Shown one piece after another: positions 1-40,526 of a DNA stretch of 40,526 nt (positions are counted from its first letter, which is position 1; each line of letters opens with the position of its first letter). Under the pieces are notes generated by a model, which saw only the letters and a list, made by a program, of their open reading frames with translations, searched no databases and had not been told where the DNA came from. The translations under genes and the position numbers were made by a program. Origin of the DNA: an uncultured Bacteroidales bacterium (GTDB lineage Bacteria > Bacteroidota > Bacteroidia > Bacteroidales > WCHB1-69); assembly GCA_946407715.1 (NCBI GenBank), contig CAMJPH010000010.1, positions 1 through 40,526 on the forward strand, read 5' to 3'.

Positions 1-252
1 AAAAGCAGGTACAATTTGATTTGGAAAATACGTACGATTTGATTTGGTGATTATAATTGCTTGTACCTATTCTAAATTGATTTTCGATGCCCTCTACCAA
101 AAGAACGATAATTATTTTATGTCAATAGCCACCCATGATTATCAAAGCATGTTGACATGTAGAAGCCCGAAATTTGGAAGCTATTTGGGTGGAAAATTCA
201 AGTTGAAGATTAATTTTTAACCCATTTCCAATCACGCTTTCCTGTTCCATCT

Positions 253-1146
253 TTACATTGTCTCTTTAATCGGTTCGGTGTGAAGCGTGACGTGTGTTTC
301 CGCGCCGAATCGTTCCTTTAATTTCTGCTCAATGTCGGTAGCCCGGGCGTGTACCGTGTTCAAAGGTAACTCACCGTCCATACGGATATGCGCCTCGATG
401 GCGATGCGGTTGCCGATGCGGCGCGTGCGGAGATTGTGCGGGTCTTGCACGTCAGGAAACGAAGTGAGAATTTCCTCGATCTCGTGCTCCGTCTCTTCCG
501 GCAGGGAACATTCGGTGAGTTCGTTGACACTGTTCTTGAGCAACTCAATGGCCACTTTCACCAACATCGCGCCCACCACGATGGAAGCTATCGGATCCAA
601 TACTGTCCAGCGGTTGCCGAGTAGGATGGCTCCGCCGATACCGACAGCCGCCCCAACGGAAGAGAGCGCATCGCTGCGATGATGCCAGGCATTGGCAATA
701 ACCGCTTGGGAATCAAGTTGCTTTCCTTTTCGAATGGTGTATTGGTAAATACCCTCCTTTACTATGATGGAAATCAGTGCTGCCCACAAAGCGAGCATAC
801 CGGGAGCTTCCAAATCTTTTCCGTTAATCCAGTCGGCCAGTTTCACGGCACCTGAAACGATAATGCCCGTGGCGGCAGCTACCAAAGCAAGTCCAACGAA
901 AAAAGTGGCCAACGTTTCAAACTTTCCGTGCCCATAGTCGTGCGACTTGTCCTGTGGTTTGGCGCTGATGTTCACGAAGGCAAGCACCATCATGTCGGTG
1001 ATGAAGTCGGACATCGAGTGTGTGGCGTCAGCGATCATCGCCGCACTGTGCCCGACTGTTCCGGCAATGAATTTGAAAGTCATCAGGACAATGTTGCCTA
1101 CAGAACCCACTAAAGTGACTTTGTAAATCTCTTTCTCTCTTGACAT
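253..1146 (-). CDS. Cation diffusion facilitator (CDF) family transporter
   Basis: This is an inner-membrane divalent metal exporter of the CDF family, which normally trades Zn2+, Fe2+ or Mn2+ for protons. The family metal-site pattern is visible: ADATHSMSDF in TM2 (about residue 40), HDYGHGKFE in the following loop, and HHRSD in TM5 (about residue 155). About six hydrophobic segments are followed by a soluble C-terminal domain (about residues 205-297) with the usual alpha-beta layout. I start it at the ATG encoding MSREKE, 8 bases after the stop of the upstream gene; a start 12 codons earlier would overlap that gene. The 297-residue length is normal for the family. The metal cannot be read from the sequence. 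It is likely co-transcribed with the secreted protein upstream. Confidence 0.93.
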   Translation of the reverse strand: MSREKEIYKVTLVGSVGNIVLMTFKFIAGTVGHSAAMIADATHSMSDFITDMMVLAFVNISAKPQDKSHDYGHGKFETLATFFVGLALVAAATGIIVSGAVKLADWINGKDLEAPGMLALWAALISIIVKEGIYQYTIRKGKQLDSQAVIANAWHHRSDALSSVGAAVGIGGAILLGNRWTVLDPIASIVVGAMLVKVAIELLKNSVNELTECSLPEETEHEIEEILTSFPDVQDPHNLRTRRIGNRIAIEAHIRMDGELPLNTVHARATDIEQKLKERFGAETHVTLHTEPIKETM

Positions 1147-1154
1147 ATTTTTGT

Positions 1155-1964
1155 TTAATGATTTCCGGTCGGATTTAACCACACGCTATAGAGATAATTA
1201 TTGGCGTTAATATAGTATAGGACATTTTGGAAGATAAAAAACCGTATGATATTATCCGGCAATTGAATGTCAATTTCTTCGATACTCATAGATGAGGATG
1301 CGGATGGAAGACTGTAGCTATACAATTTGTTGCCTTTCAGATAAATAATTTTGTCTTTCATCAGTTGCATGGCTTTAACATCAGGAATTGGGATTTTTTT
1401 CTCGAAGGTGCCGAAAAAGTCGAACAGGCAGATTCCGTTAGTAGTGTCAAGAAGAGCGATGCGGTGTTCGGGTAACACTTGCATGTCGGCTGGATGAAAC
1501 TCGTCAGGAAAGGTGATGTGCGTACGGTTGAGGATGTTCAGGCTGAGGTCTGTGATAAGCAAATCTTGGTTGGCCTCATCGTACAATACAATTTTGTTGG
1601 GATTGCCCATCGATGCCAGTGAAATGGTCATAAGTGATTTGTCGTACAGGTTCAGTGGATTTCCGATAGGGGATAATTCGTTGTTCAACAGTGTGATAGT
1701 GCCGCTTTCGCGATAAAAAACGAGGATTTTGGAGGCGATGCCCGCATCCACCTGCACGATGTTGCCATAGGTGGGCGCACTGTAGTTTAGCGGCTTCGTC
1801 CCGTTGGCGGGAAGCATGTTCAGATTGGAGCCATGTGTGAAGAAGACATTCCCCTGAATGTCGGTGGTGATGTTTTCGCAGGGCATGTCAGAAAAAAGTC
1901 GCTCCTGGGCGTTGGCGCAACCCAGGGCGACTGTAAAAGTTATGATGATGATGAATCGTTTCAA
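1155..1964 (-). CDS. Secreted protein of unknown function, possible beta-propeller
   Basis: I do not recognise a named family. The protein of 269 residues opens with a clear signal peptide (MKRFIIIITFTVALGCANAQ) ending in the Ala-x-Ala-Gln site common in Bacteroidota. The mature part is a run of short beta-strand-like segments separated by polar turns, such as ITTDIQGNVFFTHG, IASKILVFYRESGTITLL, KIVLYDEANQDLLITD and HRIALLDTTNGICLFDFFG. This periodicity suggests beta-propeller blades. It lies 76 bases after a FadL-like barrel gene and 8 bases before the CDF transporter, all on one strand, so a shared transcript is plausible. The fold is inferred from strand periodicity only. Confidence 0.75.
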   Translation of the reverse strand: MKRFIIIITFTVALGCANAQERLFSDMPCENITTDIQGNVFFTHGSNLNMLPANGTKPLNYSAPTYGNIVQVDAGIASKILVFYRESGTITLLNNELSPIGNPLNLYDKSLMTISLASMGNPNKIVLYDEANQDLLITDLSLNILNRTHITFPDEFHPADMQVLPEHRIALLDTTNGICLFDFFGTFEKKIPIPDVKAMQLMKDKIIYLKGNKLYSYSLPSASSSMSIEEIDIQLPDNIIRFFIFQNVLYYINANNYLYSVWLNPTGNH

Positions 1965-1990
1965 TTTTCAGGTTTCTGGTTTCGGATTGG

Positions 1991-2018
1991 GTAGAGACGC
2001 AAAATTTTGCGTCTCTAC
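1991..2018. repeat. Perfect 28-base palindrome
   Basis: The two 14-base arms, GTAGAGACGCAAAA and TTTTGCGTCTCTAC, meet with no spacer. It lies in the 76-base gap between the FadL-like gene and the secreted-protein gene, so in RNA it would form a long hairpin between two co-directional genes. A degraded copy lies at 36984-37011. From memory, palindromes with GTAGAGACG arms recur in intergenic DNA of other bacteria, which points to a mobile or REP-like repeat rather than a local operator. Confidence 0.85.
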
Positions 2019-2040
2019 ATACGTATCATACGTCTCACGT

Positions 2041-3483
2041 CTAAAACTTGCATCCAATAGTAGCCACTACACTGTGGACTTTGGAGGCATAGTTGCAAGG
2101 TTCGCCGTATGCATCATAAAGCCAGTAGGAGTCTTTGCTCATGCGCAGAACGTAGGCGAGGTCGCCGAACACAATCTTTCCCCTGAAACCTAATCCGGCG
2201 GAAATGAAATGCGTGGTGTTGTTATACGGGGAATCCGTCATCTTGTACGGGGTGGTTTTCAGCCTGTAGCCGGCGCGCAGGGCGAACCCTTGCGTGATGT
2301 TGACTTCGCCGCCCACTCTGATATAGTGTGCGATACCGAATTTCGATCGGATGGCATCGTTTTCATAAACATAGTCGTAGTTGTCATCATACAAAGAGGC
2401 CATGCCGTAATCCTGAAATTCGTATTCGGCGGAAATGAACGCTCGCTTGGCAATGAGAAAAGCAGCATCTACATTGAACTTCAGCGGAGTGGTGAGTGTA
2501 AAACTGTTATAGTTGCTATAAGAATCTTCGTTGTTCTTACCATTGGAGTAATGGGTTGTCATAGATCTATAGAAGTTGTCTTTAATTTTCCAATAGTAGG
2601 TGGGTGTGTGAAAAGCCGCACCGATACGCACAAAATCAGCGGGTTGATAGAGGATGCCAACTTTGAGGTTCACACCAGTCCCCGAATTCCTTTGTTCGGA
2701 ATAAAGCGTATAATCATTGATTCCGTAGAGGTCGCCTCCTTCAGCAGGAGCCTCAAAGTAAGTGGTGGTCTCTTTGAAGTCGAGGAATGGGAATCCTACC
2801 GTAGCACCGAAATATAATTTGTCACCGTAGTTGCCACCGAAACTGAACACCATTTCGTCAATGGCACCGCTGCGTGTCACTACAGCTCGTTGGGCAATAT
2901 CTTTGTCGCTGAAGAAACTGTAATATTGATTGTTAGTGCCATGGATTGCATCAATCAACCAACTATTCCATGCCAGATAACCATCACCGGTGAGATTATT
3001 GGTGTCGATTCCATTAACATGATTTATTACCATGTCCATCAAGGTGTTATGAGTGATGGTATTGGCGCGGAAAGTGTTGTTGTAGTCCATAATCCGGTTG
3101 TAACCGAACCCGAACTGCCACGATTTCCATTCGTTGTCGCGATGGATGCTGCGCGACATTACAATGCCAGCTTGCGGAACTGTATATTTGAATTTTTGTG
3201 CGGAACTCTTATTGCCATAATAGTAGTTGTCAGTGAAACCAAAATTCAGTGACATCGGGGTGAAACTCACTTCGTAACGTTTAAATAGTCCGATGGCAGC
3301 GGGATTTGTGCTTAAAGCTGAAAAATCTCCGCCCGTTGCGCCAAATGCACCGCCGGCACCCATGAATCGCGCCGTCCCTAAATAGTCTGCCTGCGAGAAA
3401 GTGAATGCTTCATAATCCCCTTGTGCAGTGGCAAAACTGAAAATGCCCATTATCACGATGATGAATGTTGTTATTTTTTTCAT
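2041..3483 (-). CDS. Outer membrane beta-barrel, OMPP1/FadL/TodX (hemin receptor-like) family
   Basis: This is a predicted outer-membrane barrel of 480 residues. After a signal peptide (MKKITTFIIVIMGIFSFATAQ) comes the N-terminal block typical of Bacteroidota FadL/TodX relatives: SQADYLGTARFMGAGGAFGATGGDFSALSTNPAAIGLF, seen as two adjoining conserved stretches. Alternating aromatic and polar strands follow, and the chain ends in Phe (IGCKF), as outer-membrane barrels usually do. Family members import hydrophobic compounds; many homologues are labelled hemin receptor with little direct proof, so the substrate is open. The gene lies 44 bases after the Tyr-rich lipoprotein gene on the same strand. 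Confidence 0.85.
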   Translation of the reverse strand: MKKITTFIIVIMGIFSFATAQGDYEAFTFSQADYLGTARFMGAGGAFGATGGDFSALSTNPAAIGLFKRYEVSFTPMSLNFGFTDNYYYGNKSSAQKFKYTVPQAGIVMSRSIHRDNEWKSWQFGFGYNRIMDYNNTFRANTITHNTLMDMVINHVNGIDTNNLTGDGYLAWNSWLIDAIHGTNNQYYSFFSDKDIAQRAVVTRSGAIDEMVFSFGGNYGDKLYFGATVGFPFLDFKETTTYFEAPAEGGDLYGINDYTLYSEQRNSGTGVNLKVGILYQPADFVRIGAAFHTPTYYWKIKDNFYRSMTTHYSNGKNNEDSYSNYNSFTLTTPLKFNVDAAFLIAKRAFISAEYEFQDYGMASLYDDNYDYVYENDAIRSKFGIAHYIRVGGEVNITQGFALRAGYRLKTTPYKMTDSPYNNTTHFISAGLGFRGKIVFGDLAYVLRMSKDSYWLYDAYGEPCNYASKVHSVVATIGCKF

Positions 3484-3527
3484 TTCTTTCGATTTTCGAT
3501 TTTAAAATTGTGTCTTACATCTTAAGT

Positions 3528-5201
3528 CTATCTTCTTCCGACAGAATGTCCGCCACCGCTGTGGGAGGAACTGGATGAGCTGCTGCGAGATGAGCTGGAT
3601 GAACTACTGTATGAGGATCTGCTGCTTGAGGGTGAACTGTAGGAAGAGCGGCTTGATGAATTTGAGTAGGAGGGACGACTTGAAGACGTAGAAGGCCGAC
3701 TCGTTGAAGAGGACGGACGATTGCTCGGAGTGGAATTATACGAGGGTCTGCTGTTGTTAGATGGATCTGAGTAGTTAGGGCGGCTGCTGCTTGAAGGATT
3801 GTTGTAGTTGGGACGGTTGCTGGGAGTATTAGAGTTTGATGAAGAGGGTGTATTGTAATTTCTTGGATTTGAGTATGTTGATGAAGCAGGTCTGGTCGTA
3901 GTGGCAGGTCTGGTTGTGGTGGTCGGACGGGTGTTCGTTTTGGAGGGGGTCACAACGGTGCGGGTAACAGTACCGCTTGGCTTTGTTGTTGTGGCGGCCG
4001 GTTTCGAGGTTGTGGCAGGTGTTACAGTTCGTGATGAAGTGACGGTAGTGGTTGGTTTCGTTGAGCTCGAATTGTTCGGCGTGGTCGGTTTTGCAACCGT
4101 GAAATCTGAAGAGGAAGCAGGGGTTCTCGAGGTGCTTACATTGTTGGTGGTAGGTGTAGAAGTATTGGAGTTGATAGGTTGAGCAGTAATATCGGAAGGC
4201 TTGTTCACACCAACAGCTTCTGTTCGTGCGCCCGTGACTGTCGGGGTGCTTGGGGTTACTGGGGTTGCTGGAGTTGAGCTGTTGCTGCCGCTATTGTTGA
4301 AAGAACTTCCAGTTCCGGTTGTGCCGCTGGCAAGGTTTTCGTAGCGTTGGTTGAAAGATGTCGGTGTTGATGTCACGGAATAGTGGTTGTTGGTTTCTCC
4401 GTTGCCGTAGCCATTCCCAGATATTGCACCATGATGTCCGTCAGGGAGCTCGCCCCGATCATCGCCGTTGCCCACCGACGGTCCGATATTGTTACGATGC
4501 CCGTAGTAGTAACTATGGTTCTGGTCATGATGGTTGTGGTAATAGTCAATGGGTTCATATCCGCAATGGTGATGATGCCATGGATCGTAGTACGCCCAGC
4601 TGGGATAATAAGGACTATACCAACCCCAACCATAATGGAAACCATAGTCATACCAATAAGGAGAGTAGTAGTAAGGACGGTAGTAGTAGCTTGGCCACCA
4701 CCAGTTATAGCCCATGTAAATGCTTATACCCCAGTTAGATGGATAATAATCGTACCAGTACATGTTGGTGAAATAGGGGTCGTAGTAACTCCACCCTGTA
4801 TAGTAGTTGTTGTAAAACCGGCGGATGCGGGAACTGTAGCAATAGTCGTAATAATCGTCGGGATCATACGAATAGCTGCCTCCGCTGGAACCGTAGCTCG
4901 TGGTTTCGGTGTCTTGTTCATCTGCGACTTCCATATAGGTGGTGATTACTGGTTCTGTGCTGCCTGGATAATAGGTCAGTGTGCGTAGTAAATTGCCGTT
5001 TTCATCGGTTTCATAAATGATGGAGTCCGCCTCCACAGTGGCGTTGTTGTTGGCCGTTTGTGCGGGGGTGGATTTCACAGTTGGGGCACTTTTTTCACCC
5101 GATGACGAATAAATGTCATCGTAATAGGCGAAATTAGCGGTGGAACAAGCTGCTAACAAGCAGGTTATTGCGCTCGCAAGGATTAAAAATTGTTTCTTCA
5201 T
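3528..5201 (-). CDS. Tyr/Trp/His-rich low-complexity lipoprotein
   Basis: This is a predicted lipoprotein of 557 residues. The signal peptide ends in a lipobox (LLAAC), which places the mature Cys about 19 residues in. Residues about 125-250 are extraordinarily rich in Tyr and Trp, with runs such as YNWWWPSYYYRPYYYSPYW and a DPWHHHHCGYE patch. The rest, to the end, is Ser/Thr/Pro/Asn-rich with repeated TTTRPA, RPNYN and RPSYS units and a Ser-only stretch ending SGGGHSVGRR. I chose the start with the strong Shine-Dalgarno (AAGGAGGA) over one 14 codons upstream. Similar proteins in Bacteroidales are often labelled vitellogenin-like, a name with no functional weight. A surface or matrix role is only a guess. 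Confidence 0.8.
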   Translation of the reverse strand: MKKQFLILASAITCLLAACSTANFAYYDDIYSSSGEKSAPTVKSTPAQTANNNATVEADSIIYETDENGNLLRTLTYYPGSTEPVITTYMEVADEQDTETTSYGSSGGSYSYDPDDYYDYCYSSRIRRFYNNYYTGWSYYDPYFTNMYWYDYYPSNWGISIYMGYNWWWPSYYYRPYYYSPYWYDYGFHYGWGWYSPYYPSWAYYDPWHHHHCGYEPIDYYHNHHDQNHSYYYGHRNNIGPSVGNGDDRGELPDGHHGAISGNGYGNGETNNHYSVTSTPTSFNQRYENLASGTTGTGSSFNNSGSNSSTPATPVTPSTPTVTGARTEAVGVNKPSDITAQPINSNTSTPTTNNVSTSRTPASSSDFTVAKPTTPNNSSSTKPTTTVTSSRTVTPATTSKPAATTTKPSGTVTRTVVTPSKTNTRPTTTTRPATTTRPASSTYSNPRNYNTPSSSNSNTPSNRPNYNNPSSSSRPNYSDPSNNSRPSYNSTPSNRPSSSTSRPSTSSSRPSYSNSSSRSSYSSPSSSRSSYSSSSSSSRSSSSSSSHSGGGHSVGRR

Positions 5202-5205
5202 AGTG

Positions 5206-5213
5206 TCCTCCTT
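5206..5213 (-). promoter_or_regulatory. Strong Shine-Dalgarno deciding the lipoprotein start
   Basis: The minus strand reads AAGGAGGA followed by CACT and ATG. Strong Shine-Dalgarno sequences are uncommon in Bacteroidota, and this one selects the start at 5201 over the in-frame ATG 42 bases upstream. Confidence 0.7.
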
Positions 5214-5227
5214 ATCTCTTATTTTTT

Positions 5228-5235
5228 TATTTTTG
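5228..5235 (+). promoter_or_regulatory. Candidate -7 element for proS
   Basis: TATTTTTG fits the Bacteroidota -7 consensus TAnnTTTG and lies about 58 bases before the proS ATG. I see no good -33 element at the expected spacing, so this is tentative. Confidence 0.4.
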
Positions 5236-5257
5236 CACTTCAATTTTTAATAGACGG

Positions 5258-5265
5258 CAAAAGTA
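5258..5265 (-). promoter_or_regulatory. Candidate -7 element for the Tyr-rich lipoprotein gene
   Basis: The minus strand reads TACTTTTG, matching TAnnTTTG, about 57 bases upstream of the ATG at 5201. With the element at 5228 it makes the 91-base gap a divergent promoter region in which the two -7 elements lie 22 bases apart and the transcripts overlap. No clear -33 element is seen. Confidence 0.4.
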
Positions 5266-5292
5266 CTAAAAAGTTAATATATATCAGAATTT

Positions 5293-6768
5293 ATGGCAAA
5301 AAATTTTTGTACAAGAGATGAGAATTATTCGCAGTGGTATAATGACATTGTGAAGAAAGCGGATTTGGCAGAGAACTCTTCTGTTCGCGGATGCATGGTG
5401 ATAAAACCATACGGGTATGCTATTTGGGAGAAAATGCAGCGTCAGTTGGACCAGATGTTTAAAGATACAGGTCACTCTAATGCCTATTTCCCGATTTTTA
5501 TCCCCAAATCGTTCTTCAGTCGTGAGGCCAGCCATGTGGAGGGTTTCGCCAAGGAGTGTGCCGTGGTTACACACTATCGTCTGAAAAACGATCCCAACGG
5601 TGGGGGAGTGGTCGTTGATCCGGATGCGAAACTGGAGGAAGAACTCATAGTGCGCCCCACCTCTGAAACCATTATCTGGGATACGTACAAGAATTGGATT
5701 CAATCGTATCGAGACCTGCCGATTCTTTGCAACCAGTGGGCGAATGTGGTTCGCTGGGAGATGCGCACCCGCCTTTTCCTCCGTACTGCCGAGTTCTTGT
5801 GGCAAGAGGGGCATACTGCCCATGCCACTTGCGAGGAAGCTCTCGAAGAAACCGACAAAATGATCCATGTTTATGCGGATTTTGCGGAGAAACACATGGC
5901 CATCCCTGTCATTATGGGCGTGAAATCCCCGAATGAACGCTTCGGCGGCGCCCTCGACACCTATTGTATCGAAGCTTTGATGCAGGATGGCAAGGCATTG
6001 CAGGCAGGTACGTCCCACTTCCTCGGTCAGAATTTCGCCAAGGCTTTCGATGTTAAATTCCTTAACCAAAAGAATGAGCTTGAATATGTTTGGGCTACTT
6101 CTTGGGGTGTCTCCACTCGTCTCATCGGTGCCCTTATCATGACCCACTCCGATGACAATGGCTTGGTGTTGCCGCCAGTTTTAGCTCCCATCCAAGTGGT
6201 CATTGTCCCGATTTACAAGACTGACGAGCAACGCGAACAGATTGCAGCTAAGGCAGATACATTAGTGCAAAAGCTGAAAGCTCTTGGCATCGCAGTCAAG
6301 TTTGACAATGACGACACCAAACGTTCCGGTTGGAAATTTAATGAATACGAACTTAAGGGCGTGCCTGTGCGTGTGGCTATCGGACCGAAAGACATGGAGA
6401 ACAACGAGGCTGAAGTCGCCCGTCGCGACACGATGGAGAAATATAACGTCTCTTTCGACACGTTAGTGGAGCATATTCAGAAACTTTTGGATGAAATCCA
6501 ACAAAATTTGTTCGATAAAGCACTGAAATTCAGGAAAGAACATACATACAAAGCCGACACTTGGGAAGAATTTGTCGATTTGCTCGACAACAAGCCCGGT
6601 TTCGTGTATGCCCATTGGGACGGTACGCCTGAAACGGAGGAAAAAATCAAGGATCTTTGCAAAGCGACCATCCGCTGTATCCCGTTCAACAATCCACAAG
6701 AGGAAGGTAAATGCATTCTCACTGGCAAACCGTCACATCAACGTGTGTTGTTTGCAAGAGCGTACTAA
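5293..6768 (+). CDS. proS: Proline--tRNA ligase, archaeal/eukaryal-type (ProS type 3)
   Basis: This enzyme charges tRNA-Pro with proline in the cytoplasm. At 491 residues without a large editing insertion, and with the N-terminus [20 protein letters not shown], it belongs to the archaeal/eukaryal-type ProRS carried by many Bacteroidota. Class II landmarks include the motif 2 region ([16 protein letters not shown], about residue 160), [16 protein letters not shown] and the motif 3 region ending [21 protein letters not shown], where the stretch is split here for length. An anticodon-binding domain follows (about residues 290-400). The C-terminal domain keeps Cys residues ([18 protein letters not shown]) and ends in the usual Tyr. 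The gene starts 92 bases from the divergent lipoprotein gene and lies 52 bases before mazG. Confidence 0.97.
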
Positions 6769-6792
6769 CTATAACTAAACATAGACCAAGTT

Positions 6793-6817
6793 TAAGTTCT
6801 AAGTCTAAGTCTAAGTC
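6793..6817 (+). repeat. Tandem TAAGTC hexamers just before the mazG start
   Basis: One TAAGTT and three exact TAAGTC units, with a single extra C after the first, end 3 bases before the mazG ATG, where a ribosome binding site would sit. The same hexamer forms a nine-unit run ending 4 bases before the ABC exporter ATG at 20303. Confidence 0.8.
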
Positions 6818-6820
6818 AAC

Positions 6821-7633
6821 ATGAACCAACCCGACAAATATGCAGAAGCCCTCGCCGGTTTCCGACGTCTGCTTGAAATCATGGATGAGTTGCGCGAGAA
6901 ATGCCCATGGGATCGCGTGCAAACGTTCGAAACGTTACGCAACTTGACTGTCGAAGAGACATTTGAGCTGGCGGATGCCATTATGAACAAAGATTACAAA
7001 GATATGTGTAAGGAGTTGGGCGATTTGATGCTCCACATTGTCTTTTATTCAAAGGTGGCTTCCGAACAGAACCTTTTTGAAGTGAAAGATGTTCTTAACC
7101 AATTGTGTGATAAGCTTATACGGCGTCATCCGCATATCTATGGCGAAGTCAAGGCCGATTCCGCAACTGAAGTACACGAGAATTGGGAGAAGATCAAGTT
7201 GAAAACCGAGGGGAATCGTTCCGTGTTGGGAGGCATTCCTTCAGGTATGCCAGCGGTCACCAAGGCTTACCGCATTCAGGATAAGGCGAGTGGTGTCGGG
7301 TTTGACTGGGATAATCGTGATCAAGTCTGGGACAAGGTACAAGAGGAACTCTCTGAACTGCAGGTAGAAGTGGCGAAGGCTGACAGGGGTGATGTTTCCG
7401 CATGTGTCGAAGAGGAGTTTGGGGATGTGATTTTCGCCCTCATCAATTACGCCCGTTTTCTGCATATTCATCCGGAAGACGCTCTCGAAAAGACTAACCG
7501 CAAGTTTATTACTCGTTTTCAACTCCTCGAAAATATGGTTAAGAAAGATGGTCTTTCTCTTCCAGATATGAGTTTGGAAGAAATGGACGTGTATTGGGAG
7601 AAGGCCAAGCGAATTAAGAATGAACAATTATGA
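6821..7633 (+). CDS. mazG: Nucleoside triphosphate pyrophosphohydrolase MazG
   Basis: MazG hydrolyses NTPs or dNTPs to the monophosphate and pyrophosphate, cleaning the nucleotide pool. The 270 residues match the two-domain form (E. coli MazG is of similar size). Domain one opens LLEIMDELREKCPWDRVQT and carries the metal-binding helices EETFELADAI and KELGDLMLHIVFYSK (about residues 45-85). Domain two repeats the pattern with VQEELSELQVEVAKA and VEEEFGDVIFALINYARFL (about residues 175-220). The gene follows proS after 52 bases that include TAAGTC hexamers, and its stop lies only 7 bases before the PorE-like start chosen here. Confidence 0.95.
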   Translation: MNQPDKYAEALAGFRRLLEIMDELREKCPWDRVQTFETLRNLTVEETFELADAIMNKDYKDMCKELGDLMLHIVFYSKVASEQNLFEVKDVLNQLCDKLIRRHPHIYGEVKADSATEVHENWEKIKLKTEGNRSVLGGIPSGMPAVTKAYRIQDKASGVGFDWDNRDQVWDKVQEELSELQVEVAKADRGDVSACVEEEFGDVIFALINYARFLHIHPEDALEKTNRKFITRFQLLENMVKKDGLSLPDMSLEEMDVYWEKAKRIKNEQL

Positions 7634-7640
7634 ATTAGCA

Positions 7641-9578
7641 ATGTGTAATAAATTATATATTGTATATATTGTATTATTGTATGTTTTAACGAGTTTGTTG
7701 CCATTGTCAATTGCAGCGCAGAAATCCTCAAAGGCAGCACCTTTATGTGAGAAGGCTGGGAAGGCAATCCAGGCGCAGGATTTTGTTAAAGCAATGGATT
7801 ATCTTAATCAGGCGCAGTCCAAAGATCCCAATTATCCGGACATATATATTATGAAGGGTGATATTTTTAATTTCACTCTTCTGTCAGATTCGGCGATGAG
7901 GAATTATCAGCGAGCCATTGATCTGATCGGTGATCCGGATCCGATGCTCTACTACATTGCAGGTAATGAGGGAGCGAAGTGCGGTAATTACGAGTATGCT
8001 TTGAATACGCTCCAATTTTTTTTGCAAAAAGGCATTCAGTATCCGGAAATTCTTCCTGATGCACAGAAAACAATCGCTAACTGCAAGTTTGCCATCGAAG
8101 CGCTGAAGAATCCTCGGAGTTACGAGCTGGTGAACATGGGTTCTAATATTAATTCCGATTGGGATGAGTATTTGGCGGCCATCACGGCTGATGACGAACA
8201 GGTTGTTTTTACAGTGAAACGTCCCCGGGACAAAGGTACCGTGTGTGCATTCTGTTTAAATGAAGAGGATCTTTACTATAGCCGGAAGTCGGTGGGAGAG
8301 TGGCTTCCCCGTGAAGAACTCGGCGCACCCGTGAAAACTGGTTACAATGAAGGGGCACAGTGTGTTTCCCCGGATGGAAAGTACCTTCTTTACACGATGT
8401 GCGATGCAGATTTCGGGATGGGTAGTTGTGACCTCTATTGGGCGAAGCGTATCGGTGATCGTTGGTCGCGGCCTCGCAACTTCGGTGCGCCGGTGAACAC
8501 TTCCGCTTGGGAGAGCCAGCCTACCATGGCTGCAGACGGCATGACCATCTATTTCGCGTCTTCCCGTCCTGGCGGTTTCGGCGGAATGGATATTTGGAAG
8601 ACTACCATGACTGCTGAAGGTGAATTTTCTGTTCCTGAAAACCTTGGCCCCTCTGTCAACACAACAGGTGATGATGCGGCTCCTTTTATCCACAGTGATG
8701 GTCGAACGCTCTATTTCGCCTCTAACGGTCGCGTGGGAATGGGTGGCTATGATCTCTATTACAGTTCGTTACAAGCTGATGGCTCTTGGAGCGACCCTGC
8801 CAACATGGGTTACCCGATAAACACGCCTGCCGATGAAATCAATATTTTCATCAATGCATTAGGAACGGTGGCATACATCTCCTCCGACAAAGAAGGCGGG
8901 TATGGTGGACTCGACCTCTATAGCTTTGAGTTGGATGATCAGTTACGACCAAACCCCGTCACTTATATTAAAGGACATGTACGTGACGCGTTTTCGGGGG
9001 AACCGTTGGCCGCTCGTATCGAGATGATAGACTTGAACACCAAACAGTTGCTAACCTCCACGTCTTCCGATGCTCAAACGGGAAGCTATTTGGCTTGTGT
9101 GCATACCGGCGGTAATGTTTTGCTCAATGTTTCACATCCCGACTATCCTTTCTATTCTGAGAATTTCCAGATTGAGAAAACCTATACGGAATTATCGCCT
9201 TTTCTGAAAGACATTTCCCTTCAGCCTACTGATGTGGGAACTGTGGTAACGTTGAAGAATGTATTCTTTGATTTCGATAAGGCCGAGTTAAAACCGGAAT
9301 CTTTTGTTGAGTTGGACAAGTTGGTTTCGTACTTGCAGCATAACACGATTCGTATAGAGATTGGCGGTCATACTGATGACCAAGGCTCGGCGGAGTATAA
9401 CGACCGTTTGTCTGAAAACCGTGCGAAAGCAGTATATGACTATCTGATTCAAAATGGCATCCCCTCTGACAGGCTTGCGTTCAAGGGTTATGGCATGAGG
9501 ATGCCTGTGGCTGACAATGCTACGGAAGAGGGTAGGGCTGCCAACCGTCGAACTGAGTTCAAGATAATTCGTAATTAA
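7641..9578 (+). CDS. PorE-like T9SS cell-wall anchor: TPR, PD40 propeller, CRD and OmpA domains
   Basis: The domain order is that of PorE from Porphyromonas gingivalis, a T9SS-associated protein with TPR, propeller, carboxypeptidase-regulatory-like and OmpA_C-like domains; its OmpA domain binds peptidoglycan. A signal peptide (MCNKLYIVYIVLLYVLTS...) leads into TPR helices (about residues 20-130). PD40-type blades follow, with YNEGAQCVSPDGKYLLYTM, ESQPTMAADGMTIYFASSR and DDAAPFIHSDGRTLYFASN. Next comes a regulatory-like domain from about residue 440 (YIKGHVRDAFSGEPL), and an OmpA domain from about 540 (FDFDKAELKPES, GGHTDDQGSAEYNDRLSENR). I start it at MCNKLY; an ATG 7 codons earlier would overlap mazG. 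The neighbour downstream encodes a T9SS substrate, which supports the call. Other OmpA/PD40 proteins share parts of this layout, so the exact orthology is inferred. Confidence 0.78.
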   Translation: MCNKLYIVYIVLLYVLTSLLPLSIAAQKSSKAAPLCEKAGKAIQAQDFVKAMDYLNQAQSKDPNYPDIYIMKGDIFNFTLLSDSAMRNYQRAIDLIGDPDPMLYYIAGNEGAKCGNYEYALNTLQFFLQKGIQYPEILPDAQKTIANCKFAIEALKNPRSYELVNMGSNINSDWDEYLAAITADDEQVVFTVKRPRDKGTVCAFCLNEEDLYYSRKSVGEWLPREELGAPVKTGYNEGAQCVSPDGKYLLYTMCDADFGMGSCDLYWAKRIGDRWSRPRNFGAPVNTSAWESQPTMAADGMTIYFASSRPGGFGGMDIWKTTMTAEGEFSVPENLGPSVNTTGDDAAPFIHSDGRTLYFASNGRVGMGGYDLYYSSLQADGSWSDPANMGYPINTPADEINIFINALGTVAYISSDKEGGYGGLDLYSFELDDQLRPNPVTYIKGHVRDAFSGEPLAARIEMIDLNTKQLLTSTSSDAQTGSYLACVHTGGNVLLNVSHPDYPFYSENFQIEKTYTELSPFLKDISLQPTDVGTVVTLKNVFFDFDKAELKPESFVELDKLVSYLQHNTIRIEIGGHTDDQGSAEYNDRLSENRAKAVYDYLIQNGIPSDRLAFKGYGMRMPVADNATEEGRAANRRTEFKIIRN

Positions 9579-10126
9579 TTGTCGGAGTGTGAATTAAGTG
9601 TGTTTTCGTTGGCAAATTTCAATATCTTCGACAGAATGTGTTATATCAGTCCGTAGTCGAATCGTCTCTGATTTTTTAATTCTCGACGCGATGTCCGGTC
9701 CGGCATCATCAGTCCACATCTCAAAAACCATAGTATGTCTGTTTTGAGAAACAGGAATCGAATAGAGGGAAATGTAACCATCCCTATCCGGGGCTCGTAT
9801 AATAATGCAAAAAGTATGGTTATATAGGTGGGATTTATGAACAATAAAGTGCCATTTTCCCAGTAAAATAGGGCATAAACGAGGTGTTGATAAAAAAATG
9901 TAATTGTTGGTTTTTTTAATTTGCTAATAATCAACAACATGAAATAATATTTGAAAAAAAAAGAAAAAAATAAGATAGATGAGTAAACAATGAAAAAAAA
10001 ATGTATTTTTGCAGGTTAAAAATTATGTATAGTGTAATGTAATGTATAGTGTTGAAATATAGGCAAAAGAAGCATTTGAAATAAGATAAAATAAATAATA
10101 TAAATTACAAATTAAACAAAAACAGT
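9579..10126 (+). other. AT-rich intergenic leader of the giant gene, no gene seen
   Basis: These 548 bases hold no convincing gene. The second half is strongly A-rich on the plus strand, with poly-A tracts around 9950-10000 just before a -7-like element at 10004. If that promoter is used, the giant mRNA has an untranslated leader of roughly 110 bases. No hairpin stands out. Confidence 0.6.
10004..10011 (+). promoter_or_regulatory. Candidate -7 element for the giant T9SS substrate gene
   Basis: TATTTTTG matches TAnnTTTG and is preceded by poly-A tracts that could act as an upstream activating region. No clear TTTG lies at the -33 position. The following base context (GCAGGTTAAA) and the 115-base distance to the ATG suggest a long leader. 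Confidence 0.45.
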
Positions 10127-13100
10127 ATGAAAAAACTATTATCAATTTGCTTTCTAAGCATGCTGCTGGGGCTTTTGAGCTTCGGCGTTAGGGCGCAGAG
10201 CGATGGCTGTAAGAGTGGTTTTTGGATTGAGAACCTTCAACCCGATACCATTTACGGCGTTGTGAATATGCCGCCCACGGGCAAATTACCGTTGATTCAT
10301 ACGTTGGGTCAAGGAGTGTTCAATTCCGCGACCAGCGTATATCAAGGTAATGCCACAGTTGGTAATACCGAACTGTACGAGTTGCACTTCTGCAACACGT
10401 GTGGTTTGGATCCCAAAACCAAGGTCTCCCTCGACTGGGTGCTTTTGCGCGATGGTGAGGTAGTAAATGACAATCTCTCCGATTATGTGGATTTTGACAT
10501 TTACACTTTCTACAACCAGCTCAACCAGTATGGTGAGTGCCAGTCTATCCGTTGGTTAGGCGGTAGAGTGAATGATGGATTCGGTTACTGTACTCCAGTG
10601 TCGGATTCATACACTCTTCTTGATACTATCCTTGGATTGAACGGACCTTGCCGTGATCCGAACAACTATCCTGGTGCTACGATACCTACCCATGGTACTC
10701 CTTACAGCATTCTGTCACATGTCGGACAAATTATCCCGGCTGCTGGTCAGGTCAGCATTTACAGTCAAAATCATGATTTCTTCTATCTTGACTTCTTTGA
10801 ACAGACCAGAAACTATGTCGTCCTCAAATGGAAACAAGCTGGTAACTATAAATTAGTAATGCGCGTGCGTCAACGCCTCGGCGGTACTGATTGGACTAAC
10901 GAATATTGGAAAGTGAATGCCGATGGCACACTTTCCCAAACTGATTATGTCGGTGGTCACCAGTCTTGCTGCGGCAACGTCTTGGTAGAGGATACTATCG
11001 GTTATCCTATCTTTGGCGAAGATTTCAAGGAAGTGTGTGCTGATGAAAACGCACTGGATCCTTTCACATACGGTCGTCCGCCTTATACGTTCACCGTCAC
11101 GATGCCTGATACCAATGTCGCTTTTGGCGAATTCAGGGGAGATGCAAGCACGGATTGCTACCATTTCCATACCGACAGTGTGAACCGTTTCCATTTCTTC
11201 ATTCGTGAGAACCCGCAAGTGCAAGCTCACGACACTACTATTTGCAGATGTGATGACTTCAACCAAAATTCCCTAAACTCATTAGTGACTATCGCTGACA
11301 CCGCTAACAAGGGTGTTGTTTCAGTTAAACTTGAATGGGCTACTTCTGCCTCTGGTCCGTGGTCTGAGACCACTCCAATTCCGGGTTCCAATGTCGGTAC
11401 CTATCATTATTATGTTCGTCAGACCAACATCTACAGAACAATAGAGTGTACAGGCCCGGCCGCCCCGATTACTTTGACTATCAAGCAAATTCCTGCTCCG
11501 ACGGTTACGCCCAACCATTATGATTTCTGTAATGAGGGCAACGAGCTCACCCAGACCCTTACAGCTAATCGTGGCGATGACGACTGCTCCACCACGAGCG
11601 TATGGTTCCTTGATGGTGATTCGGTTTATACGGGAGATGCTTATACGGTCAACTTGGCAGCCATCAGACCTGCCACCAATATGGACCATACAGTCACATT
11701 CGTCGTTAAGGCTTACAATGCTGCTACCAACTGCTATTCAGTGGCTTCCAGCAATGTGACTATCACGTTCCACCAGACCCCGCAAATCCACCTCAGCTAT
11801 GAACCTGTTATTTGTCCGAAATCAGACACAGTGGCTTTCACCATGCAGGTTATTTCTGGTCAGACGGAGGCTCCTTACACGGTGCAACAGATTTCTGATT
11901 TTACTGCTAACTATAACAGCACGCTGTCTGCCGCACCTTACAATCAACTGACGAAATATGGCAAACCTTTCACCAAGATAACAGATTTTGAGTGTGGTAA
12001 CACATATCATGTCTATTATACGGTTACGGATGCCAATAATTGTGTTGTGAAAGACACCGCTACTTTTGTAGCTAACGATACTATTTCTCCTGTTGTCACC
12101 CCCGCTAGCCAAACCAAGGTTTTGGACCAGTGTAATTTTGAAGGTGAAAATCTTCCTGAGGCGATTACAGATTTGAATGTGTTCCTCCTCCCTGGATTTG
12201 GTCATCCGGCTCTTGTCACAGACAACTGTGGTATTGATCACTTCACTCACAAGGATACCACCTATGCTTCAGAGACTGACACTTGTGAGAATATTTTGGT
12301 GAGAACCTACACGTTCTATGACTATTGTAACAATACCGCTACATTCACTCAGACGTTCATCGCTCACGACTCTACCGCTCCTTATTTTGCAGGACTGCCC
12401 GGCAGACCTCTCTATCAGCGTTTGGAACCGAAGCGCGGTGAAAATTGTACGTTCAACTCTCTTTCCAAGGCTGAGTTCGTTATGGCTTTCCTCGGTAAGG
12501 TTCAAGACGATTGCGTAAATTTCGATTATGATTACCTTTATAGCCATGCTGATTTCTATTGGGAGAATTCAACCCGTTTCGGTCATGTGTTAGCATACGA
12601 TAGCCTTGACATCTTCAGAGAATTTGAAGAAACTGTATGGGTGGACGGCAATAAACAACTGACCGTCGAAGTTGTGGTTTGGGATGACTGCGGTAACACT
12701 TCTGATACCTTGGCATTCTACTTCGAACCCGACTCTCTTGTTCTCGAACCCGGCATCACGATTGATCCCGACAGAATCTGTTTGGGCGACACTTCTTATC
12801 TGTCTTTCGACTCTACAAAAGTTAGTTATACTCACTATGAGTTGGCACATCCGCTCTCATTTGCATGGGGCAGCGCAGATGCTGACATCAATTTCGATGA
12901 TCCTACCAATGTGAACACGTTCGTGGTTCCTGGTACTGGCGATAAGACTTATCACGTCAACATGACGGTCAGCGATGCATACGGTTGTACGGTATCTTCT
13001 GATTCTGTGGAACTCTATGTCAAGTCCGCTCCGGTGATGAAGATTATCCCTGTGACGGAATATGGTTTGCAACCTCCGTATTGTCCTACCATTGGTACTG

Positions 13101-16100
13101 TCCACTTGGTGGCTGTGAGTGCTGTGGATTCCACTTTCGTTCCGAATCTCTCATACGTGTGGACTTCCACCCAGAGTTTGGATGTCTCTGCTCGCGGTGA
13201 TACAACTCGTCTTTATGTGATTCCTGATTCTTGTACTTATATATACGATGCGCAGGTCTTCGTGACTGACACCATTTACGGTTGTACAGCCGAGGCCTCC
13301 ATCCTTGTTCCTGTTGAGGATCAGGCTCCTCAATATATAGGCGGCCCGCATGCCGATACAGCATACGTTGGACCTGGCTGTGAGATGAAAGTGACTGATT
13401 TCACGCACTATGTGACACCTGCCACGATTGACAACATTTGTGGTTGGGGATTCAGCCGCTATACCATTTGGCAGGAACCTGCTGTTGGTACTGTTATTAC
13501 AGAGGAGACCCCTGTCTATGTTTATATCTTGACTCCTTGTAGTGAAGATACTGTGAAGATTTTGGATAAGTTTAAAAACATTCCTGATAGCAGTAGAATT
13601 AGTGTTTTAGCATCCGTTCAACCGTTGGAAGGCTGTTCTCCTGTGACGTTCAATTTCACCGCTACCACAGAAAAGGCTGTTGGTGTGCCGACTTACCAAT
13701 GGACGAAAGGTACCAGCACTGCAGTGATTTCCAACGCACAGTCATTCTCTCGTACAGAGGTTACGGAAGCAGGTCAGATGGAATCTCACTATACGTTCAA
13801 TGTTAAGGTGACAGATCCGGTGACCAACTGTACGGCTACAAGCAGCGTCCAAGTTGCTGTTTATGATTCTCTTCCTGTTCCTAACTATGAAGTGTTCCCG
13901 AACGATCGTTGTTTGCCTGTTTATAACGGCCTTGTCCGTCTGATTAATGTTCCCCGTGGTTACACATACGAACTGTTTAGCGATGATAATCTGGTTGACG
14001 CTATCAGAACGCAAATTCCCGCTCTGGATTCAGAAGTTGATACCACCTCTATCATTTTTGATGAATTGGAAGGTAATCTTGAATATCTTGTGAAGATTAC
14101 TACGATTCACGGATGTGTGACAAGATTCAACGTCTTTGTTCCCGATTCTGCCAAGAATCCTGTCTTCGTTGACGAAGTCACCCCGCATAATCCTACCTAT
14201 TGTACTAACAATAACGGATGGATTGAAATTGACAAACAACCTGGTTTCGTCTATTATTTGTTCAAGGCATCTGCTCCTAATGAAGAGATTTTGGAGCCTT
14301 ACACTAACCTGACTCCTGGTGATTACAATGTTTACAAGTATGATCTCAATACCGATTGTGACACTTTCATGGTTGTTACGATTGGCTCTTCCACCAATGG
14401 TCTTGAATTCACGGTTGCCGCTACGCCGAATACGCTTTGCGGTGGCGAGAATTTCAATGGTACACTCACTTTCTCACAGCCGGGTATTCATTATGTGGTT
14501 ACCAATACCGCTGGTGAAACCTTATATGATGATATGAATGGTGTACTTACTGGTTTGAAAGCTGATACCTATACGGTTTTCGGTACTGATAATACCACTG
14601 GTTGTACGCATTATGAGTATCCTGTGATTACGGATTCCACAAGCAATCCTTCTTTCACTGTCGAACCTCATGCTAACCAATATTGTGATAATGCGGCTGG
14701 TACTGTTAACGGTCATGTGACGATTACTGCTGCAGGTTCTAATTATACGTATGTATATTATAATGAAGACTCCACCGTTGTTGCAAATATCAATGCTCTT
14801 GCTGCTGGTAATTACTTCGTTGTTGCAACTGATGCGAATGGATGTACTACCACTGAGGATTTCTCCATCTCGAATGACACGCATATCGTCACTGCTACAG
14901 CTACTTCCACTGTGAATTCAAGTTGTGACAGCTCTATTATGGCTTATAATGGTACAGTTAAGATTAAGATCAACTATTATATTTCTGCTTACCATTATAC
15001 TGTCATCTTGGAAGGTGTTGACACGGTTGTGAATGCTTCTCTTAATACTACATTCAATAATCTGAATGCCGGTACATATAAGTATATCGTGAGTGATAAG
15101 TTTATGTGTGTGGACAGCGGTTTTGTTACCGTTGGACAAGCAGAACTTCCTCCTCTTCAACTCGTTCAGACTCCCAACACGATGTGTGAGGGTACGTTTG
15201 ACCGTCCGGGTAACGGCACGATCACCGTCCTTCCTCCGTATGACGATGCCGCCAGCGGAAACTTCGCATACGCTTATTTCTATGCACCTAAGGACTCTTT
15301 GAAGCAAGGCGATTCATTGCATGTGGACTACCATAATCTCTCCAAGACCATGTATCATTTGGTAGATACTTGCTACTATGTCACCGTTTTGGATCACCGT
15401 ACTGGATGTAAGGTTTACGACACAATTACCGTTGAACTTGGCCGCGATACGCTCATTATCACCGGCGATCCCACTCCTAACAAGAACTGTATTGCTCCGT
15501 TCACCGGTAGCATCCAATGGCATGTCACCTATAAGAGATATGCGTTCGACTATGAACTCTATCCTTACCTTGCTATTCCGGATCCTGGTTACCGCTTCAG
15601 CATTGACGGTGGTTTGACTTATCAGACCGACAGCCTGTTTACTGGTCTCCAAGAGGGTGATTACTATGTCACTGTTATTGATACTACCACGGGTTGTGTG
15701 ACTACGATTGATGCTCCTGTCACCGTCGAGAAGACCCCGAGTGATATTGTTGTTGTTCCTACAGTTAATCACAATCATGCTTGTGATCAAGCTCTGTATG
15801 ATGGTTCTATTTCAGTTCATGCTACCAGTGAGATGTTCAACCCTGCTGGTTATGAGTTCAGCTTCAATGGTGGTGCTTTCGGATCAGACACCATGTGGAC
15901 TTCTCTCGGTGCAGGCAGCTACCACATTGTTGCACGTGATACCATTTCAGGATGTGAGGGCTTCGTAGATGTTATTATTGAAACAATAAATGAATGTGTT
16001 CCTGTTCCTCATATTGATTCCCGTGACTTCTGCCTTAACGAGGAGGGTGCTACCTTGACGGCTACCGCTACTCTGCCCGACGGCTGTGAGAACAGAGGTT

Positions 16101-19100
16101 TCAATTATAAGTGGTTCAAAGAGTGTCATGCTGACACTTTGTACGGAAGCACTATTGATGTTGCTACCGATGAGGCAGGATGTTGTTTATACTTCGTAAC
16201 GGTTACAAGCATTGCAACGGGTTGTACTGCAGTAGATTCCGTGAATGTTTGCGTGTATGCTCCTGGAACTATCACTTACACTGTTGACGGTACTCCTATT
16301 ACGGGCAACAGATACGACAACTGTGAGAACAAGTCCCTTACGATTGGTGTTGTTCAAAATGGTTGGGTGAATGCTTGGTGGACAATGAACCATACTACAG
16401 TTCGTCCGGATGACGAACCTGAATTTGACTTCTTTGTCAATGTACCTGACTCTATTGCAAAATATGCCGACAATCCTTTGAAGTGGAATGTGACTTACGA
16501 TGTGGATAAATTTGTTACTTTCTGTCTCGATGTGTTTGACATCCATGGTTGTCATGCTCAGGGCAGATTCAACTTGGTTAACCATCCGCTGGTTTATGAC
16601 ACGATCAGAGATACGCTGTGTGAAGTTGTTATCACCGAAGATATGACAGCCAATCTTGAGGCTGCAGAGTTAACTGCTTTAGAGGCTGCTTTGGCTGCCG
16701 GTACGATTACCTATCCTTATACGATTACTTATTCAATGACATTCCCGCGTACATTGGCTGAAGGTTGTGACAGCATTGTTACATACGAATACTTGTTCCT
16801 TGGTATTCCTGAAATGGTTAATGATGTGGAAGATTCCTACTGCTATGGTGTAACGTTTGGCGATATTAAGTCTCATGTCACCATCACGGGTGCTGTTGAA
16901 GAGAGTATCAAATATTATTTAGGCGATGTTGAAATCACTGATCCGAGCTATGTGTTTGCTCACAGTGCTGATCAAGTGATCTTAACAGTTGAATTTAACT
17001 CTGGTAAAGAGCAGTGTGGTGAAGTTTATCCTATTTCGTTCTATGTGGATTCTATTCCTGAGTTCATTGATGATTTAACGATAGATACTATGTGTGCAAA
17101 TGGTCGTCTTCCCATTACGTTGCCTAACTATGAATGCCACCACCATGTTGCCGATTCTTGTCACCTTGATATGATCTTGGTTGACTCTACGGCTACCGAA
17201 ATGGTTACGTACCTTGGTAAAGACTTAACTGGTGTTTCCTATTTGATCCCGTCTATTCCGATGTCTTACAATGGTAAGTATTTAGGATTCATTGTGAGAA
17301 ATGAGTGCGGTGCTGATACAGTATTGGCAAAACTCGTTGTTGACACGCTTCCTAAGGGTAAAGTTAATGTGAATGCAATTTGTGCCGGCGAAACTTTGGA
17401 TGCAAGCTGGGAATTGTTGAATCCTGACGATGTCATTTCGTCTGTTATCGCTACTCCTTACGTTAAGAAAGTTGGTGAGACTGACTTTGCAGAAATGTCC
17501 AGTACTGCTGTTGTTGACTACAGTTATAATGGTGCTCTGTTGTACTATGAGTTATTGAGCAATTGCGGTTACTCTCGTACAGACACTGCTGAAATGACTG
17601 TTAACAACAAACCTACTATCACGATTGTTGGAAATGATCTGAATGTATGTTATGCTGATTTTGATGCACAATTCTCTGCAAACTTTGGTTATTCGATTAC
17701 TAATTTGGATGGTTCTGTGATTCTCTATTATGAGCCTGAGATTGATCCTGATGCTGCATCTATTTCTGTTAACAATGTTTTGTCTAACGGTTCCCCGATT
17801 ACTGCCCATGGTTGGTTGTTATGTGAGGCATCTACTTCCGCTTCTGGTGTTGCTGCCGAATACACCTACACTCCTGTCACTGTTCCTCAAATTAAGGAAC
17901 TGGCTCTCGCCTCTGAAACTCCTATTATGATTAAGTATTATGCCACGAATGCTTGCGGCTCTGATACTGTTGGACCTTATCCGATTTCTGTTGATAGTCT
18001 TCCTGATTTAACTATAACAGCCGGAACGATTTGTCCTGACAAACAAATTTCTGAGGTTGTTACTCACAGTGTTGTTTGGAATTCAGCTCCTGGTAGTATT
18101 TCTTATGTGGCTGTTAAAGAAGGTGTTGTTGATTTTGCAGCTTCTTCAACCACCCTGTTTAGCGATCTGCTTGCTTCTTACAATGATGGCGAACTGCTCG
18201 TGATTGCTGAGAATGACTGTGGCGCTGATACAGAGCGTGTGGCATTGGCTATCCCAACGTATGTAATTACGCCTGGTTCTGTGGTGCCGGCTTGTACTGG
18301 ATCTGAATGCAGTCTGTTCATTGAAAACGCTCCTACTATCACGGTTTCTAATATGACTGCTACCGATATGGGTTGGTTCAAGACCACAACTGGTACGCCG
18401 AGCGAAACTGATGCAGCCATTACTACTGAGACTGTTGTGGATGAGGTTATTTGGATTTACAAGAAGTGGATCACTTCATGTGAGCAAACCGTTACCTCTT
18501 CACCTATGCAGCTCACGCTCCTCACTGCTCCTAAGGTCAATATTGATGACATCAAGATTTGTGCAGGTTCCACGATTGATCTCGCCAACGCGAATTACAA
18601 TGTCACTGATTTAGTCACAGGTGTTACTGTTGAAGAACCCACTTGGACGATCAACGGCGAAGCATTTGATGCTACTACTGAGTATGGTTATGAGTATAAT
18701 GGTGCATCTCTTATTGCTACCGCTCAATCAACTTGCGGACCTGTTGCCGATACATCAGTGGTGACAGTTATTCCTTCTCCTGTTGTTGCAGTTACAGGTA
18801 CGGATGTTTGTGAGTATGATACTGTTAAATTTGTTGCTACTCCTGACACTTATGTTTCATATACTTTCCAATTGGACGATGAAACCCCTGTTACACAAAT
18901 AGGTAATAATATTTATACTATTAATGAGGGTTTAACTGCAGGTATGCATACGATTAGTGTCACCGCTGTTAGTGAGACTGATGGTATTAGTTGCTCCAGC
19001 GCAACAGCAGGCACTGCAATGGTGAAAGTCTCCGATGCTCCTGAATTTATCTTCAAGACAATGGATGGTGTTGAGACTCATAAATTCAGAAGCGAGACTG

Positions 19101-20125
19101 GCCAAGGTTTGTCTTACATTTGGATGGTTGATACAACCTGTAATGATGATGACAAGCTGGTGTTTGTTGAGTATTATATCTATCATTGTGCCGACACTAC
19201 TGTTCCTGCTAATGAACGCGTATATCAATTGCTTGATAACGATGAGACTATCAACGATTATATCTGTGTGTTTGAAACAGGATCTGGTTCAGTTAATAGA
19301 TATAAATGGACAACCAGAAACACATTCTCTTGGAATGCTTTGGATGGTACTGCACTTCCTCCTTTCACAAATTATTACCAAAGCGGTGCTCCTAAACAGC
19401 TCACTACAATTCCTGCGACTGCTTCGTATAACCAGTATGGTACCCACTTCCCGTATGGTAACTTAAATTACACTCAAGCTACGAACTATTTCGATGATTT
19501 CTGGATGCATTATCTTGTTAATCGTCCTATCAATCAGGATATCACATCCTTTGTCCAATCTGGTGAATATAAGATTGTTTTCAAATTGTATTCTACCACG
19601 ACCGAAGTGTTGTACAATATTTATTACCGTCGTTTCACGGATTCGGATAGTGTTAATTATGTCCCATGGGTTCCTGGTTCTGACAATCGCGATGTCCAGA
19701 TTGGTGGTCATGCTTCTCTTGTGGGTAATCCTACGCTTACACTTCTTGCTATTGACTCTATTTCAATTAGCGTTGATGGTGCTCCTGCGGAATGCTCTCC
19801 TGTCACCTCGGCTCCGAGTCTTGCACCTGAGTTGACTGTTGACGAGACAGAGGTTGCTCCTGATATGGAAGTTTGGCCGAACCCTGCTCCTGCAGCTACC
19901 ACCACGCTGAAGGCTCGTGTCCACAATATGAACGGTAATGCTACTGTTACTTTGACGACACTCGGCGGTAAGCAGGTTTATGAAGGCAATGTTTACATTG
20001 ACAATGACAATTACTATTTCGAGTTCAATGTCAACAGTCTCAGCGTTGGTTCATACGTTATGACCGTTCGCACGGCTGATGCTATTGTCACTAAGAAAGT
20101 GATTGTTACGGTCTTAGCACATTAA
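10127..20125 (+). CDS. Giant (3332-residue) multidomain surface protein with T9SS type A sorting domain
   Basis: This is a predicted secreted or surface-anchored adhesin-like protein. It has a signal peptide (MKKLLSICFLSMLLGLLSFG, then VRAQ) and a C-terminal T9SS sorting domain from about residue 3245 (MEVWPNPAPAATTT, then YVMTVRTADAIVTKKVIV). In between are repeats. Residues about 650-900 contain HYR-like units (DNCGIDHF, TYTFYDYCNNTATF, DSTAPYF). About 1250-1955 hold eight SprB-like repeats of 80-100 residues, each with a Cys near the start and ending like LAAGNYFVVATDANGCTTT or LQEGDYYVTVIDTTTGCVTT. About 2300-2950 hold PKD-like repeats opening with forms such as VDTLPKGKVNVNAICAG and TAPKVNIDDIKICAGST. 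SprB is the gliding adhesin of Flavobacterium. No enzyme motif was seen. It follows the PorE-like gene and ends at a strong terminator. Confidence 0.9.
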   Translation: MKKLLSICFLSMLLGLLSFGVRAQSDGCKSGFWIENLQPDTIYGVVNMPPTGKLPLIHTLGQGVFNSATSVYQGNATVGNTELYELHFCNTCGLDPKTKVSLDWVLLRDGEVVNDNLSDYVDFDIYTFYNQLNQYGECQSIRWLGGRVNDGFGYCTPVSDSYTLLDTILGLNGPCRDPNNYPGATIPTHGTPYSILSHVGQIIPAAGQVSIYSQNHDFFYLDFFEQTRNYVVLKWKQAGNYKLVMRVRQRLGGTDWTNEYWKVNADGTLSQTDYVGGHQSCCGNVLVEDTIGYPIFGEDFKEVCADENALDPFTYGRPPYTFTVTMPDTNVAFGEFRGDASTDCYHFHTDSVNRFHFFIRENPQVQAHDTTICRCDDFNQNSLNSLVTIADTANKGVVSVKLEWATSASGPWSETTPIPGSNVGTYHYYVRQTNIYRTIECTGPAAPITLTIKQIPAPTVTPNHYDFCNEGNELTQTLTANRGDDDCSTTSVWFLDGDSVYTGDAYTVNLAAIRPATNMDHTVTFVVKAYNAATNCYSVASSNVTITFHQTPQIHLSYEPVICPKSDTVAFTMQVISGQTEAPYTVQQISDFTANYNSTLSAAPYNQLTKYGKPFTKITDFECGNTYHVYYTVTDANNCVVKDTATFVANDTISPVVTPASQTKVLDQCNFEGENLPEAITDLNVFLLPGFGHPALVTDNCGIDHFTHKDTTYASETDTCENILVRTYTFYDYCNNTATFTQTFIAHDSTAPYFAGLPGRPLYQRLEPKRGENCTFNSLSKAEFVMAFLGKVQDDCVNFDYDYLYSHADFYWENSTRFGHVLAYDSLDIFREFEETVWVDGNKQLTVEVVVWDDCGNTSDTLAFYFEPDSLVLEPGITIDPDRICLGDTSYLSFDSTKVSYTHYELAHPLSFAWGSADADINFDDPTNVNTFVVPGTGDKTYHVNMTVSDAYGCTVSSDSVELYVKSAPVMKIIPVTEYGLQPPYCPTIGTVHLVAVSAVDSTFVPNLSYVWTSTQSLDVSARGDTTRLYVIPDSCTYIYDAQVFVTDTIYGCTAEASILVPVEDQAPQYIGGPHADTAYVGPGCEMKVTDFTHYVTPATIDNICGWGFSRYTIWQEPAVGTVITEETPVYVYILTPCSEDTVKILDKFKNIPDSSRISVLASVQPLEGCSPVTFNFTATTEKAVGVPTYQWTKGTSTAVISNAQSFSRTEVTEAGQMESHYTFNVKVTDPVTNCTATSSVQVAVYDSLPVPNYEVFPNDRCLPVYNGLVRLINVPRGYTYELFSDDNLVDAIRTQIPALDSEVDTTSIIFDELEGNLEYLVKITTIHGCVTRFNVFVPDSAKNPVFVDEVTPHNPTYCTNNNGWIEIDKQPGFVYYLFKASAPNEEILEPYTNLTPGDYNVYKYDLNTDCDTFMVVTIGSSTNGLEFTVAATPNTLCGGENFNGTLTFSQPGIHYVVTNTAGETLYDDMNGVLTGLKADTYTVFGTDNTTGCTHYEYPVITDSTSNPSFTVEPHANQYCDNAAGTVNGHVTITAAGSNYTYVYYNEDSTVVANINALAAGNYFVVATDANGCTTTEDFSISNDTHIVTATATSTVNSSCDSSIMAYNGTVKIKINYYISAYHYTVILEGVDTVVNASLNTTFNNLNAGTYKYIVSDKFMCVDSGFVTVGQAELPPLQLVQTPNTMCEGTFDRPGNGTITVLPPYDDAASGNFAYAYFYAPKDSLKQGDSLHVDYHNLSKTMYHLVDTCYYVTVLDHRTGCKVYDTITVELGRDTLIITGDPTPNKNCIAPFTGSIQWHVTYKRYAFDYELYPYLAIPDPGYRFSIDGGLTYQTDSLFTGLQEGDYYVTVIDTTTGCVTTIDAPVTVEKTPSDIVVVPTVNHNHACDQALYDGSISVHATSEMFNPAGYEFSFNGGAFGSDTMWTSLGAGSYHIVARDTISGCEGFVDVIIETINECVPVPHIDSRDFCLNEEGATLTATATLPDGCENRGFNYKWFKECHADTLYGSTIDVATDEAGCCLYFVTVTSIATGCTAVDSVNVCVYAPGTITYTVDGTPITGNRYDNCENKSLTIGVVQNGWVNAWWTMNHTTVRPDDEPEFDFFVNVPDSIAKYADNPLKWNVTYDVDKFVTFCLDVFDIHGCHAQGRFNLVNHPLVYDTIRDTLCEVVITEDMTANLEAAELTALEAALAAGTITYPYTITYSMTFPRTLAEGCDSIVTYEYLFLGIPEMVNDVEDSYCYGVTFGDIKSHVTITGAVEESIKYYLGDVEITDPSYVFAHSADQVILTVEFNSGKEQCGEVYPISFYVDSIPEFIDDLTIDTMCANGRLPITLPNYECHHHVADSCHLDMILVDSTATEMVTYLGKDLTGVSYLIPSIPMSYNGKYLGFIVRNECGADTVLAKLVVDTLPKGKVNVNAICAGETLDASWELLNPDDVISSVIATPYVKKVGETDFAEMSSTAVVDYSYNGALLYYELLSNCGYSRTDTAEMTVNNKPTITIVGNDLNVCYADFDAQFSANFGYSITNLDGSVILYYEPEIDPDAASISVNNVLSNGSPITAHGWLLCEASTSASGVAAEYTYTPVTVPQIKELALASETPIMIKYYATNACGSDTVGPYPISVDSLPDLTITAGTICPDKQISEVVTHSVVWNSAPGSISYVAVKEGVVDFAASSTTLFSDLLASYNDGELLVIAENDCGADTERVALAIPTYVITPGSVVPACTGSECSLFIENAPTITVSNMTATDMGWFKTTTGTPSETDAAITTETVVDEVIWIYKKWITSCEQTVTSSPMQLTLLTAPKVNIDDIKICAGSTIDLANANYNVTDLVTGVTVEEPTWTINGEAFDATTEYGYEYNGASLIATAQSTCGPVADTSVVTVIPSPVVAVTGTDVCEYDTVKFVATPDTYVSYTFQLDDETPVTQIGNNIYTINEGLTAGMHTISVTAVSETDGISCSSATAGTAMVKVSDAPEFIFKTMDGVETHKFRSETGQGLSYIWMVDTTCNDDDKLVFVEYYIYHCADTTVPANERVYQLLDNDETINDYICVFETGSGSVNRYKWTTRNTFSWNALDGTALPPFTNYYQSGAPKQLTTIPATASYNQYGTHFPYGNLNYTQATNYFDDFWMHYLVNRPINQDITSFVQSGEYKIVFKLYSTTTEVLYNIYYRRFTDSDSVNYVPWVPGSDNRDVQIGGHASLVGNPTLTLLAIDSISISVDGAPAECSPVTSAPSLAPELTVDETEVAPDMEVWPNPAPAATTTLKARVHNMNGNATVTLTTLGGKQVYEGNVYIDNDNYYFEFNVNSLSVGSYVMTVRTADAIVTKKVIVTVLAH

Positions 20126-20144
20126 TCTGATAATTGAATAATTC

Positions 20145-20185
20145 AAGGGAGTTGTGCGCACATCGCGTGCAACTCCCTTTTTTTT
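20145..20185 (+). terminator. Rho-independent terminator of the giant gene
   Basis: AAGGGAGTTG pairs with CAACTCCCTT; the inner TGCGC/GCGTG bases extend the stem with two G-U pairs around a short ACATC loop. Eight T residues follow at 20178-20185. It lies 20 bases after the stop codon. Confidence 0.9.
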
Positions 20186-20244
20186 GGGTTGAGGGTCAAG
20201 GTAATAGGTTTTAGTGTAAAGTTGTTAGAAAATAGGTAATAATC

Positions 20245-20298
20245 TAAGTTTAGGTCTAAGTCTAAGTCTAAGTTTAAGTCAAAGTCATAGTCCAAGTC
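20245..20298 (+). repeat. Nine tandem TAAGTC-like hexamers before the ABC exporter start
   Basis: The units are TAAGTT, TAGGTC, TAAGTC, TAAGTC, TAAGTT, TAAGTC, AAAGTC, ATAGTC and CAAGTC, unbroken and in register, ending 4 bases before the ATG at 20303. A shorter copy lies at the same place before mazG. Confidence 0.85.
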
Positions 20299-20302
20299 CG
20301 AA

Positions 20303-22081
20303 ATGCGAAAAGGATTTGTCATACGGTTCATACGGCGGTACGCCGGGCGTTTGGCGGGTGTGTTCCTGTTGAATGTGGGGTATGTTTTGCTCACGATTTT
20401 CACGTTTCTGATGATTGAACCGTTTGTGAAACTCCTCTTCTATGGTAACCTTGAGAATTTGAGTCCATTATCTTCCTATATTATTTCCCTCGTTGATAGC
20501 GTTGTCTCATTCGGTAATCTACAGCAGTCTATTGCTTTGATTATCGTTTGCGCGGTTGTTCTTTATTTTCTTCGAAACCTCTTAGCCTATTCCTCGCAGT
20601 GGGTGATGGCACATGTACACAGTGATTTTCTATTTACGATTCGAAACCGTTTGTACGATAAGATGGTGTCGCTACCGTTGGGCTATTTCACACGGCAGAA
20701 CAAAGGGGATGCGGTCACGCGGGCAGTAAATGACACGCAAGAGGTGGAATATACGATCTTGGTTTCCATTAAAAAATTCCTTACTGATCCTATTGCTTTG
20801 ATATGCTATATCGGATTTCTGTTCTATATAGATTATCAGCTAACGTTTTGGGCTGTTTTATTGATGCCGGTTTCGTTTCTGATTGTTGGTTTTTTAGCCT
20901 ACCTATTGAAACGTTCCTCGAAGACATATCGTCAGCGGTTAGGGGTACTCCTTTCTCATGTGGAAGAGACATTGTCAGGTTTGCGAGTGATATATAGTTT
21001 CAATGCACAGGAGCGTGCCTATCGGCGGTTTTCACAACTGAATCAGCAATTCCATCAGAACCAAAAGAAAGTTTATAGGCAGAGTTATTTGGCCAATCCT
21101 TTGAGTGAGTTCCTCGGAGTTGTTTCGGTCATGATTGTCTTGGTGATAGGCGGATCTTTGGTGCTGTCGGAGCGCGCATCGCTCTCTCCGGAGTTGTTTA
21201 TTACTTACATTGCCCTTTTCACCCAGATAATCACTCCGATATCTAACATTTCCTCCGCTTTTTCTGACTATAAGCGTGGCGAGGCTGCGTTGGATCGTGT
21301 TCAGGAGTTTCTTTCTGTTGTGGATGCTGTGAGAGATATGCCCGATGCGTTGCCTGTATCTGATCTCAGGGATAATATCGTGTTTCGCGATGTGTCGTTC
21401 GCTTATTCCGATACGGAAGTCATCAGCCACTTAAATCTTGAGGTGAAAAAGGGGCAGACGGTGGCTTTTGTCGGACAGTCGGGTGCGGGGAAGAGCACTT
21501 TGGCGGACTTGCTGATGCGATTCTACGATCCCACTGAAGGTGAGATTCTGCTTGACGGTGTTCCGGTTAATAAATTCCGGGTGTCAGACTATAGGAGTCT
21601 TTTCGCGATTGTGTCGCAGGATGTGATGCTTTTTAACGACACAATTTACAACAACATCATGTTGGGATGTGAGGCGACCATGGAAGAGGTTGTAGAAGCG
21701 GCGAAAACGGCCAATATTTACGATTTCGTGATGTCGCTGCCCGATGGGTTCAACCATGTCGTTGGAGACCGCGGAACGGCCCTTTCCGGCGGTCAGCGGC
21801 AACGGGTGAGCATTGCCAGGGCGGTGTTGCGTAAAGCACCGATATTGGTGTTGGACGAGGCCACCTCGGCGATGGACACGGAATCGGAGCGGCTGATCCA
21901 ACAGTCGGTGGAGGAACTTGCCAAGCAACGCACAGTGGTGATGATTGCGCACCGGCTTTCCACGGTTCGAAACGCCGACTGCATCTGCGTCTTGGATGGA
22001 GGCCGCATTGCGGAGCAGGGCACTCATGAGGAGCTGATGGCGGCGCGGGGAGCGTACTATCAGTTAGTAATTAGAAATTAG
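20303..22081 (+). CDS. MsbA-like ABC exporter (fused permease and ATPase)
   Basis: This is a half-transporter that would work as a homodimer in the inner membrane, moving lipids, peptides or drugs outward on ATP hydrolysis. A six-helix permease domain (about residues 10-325) carries the coupling region typical of type I exporters. In the ATPase domain are Walker A GQSGAGKST (about residue 391), the signature ALSGGQRQRVSIARAVL (about 493), Walker B ILVLDEATSAMD (about 513) and the switch His in IAHRLST (about 548). The 592 residues match MsbA. Lipid A flipping is the best family guess, but no residue proves the substrate. The gene follows the giant gene terminator and is preceded by hexamer repeats. 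Confidence 0.93.
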   Translation: MRKGFVIRFIRRYAGRLAGVFLLNVGYVLLTIFTFLMIEPFVKLLFYGNLENLSPLSSYIISLVDSVVSFGNLQQSIALIIVCAVVLYFLRNLLAYSSQWVMAHVHSDFLFTIRNRLYDKMVSLPLGYFTRQNKGDAVTRAVNDTQEVEYTILVSIKKFLTDPIALICYIGFLFYIDYQLTFWAVLLMPVSFLIVGFLAYLLKRSSKTYRQRLGVLLSHVEETLSGLRVIYSFNAQERAYRRFSQLNQQFHQNQKKVYRQSYLANPLSEFLGVVSVMIVLVIGGSLVLSERASLSPELFITYIALFTQIITPISNISSAFSDYKRGEAALDRVQEFLSVVDAVRDMPDALPVSDLRDNIVFRDVSFAYSDTEVISHLNLEVKKGQTVAFVGQSGAGKSTLADLLMRFYDPTEGEILLDGVPVNKFRVSDYRSLFAIVSQDVMLFNDTIYNNIMLGCEATMEEVVEAAKTANIYDFVMSLPDGFNHVVGDRGTALSGGQRQRVSIARAVLRKAPILVLDEATSAMDTESERLIQQSVEELAKQRTVVMIAHRLSTVRNADCICVLDGGRIAEQGTHEELMAARGAYYQLVIRN

Positions 22082-22101
22082 TAATTAGAAATTAGAAATT
22101 T
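22068..22101 (+). repeat. Short tandem repeats AATTAG(A/T)AATT at the exporter stop
   Basis: The sequence TAATTAGAAATTAG recurs several times across the exporter stop codon, so the last codons (VIRN) are themselves part of the repeat. It runs into 96 bases of AT-rich intergenic DNA before trmB that also contains repeated ACATT words. Confidence 0.65.
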
Positions 22102-22197
22102 CCTTGAGCAGCCCCGGTAAGGGCAAGAACTCGGTAGAAAAAGAAATTTTAAATTTTAAATGTTCATTGTACATTTTACATTGTTAATTGAAAGAAT

Positions 22198-22863
22198 ATG
22201 GCAAAACATAAATTGGCAAGATTCGCGGAGAACGCGACATTTGGGAATTTGTTCCAACATACGGAATACGACAGGATAGGGGAGGCGTTCCCGTTGCGGG
22301 GGCGTTGGCGGGAGGATTATTTCCACAATGACCTGCCGATTGTGTTGGAGTTGGGTTGCGGAAAGGGGGAATACACGATTGCGATGGCGAAGCGGTTTCC
22401 CGAGCGAAACTACATCGGCATCGACCGGAAGGGGGCGCGGTTGTGGCGCGGTTGCAAGGATGCGATTGAGCAGGAGTTGGCAAATGTGGCATTCCTTCGC
22501 ATCACCATCGACCACATAAGCCAATATTTTGCGTCCGGCGAGGTAGATGAGATATGGGTAACGTTTCCGGACCCGCAAATCAAGAAAGAGCGCAAGAGGT
22601 TGGTCGGCCCGCATTTCGTCAACGACTATTACCGCCAAATTTGGCCCGCAAACGGCGGTATTTTGCACTTAAAGTCCGACAGCGATTTCTTGTATGAATA
22701 CCTCCTTGAAACGGCCAAAGAGCAGCGTTGGGGGCTCTTGGAGAATATTCCTGATGTGTATGCTGGTGGTGCGGATCCGTTGCTTACCGAGGTGCAGACG
22801 TTCTACGAGAAGATGTGGTTGGCGGAGGGGAAGACGATACACTATGTGCGGTTGAAGGTGTGA
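22198..22863 (+). CDS. trmB: tRNA (guanine-N7-)-methyltransferase
   Basis: TrmB uses S-adenosylmethionine to make m7G at position 46 of tRNA. The Rossmann SAM-binding motif VLELGCGKGEYTIAMAKRFP starts near residue 49, with the acidic strand NYIGIDRKGARLW after it. The family signature DEIWVTFPDPQIKKERKRL (about residues 117-135) and the substrate-side segment GGILHLKSDSDFLYEY (about 157) are present. The 221 residues are a usual length. The gene stands alone between AT-rich DNA and a REP-like repeat cluster. Confidence 0.96.
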   Translation: MAKHKLARFAENATFGNLFQHTEYDRIGEAFPLRGRWREDYFHNDLPIVLELGCGKGEYTIAMAKRFPERNYIGIDRKGARLWRGCKDAIEQELANVAFLRITIDHISQYFASGEVDEIWVTFPDPQIKKERKRLVGPHFVNDYYRQIWPANGGILHLKSDSDFLYEYLLETAKEQRWGLLENIPDVYAGGADPLLTEVQTFYEKMWLAEGKTIHYVRLKV

Positions 22864-22948
22864 TGTGTGACTTTTTTGCGATTTGCGATTTGCGATTTAC
22901 GATGAAGCGAAGAAGGCCTATGAATAGGGTGTCGTGCCGTTTGAGATG

Positions 22949-22964
22949 CAGCCCGTTAGGGCTG
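22949..22964. repeat. REP-like hairpin 1, GTTA loop
   Basis: CAGCCC and GGGCTG pair across a GTTA loop. A similar core, AGCCCGTTA, occurs on the minus strand at 36662-36675, and the next hairpin has the same loop. Confidence 0.7.
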
Positions 22965-23003
22965 AGGGGGTTGGTAGAGGTAGCGGGTTCATTAGGGTGT
23001 TCG

Positions 23004-23025
23004 CCGCAGGCCGTTAGGCCTGCGG
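23004..23025. repeat. REP-like hairpin 2, GTTA loop
   Basis: CCGCAGGCC and GGCCTGCGG form a perfect 9-base stem around GTTA. It lies 40 bases from hairpin 1 and shares its loop, as expected of paired REP units. Confidence 0.8.
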
Positions 23026-23164
23026 GCAGACGTTTGCGGGAGTCAGACGAGGCGAAGGTGTTTGTTCCAGAAAGTGAATGTGTTGCGGACGTGCGTGCGT
23101 TAGGGATTGAAGTGGAAATGTTTTTTGCCTGTTTCGATGGCATAGCATTGGCGGACAATGGTGA

Positions 23165-23188
23165 GTGTACGGATAATCATCCGTACAC
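23165..23188. repeat. Perfect hairpin 3, 10-base stem, AATC loop
   Basis: GTGTACGGAT and ATCCGTACAC pair around AATC. Its stem is unrelated in sequence to hairpins 1 and 2, but it has the same 4-base loop size and lies in the same intergenic cluster. Confidence 0.75.
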
Positions 23189-23452
23189 ACGAGACGGGTG
23201 GCAAAAAACATTGGAGCAGAAAGCCCGACGGCGCGGAGGGAGGGGGTTACGTTTCCCAACGCTCGTCCGATAATGGTTGTTCGCGTCGCATGTTGGCGTC
23301 GTTTCCTGCCGCGCCGGAACGCCCAAATAATAAAGATTATAGATTATTGGTTATAGGTTATTGAAGATGGTGGGTAGTAATTCCTAAAGTTGCTGTCCGT
23401 TATGTATAGTTTTCTAATCACAATTCACCAATCACCAATCACAAAAAAAATG

Positions 23453-23460
23453 TATTTTTG
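23453..23460 (+). promoter_or_regulatory. Candidate -7 element for gcvT
   Basis: TATTTTTG matches TAnnTTTG, is preceded by an A-tract, and is followed 46 bases later by the gcvT ATG. The context (poly-A then TGTATTTTTGC) closely resembles that at 10004. No firm -33 element is visible. Confidence 0.5.
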
Positions 23461-23506
23461 CGGTCGGAAATTTCAGTTTAAAAATACAATAAAAATCCAA
23501 ACCAAT

Positions 23507-24601
23507 ATGAAAGAAACCGTTTACAGAGCGAAACATGAGGCGTTGGGCGCCAAAATGGAAGAATTTGCCGGCTTTTACATGCCGATTCAGTATGACAGCA
23601 TCACCAACGAGCACCTTCAGGTGAGAAGCAAGGTGGGTGTGTTCGACGTGTCCCACATGGGTGAGTTTACCGTAAAGGGACCCAAGGCTTTGGCTTTGCT
23701 GCAGCACATCACCACGAACGATGTGGCCGCGTTGTTCCCGGGCAAGGTGCAATATTCCTGCTTCCCGAACGGCAAAGGCGGTATCGTCGATGACCTGCTG
23801 GTCTATAACCTCCATGACGAGGATTACCTGTTGGTGGTGAACGCTGCCAACATTGACAAGGACTGGGCATGGGTGGTCGAGCAGAACAAGGCTTTCGGTG
23901 CCGAGATCGAGAACATCTCCGATGGTATCTCCCAATTGGCAGTTCAGGGTCCTCTGGCTCTCAAGGCCATGCAGAAGCTGACCAGCGCGAACGTGGTGGA
24001 TATGGAGTACTATACCAACCAAATCATCACCTTCGCCGGCATAGACAACATCCTCTTCTCCACGACTGGTTATACGGGCAGTGGCGGATGCGAGATCTAT
24101 TTCCCGAACGAGGTGGCCATGAAGATTTGGGATGCCGTGTTCGAGGCAGGTGCTGAGTTCGACATCAAACCGATCGGTTTGGGCGCTCGCGACACGTTGC
24201 GCTTGGAGATGGGATTCTGCCTGTACGGTCACGAGATTGACGACACGATTTCTCCGATCGAGGCCGGTCTGGGCTGGATCACGAAGTTCGTGGATGGCAA
24301 GGATTTCATTGACCGCAAGTACATGGAAGACCTGAAGGCCAACGGTGTGACCCGCAGAATCGCCGGTTTCGAGCTGATTGACCGCGGTATTCCGAGAAAC
24401 GGCTACGAGGTGTGCGATGCCGAGGGCAACGTGATCGGCGAAGTGCGTTCCGGCACATTCGGCCCGTCCGTGAACAAGGGTATCGGCACGGCGCTGATCA
24501 AGAAAGAGTTCGCGAAGTCCGGCACGGAGATCTTCATCAAGGTGAGAAACCGTCTGCTGAAGGCCGTGACGGTGAAGATGCCTTTCTACACGGCGAAGTA
24601 G
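23507..24601 (+). CDS. gcvT: Aminomethyltransferase, glycine cleavage T-protein
   Basis: GcvT transfers the methylene group of lipoamide-bound aminomethyl to tetrahydrofolate, releasing ammonia in the glycine cleavage system. The N-terminus ([19 protein letters not shown], then AGFYMPIQY) and the folate-site block [20 protein letters not shown] (about residue 42) are typical. [15 protein letters not shown] (about 189), [17 protein letters not shown] and [13 protein letters not shown] also fit. The 364 residues are a normal length. I start it at MKETVY: an open frame continues 39 codons further up, but that part contains the likely promoter. The gene ends in TAG, showing that TAG is an ordinary stop here. 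Other gcv genes are not in the window. Confidence 0.97.
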
Positions 24602-24603
24602 TC

Positions 24604-24646
24604 GGCGAATTTAGCGAATTAGGCGAATTAGGCGAATTAGGTGAAT
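24604..24646 (+). repeat. Tandem GCGAATTAG 9-mers after gcvT
   Basis: About four and a half copies of a 9-base unit (GGCGAATTT, AGCGAATTA, then three GGCGAATTA/GGTGAATTT-type units) start 2 bases after the gcvT stop. They occupy only non-coding DNA and precede the long hairpin at 24668. Confidence 0.8.
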
Positions 24647-24667
24647 TTTTTTGCGGGAATTCGCGGA

Positions 24668-24718
24668 AAATGCGAAACAGTGCGGAAATCTTTGGGGTTT
24701 CTGCACTGTTTCGCATTT
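24668..24718. repeat. Long hairpin between gcvT and ricT
   Basis: Outer arms AAATGCGAAACAGTGC and GCACTGTTTCGCATTT pair perfectly over 16 bases; five more pairs (GGAAA with TTTCT, one G-U) give a stem of about 21 and a 9-base loop. No T-run follows on the plus strand, so it is not a classical terminator, though it may still stop transcription or protect the 3' end of the gcvT mRNA. Confidence 0.75.
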
Positions 24719-24770
24719 ATAAGGCTGTGGTCTTGGAGACACCTGTGCGTCTATACATTCAATTATTTTG

Positions 24771-24778
24771 TATCTTTG
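24771..24778 (+). promoter_or_regulatory. Candidate -7 element for ricT-gldH
   Basis: TATCTTTG fits TAnnTTTG well. It lies 20 bases before the ATG at 24798, implying a very short leader, and overlaps an in-frame upstream start that can therefore be dismissed. Confidence 0.55.
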
Positions 24779-24797
24779 CCGCTTAATTACTTTTGAA

Positions 24798-26474
24798 ATG
24801 AGAAACGACAATAATAGACGCAGAAACCACCGCAGGAACGACGGTGACGAACCTCAGAAAGAGACCCAAGTGAACGTAAATACAACTGATAACAAGAACG
24901 TTGAAGATAAGACGGCGAAGAAGTCGGCTCGCCTGGAACCTACACAAAACGCGACACCGAAAGAGAAGGGAAAAAGCGCGGAAAAAGGACAAAATTTTGG
25001 AAAAGGGCAAGAGGCGGAAAAAGGACAAATCACGGGAAAGGGACAAGAGTCGGAAAAAGGACAAAACACAGGAAAGGGGCAAGATACGGACAACAATCAT
25101 AACCGCAAAGACAACAACCGCCGACGTGAGAAGAACAAAGCCAAAGGCGAGCGGCTGCTGAAAGACCCGACCCTTGACCACTCCGACGATGAGAATGAAG
25201 AGGACCGCGAGTATTTCGACACGATGACCGCCGAGGAGTTGGAGGAGGCCACCAAGAGTCTGCGGCGGAAGACCGCTGCCATCGACAAGCAGGATCTTGA
25301 AAGCAACGTCCCCTCTCAGGGCGAAGACTGGGAACAATATCTTGACATTGACATTCGCACAGGTGTATCACACGAGGCCGGCAAAATCGCCGCAAACATC
25401 TTCCACACCCGCGGTTTGAAAGACCTTCCCAATCCGGAACACGCACACTGCTCGCAATACCAGTACAGTTCCTGTAAGCTGCCCTCCATGAACTGGATGG
25501 ACAACCTCGAAATCGGGCTCGAACATCTGGAGTTCCCCATCGCCGAGGTGCGTTTCAAAAACAGCCATAAGGATTTCTTCCTGCTACCACCCAACATCAA
25601 TTTCAAGGTGGGCGACATCGTGGCCGTGGAGGCCAACACCGGCCATGACATCGGCATCATCTCCATGCTCGGTTTACAGGTACAACGGCAGATGCAGGCC
25701 AAGCATGTGAAACCGGAGGATGTCACGAAAAAACTCTACCGGCACGCCCGCTACGCTGACATCGAAGAGTGGATCGCCACCGTCGATAAGGAGTACACCA
25801 CCATGCTCTCTTCGCGCTACACGGCTTGGGACCTGGATTTGAAGATGAAAGTCAACGATGTGGAGTACCAAGGAGACGGCACGAAAGCCATCTTCTACTA
25901 TTCCGCCGAGGAGCGTGTGGATTTCCGCGAGCTGATCAAGATCCTGGCCGAGCAGTTCCACATCCGTATCGAGATGCGGCAGATTGGTGTGCGCCAAGAG
26001 GCAGCCCGTTTGGGTGGCATCGGCTCCTGCGGCCGCGAACTCTGCTGCTCGCAGTGGCTTACCAACTTCCAGTCCGTTTCCACCAACACCGCCCGCACCC
26101 AGCAGCTCTCCCTCAACCCGCAGAAGCTCGCCGGAATGTGCGGCAAACTCAAATGCTGCCTCAATTTCGAGCAAGAGACCTACCAACGCGAACTCAAAGA
26201 GTTCCCTTCCCCCCACGTGGTGCTGAAAACCCAGAAAGGCAAGGGCATATACAACAAAATTGACATCTTCAAGAAGCTGGTATGGTACGCTTATCAGGAC
26301 GATCCTAACAACCTCTTCTCCATTCCGCTTGACCGGGTGAAACAGATCATCAAGATGAACGAGCAGGGCAAGATGCCTGAAAACTTAGAAGGTTTCGCCG
26401 TCGTCAACCAGAAGAAGATGGAGGAAGGCGGAAACGTCAGTGCCGAAGAACTCAAACACATTGCAGACTCTTAA
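24798..26474 (+). CDS. ricT: PSP1-domain protein RicT (YaaT-like)
   Basis: RicT/YaaT proteins share the PSP1 C-terminal domain; in Bacillus RicT joins RicA and RicF in an iron-sulfur complex that affects RNA processing. The Bacteroidota role is less clear. The conserved core starts near residue 165 and includes RFKNSHKDFFLLPPNINFKV and, further on, VGDIVAVEANTGHDIGIIS. It also has the paired Cys clusters GSCGRELCCSQWL (about residue 409) and GMCGKLKCCLNFEQETY (about 450). Residues 1-125 are a charged, low-complexity extension with three tandem 12-residue units of the type AEKGQNFGKGQE. The start follows the -7 element by 20 bases. The gldH start lies 4 bases after the stop, a pairing I recall from other Bacteroidota. 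Confidence 0.9.
   Translation: MRNDNNRRRNHRRNDGDEPQKETQVNVNTTDNKNVEDKTAKKSARLEPTQNATPKEKGKSAEKGQNFGKGQEAEKGQITGKGQESEKGQNTGKGQDTDNNHNRKDNNRRREKNKAKGERLLKDPTLDHSDDENEEDREYFDTMTAEELEEATKSLRRKTAAIDKQDLESNVPSQGEDWEQYLDIDIRTGVSHEAGKIAANIFHTRGLKDLPNPEHAHCSQYQYSSCKLPSMNWMDNLEIGLEHLEFPIAEVRFKNSHKDFFLLPPNINFKVGDIVAVEANTGHDIGIISMLGLQVQRQMQAKHVKPEDVTKKLYRHARYADIEEWIATVDKEYTTMLSSRYTAWDLDLKMKVNDVEYQGDGTKAIFYYSAEERVDFRELIKILAEQFHIRIEMRQIGVRQEAARLGGIGSCGRELCCSQWLTNFQSVSTNTARTQQLSLNPQKLAGMCGKLKCCLNFEQETYQRELKEFPSPHVVLKTQKGKGIYNKIDIFKKLVWYAYQDDPNNLFSIPLDRVKQIIKMNEQGKMPENLEGFAVVNQKKMEEGGNVSAEELKHIADS
24978..25085 (+). repeat. Three 36-base coding repeats in ricT
   Basis: Three consecutive 12-codon units encode AEKGQNFGKGQE, AEKGQITGKGQE and SEKGQNTGKGQD. 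Being multiples of three, changes in copy number would keep the frame. Confidence 0.8.
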
Positions 26475-26478
26475 CCCC

Positions 26479-26961
26479 ATGAAACGCATTTCCTTCATCA
26501 TCGCCTGCGTCGCACTGCTCTTTTGCGGCTGCAACACGAAAACCTACTACAGTGAGGTCAAAACGGTGCCGCACGAGAAATGGGCGGTTGACAAACCGTT
26601 GTATTTCAAGATGAACATCGAAGACTCTATGCAGTACTACAACATGTACTTCCTGATCCGCAACACCACCGACTTCGAGACGCAGAATTTCTACGTCTTC
26701 ATGAGGACGAAGTACCCTGACGGCCACACCGAGCAAGACACGTTAGGGTTCATCCTCTGCGACAAGTTCGGCAACTGGACCGGGCGCGGCCAGGGAAGGC
26801 TGAAAGACAACAAGTTCCTGTTCCAACCGAAAGTCCGGTTCCCCTACAACGGCGAGTACATCTTCACCGTCACCCACGGCATGAGAACCGATGTGGTAGA
26901 GGGGATTGAGAGTTTCGGGATTGTGCTGGAAAAGTACAAGGAGAATGGGTCTGCAAATTAA
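26479..26961 (+). CDS. gldH: Gliding motility lipoprotein GldH
   Basis: GldH is a lipoprotein needed for gliding in Flavobacterium and is widespread in Bacteroidota, including non-gliders. The signal peptide MKRISFIIACVALLFCGC ends in a lipobox (FCGC). The mature part shows the family pattern: KWAVDKPLYFKMNIEDSMQY, YFLIRNTTDFETQNFYVFM, PDGHTEQDTLGFILCDKFG, NWTGRGQGRLKD and PYNGEYIFTVTHGMR. The 160 residues are typical. I start at MKRISF, 4 bases after ricT; a start 13 codons earlier would overlap ricT and bury the signal peptide. Likely co-translated with ricT. Confidence 0.93.
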   Translation: MKRISFIIACVALLFCGCNTKTYYSEVKTVPHEKWAVDKPLYFKMNIEDSMQYYNMYFLIRNTTDFETQNFYVFMRTKYPDGHTEQDTLGFILCDKFGNWTGRGQGRLKDNKFLFQPKVRFPYNGEYIFTVTHGMRTDVVEGIESFGIVLEKYKENGSAN

Positions 26962-27000
26962 AATGAATTTTGCGAAATATGTAATGATACGATAAATACG

Positions 27001-28335
27001 ATGAAAACAAATTATCCAATCATTTCATGGTCAACGAATAATGCGGATGTTACGCCGTCGCAGTCCGGCCGTTCTAATGTTCATGGTTTTTCCGATGATT
27101 ATTTTTTCAATATATTGAAAAACAGCGGTTTGAGTACCATTTTGCATCGAGACTGCCATTTGGAGGTTCCTTGTCGCGCCATCCCCTACGAACCTGCTAT
27201 AGCGCTAGTGGACGAGGTCAACAATATCCTCATCGATGTGGAGATTGACGCGCCTTACCACGGTTGGTACCGTTTCCCGATGCATTATACGGAAGGCAAG
27301 GATGCGGTGCGCGACCGATACTTCAACGACTGCGGATGGACGGTGGTGCGGTTCACCGAACGGCAGGTACACGAGCAGGCTGATGCTTGCGTGGAGCTGC
27401 TCCAGAGGATTGTTGCCACATTGAAAGGGGAAAACGAGGTACTTGACGGAATCGTGCAGCCGGAACAGCGGTGGACACAGAAAGAGGCGGTGGAAATGGA
27501 GAAGGAACTGTCTCGAGAGAAGCTCCTAGAGATCCAGTCGTTCGGGCAGCCCGAGTTCCTTCCCGAACTGCGCGAGAAGGTGGCCGAGAACGGTTCCCAG
27601 TCCTGCAGATCCGTCCACCCCGACATCGTCTTCAACGAGGCTTCGCACACGTATGCCGACGCCCGCAACCAGACCGGCACGGCAGACTACACCTCCGTGA
27701 CCACCCTCATCGAGAAATTCTTCCCTTTCTTTGACGAGGAGGCCTACATCGAGCACTTTATGACCGAATCGGGCAAAACCCGCGAAGAGGTTGTCCGGAA
27801 GATGCTCGAACCTTCCGAGCGCGGCACCTTCATGCACCAGCAAATCGAATATTTCCTGAAAGGGAAACCGCACGAGGAGAACTTCAAGGAGTTCCAGCTC
27901 TTCCGCAAATTCCACGAGGAGCAGATTCTCAGGCGCGGGCTCGAATTTTACGACGCTGAGAAGATCGTCACGCTCCCGCAGTACGGCATCGCCGGCACCG
28001 TGGATGCGCTCTTCCGCAAGCCCGACGGAGCCTTCGTGATGGTCGATTGGAAGCGCAGCAAGAACCTCATCATCGACGGCTACCCGAAGAAATACGGCAC
28101 CGGCCGCGGCCTCTCCATCCTCTCCCACCTCGACAATTCCAGCTACTACCACTACGAGCTCCAACAGAGCTTCTACAAATACATCCTCGAAACCGAATAC
28201 GGCATGAAGGTCTCCTCCATGATCCTCTGCGTGCTACATCCGGAATACGACCGGTATTACACGATTAAGCTCTCCGACTACCGCAAGGATGAAGTTGAGG
28301 AGATGGTGGCGGCGAAGGTTTCAATGTACAATTAA
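27001..28335 (+). CDS. Protein with two PD-(D/E)XK nuclease-like domains
   Basis: I recognise no named gene. Two nuclease-like regions can be seen in its 444 residues. The N-terminal one (about 60-140) resembles DUF559/Vsr-like proteins: LVDEVNNILIDVEIDAPY, then RDRYFNDCGWTVVRFTERQV. The C-terminal one (about 215-440) fits the RecB-like order: a helix with His (ERGTFMHQQIEYFL), GIAGTVDALF with the Asp, VMVDWKRSK giving the D-x-K pair, and LQQSFYKYILE as the Q-x-x-x-Y-type helix. Both may be active, as the key acidic and Lys residues are present. It lies 39 bases after gldH with no clear promoter. Its last 23 codons recur as a broken copy at 37776-37844 next to a helicase-like fragment, which suggests that relatives work with a helicase in DNA repair or defence. 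Confidence 0.75.
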   Translation: MKTNYPIISWSTNNADVTPSQSGRSNVHGFSDDYFFNILKNSGLSTILHRDCHLEVPCRAIPYEPAIALVDEVNNILIDVEIDAPYHGWYRFPMHYTEGKDAVRDRYFNDCGWTVVRFTERQVHEQADACVELLQRIVATLKGENEVLDGIVQPEQRWTQKEAVEMEKELSREKLLEIQSFGQPEFLPELREKVAENGSQSCRSVHPDIVFNEASHTYADARNQTGTADYTSVTTLIEKFFPFFDEEAYIEHFMTESGKTREEVVRKMLEPSERGTFMHQQIEYFLKGKPHEENFKEFQLFRKFHEEQILRRGLEFYDAEKIVTLPQYGIAGTVDALFRKPDGAFVMVDWKRSKNLIIDGYPKKYGTGRGLSILSHLDNSSYYHYELQQSFYKYILETEYGMKVSSMILCVLHPEYDRYYTIKLSDYRKDEVEEMVAAKVSMYN

Positions 28336-28504
28336 CAATGTACAATGTACAACAAAGACGAACAATGTGTAATGTTTTGTCAACAAGACGGTTAATAAGA
28401 AACTATCATCTGTTGTCTTGGGAACAAAGCTGAAACAGATTGATAAAACAGACAATTTCTCACATGTGCATTGTTCATTGTACATTCTAATTCTACATTG
28501 TAAA
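28336..28504. other. AT-rich intergenic DNA with repeated ACAATGTAC words
   Basis: The words ACAATGTACAA and ATTGTACATT occur on both sides (about 28323-28350 and 28465-28485) in opposite orientation, about 130 bases apart. No gene or clean terminal repeat structure was seen between them. The right-hand part leads into a possible structured RNA. Confidence 0.5.
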
Positions 28505-28700
28505 AGACATTCCCTGAGTAACCTTGAAGAGGTAACACGCACGAAAAGCATGTAATCCCACGCAAGGCAAAAGCCGTAGTATAAGGTTTTGAGAATACGC
28601 TGATAGAAAAATTCAAGTTATCCTGCTGGCGATTCGAAAATAATGTATCGTTTGCCAACGATACGACCACCCACGCTTCCCGTCAGTTCAGCACACCAGA
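28505..28700 (+). ncRNA. Possible structured RNA upstream of the Abi_2 remnant (abiF-RNA-like)
   Basis: This stretch has no credible gene but contains paired elements: GTATCGTT and AACGATAC around TGCC (28645-28664), and a small GGC-AAAA-GCC hairpin near 28567. It directly precedes an Abi_2-family remnant. I recall that a conserved RNA called the abiF motif has been described upstream of Abi_2 genes; position and structure fit, but I cannot align it to the consensus. The limits are approximate. Confidence 0.35.
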
Positions 28701-28722
28701 GGCTTATAGAGAACCTTGAATT

Positions 28723-28958
28723 ATGAAATACACCAAAAGACCGCTGACCATTGACGAACAGATTAACCGGATTGAACAAAGGGGGTTGAATTTTATGTCC
28801 TACTTTCTGCAAGCAACTATATCGTGGACATTATCAGTCCCGGAAATTCGTTCAAAATGAAATTGGAAGAATTGCTTAAGAATCAGCACAAACTTCTAAC
28901 AACCAAAGAGATGGGCTTTCCTGATGATTGGAAGGAGCTGCCAGTTTGGAAAGCATAA
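28723..28958 (+). pseudogene. Abi_2 (AbiD/AbiF) abortive infection protein, internally deleted
   Basis: The first 24 codons give a typical Abi_2 start, MKYTKRPLTIDEQINRIEQR then GLNF. The last about 40 codons, in another frame, give an Abi_2-type end: NYIVDIISPGNSFKMKLEEL, then MGFPDDWKELPVWKA and a stop. Abi_2 proteins are usually about 300 residues, so some 200 central residues are missing, with the join near 28797-28802. The frame of the N-terminal part runs into a TGA at 28858. Abi_2 proteins are phage-defence factors that may act as toxins, and loss of the centre presumably inactivates it. The family call rests on both ends matching the expected pattern. Confidence 0.7.
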
Positions 28959-29054
28959 GGTGTGGGGATAGGCCACGACGCAGGGAAACGGCGTGCCATA
29001 GGCACGCTACCACCTTGCACCATTTATCGTTTTTCAGCGCCTCATTATCGTCCT

Positions 29055-30152
29055 TCATCGAAAACAAAGGCACACCGCAAACACTAAAACGCCCAAAACA
29101 AGGGAGATAATCCAATAAAGGGTTCCATTCTCTTCTGACATGTTAGTGCCCAAATACTTGAAATCTTTGAATTCCTTCCGTTTCCAGCTATCTAAATGGG
29201 TGCGCATCCACCTCACAAAAGCAACAAGATCCAAATCTTTATGTGCAATGAAATAGTCTCGCGTTTTTAGCCCCAATGTGGGCAAATCCATCCAGCTGAG
29301 AGCTTCACACCACTTCACTTTCTGACCGCTGACTCCCAAACAGACCACAAACTCATTCTTATTCAATCCTTTCCAGTAATCACGTTGCTTTTGGGCAACT
29401 TCTATCCCCTTTTCAGCCTGAAACAAAAGGATGAATACATGTATCTCGTGCTTCGAACCCATAAATGCGTTAAGCCGTTGCAGTTCGGAATTGGCACGCT
29501 CATAATCTCGTGGTTCGGAAAGAACCGCATCATAGAGGATAACCTTTTGATCGTCATAGAAGCTTATACTAGGGTACTCGAAAAGCCCAAGTTTCCGCAC
29601 TTGCACATTATCAATAAAATTGCTTTTGTACAAAGACTTGGAATAGCGTACAGGGTTCTTATACTTGTGTGTGTAGGTAATGGTTCGGGTATCTAACTCG
29701 TTTCCATTCCAGTTGCATCGTTGCCCACCTCCTCCAGAGACACAATTATGATGATAAGTTTCAAAACAGTGCAATGTGGTTTGCCAGCGTTGACACATTT
29801 CGCGAAACAGATACTTTGGAATATTTTGCTCCCTGCCCGTGTTCAAATACCACAGCCACTCATCGGGATGCTCCACATACCTAACCTTTTCCTTCGTATA
29901 AGAGTTGCCTTTCTCGTCGTATTTTGTCTCTTTCTCAACCACTTTCTCCTTCCATGCATTCAGATGAACCACTTGAACAACATAACCGCTCAGATATTCC
30001 TCCGCTCTGGAAAAGAAATAGAACATAACAGCTATGATGCCCTCGGCGAATGCAGTAACCAGCAGATAGACCCACCAATTATCAGGGTCAAGGTTGAAGA
30101 AGAACGCAACAACCAGTCCTACTATCGGTATGGCATAAGAGAGATAGTACAT
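29055..30152 (-). CDS. Membrane protein of unknown function, after a LemA-like gene
   Basis: I do not recognise this 365-residue protein. Two hydrophobic helices lie at the N-terminus (YAIPIVGLVVAFFFNL and VYLLVTAFAEGIIAVMFYFF) and one at the very end (LYWIISLVLGVLVFAVCLCF). The central 270 residues are soluble, with mixed alpha/beta character and a Gly/Cys patch (HHNCVSGGGGQRCNWNGNE). Later segments IHVFILLFQAEKGIEVAQKQ and GSKHEIH could be part of a Rossmann-like core, but no catalytic motif is evident. It starts 11 bases after the LemA-like gene and probably shares its transcript, so the two products may form a membrane complex. Confidence 0.7.
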   Translation of the reverse strand: MYYLSYAIPIVGLVVAFFFNLDPDNWWVYLLVTAFAEGIIAVMFYFFSRAEEYLSGYVVQVVHLNAWKEKVVEKETKYDEKGNSYTKEKVRYVEHPDEWLWYLNTGREQNIPKYLFREMCQRWQTTLHCFETYHHNCVSGGGGQRCNWNGNELDTRTITYTHKYKNPVRYSKSLYKSNFIDNVQVRKLGLFEYPSISFYDDQKVILYDAVLSEPRDYERANSELQRLNAFMGSKHEIHVFILLFQAEKGIEVAQKQRDYWKGLNKNEFVVCLGVSGQKVKWCEALSWMDLPTLGLKTRDYFIAHKDLDLVAFVRWMRTHLDSWKRKEFKDFKYLGTNMSEENGTLYWIISLVLGVLVFAVCLCFR

Positions 30153-30163
30153 TGTCCCGTGTG

Positions 30164-30685
30164 TTATAACGACAGAACATCATTGTCCACGCGGGTCTGC
30201 ATCACGTCATTTGTCTTATCGGAGGCGACAACAGTGTATTCTATCGTTTGTTTGTTGGTGATGAAGAATTTGGCGGGCATGTTGTTCAGCAGGGTCTCCC
30301 TTTCGCGGATGATGTCAAGCATACGCTGCTGCGATCGCAGGAAATAGATGCGCTGGGCTTCAATAGATTGCATCAAATCCATGTACAAGCTGGTGTTGAA
30401 ATCGGGATTGGACTCCTGTATCCATTTCATGCCCGATGCAGCATCGTTGGCATAGCGTCCGCTGATCATTTCAGGATAGACCTTTTCAAAAGTCTCCCGG
30501 TACTTTTCGGCAACGCCAGCTTTTTCTTTGATGATTTTCCACACCGCATCGTGGATGCTGGTGATGTTCTTGTTCTGCGCCTCCGCCTCCTTTCGAAGTG
30601 CCACCTCCCTATTATTGTAAGCGAAGAACATGATTAGCAGGACGACGGCGATAACAATGATGATGGTGATGATAATGTAATTCAT
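30164..30685 (-). CDS. LemA-like membrane-anchored protein
   Basis: The 173-residue protein starts with one strong transmembrane helix (MNYIIITIIIVIAVVLLIMF), then a long alpha-helical region: NREVALRKEAEAQNKNITSI, VWKIIKEKAGVAEKYRETF, SIEAQRIYFLRSQQRMLDII. It ends with a conserved-looking beta tail (PAKFFITNKQTIEYTVVAS). The single N-terminal helix, helical bundle and YNxxE-type entry are like LemA proteins, but the classical RRxDLIPNL segment is not present, so this is a distant or separate branch. Function is unknown. It lies 83 bases after the 99-residue gene and 11 before the membrane protein. Confidence 0.65.
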   Translation of the reverse strand: MNYIIITIIIVIAVVLLIMFFAYNNREVALRKEAEAQNKNITSIHDAVWKIIKEKAGVAEKYRETFEKVYPEMISGRYANDAASGMKWIQESNPDFNTSLYMDLMQSIEAQRIYFLRSQQRMLDIIRERETLLNNMPAKFFITNKQTIEYTVVASDKTNDVMQTRVDNDVLSL

Positions 30686-30768
30686 ATTTTTGTGAATGGT
30701 GATTAATGAATTGTGAACTAAGAGATTATCTGTATGCTAGGGGATTGTTTTTTCCACGTCTTTTTTTG

Positions 30769-31068
30769 TCATTCCTCAACCTCAGTCGGATAAAAGACCT
30801 TCAAGAAGCGTCCGTTCAGCATTATCTGCTGGTCTCCAGCATCCAGTACTGTTTCTGTACCGTTCTCTTGGCTGGTCATACTGCTGATCCGAATATGGCG
30901 GCCTCTTGTTGGAATGGCTAAAGAAACGCCCTCTTCATCCTCTTCGCAAAGAGACAACGGCTCAATGGGCCAATAATCAACATGGGTGATTTTAATACAC
31001 CGTGGCCCTTTTCTCGAAAAGGTGGTTGATGAAGTTTTGTATTTGGGATGAGGTGAATGGTTGCTCAT
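30769..31068 (-). CDS. Hypothetical 99-residue protein coupled to the SelO-like gene
   Basis: I recognise no family. Its ATG overlaps the TGA stop of the preceding gene (ATGA), which suggests translational coupling and argues that it is real. The first 25 residues are polar and basic; after that come beta-strand-like segments (RCIKITHVDYWPIE, GVSLAIPTRGRHIRI, QQIMLNGRFLKVFYPTEVEE) with one acidic loop (CEEDEEG). There is no signal peptide or membrane helix, so it is probably cytoplasmic. Confidence 0.55.
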   Translation of the reverse strand: MSNHSPHPKYKTSSTTFSRKGPRCIKITHVDYWPIEPLSLCEEDEEGVSLAIPTRGRHIRISSMTSQENGTETVLDAGDQQIMLNGRFLKVFYPTEVEE

Positions 31069-31901
31069 ATTTTCATTTTTTCAAGATTAAAACCATAATC
31101 AAAAAATAAACCGTCAATCTGTTTAAAATCAACTGCTTCTCTTAAAACTCCTGCAATGTAGTTGATGATGACGTAGGTTTGGATAACTTCACGATCGTAA
31201 AGCGAGGGCACGTGACGCTCATAGTCAGCCTTTTCGTATGGGTGCTGCGGCGTGCGACACAATTCAAAGTCGAGCAGTTCCAGTGCCCATGTATAATTCT
31301 GCTCATGAATGGCGTTATGTAGCACCTCATGGTCGTGCATGATTCGGAGATTGCGTATCAGCATTTCGGCAGCGACAAGATGGTTCTGCCGCCAACCTGA
31401 TCGATTGTATTGTTGCCACTTGGCCACTTCAGCCTCAATCTGTTCCTTTTCCATAAAGGCGGCATCACTGATGCGATAAGGACACTCCACACTGTATTGA
31501 AGCAGGCAGGGCTTCAAATCCACACCTGTTTCTTTTATGTGAATAGAATAATCTAACTCCAGCACACACTCCATCCAGTTGGTTTTGACGCCCAAGGCCT
31601 GCACATCCTGACCACAATGGAAATCTCGCAACGCATCCTCTTTGAGCAGCAACCCCTACACGTCCGTGGGCATTTCGGGCGTGTAAAGGAACGAGTACTG
31701 CGAATAGCACAACCCGTTCCCCTTGCTTACAATGTAACGACCGTCATCGTGCCGCCCTACAACGAAACTGCGGCCGTGCAAGGGCGTAACAATGTTGACA
31801 CTCTCAATTCCATCAATATCCTTAAGAAAGGGGAAACGCATCTGGTTTCCCCTTTGTTTTACGACGGAATAAGATATTCTACTGTTCGTTATTTTCTTCA
31901 T
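31065..31901 (-). pseudogene. SelO/kinase-fold-like protein interrupted by an in-frame TAG
   Basis: Two open frames of 81 and about 196 codons lie in the same frame, separated only by one TAG at 31656-31658 and a GGG codon. Read through, they give one 278-residue protein. The pattern resembles the nucleotide-binding part of SelO-type pseudokinases: GRYIVSKGNGLCY, then LLLKEDALRDF with ALGVKTN, LLQYSVECPYRISDA, and a catalytic-loop-like VLHNAIHEQNYTWALELLDFE. SelO enzymes transfer AMP to proteins. TGG (Trp) to TAG is the simplest origin of the stop. The likeness is motif-level and from memory. The gene start overlaps the 57-residue ORF, and its end overlaps the 99-residue gene. Confidence 0.6.
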
Positions 31902-32052
31902 TGTATAAATCTTCCATATTTTGCATAGCTTTTTCTGCCAATTCTTTTAAGGGATAAGTTTTTCCTGTTAACTCATATTGTTTTGTTACCTCATTCCATC
32001 TTCCTATACCATACAGTTCTATATCGAGGGGTATAACATTAAACTTTTTCAT
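31879..32052 (-). CDS. Small 57-residue protein in the RiPP locus
   Basis: This short ORF starts MKKFNVIPLDIELYGIGRW and ends in an acidic tail (MEDLYNEENNEQ) before a TAG. Its last 23 bases overlap the start of the SelO-like gene in another frame, which suggests coupled translation. It begins about 21 bases beyond the T-run of the terminator that follows the precursor gene. It has no Cys, so it is less likely than its neighbour to be the modified peptide; a small partner or second substrate is possible. Confidence 0.55.
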   Translation of the reverse strand: MKKFNVIPLDIELYGIGRWNEVTKQYELTGKTYPLKELAEKAMQNMEDLYNEENNEQ

Positions 32053-32072
32053 TTTACGTACTTATTTAAATT

Positions 32073-32108
32073 AAAAAATCATGGGTGACGAGAACACTTC
32101 GTCACCCA
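32073..32108 (-). terminator. Terminator or attenuator just after the precursor peptide gene
   Basis: On the minus strand TGGGTGACGA pairs with TCGTCACCCA around a 7-base loop, and after TGA comes a run of six T. It begins 12 bases after the precursor stop and lies before the 57-residue and SelO-like genes, so some transcripts should end here, leaving more precursor than downstream message. Confidence 0.8.
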
Positions 32109-32120
32109 CATTCATAATGA

Positions 32121-32225
32121 CTAGCTCATACGATAGTTGATACCGCATGTGGTCTCAGACCATTCTGGACATTTGCCCATAGCAATCACGCGGCTCTGTT
32201 TTTTCACTTTCAATTCTACTTTCAT
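32121..32225 (-). CDS. Putative RiPP precursor peptide (34 residues, two Cys)
   Basis: This tiny gene encodes a basic leader-like part, MKVELKVKKQSRVIAMGK, followed by CPEWSETTCGINYRMS with Cys at 19 and 27 and Trp at 22. It starts 46 bases after the stop of the radical SAM/SPASM gene on the same strand and is closed by a hairpin terminator, the classic setting for a modified-peptide precursor. The likely chemistry is a radical cross-link involving Cys or Trp (thioether or cyclophane), but which one cannot be read from the sequence. I recognise no known precursor family. The start is the only ATG giving a leader; a Met at residue 16 is the alternative. Confidence 0.65.
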   Translation of the reverse strand: MKVELKVKKQSRVIAMGKCPEWSETTCGINYRMS

Positions 32226-32271
32226 TTCGGTAAAATTTTAGCGGTTATAGGTGTACTGCGGGAGACACCAT

Positions 32272-33804
32272 TTATCCCATTGTAGCATATTGGCGTCGCA
32301 GCATCACCTTGGCCTTCGGCAGTGCCCGTAACGCTTGTACAAATTCTTGTCCGTTGAGAGGATCGAAACCTTCCATCATCTTGTGTGCCAAATTGTAACG
32401 TATTTTGGCCATATAGCAACAGTTTTCGGCTGGTTTGCGCCAGTCTCCATGCTCCATCTGACCATGTCCAGGACAAAGATTGCAGTAATCGCAATAGTCA
32501 TGGCGACCACAGTCTGTGAACTGCTGCAACGAGTGGGTTTGCCATTTTTGTAAGGAATCGTTGTGAGATAAAACATTGGATAAACTGTCGTTCTTCAGAT
32601 TACCAAACGACAATGGGAAAGCACAACAAGGTTGCAGGTTCCCGTCGGGTGTAATGCAAAAACTAGTCATTCCTGCTCCACAAGCAACATTTTTCAAATT
32701 GCGGGGATAACCGCCATAGTTGGGCGCTTCTGGACCCACATATAGCGGAATGTTGTCATCGCGCAGCACCACGTACAGTTGTTCCTCTGTCAGACGGAGC
32801 TGGCGGGCACAGATGTCGCCTTCGTTCGAATCGGAAATATTGATTTCGAACTGTGGCTGCGCACCCAATTTGAATGCCAAATCAGCCACCGTATAATAAC
32901 TGTGCAAGTTTGGCTGCATCACACAACACTTGATATTCATCGGCACGGCCAGTTCGGAAAGACGATTCACCACATTCATGGAACGTTCCCACGAACCGGG
33001 TATGCGAGTAATGGCATCATGATCCTCAGCAACACCGCTGTAGATACTCACTCCCACTAACCGTGGATAGTAATCAGCAAGTCGTTCCACATCGTTTACA
33101 ATGCGTTGCCCATTCGTAAAGACATCAAAGGCTATCTCCTTCTGGTACAAGTAGTCAATAATATCCCAAGCTATCGGCTTGGAGAAAGGGTCACCACCAG
33201 AGAGACAGACTTTCACAAGTCCAGCATCGTCAAGTTCATCAATGATACGTTTGTAGTTATGCAGTTGCAATTCCTCTCTGTCGCCTCTATGCGATATTTC
33301 ATCGTCATTGCGAGTTGCACCGGGGTTATAGCAGTGGATGCACTTTTCGCTACAGTTGTAGGTCAGCTCAAACATCACCGATGTGACTACACCGTCTGCT
33401 TCAACAGCTTCGTAGTAGGCTTGTTCAGCGTTGGATGTTTCCATCGGCAATTTTTCTTGGGTGGTTTTCTCCACCGATTGTTGTTTTCGCTTGAAATCAG
33501 CCAGTTGCGTACGATAGCGGAGAATATCATCTTTTGTTGGAAGCTTGCTGACGAGCAATCCCAGTTCCACAAAATATTGGAAAAAAGGCTCGACACTCTC
33601 TTCGGCGATTCCAGTTGCACGAGACACTTCTTCAATCGATACATTCGCATTGCGTTTTACCTTGAGAACTCGACCAACCACATCGGCAGAGTAGCTATCA
33701 AAAAAATAGCTGTAACCAGCGATAAGATTATACATCAACGCCACATGTTTTTCTGCATTGTATCTTCCGCAAGTCCACTCTGGACGAAAATACGTTCTTT
33801 CCAT
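32272..33804 (-). CDS. Radical SAM/SPASM peptide maturase with N-terminal PqqD-like region
   Basis: This enzyme would use a [4Fe-4S] cluster and S-adenosylmethionine to make radical-based modifications on a peptide. The radical SAM motif is C151-x3-C155-x2-C158 in YNCSEKCIHCYNPG, followed by a GGDP-type SAM segment (CLSGGDPF, about 203). The SPASM region holds C375, C383, C393/C394 (ACGAGMTSFCITPDGNLQPC) and C432, C438, C441, C444 (CGRHDYCDYCNLC), with C462/C463 behind, enough for auxiliary clusters. Residues about 35-90 (DVVGRVLKVK, VSIEEVSRATGIAEESVEPF) look like a PqqD-type recognition element that would bind the leader peptide. The 34-residue precursor gene follows by 46 bases. Confidence 0.88.
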   Translation of the reverse strand: MERTYFRPEWTCGRYNAEKHVALMYNLIAGYSYFFDSYSADVVGRVLKVKRNANVSIEEVSRATGIAEESVEPFFQYFVELGLLVSKLPTKDDILRYRTQLADFKRKQQSVEKTTQEKLPMETSNAEQAYYEAVEADGVVTSVMFELTYNCSEKCIHCYNPGATRNDDEISHRGDREELQLHNYKRIIDELDDAGLVKVCLSGGDPFSKPIAWDIIDYLYQKEIAFDVFTNGQRIVNDVERLADYYPRLVGVSIYSGVAEDHDAITRIPGSWERSMNVVNRLSELAVPMNIKCCVMQPNLHSYYTVADLAFKLGAQPQFEINISDSNEGDICARQLRLTEEQLYVVLRDDNIPLYVGPEAPNYGGYPRNLKNVACGAGMTSFCITPDGNLQPCCAFPLSFGNLKNDSLSNVLSHNDSLQKWQTHSLQQFTDCGRHDYCDYCNLCPGHGQMEHGDWRKPAENCCYMAKIRYNLAHKMMEGFDPLNGQEFVQALRALPKAKVMLRRQYATMG

Positions 33805-33894
33805 AAAGTTTGTTATTCTGCTGATTTTTTGTTTTTTTAAATCCTACCGAAGCAATGACTGCATTTCAGACCTCCATAGGATAGGACAATAATC

Positions 33895-34326
33895 CTACAT
33901 CCGTTCGTATCGTTCGGTAATATTGAGGTATCCTTCTTTTCCTTCTTGCGTCATTTGCAATTTTAGCTCAAGTGAAGTATCGGTTATTTCGGTTATTATT
34001 CCTCTAAATATCCATGGGGGTGTTGCTGCAGGATAATAGAGGGTGATACCGTCTTTTTCCAAAGACCACGTGGCTTCATGACTGTTTCCCGACGGAAACA
34101 CGTCTCTGAAAGTTCCATCTGATTTGAATTCTCGTACATAACCCACATCGTTATTTTCCGATTCCACGCCAGATCTACTGACTTGTCGCTCGTATGTGCA
34201 TTTCCATTTGCCAATGATTTTGTCGCGATACTGGGTTTGATCCGCCTGCTTTGTGTGGCAGGAAATTAATACAACAGCCATAACCAAACAGACTGTTCCA
34301 ACAATAATTGATGTGATTCTTTTCAT
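33895..34326 (-). CDS. Lipocalin-like lipoprotein
   Basis: This 143-residue lipoprotein has a signal peptide and lipobox (MKRITSIIVGTVCLVMAVVL then ISC). The mature part shows the plan of small lipocalin-like domains from Bacteroidota: IIGKWKCTYERQ as the opening strand, VREFKSDGTFRDVFPSG, HEATWSLEKDGITLYYP and a later VELKL-type strand pair (TDTSLELKLQMTQEGKEGYL). The function is unknown; such domains often bind small hydrophobic molecules. It lies between the zinc-ribbon genes and the radical SAM gene, 90 bases before the latter. Confidence 0.7.
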   Translation of the reverse strand: MKRITSIIVGTVCLVMAVVLISCHTKQADQTQYRDKIIGKWKCTYERQVSRSGVESENNDVGYVREFKSDGTFRDVFPSGNSHEATWSLEKDGITLYYPAATPPWIFRGIITEITDTSLELKLQMTQEGKEGYLNITERYERM

Positions 34327-34374
34327 TTTTTTATTATTTAATTGGGTTAATAATAAGATTCCTATCTTCCATAT

Positions 34375-35478
34375 TTATTTATTAGCTCTTTCAAACGCTT
34401 CAAAGAATCGGTTAAATAATTTTACAACTTTATAAAAAGCATCTTCTTTACCGTAACCTTTTTTTCTGAATCCGCCATAGATCAAAAAAAACACACCTGT
34501 TAGTGCTACCGTCATGCCGATGATTGTAAGAAAGTATAAGGTTTCAAAATCACCGAAAGAAACAATAGTCAGAATAACGCCAATAACCGTTATTCCAACA
34601 CCTATTATAATACTTTTGTCAACTTTTTTTGATTCTTCCCTCTCTATTTCAGCTGCTCGTTGCTCATGCTGTTGCTTGAGAGCCAAATATTCAGCCTCCT
34701 GTTTGTTACACCATCGCTGTGTCCTAACTACAGCATCATGGAACAAGGTGTTGTCAACGACAAAACTATACAACGCTTGAAATGAGGCTATTAGCAGTTC
34801 CTCATCTTCTTTGGTGCCGCAGATTGCAACAGAACTTCCGTTCTGTTTTATAATTTTAACCTCCAACTTGTTTGCTTTGCAACATTTGAGGAATTGATCG
34901 TGTTCAAAAGGAAATGCGGAAAGGCCTTCTCTTGAATCCTTCGCCTGAAGTTTGATGGTCTCATTCCCATCAACAAAGATGAGAACCTCTCTGTTGGGAG
35001 AAAACAAATTCCGATACTCATCTTCCCATCCTTTTTCTTTTAACGCACACAACAAATCACTCTCATCATAACAAAAAAGAAATTGATTTTCTTCATTAGT
35101 ATTGAGACTGGATGCATATACTCCTGGTTTCGCAGTGCCAATCCTTTCACAAAGACTATCAAGTTCATAATTCCCACTCATATAATAATGCGAGACAATC
35201 CTCTTTTTCCCATCGTCCTCTTTGATTTGGAAAATCGTATCATAATCCACAACAATCTCTTCTTTCTCGGGCGATACTGAGACGGCAACCTGATTGTTCG
35301 GTTCACCACAATTGGGACATGCTTCCGAACTCTTCTTATAATGTGTTCCGCATTCCCGACAGACCACATTGGCGAATTCTGTCACTGGAATTGGTGTCAA
35401 CTCGTTACCGCAACCCGGGCAACGCTTCGCGTGTGATGAAACTTCTTTTCCGCAATGCGGACATGGGATTAAAGCCAT
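34375..35478 (-). CDS. Zinc-ribbon membrane protein, intact member of a pair
   Basis: The 367-residue protein opens with two zinc ribbons, each with two CxxC knuckles: MALIPCPHCGKEVSSHAKRC then PGCG (residues 1-24), and VVCRECGTHYKKSSEACPNCG (about 38-58). A long soluble middle follows, then two adjacent transmembrane helices near the end (SIIIGVGITVIGVILTIV and LTIIGMTVALTGVFFLIYGG). The soluble part has no motif I can name. It lies 18 bases after a second zinc-ribbon gene that starts with a similar MALI-type sequence. DNA, RNA or protein binding at the membrane is possible but unproven. Confidence 0.75.
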   Translation of the reverse strand: MALIPCPHCGKEVSSHAKRCPGCGNELTPIPVTEFANVVCRECGTHYKKSSEACPNCGEPNNQVAVSVSPEKEEIVVDYDTIFQIKEDDGKKRIVSHYYMSGNYELDSLCERIGTAKPGVYASSLNTNEENQFLFCYDESDLLCALKEKGWEDEYRNLFSPNREVLIFVDGNETIKLQAKDSREGLSAFPFEHDQFLKCCKANKLEVKIIKQNGSSVAICGTKEDEELLIASFQALYSFVVDNTLFHDAVVRTQRWCNKQEAEYLALKQQHEQRAAEIEREESKKVDKSIIIGVGITVIGVILTIVSFGDFETLYFLTIIGMTVALTGVFFLIYGGFRKKGYGKEDAFYKVVKLFNRFFEAFERANK

Positions 35479-35496
35479 ATTCTTTACATTTAATCA

Positions 35497-36385
35497 TTAA
35501 TAAGTATTGACTTGCTTTTTTTGTTTGCTAAGCTGATTGTCCCAAACACCAACTATTTGGTAATCATCATTTATTATAAAGTGTTTTTCAAGAACAAATA
35601 TGGAATATTTGGATTCATCCATCCTGTCTAAAGAATAATCCTCAACGATTACAGCTTCAACTCTGCCATCGCTAAGTCGTTCTGTTCTGAAAGTTTCCCA
35701 ACGAAGAGAACTGTGTTTTCCGTAAACTTTGAAAAAGTCATCATAATTGCGATGATCATCCACCACATAATCCCGGCTTTTCCCGTAAGCAGAATGATAT
35801 CGCTCAACCGTGGGGGCATACAATTCTTGGAGGGTGGAAAAATCATTATTCACAACCGCATGACTATAGTCTCCTAACAGTTTCCTAATTCTATCATTGT
35901 CTGGAAAAGCATCCGAATACAGAATGCTGTTGTCTGTAGAGGCATCATCCGAATAGGTTGGTGATGAATTCAATCTGTCATTTGAATTCTGGGTATTGTC
36001 ATTTGAAGTGGTTTCTATTTCCTGCTTATAATCAATGCTGGTTTTGTTGTAACGTTTTGTTGGCGAACCGCTATCATCATACAATAGAAAGCAAGCAATC
36101 GCCGATATCGCAATCACGATGACAGCAATGAGTCCCCAAAGAACCACTTTACTCTTCTTTTGCACGGGAGCGGTCGGCTTCACATTGCCCGTGTCATGGA
36201 GTTCGGATGTGACTTCAACATTTGAGTGATGCTCTTGCGGTAGATTGGTCGGTTGAGGTGGGTCAACAGATGTGGCCGAGAATCCGCTGGCAAGCAAATC
36301 CTTTACTGGTGCCCCACAATTGGGGCATTCCAACGCATTGGGGCTGACCCCCCGGCCGCATTCGGGACAATTTGATTAGTGCCAT
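35497..36385 (-). pseudogene. Zinc-ribbon membrane protein with a frameshift at codon 5
   Basis: The ATG at 36385 reads MALIK, and then a single extra T throws the frame off. Removing it gives CPECGRGVSPNALECPNCGAP, an N-terminal zinc ribbon matching that of the next gene. As it stands, the open frame begins only at a TTG (36333) and has lost the first CxxC. The rest is intact: a membrane helix (VVLWGLIAVIVIAISAIACF, about residue 85), a Ser/Asn/Thr-rich linker and a C-terminal domain of about 120 residues (SDGRVEAVIVEDYSLDRM, HFIINDDYQIVGVWDNQL). The cause could be a real mutation in an A/T run or a sequencing error. Function is unknown. Confidence 0.7.
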
Positions 36386-36436
36386 AGTATTCTTTTTTCG
36401 TTTGATACAACGAAAAGAGCGCGGGTACAAACAGTC

Positions 36437-36490
36437 TTGCTTATCCCGTCAACTTAGGCTCTCGCATTGCCTCCTTCCGAGGATAAGCAA
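36437..36490. repeat. Inverted repeat with 34-base loop
   Basis: TTGCTTATCC and GGATAAGCAA are perfect inverted repeats 34 bases apart. On the minus strand the structure lies about 50 bases before the ATG of the frameshifted zinc-ribbon gene, so it could be a leader hairpin for that series. Confidence 0.6.
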
Positions 36491-36661
36491 TGTCGAAGCC
36501 CACGCTGTAATGAAATACTATAGGAATACTATGTAAATCATACCCATGAACGTTCATCATCGCGTTATCATGCGGAAGGGTTCTGGAATTTGCGAGATTC
36601 AAGTTGACCGCAGCATAACGTTTAACTCAACGTCTTTTCAATATGTCTGTCGCCCGCCCTC

Positions 36662-36674
36662 GCCCGTAACGGGC
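36662..36674 (-). repeat. REP-like palindrome, second site
   Basis: The minus strand reads GCCCGTTACGGGC within GGAGCCCGTTACGGGCGAGG. This resembles hairpin 1 at 22949-22964 (GCAGCCCGTTAGGGCTGAGG), including flanking bases, so both are likely copies of one repeat family. Confidence 0.6.
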
Positions 36675-36932
36675 TCCGACGTTTGACGCTGCAAATATAC
36701 TTTTTTTGAAATATGCACGAAAAAAATCTCAGACGTAAGACTTGAAACGTATGACGTATGATTGGGATTCCGCCAATGTCACACGTCTTACGGCTGTTGA
36801 AATGTTCATTCGTTGCAAAAAGGACTTCGATTTCTGCGAAATCTTGTTTTGAAAATTAACTATTTATCTTGATTAGTTAAGATAATTTTCACATCAATCT
36901 GACAGACAGGGAAATAAATATTTCTCAAAACT

Positions 36933-36965
36933 CTTGACAAACGGTGTGTTTGCATTGTATATTTG
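36933..36965 (+). promoter_or_regulatory. Bacteroidota-type promoter before the Rpn remnant
   Basis: A -33-like CTTG (36933-36936) and a -7 TATATTTG (36958-36965) are 21 bases apart, a good fit to the TTTG-TAnnTTTG consensus. It is the best complete promoter seen in the window and drives the truncated Rpn-type gene. Confidence 0.6.
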
Positions 36966-36983
36966 CAGACGGAACGGTTGTCT

Positions 36984-37011
36984 GTAGAGATGCGCAATTT
37001 TGCGCCTCTAC
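36984..37011. repeat. Degraded copy of the GTAGAGACG palindrome
   Basis: Left arm GTAGAGATGCGCAA and right arm TTTTGCGCCTCTAC match the perfect palindrome at 1991-2018 at 24 of 28 positions by eye. It lies just after the promoter and in the leader of the Rpn remnant. Confidence 0.7.
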
Positions 37012-37037
37012 GTGCGGGGCGCGGTTGTTGTAAAGAC

Positions 37038-37583
37038 ATGCCGGAATTCAAGGAAAAAAAGCGTTTCTTCTCAAGAATTTACCACAAAGATGACGACAAT
37101 GACATTTATACAAAAAACATTGTTTACGATTTCGTTGAATTGAGTAAATTTGCCGCGCAATTGGAGACGCTTGACATGGGCGACGAGCGCAACCGCATAT
37201 TCTACATGTTCACCAACGTGGCGTACCTACAGAAAGATGAGGTCAACGCTTTGACACCCATACAGATGCGTTTCTATGAGGAATGTCAAATCACAAATTT
37301 CACCGATATGGAAAAACAGGATTATGTCAAAAGTCTGATGGAGTACCCCAGTGTGCATGAGATGGTGGAATGCGAGCGTGCGGAGGCAAAAGAGGAGGGA
37401 ATACAGATCGGTATTCAGATGGGCATAGAACAAGGCATAGAATAGGGGATGCAGAAAGGTCTTGAACAGGGTCGTCTCGAACTCATCCGAAAACTGCTCG
37501 CGGATGGCCTTGATGTAGCTGTCTTGGCGAAGGCAAGCGGTCTGACCGAAGACAAGATTCTCGCAATGCCCCATAACCCATAA
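37038..37583 (+). pseudogene. Rpn-type PD-(D/E)XK nuclease/transposase, truncated and interrupted by TAG
   Basis: The reading frame starts MPEFKEKKRFFSRIYHKDDD and continues with the C-terminal half of Rpn/YhgA-like proteins: NIVYDFVELSKFAAQLETLD, NRIFYMFTNVAYLQKDEV, and the charged repeat tail GIQIGIQMGIEQGIE. A TAG at 37443-37445 cuts the tail, and after it the same frame continues GMQKGLEQGRLELIRKLLAD to a TAA at 37583. The N-terminal nuclease core with its Asp and Glu-x-Lys residues is missing. AAG or CAG to TAG is the likely change. A promoter and a degraded palindrome lie just upstream, so the 5' deletion may have occurred at that repeat. Confidence 0.7.
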
Positions 37584-37593
37584 CCATTACAAA

Positions 37594-37844
37594 ATGACCT
37601 TTCTCGACCAACTTTCCGACGCCATTGACATCCAGCAGCAGCGGCAGGATCAGGAATACAACGAGCTGAAGGAACGGCCGTTGCGCGAGCGCGTGAGCAG
37701 GGGTTACACGATGACCAACCTGCACGCGGAGTTCGAATTCTACGACGGGGCGCCGACACGCTTCGTGCCCGCTTCGATCGGCACTATACGATTAAGTTAT
37801 CCGACTACCGCATGGACGATGTCGAAGAGACGGTGGCGGCGAAG
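37594..37844 (+). pseudogene. Deletion scar: helicase-like N-terminus joined to nuclease tail
   Basis: From the ATG at 37594 about 50 codons read MTFLDQLSDAIDIQQQRQDQ, then LRERVSRGYTMTNLHAEFEF. I recall this as like the start of large SF1-type helicases in Bacteroidota, but that is not checked. Near 37770 the sequence switches, in another frame, to FDRHYTIKLSDYRMDDVEET then VAAK. This matches the last 23 residues shared with the nuclease gene at 27001-28335 (19 of 23 identical). The arrangement fits a large deletion in a former helicase-nuclease gene pair. The helicase identity is the weaker part; the nuclease match is directly visible. Confidence 0.6.
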
Positions 37845-37929
37845 TCAACAGTTGGCAGTTGGCGAGAAACATTGACAAGAAAGCTTTCAAGCTGCTGGAG
37901 AAGCAACACGCACGGAGTGTGAGTAATCT

Positions 37930-39597
37930 CTACAAAGTGGAAAACACGATTTTCACAGGGTTTTCCCATTCTCCCATCAACGCCTTGAACGCTTTTGCGC
38001 TCTTGGCTGTAACCCAATCGAAAGGCAGGCTGAGCTGGCGGGTGATGGTCACCGTCTGACCGTCTATCTGTATGTCAATCAGTAGTTTGGCCTTCTCAAC
38101 GGAGATTTCTTTATGCACGGGTTTCGTCAGGATGCGAACGTTGGCGGGTAATTTGACAGAATAGGTGTATTTTTCAACAGCCCCATCCGTGCACACATCG
38201 TATTGCCGGTCGTTATGGATGTTCACAGAGCGGACTTGTGTGCCGTAGTTGCCGTCATCAATAGTCAGCTCGTAGTATTTGCTGGCAAGTTGGGAGACAG
38301 ACACTTTCGCAACTTCGATTTCCTGTGGACGCAAAGTTTCCGTCAGAGGGGACTCTACATTCTTTCGTTTCACTGCTACCTGCGGGTTGTTCCAGTTTTC
38401 ACTTTCGATGGTGATGTCGGCAGCCACATCCACGTTGATATCAATCTTCTCTTGAGCCCATTGTTGACCGTTCAAATCGATGAATGAATACTTGGGGTGA
38501 AGCACATGGAGGCTCAAATCCTCGATTTCATTTGCCGAAATGTAATAGTATCTTTCTCCCACTTTTACATATATCATAGTGGCCGGATTCTTGGCTAATG
38601 TTTCAGTGATGAAGACCAATTGTGCGTCATAACCCAAACTTTGCAACACACCCGCCAACAGGATGTTCTTTTCGATCGGCAACGCGCAGTTGCTCTCCCA
38701 CACCTGTTGCGGCGAGGCAAACATATAGTTCAACACGCTGGCATCCAGATGATTGGTCTGGATATTGTCGTGGATGTAATCCCTGACTGACAAAACCTTG
38801 TCCATATCGGTCATCTCTTTCGTGAATCGACCCATGAAGAAGTCTGTAATCTTCTGATTGCTAAATTTTTGCATAGCATTTTGCCGGGCGATTTTGCCGA
38901 TGATATAATGCGGTTCATCCATGGTGTAAAACGTGACGGCCTTATAATCACCAGGGAAAATGTACTCATCCGTAGGATATTCTGGCAGATTGGTGAAGGT
39001 CATTACGGTGGTTTTCATCCCTTTGTCGGTGCTCTCGGTTTCCGTGTAGGAAAGTTTTCCGTTCAACACAAATTTCGCGGGCTTGTAGTCCGGCGAGGTC
39101 ACGTTGACCACGTATTTTTCCACCGGCACCTCCTCCTGCAAATCAACCTTTTCTAACAGTTCCTGGAAGAAGAAGTTCTTGGAGCGGATGGTGTAGTCAA
39201 GGACGATGACGGCGTCGTACTCCAGCGCCGTGTGCGTCACCACCATCGTGCGGATGCCGTTGAGCCGCTCGCATTTGGTGCAACCCTCCGGAAGCATCGG
39301 GTTGAAGGCGTTTTCGGGGGTCTCCACCTTGCTGCCGTCCTTGCGAATGGTGTAGGCCTCGTTGATGATGAGCTCCTGGAAATCAGGATTGTAGGTGATG
39401 AACGTCTCCCCGAAATGGTCGAACGTCATCCGCGTGAAAATCTGCAGCTCCGTGCGCTTGCGGAACTCGGTCGAACCGTCCGTGTTCAACGTGTAACTCT
39501 CGGAAATGAGTTTATAGACGGCGTCCTTTTCGGGGGCCTTGGCCATGACAGTTGACATGGCGCATATTGCGATGATTACGAGTATGTATCTTTTCAT
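37930..39597 (-). CDS. Secreted DUF3857/transglutaminase-like protein
   Basis: The 555-residue protein has a signal peptide (MKRYILVIIAICAMSTVMAK) and the DUF3857 opening pattern: YTLNTDGSTEFRKRTELQIF, FGETFITYNPDFQELIINEA, YTIRKDGSKVETPENAFN. DUF3857 is followed in this family by a transglutaminase-like core: VLSVRDYIHDNIQTNHLD, the Cys-bearing helix WESNCALPIEKNILLAGVLQ (about residue 305) and SLGYDAQLVFI. The C-terminal third is beta-rich. Such proteins are exported and common in Bacteroidota, with unknown substrates. The Cys is kept, but GxC context is replaced by SNC, so peptidase or cross-linking activity is uncertain. A related gene lies directly upstream on the same strand. Confidence 0.85.
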   Translation of the reverse strand: MKRYILVIIAICAMSTVMAKAPEKDAVYKLISESYTLNTDGSTEFRKRTELQIFTRMTFDHFGETFITYNPDFQELIINEAYTIRKDGSKVETPENAFNPMLPEGCTKCERLNGIRTMVVTHTALEYDAVIVLDYTIRSKNFFFQELLEKVDLQEEVPVEKYVVNVTSPDYKPAKFVLNGKLSYTETESTDKGMKTTVMTFTNLPEYPTDEYIFPGDYKAVTFYTMDEPHYIIGKIARQNAMQKFSNQKITDFFMGRFTKEMTDMDKVLSVRDYIHDNIQTNHLDASVLNYMFASPQQVWESNCALPIEKNILLAGVLQSLGYDAQLVFITETLAKNPATMIYVKVGERYYYISANEIEDLSLHVLHPKYSFIDLNGQQWAQEKIDINVDVAADITIESENWNNPQVAVKRKNVESPLTETLRPQEIEVAKVSVSQLASKYYELTIDDGNYGTQVRSVNIHNDRQYDVCTDGAVEKYTYSVKLPANVRILTKPVHKEISVEKAKLLIDIQIDGQTVTITRQLSLPFDWVTAKSAKAFKALMGEWENPVKIVFSTL

Positions 39598-39655
39598 TTT
39601 TTGTTTATTTTTGTCGTTATTGCTGCTTCCGCAGTCAGGAGCAGTCTCCTATGTC

Positions 39656-39750
39656 AACCCACACACTGCGCTGCGCTTGTGTGGGGTTATTAGCGCTTCG
39701 CGCGTCTTGTCTTACCCCCCTGCCCTTCGGGCATCCCCCCTAAAGGGGGG
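39656..39750. repeat. Cluster of three hairpins between the DUF3857 genes
   Basis: CCCACACA pairs with TGTGTGGG (39658-39685), TGCCC with GGGCA around TTC (39721-39733), and CCCCCC with GGGGGG around TAAA (39735-39750). From memory the last two adjoining words are common in Bacteroidota intergenic DNA. On the minus strand they follow the partial gene and could end its transcript. Confidence 0.6.
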
Positions 39751-39810
39751 AATGGTGCTTCGACTGAGACATTTTCGTTTAACTGCTAACTGCTAACTAC
39801 AAACTGCTAA

Positions 39811-40526
39811 CTACTTGACGAACACCACGGGATTCCCCATGTACCCTTGCTGGCACTGCACCGCTTTGCGGAACGCGGGCCATTCGGAGGCGTCATAGAC
39901 GCGCTTGCCGAGGGAGATGGTTTCGTTGAACGTCACCATGTTGTAGCCGATGGTGTAACCGCCTTTGAACGAGATGCTTGGTGTGACGAATTGTCGTGCT
40001 TCGGGCGCGCTCACGCGGGTGTAGCCCGACGGCACCTTCATTGTTTCGCTGATGGCGACGTAGCGGGAGCAGCGGTCGGTGAAGGGGTAGTCGCGCTTTT
40101 CGAGCCGCGTGTCGTAGTAGAGGTGGCGCATGGCGAAGGTGTAGAAGCCGTTGGCGAGGAATGGTGTGGCGACGACCTCGTTGTCGGTAACGACCGCGTA
40201 ATCAAGAATTTCGAACGTGTACGTAATCTTTACCGGCTGCTTGAGGTAGTCGTCTTCGCTGGTGTATTTCACGCTCTTGAGCTTCGCGTTGGGGTACTCT
40301 TGGTAGAACATCTCCTCCACGCTGCGCTGCCATTCCGTGCGGAAGCCGTAGAAGACGCCGCGCACGGTGCGGTCGCTCTGCCGGTCGGCGGTGATGGTGA
40401 CAGTGCCCTTCAGCGTGCCGTTCTTGGTGACCTGCGTGTTGGCTGTCATCTTGACGTAGTGGTTTTTCGGATCGGAAACGGGCGTGAGTCCCAACTTCGC
40501 GCCGTTGGGGAGTCCCATGAGGTAGT
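39811..40526 (-). CDS. DUF3857-family protein, C-terminal part, cut by the window edge
   Basis: The frame stays open to the last base of the window (the residues before MGLPNGAKLG are YL), so this is the C-terminal 238 or so residues of a longer protein. Beta-rich segments such as KGTVTITADRQSDRTVRGVF, YTFEILDYAVVTDNEVVA and YTIGYNMVTFNETISL, and a tail DASEWPAFRKAVQCQQGYM, resemble the C-terminal half of DUF3857/transglutaminase proteins. It is followed, on the same strand, by a 555-residue protein of the same general type. Function is unknown. Confidence 0.7.
   Translation of the reverse strand, partial: YLMGLPNGAKLGLTPVSDPKNHYVKMTANTQVTKNGTLKGTVTITADRQSDRTVRGVFYGFRTEWQRSVEEMFYQEYPNAKLKSVKYTSEDDYLKQPVKITYTFEILDYAVVTDNEVVATPFLANGFYTFAMRHLYYDTRLEKRDYPFTDRCSRYVAISETMKVPSGYTRVSAPEARQFVTPSISFKGGYTIGYNMVTFNETISLGKRVYDASEWPAFRKAVQCQQGYMGNPVVFVK

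What the first reader, a model, noticed from the sequence alone, without database searches (positions are those of the whole stretch)
29055..33804. Candidate new RiPP system: radical SAM/SPASM maturase, 34-residue precursor and SelO-like protein
On one strand lie a radical SAM/SPASM enzyme with a PqqD-like N-terminus, a 34-residue peptide gene (core CPEWSETTCGINYRMS), a terminator, a 57-residue ORF, a SelO/kinase-like ORF overlapping it, a 99-residue ORF joined by ATGA, and a LemA-like membrane pair. Known: SPASM enzymes with recognition elements modify ribosomal peptides encoded next to them. Inference: the peptide is the substrate, and an AMP- or phospho-transfer step may follow. I know no described family with this set.
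Basis: partly seen in the sequence, partly recalled or inferred. Interest (0 to 1): 0.85.

Follow-up and report, generated by a model that had tools for sequence, protein, structure and literature searches.

The report
New rumen bacterial peptide-modifying gene cluster
Gut bacteria, many from cattle, sheep and horses, carry a gene cluster in which a radical enzyme very probably modifies a tiny 34-residue peptide encoded beside it, often together with a shrunken relative of the AMP-adding enzyme SelO; what the product does is not known.

Summary
The radical SAM/SPASM enzyme (32272-33804, minus) belongs to a Bacteroidales family, and the 34-residue peptide beside it (32121-32225) is its conserved partner. 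Of 50 homologous loci, 42 encode the same peptide family just downstream, with L5, S11, C19, C27 and G28 invariant; one more is cut by a stop, five have another short peptide there, two contigs end. In 393 order-mates the peptide profile matches 5 genomes, all with the enzyme. Cores change while leaders stay. The enzyme model has a PqqD-like leader-binding fold.

The parts
32272..33804 (-). Radical SAM/SPASM peptide maturase with N-terminal RRE-like (PqqD-fold) domain, residues ~10-85
32121..32225 (-). 34-residue precursor peptide: leader about 1-18, core about 19-34 (CPEWSETTCGINYRMS)
   Evidence: Same family in 42 of 50 loci; pN<pS in 80 of 82 pairs; one strong match in each of 17 home genomes
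32073..32113 (-). Terminator- or attenuator-like hairpin with U-run after the peptide gene
   Evidence: -19.2 kcal/mol, z -4.2; z<-2 at this place in 38 of 45 sequences (44 loci and the window) versus 4 of 45 control stretches
31879..32052 (-). 57-aa small protein in a variable slot (RWNE-type)
   Evidence: Relatives in L008 and L039; three other small-protein families occupy this slot in other loci
31656..31901 (-). SelO-like pseudokinase, N-terminal piece (HGRS motif); ends at in-frame TAG 31656-31658
   Evidence: full-length homologues in 30 of 50 loci
31065..31652 (-). SelO-like pseudokinase, C-terminal piece (helix C, N-x8-D loop), same frame as the first piece
30769..31068 (-). 99-aa protein joined by ATGA overlap; sporadic cargo
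   Evidence: C-terminal half related to 183-aa proteins just after the SelO-like gene in L007 and L008 (E 4e-8, 4e-9)
30164..30685 (-). LemA-like membrane protein, sporadic cargo
   Evidence: 48% identical homologue downstream of the SelO-like gene in L037; no Pfam LemA hit
29055..30152 (-). 365-aa membrane protein paired with the LemA-like gene, sporadic cargo
   Evidence: 31% identical homologue next to the LemA-like gene in L037

Best explanation
This is a RiPP pathway of a new family, centred on a fused RRE-radical SAM/SPASM maturase and a 34-residue precursor. Most likely mechanism: the leader (MKVEL-x-[IV]-S-x-x-S in most members; KVKKQS in the window) binds as a strand to the maturase's N-terminal PqqD-fold domain; SAM cleaved at the CSEKCIHC cluster abstracts a hydrogen from the core; the auxiliary clusters of the SPASM region carry off an electron; and a covalent ring, a thioether from Cys19 and/or Cys27 or a C-C link to the [YW]31-R32 end, is closed. 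The modified peptide is then trimmed, by an encoded M42 aminopeptidase in some lineages and a housekeeping peptidase in others, and in many lineages handled by a small SelO-fold ATP-binding protein, probably a nucleotidyl-transfer or ATP-dependent step (I give that step about 0.4). The hairpin after the peptide gene would keep precursor and maturase transcript in excess over the downstream genes. Shown by sequence and model: family, conservation, synteny, leader/core behaviour, RRE-like and SelO folds. Inferred: that the peptide is modified, bond type, order of steps, AMPylation, product function. The window's own SelO-like gene is interrupted by a stop codon, so that step may be lost or misread in this genome. 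The stated confidence is for the maturase-precursor relation.
Against: No product, modification or expression was observed. No transporter is among the 25 most frequent Pfam families of 93 downstream proteins (54 families matched, 29 not shown), unusual for a secreted RiPP. A full-length SelO-like gene is missing in 18 of 48 loci with sequence downstream. Residue 31 is Trp (L001, L003, L006, L009) or Val (L011) in five loci that have a SelO-like gene, so Tyr31 cannot be the general AMP acceptor, and no core Ser/Thr is invariant. Profile alignment of SelO-like with true SelO found no sequence homology (hhalign probability 0.1). Two relatives of the maturase, truncated L105 and distant L106, have no recognisable peptide; two further distant hits (L071 at 28% and L072 at 23%) were not examined for one. 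The class I core is very constant, more than usual for a diversifying RiPP.
Confidence: 0.85

Rival explanations
1. The peptide is the source of a small intracellular cofactor or metallophore (mycofactocin- or PQQ-like): the maturase modifies the C-terminal residues, peptidases release a few residues, and no export is needed.
For: One strong peptide match in each of the 17 class I home genomes; no transporter among the 25 of 54 families shown; an M42 aminopeptidase in 8 of 50 loci; PqqE and mycofactocin maturase models are among the 57 NCBIfam families hit (E 1e-17 and 6e-25); the strongly conserved C-G-[IV]-x-[YW]-R end recalls the C-G-V-Y end of MftA (recalled, no call).
Against: Cores differ completely in related maturase clades, which a shared cofactor would hardly tolerate; rare and patchy, 5 of 393 genomes. 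I did not test for a dedicated redox enzyme.
Confidence: 0.25
2. The product is a secreted antibacterial or signalling peptide of gut Bacteroidales (sacti-/ranthipeptide-like), exported by a general system.
For: Closest fold and PDB sequence matches of the maturase include thioether-related enzymes SkfB and 5wgg; conserved Cys pair; core diversification between clades; small variable genes beside it could be immunity genes.
Against: No ABC exporter among the 25 of 54 families shown; no GG-leader model hit for the window's peptide; class I core is strikingly conserved, unlike a bacteriocin under arms-race selection.
Confidence: 0.3
3. The peptide is not a substrate but a small regulatory subunit or chaperone of the radical SAM enzyme, whose real substrate lies elsewhere.
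For: Class I sequence is unusually constant over the family, including its C-terminus.
Against: Core replaced wholesale with leader kept in L014/L016 and the Cys-rich clade; invariant Cys pair with fixed spacing in 42 of 43; SPASM/RRE architecture is peptide-modifying in characterised relatives (recalled).
Confidence: 0.08
4. The SelO-like protein is unrelated to the peptide pathway and only a frequent passenger.
For: No full-length copy in 18 of 48 testable loci, other genes in its place; split by a stop codon in the window; no invariant acceptor in the peptide core.
Against: Found in 4 of 393 genomes, all four peptide-bearing and on the peptide's contig; retained over large maturase divergence (down to 45% identity, L045).
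Confidence: 0.25

Closest known systems
SPASM/RRE peptide maturases SkfB, 5wgg (CteB, name recalled) and SuiB (RiPP: sactipeptides, ranthipeptides, streptide)
   Same: Domain order and fold (N-terminal region aligned in SkfB and SuiB, radical SAM barrel, SPASM region); short precursor beside the maturase
   Different: 13-20% identity in the fold alignments; own precursor family with C-x7-C-G-[IV]-x-[YW]-R; own partner genes; best NCBIfam score 94.6 bits against a 500-bit cut-off
SelO/YdiU protein adenylyltransferase (PF02696)
   Different: 284 aa instead of 478; C-terminal region absent; no Pfam SelO match at E<=0.1; helix-C Glu is Asp; tied to a RiPP maturase, while ordinary SelO was found in 0 of 60 order-mates
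Mycofactocin and PQQ pathways (pathway features recalled)
   Same: Single short precursor plus SPASM maturase, RRE and a peptidase
   Different: RRE fused; different core; mycofactocin and PqqE equivalog cut-offs not reached
Bacteroidetes graspetide and GG-leader radical SAM clusters (PMC8939145, PMC10352776; passages read)
   Same: Bacteroidetes hosts; SPASM enzyme plus short peptide
   Different: The window's peptide matched no Pfam or NCBIfam model at E<=1; no ATP-grasp or ABC exporter among the 25 of 54 downstream families shown

Membership tests
RiPP biosynthetic system (general) | Short genetically encoded precursor adjacent to a peptide-modifying enzyme, conserved across genomes | tested here: met
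RiPP biosynthetic system (general) | Leader conserved, core free to change | tested here: met
   L014/L016 and the Cys-rich clade; profile matches only residues 1-18 beside the maturase in G006 and G007
RiPP biosynthetic system (general) | Post-translational modification of the core | not testable with these tools
   Needs co-expression and mass spectrometry
RRE/PqqD-fold-containing maturase | N-terminal three-strand, three-helix winged-helix domain | tested here: met
   Model secondary structure and alignment spanning the N-terminus to SkfB and SuiB; no Pfam PqqD sequence hit; the domain was not folded alone
Radical SAM/SPASM enzymes | CxxxCxxC cluster motif plus C-terminal Cys-rich auxiliary cluster domain | tested here: met
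   PF04055, PF13186 above cut-off; invariant Cys 151/155/158 and 375/393/432/438/441/444/463
Sactipeptides/ranthipeptides | Cys-to-carbon thioether bonds | not testable with these tools
   Two invariant Cys are compatible; no chemistry observed
Mycofactocin pathway | Maturase matches the equivalog model TIGR03962 | tested here: not met
   88.1 bits against a cut-off of 265
SelO family (PF02696) | Sequence match to the family model | tested here: not met
   No SelO hit for L001 at E<=0.1; hhalign probability 0.1
SelO family (PF02696) | SelO-type kinase-like fold | tested here: met
SelO family (PF02696) | Nucleotide- and metal-binding residues (Lys113, Glu136, Arg176/183, Asn253, Asp262 in P. 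syringae SelO; PMC8097203, passages) | tested here: inconclusive
   K62, D95 (Glu to Asp) and R145 aligned and invariant; only one of the two Arg found; N204/D213 by motif spacing only, the three alignments misplace them

The most novel reading that the evidence does not exclude
A RiPP pathway in which a minimal SelO-fold enzyme AMPylates (or uses NAD or ATP to nucleotidylate) a peptide already cyclised by a radical SAM enzyme, giving a nucleotidylated, crosslinked peptide, with an M42-aminopeptidase version of the same pathway in sister lineages; ordinary SelO was not seen in 60 sampled Bacteroidales genomes.
Probability: 0.3. Interest if true: 0.87.

Novelty: new variant of a known kind. Interest (0 to 1): 0.72.

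Why it matters
It gives a complete, testable enzyme-substrate pair (510 + 34 residues) for a SPASM subfamily of gut Bacteroidales without a curated model; the 120 best database homologues are all at least 63% identical. It also exposes a short SelO-fold family (1,125 proteins at E<=0.001; none of the 120 listed has a Pfam domain) with a probable partner, which could show what a SelO-type enzyme does when tied to one substrate.

Tried and rejected
Homology of the SelO-like protein to SelO by sequence: Pfam, PDB profile search (kinases at E 0.5 or worse) and hhalign fail; only fold comparison works. Automatic alignments put the catalytic-loop Asn/Asp out of register, so that mapping is a motif reading.

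Viral origin: one scan of viral contigs found no relative. Defence system: PADLOC hits for the maturase are viperin-type radical SAM similarity (best E 6.6e-13); the SelO-like protein has none. Rfam and tRNA scans of the window were empty.

Direct protein-database search with the peptide alignment was impossible (too short); whole-genome searches with it were used instead (in the larger one at most 20 candidates a genome were scored). LemA name: unsupported by Pfam. Cargo genes as core parts: not supported; after the maturase, one search's largest families are the SelO-like gene (32 of 51 loci, window included), a 26-locus mix of kinases and other proteins linked by partial similarity, which I did not count, and a 21-locus kinase-linked protein. 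The gene list behind one search comes from a simple ORF picker, so families of small genes may be undercounted; SelO-like and M42 counts were rechecked by tblastn (31, one a fragment, and 8, of 50).

Literature searches for an earlier description: (two were about SelO). Radical SAM, RiPP and SelO together: 0 papers. PMC9062424 reports 22 unexplored SPASM pathways; words beginning Bacteroid or SelO do not occur in its main text (passages); overlap cannot be excluded. The library holds only open-licence papers.
Full report
Observation. The radical SAM ORF is followed after 46 nt by a 34-codon ORF, then a strong hairpin with a U-run, a 57-codon ORF, a SelO-like gene, a 99-codon ORF overlapping by ATGA, and two membrane-protein ORFs. 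One important detail was missed: the SelO-like gene is divided by an in-frame TAG at 31656-31658 into pieces of 81 and 195 residues. The nearest protein found to the second piece is 94% identical and 300 residues long, so intact copies exist and the interruption may be private to this genome or an assembly fault.

The peptide is the maturase's partner. A scan of genome contigs gave 50 loci with a homologous maturase. A strict motif for the peptide's C-terminus matched downstream in 40 of 50; two further loci have the same peptide with one changed motif residue (L011, L030), making 42. L028 has it cut by a stop. L014, L016, L042, L046 and L049 have another short peptide at that place, with a leader-like start in all but perhaps L046; L013 and L050 are contig ends. 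The alignment of the window's peptide with the 42 others (A1) has L5, S11, C19, C27 and G28 invariant and R32 in at least 90%. C-x7-C-G holds in 42 of 43 (L044 has one residue more); in those 42, residue 31 is Tyr in 37, Trp in 4 and Val in 1. Among 82 pairs with pS between 0.02 and 0.6, pN is below pS in 80; the pairs are not independent and mean values are 0.31 and 0.50. The gene therefore looks translated and selected.

Co-occurrence. In 20 home genomes the peptide profile gave one strong match (E<1e-12) in each of the 17 class I genomes; the next best match anywhere is E 0.006. In the L014 and L016 genomes the match beside the maturase covers only positions 1-18, the leader. In 393 genomes drawn from the order, the peptide profile matches 5. 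The maturase is found at E<=1e-25 in 9: at 44% identity or more in the same 5 plus G007 (the L016 genome), and at 35, 28 and 23% in three others; of these I examined only the 35% one. The SelO-like protein is in 4 of the 5 peptide genomes and in no other of the 393. Family samples: of 301 genomes 8 have a maturase, 6 of these with a class I peptide (none found beside truncated L105 and distant L106); of 173 genomes 12 have a maturase and all 12 a peptide, 7 class I, 3 Cys-rich, 2 the L014/L016 type (with for home genomes seen before).

Leader versus core. L014 and L016 keep MKIELKVS..SNV but end in NFTQQAHCSWYFAPMK; their maturases form a pair (100/100) within starred clades of class I maturases (97/96 and 100/99). 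Maturases of L046 and L112-L114 form a clade (100/100); L112-L114 peptides begin alike (for example MKDVELKPS) and all four have a Cys-rich core. L070, at 35% maturase identity, has MKSKFKIAKTSYYAVN...GCSCDSAPKNHG directly downstream. This is how RiPP precursors evolve. Core classes on the tree were labelled by me.

Surroundings. A hairpin follows the peptide gene (z<-2) in 38 of 45 sequences, 44 loci and the window, against 4 of 45 control stretches 200 nt further on. The slot after it holds at least four unrelated small-protein families. Genes further downstream vary; the window's LemA-like pair recurs in L037 and its 99-aa gene in L007 and L008. A kinase-linked protein has 24 matches in 20 home genomes, 7 of them within 5 kb of a family maturase (my reading together; by rough estimate about 0.1 would be expected at random), so a kinase-regulator pair may belong to the wider system in some lineages. 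The comparison of ORFs around the window's maturase did not group any of them with that kinase family.

Verdict. The RiPP assignment is strong by inference; the SelO-type partner is real at fold level and, in the sample, confined to peptide-bearing genomes; the combination is not in the curated families searched or the papers my searches reached. Chemistry and function remain to be measured.

Noticed in passing
L028 about 10596-10697 (peptide) and window 31656-31658: Two in-frame TAG stops in otherwise conserved genes of this system: one in the L028 peptide, one in the window's SelO-like gene. Decay, assembly error or readthrough cannot be told apart.
   Followed up: partly
L012, L019, L020, L022, L023, L024, L025, L034: Version of the cluster with an M42 aminopeptidase where others have the SelO-like gene (L022 keeps a SelO-like fragment); in five of them a 320-aa protein follows.
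   Followed up: partly
Home genomes G002, G004, G006, G007, G011, G014, G020: A Ser/Thr kinase-associated protein family lies within 5 kb of a family maturase in 7 of 24 genome-wide matches; in G020 it is beside the paralogous Cys-rich-type maturase.
   Followed up: partly
Downstream of the SelO-like gene or peptide, several loci: Among 93 downstream proteins are NADAR (3), ADP-ribosylglycohydrolase (L001), Macro (1) and DUF3990 (1) domains, hinting at an NAD/ADP-ribose theme. No background rate was measured.
   Followed up: no
L001, L006, L009, L030, L048 slot after the peptide: A 46-61 aa proline-rich protein (KPxxPD repeats) with the end PGK[KR]VL in 4 of 5 copies, of unknown role.
   Followed up: no
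window 10127-20125, plus strand: A 3332-residue ORF whose only Pfam match at E<=1e-4 is a weak Por secretion-system sorting tail (E 9.3e-5, below its cut-off): possibly a giant secreted surface protein.
   Followed up: no
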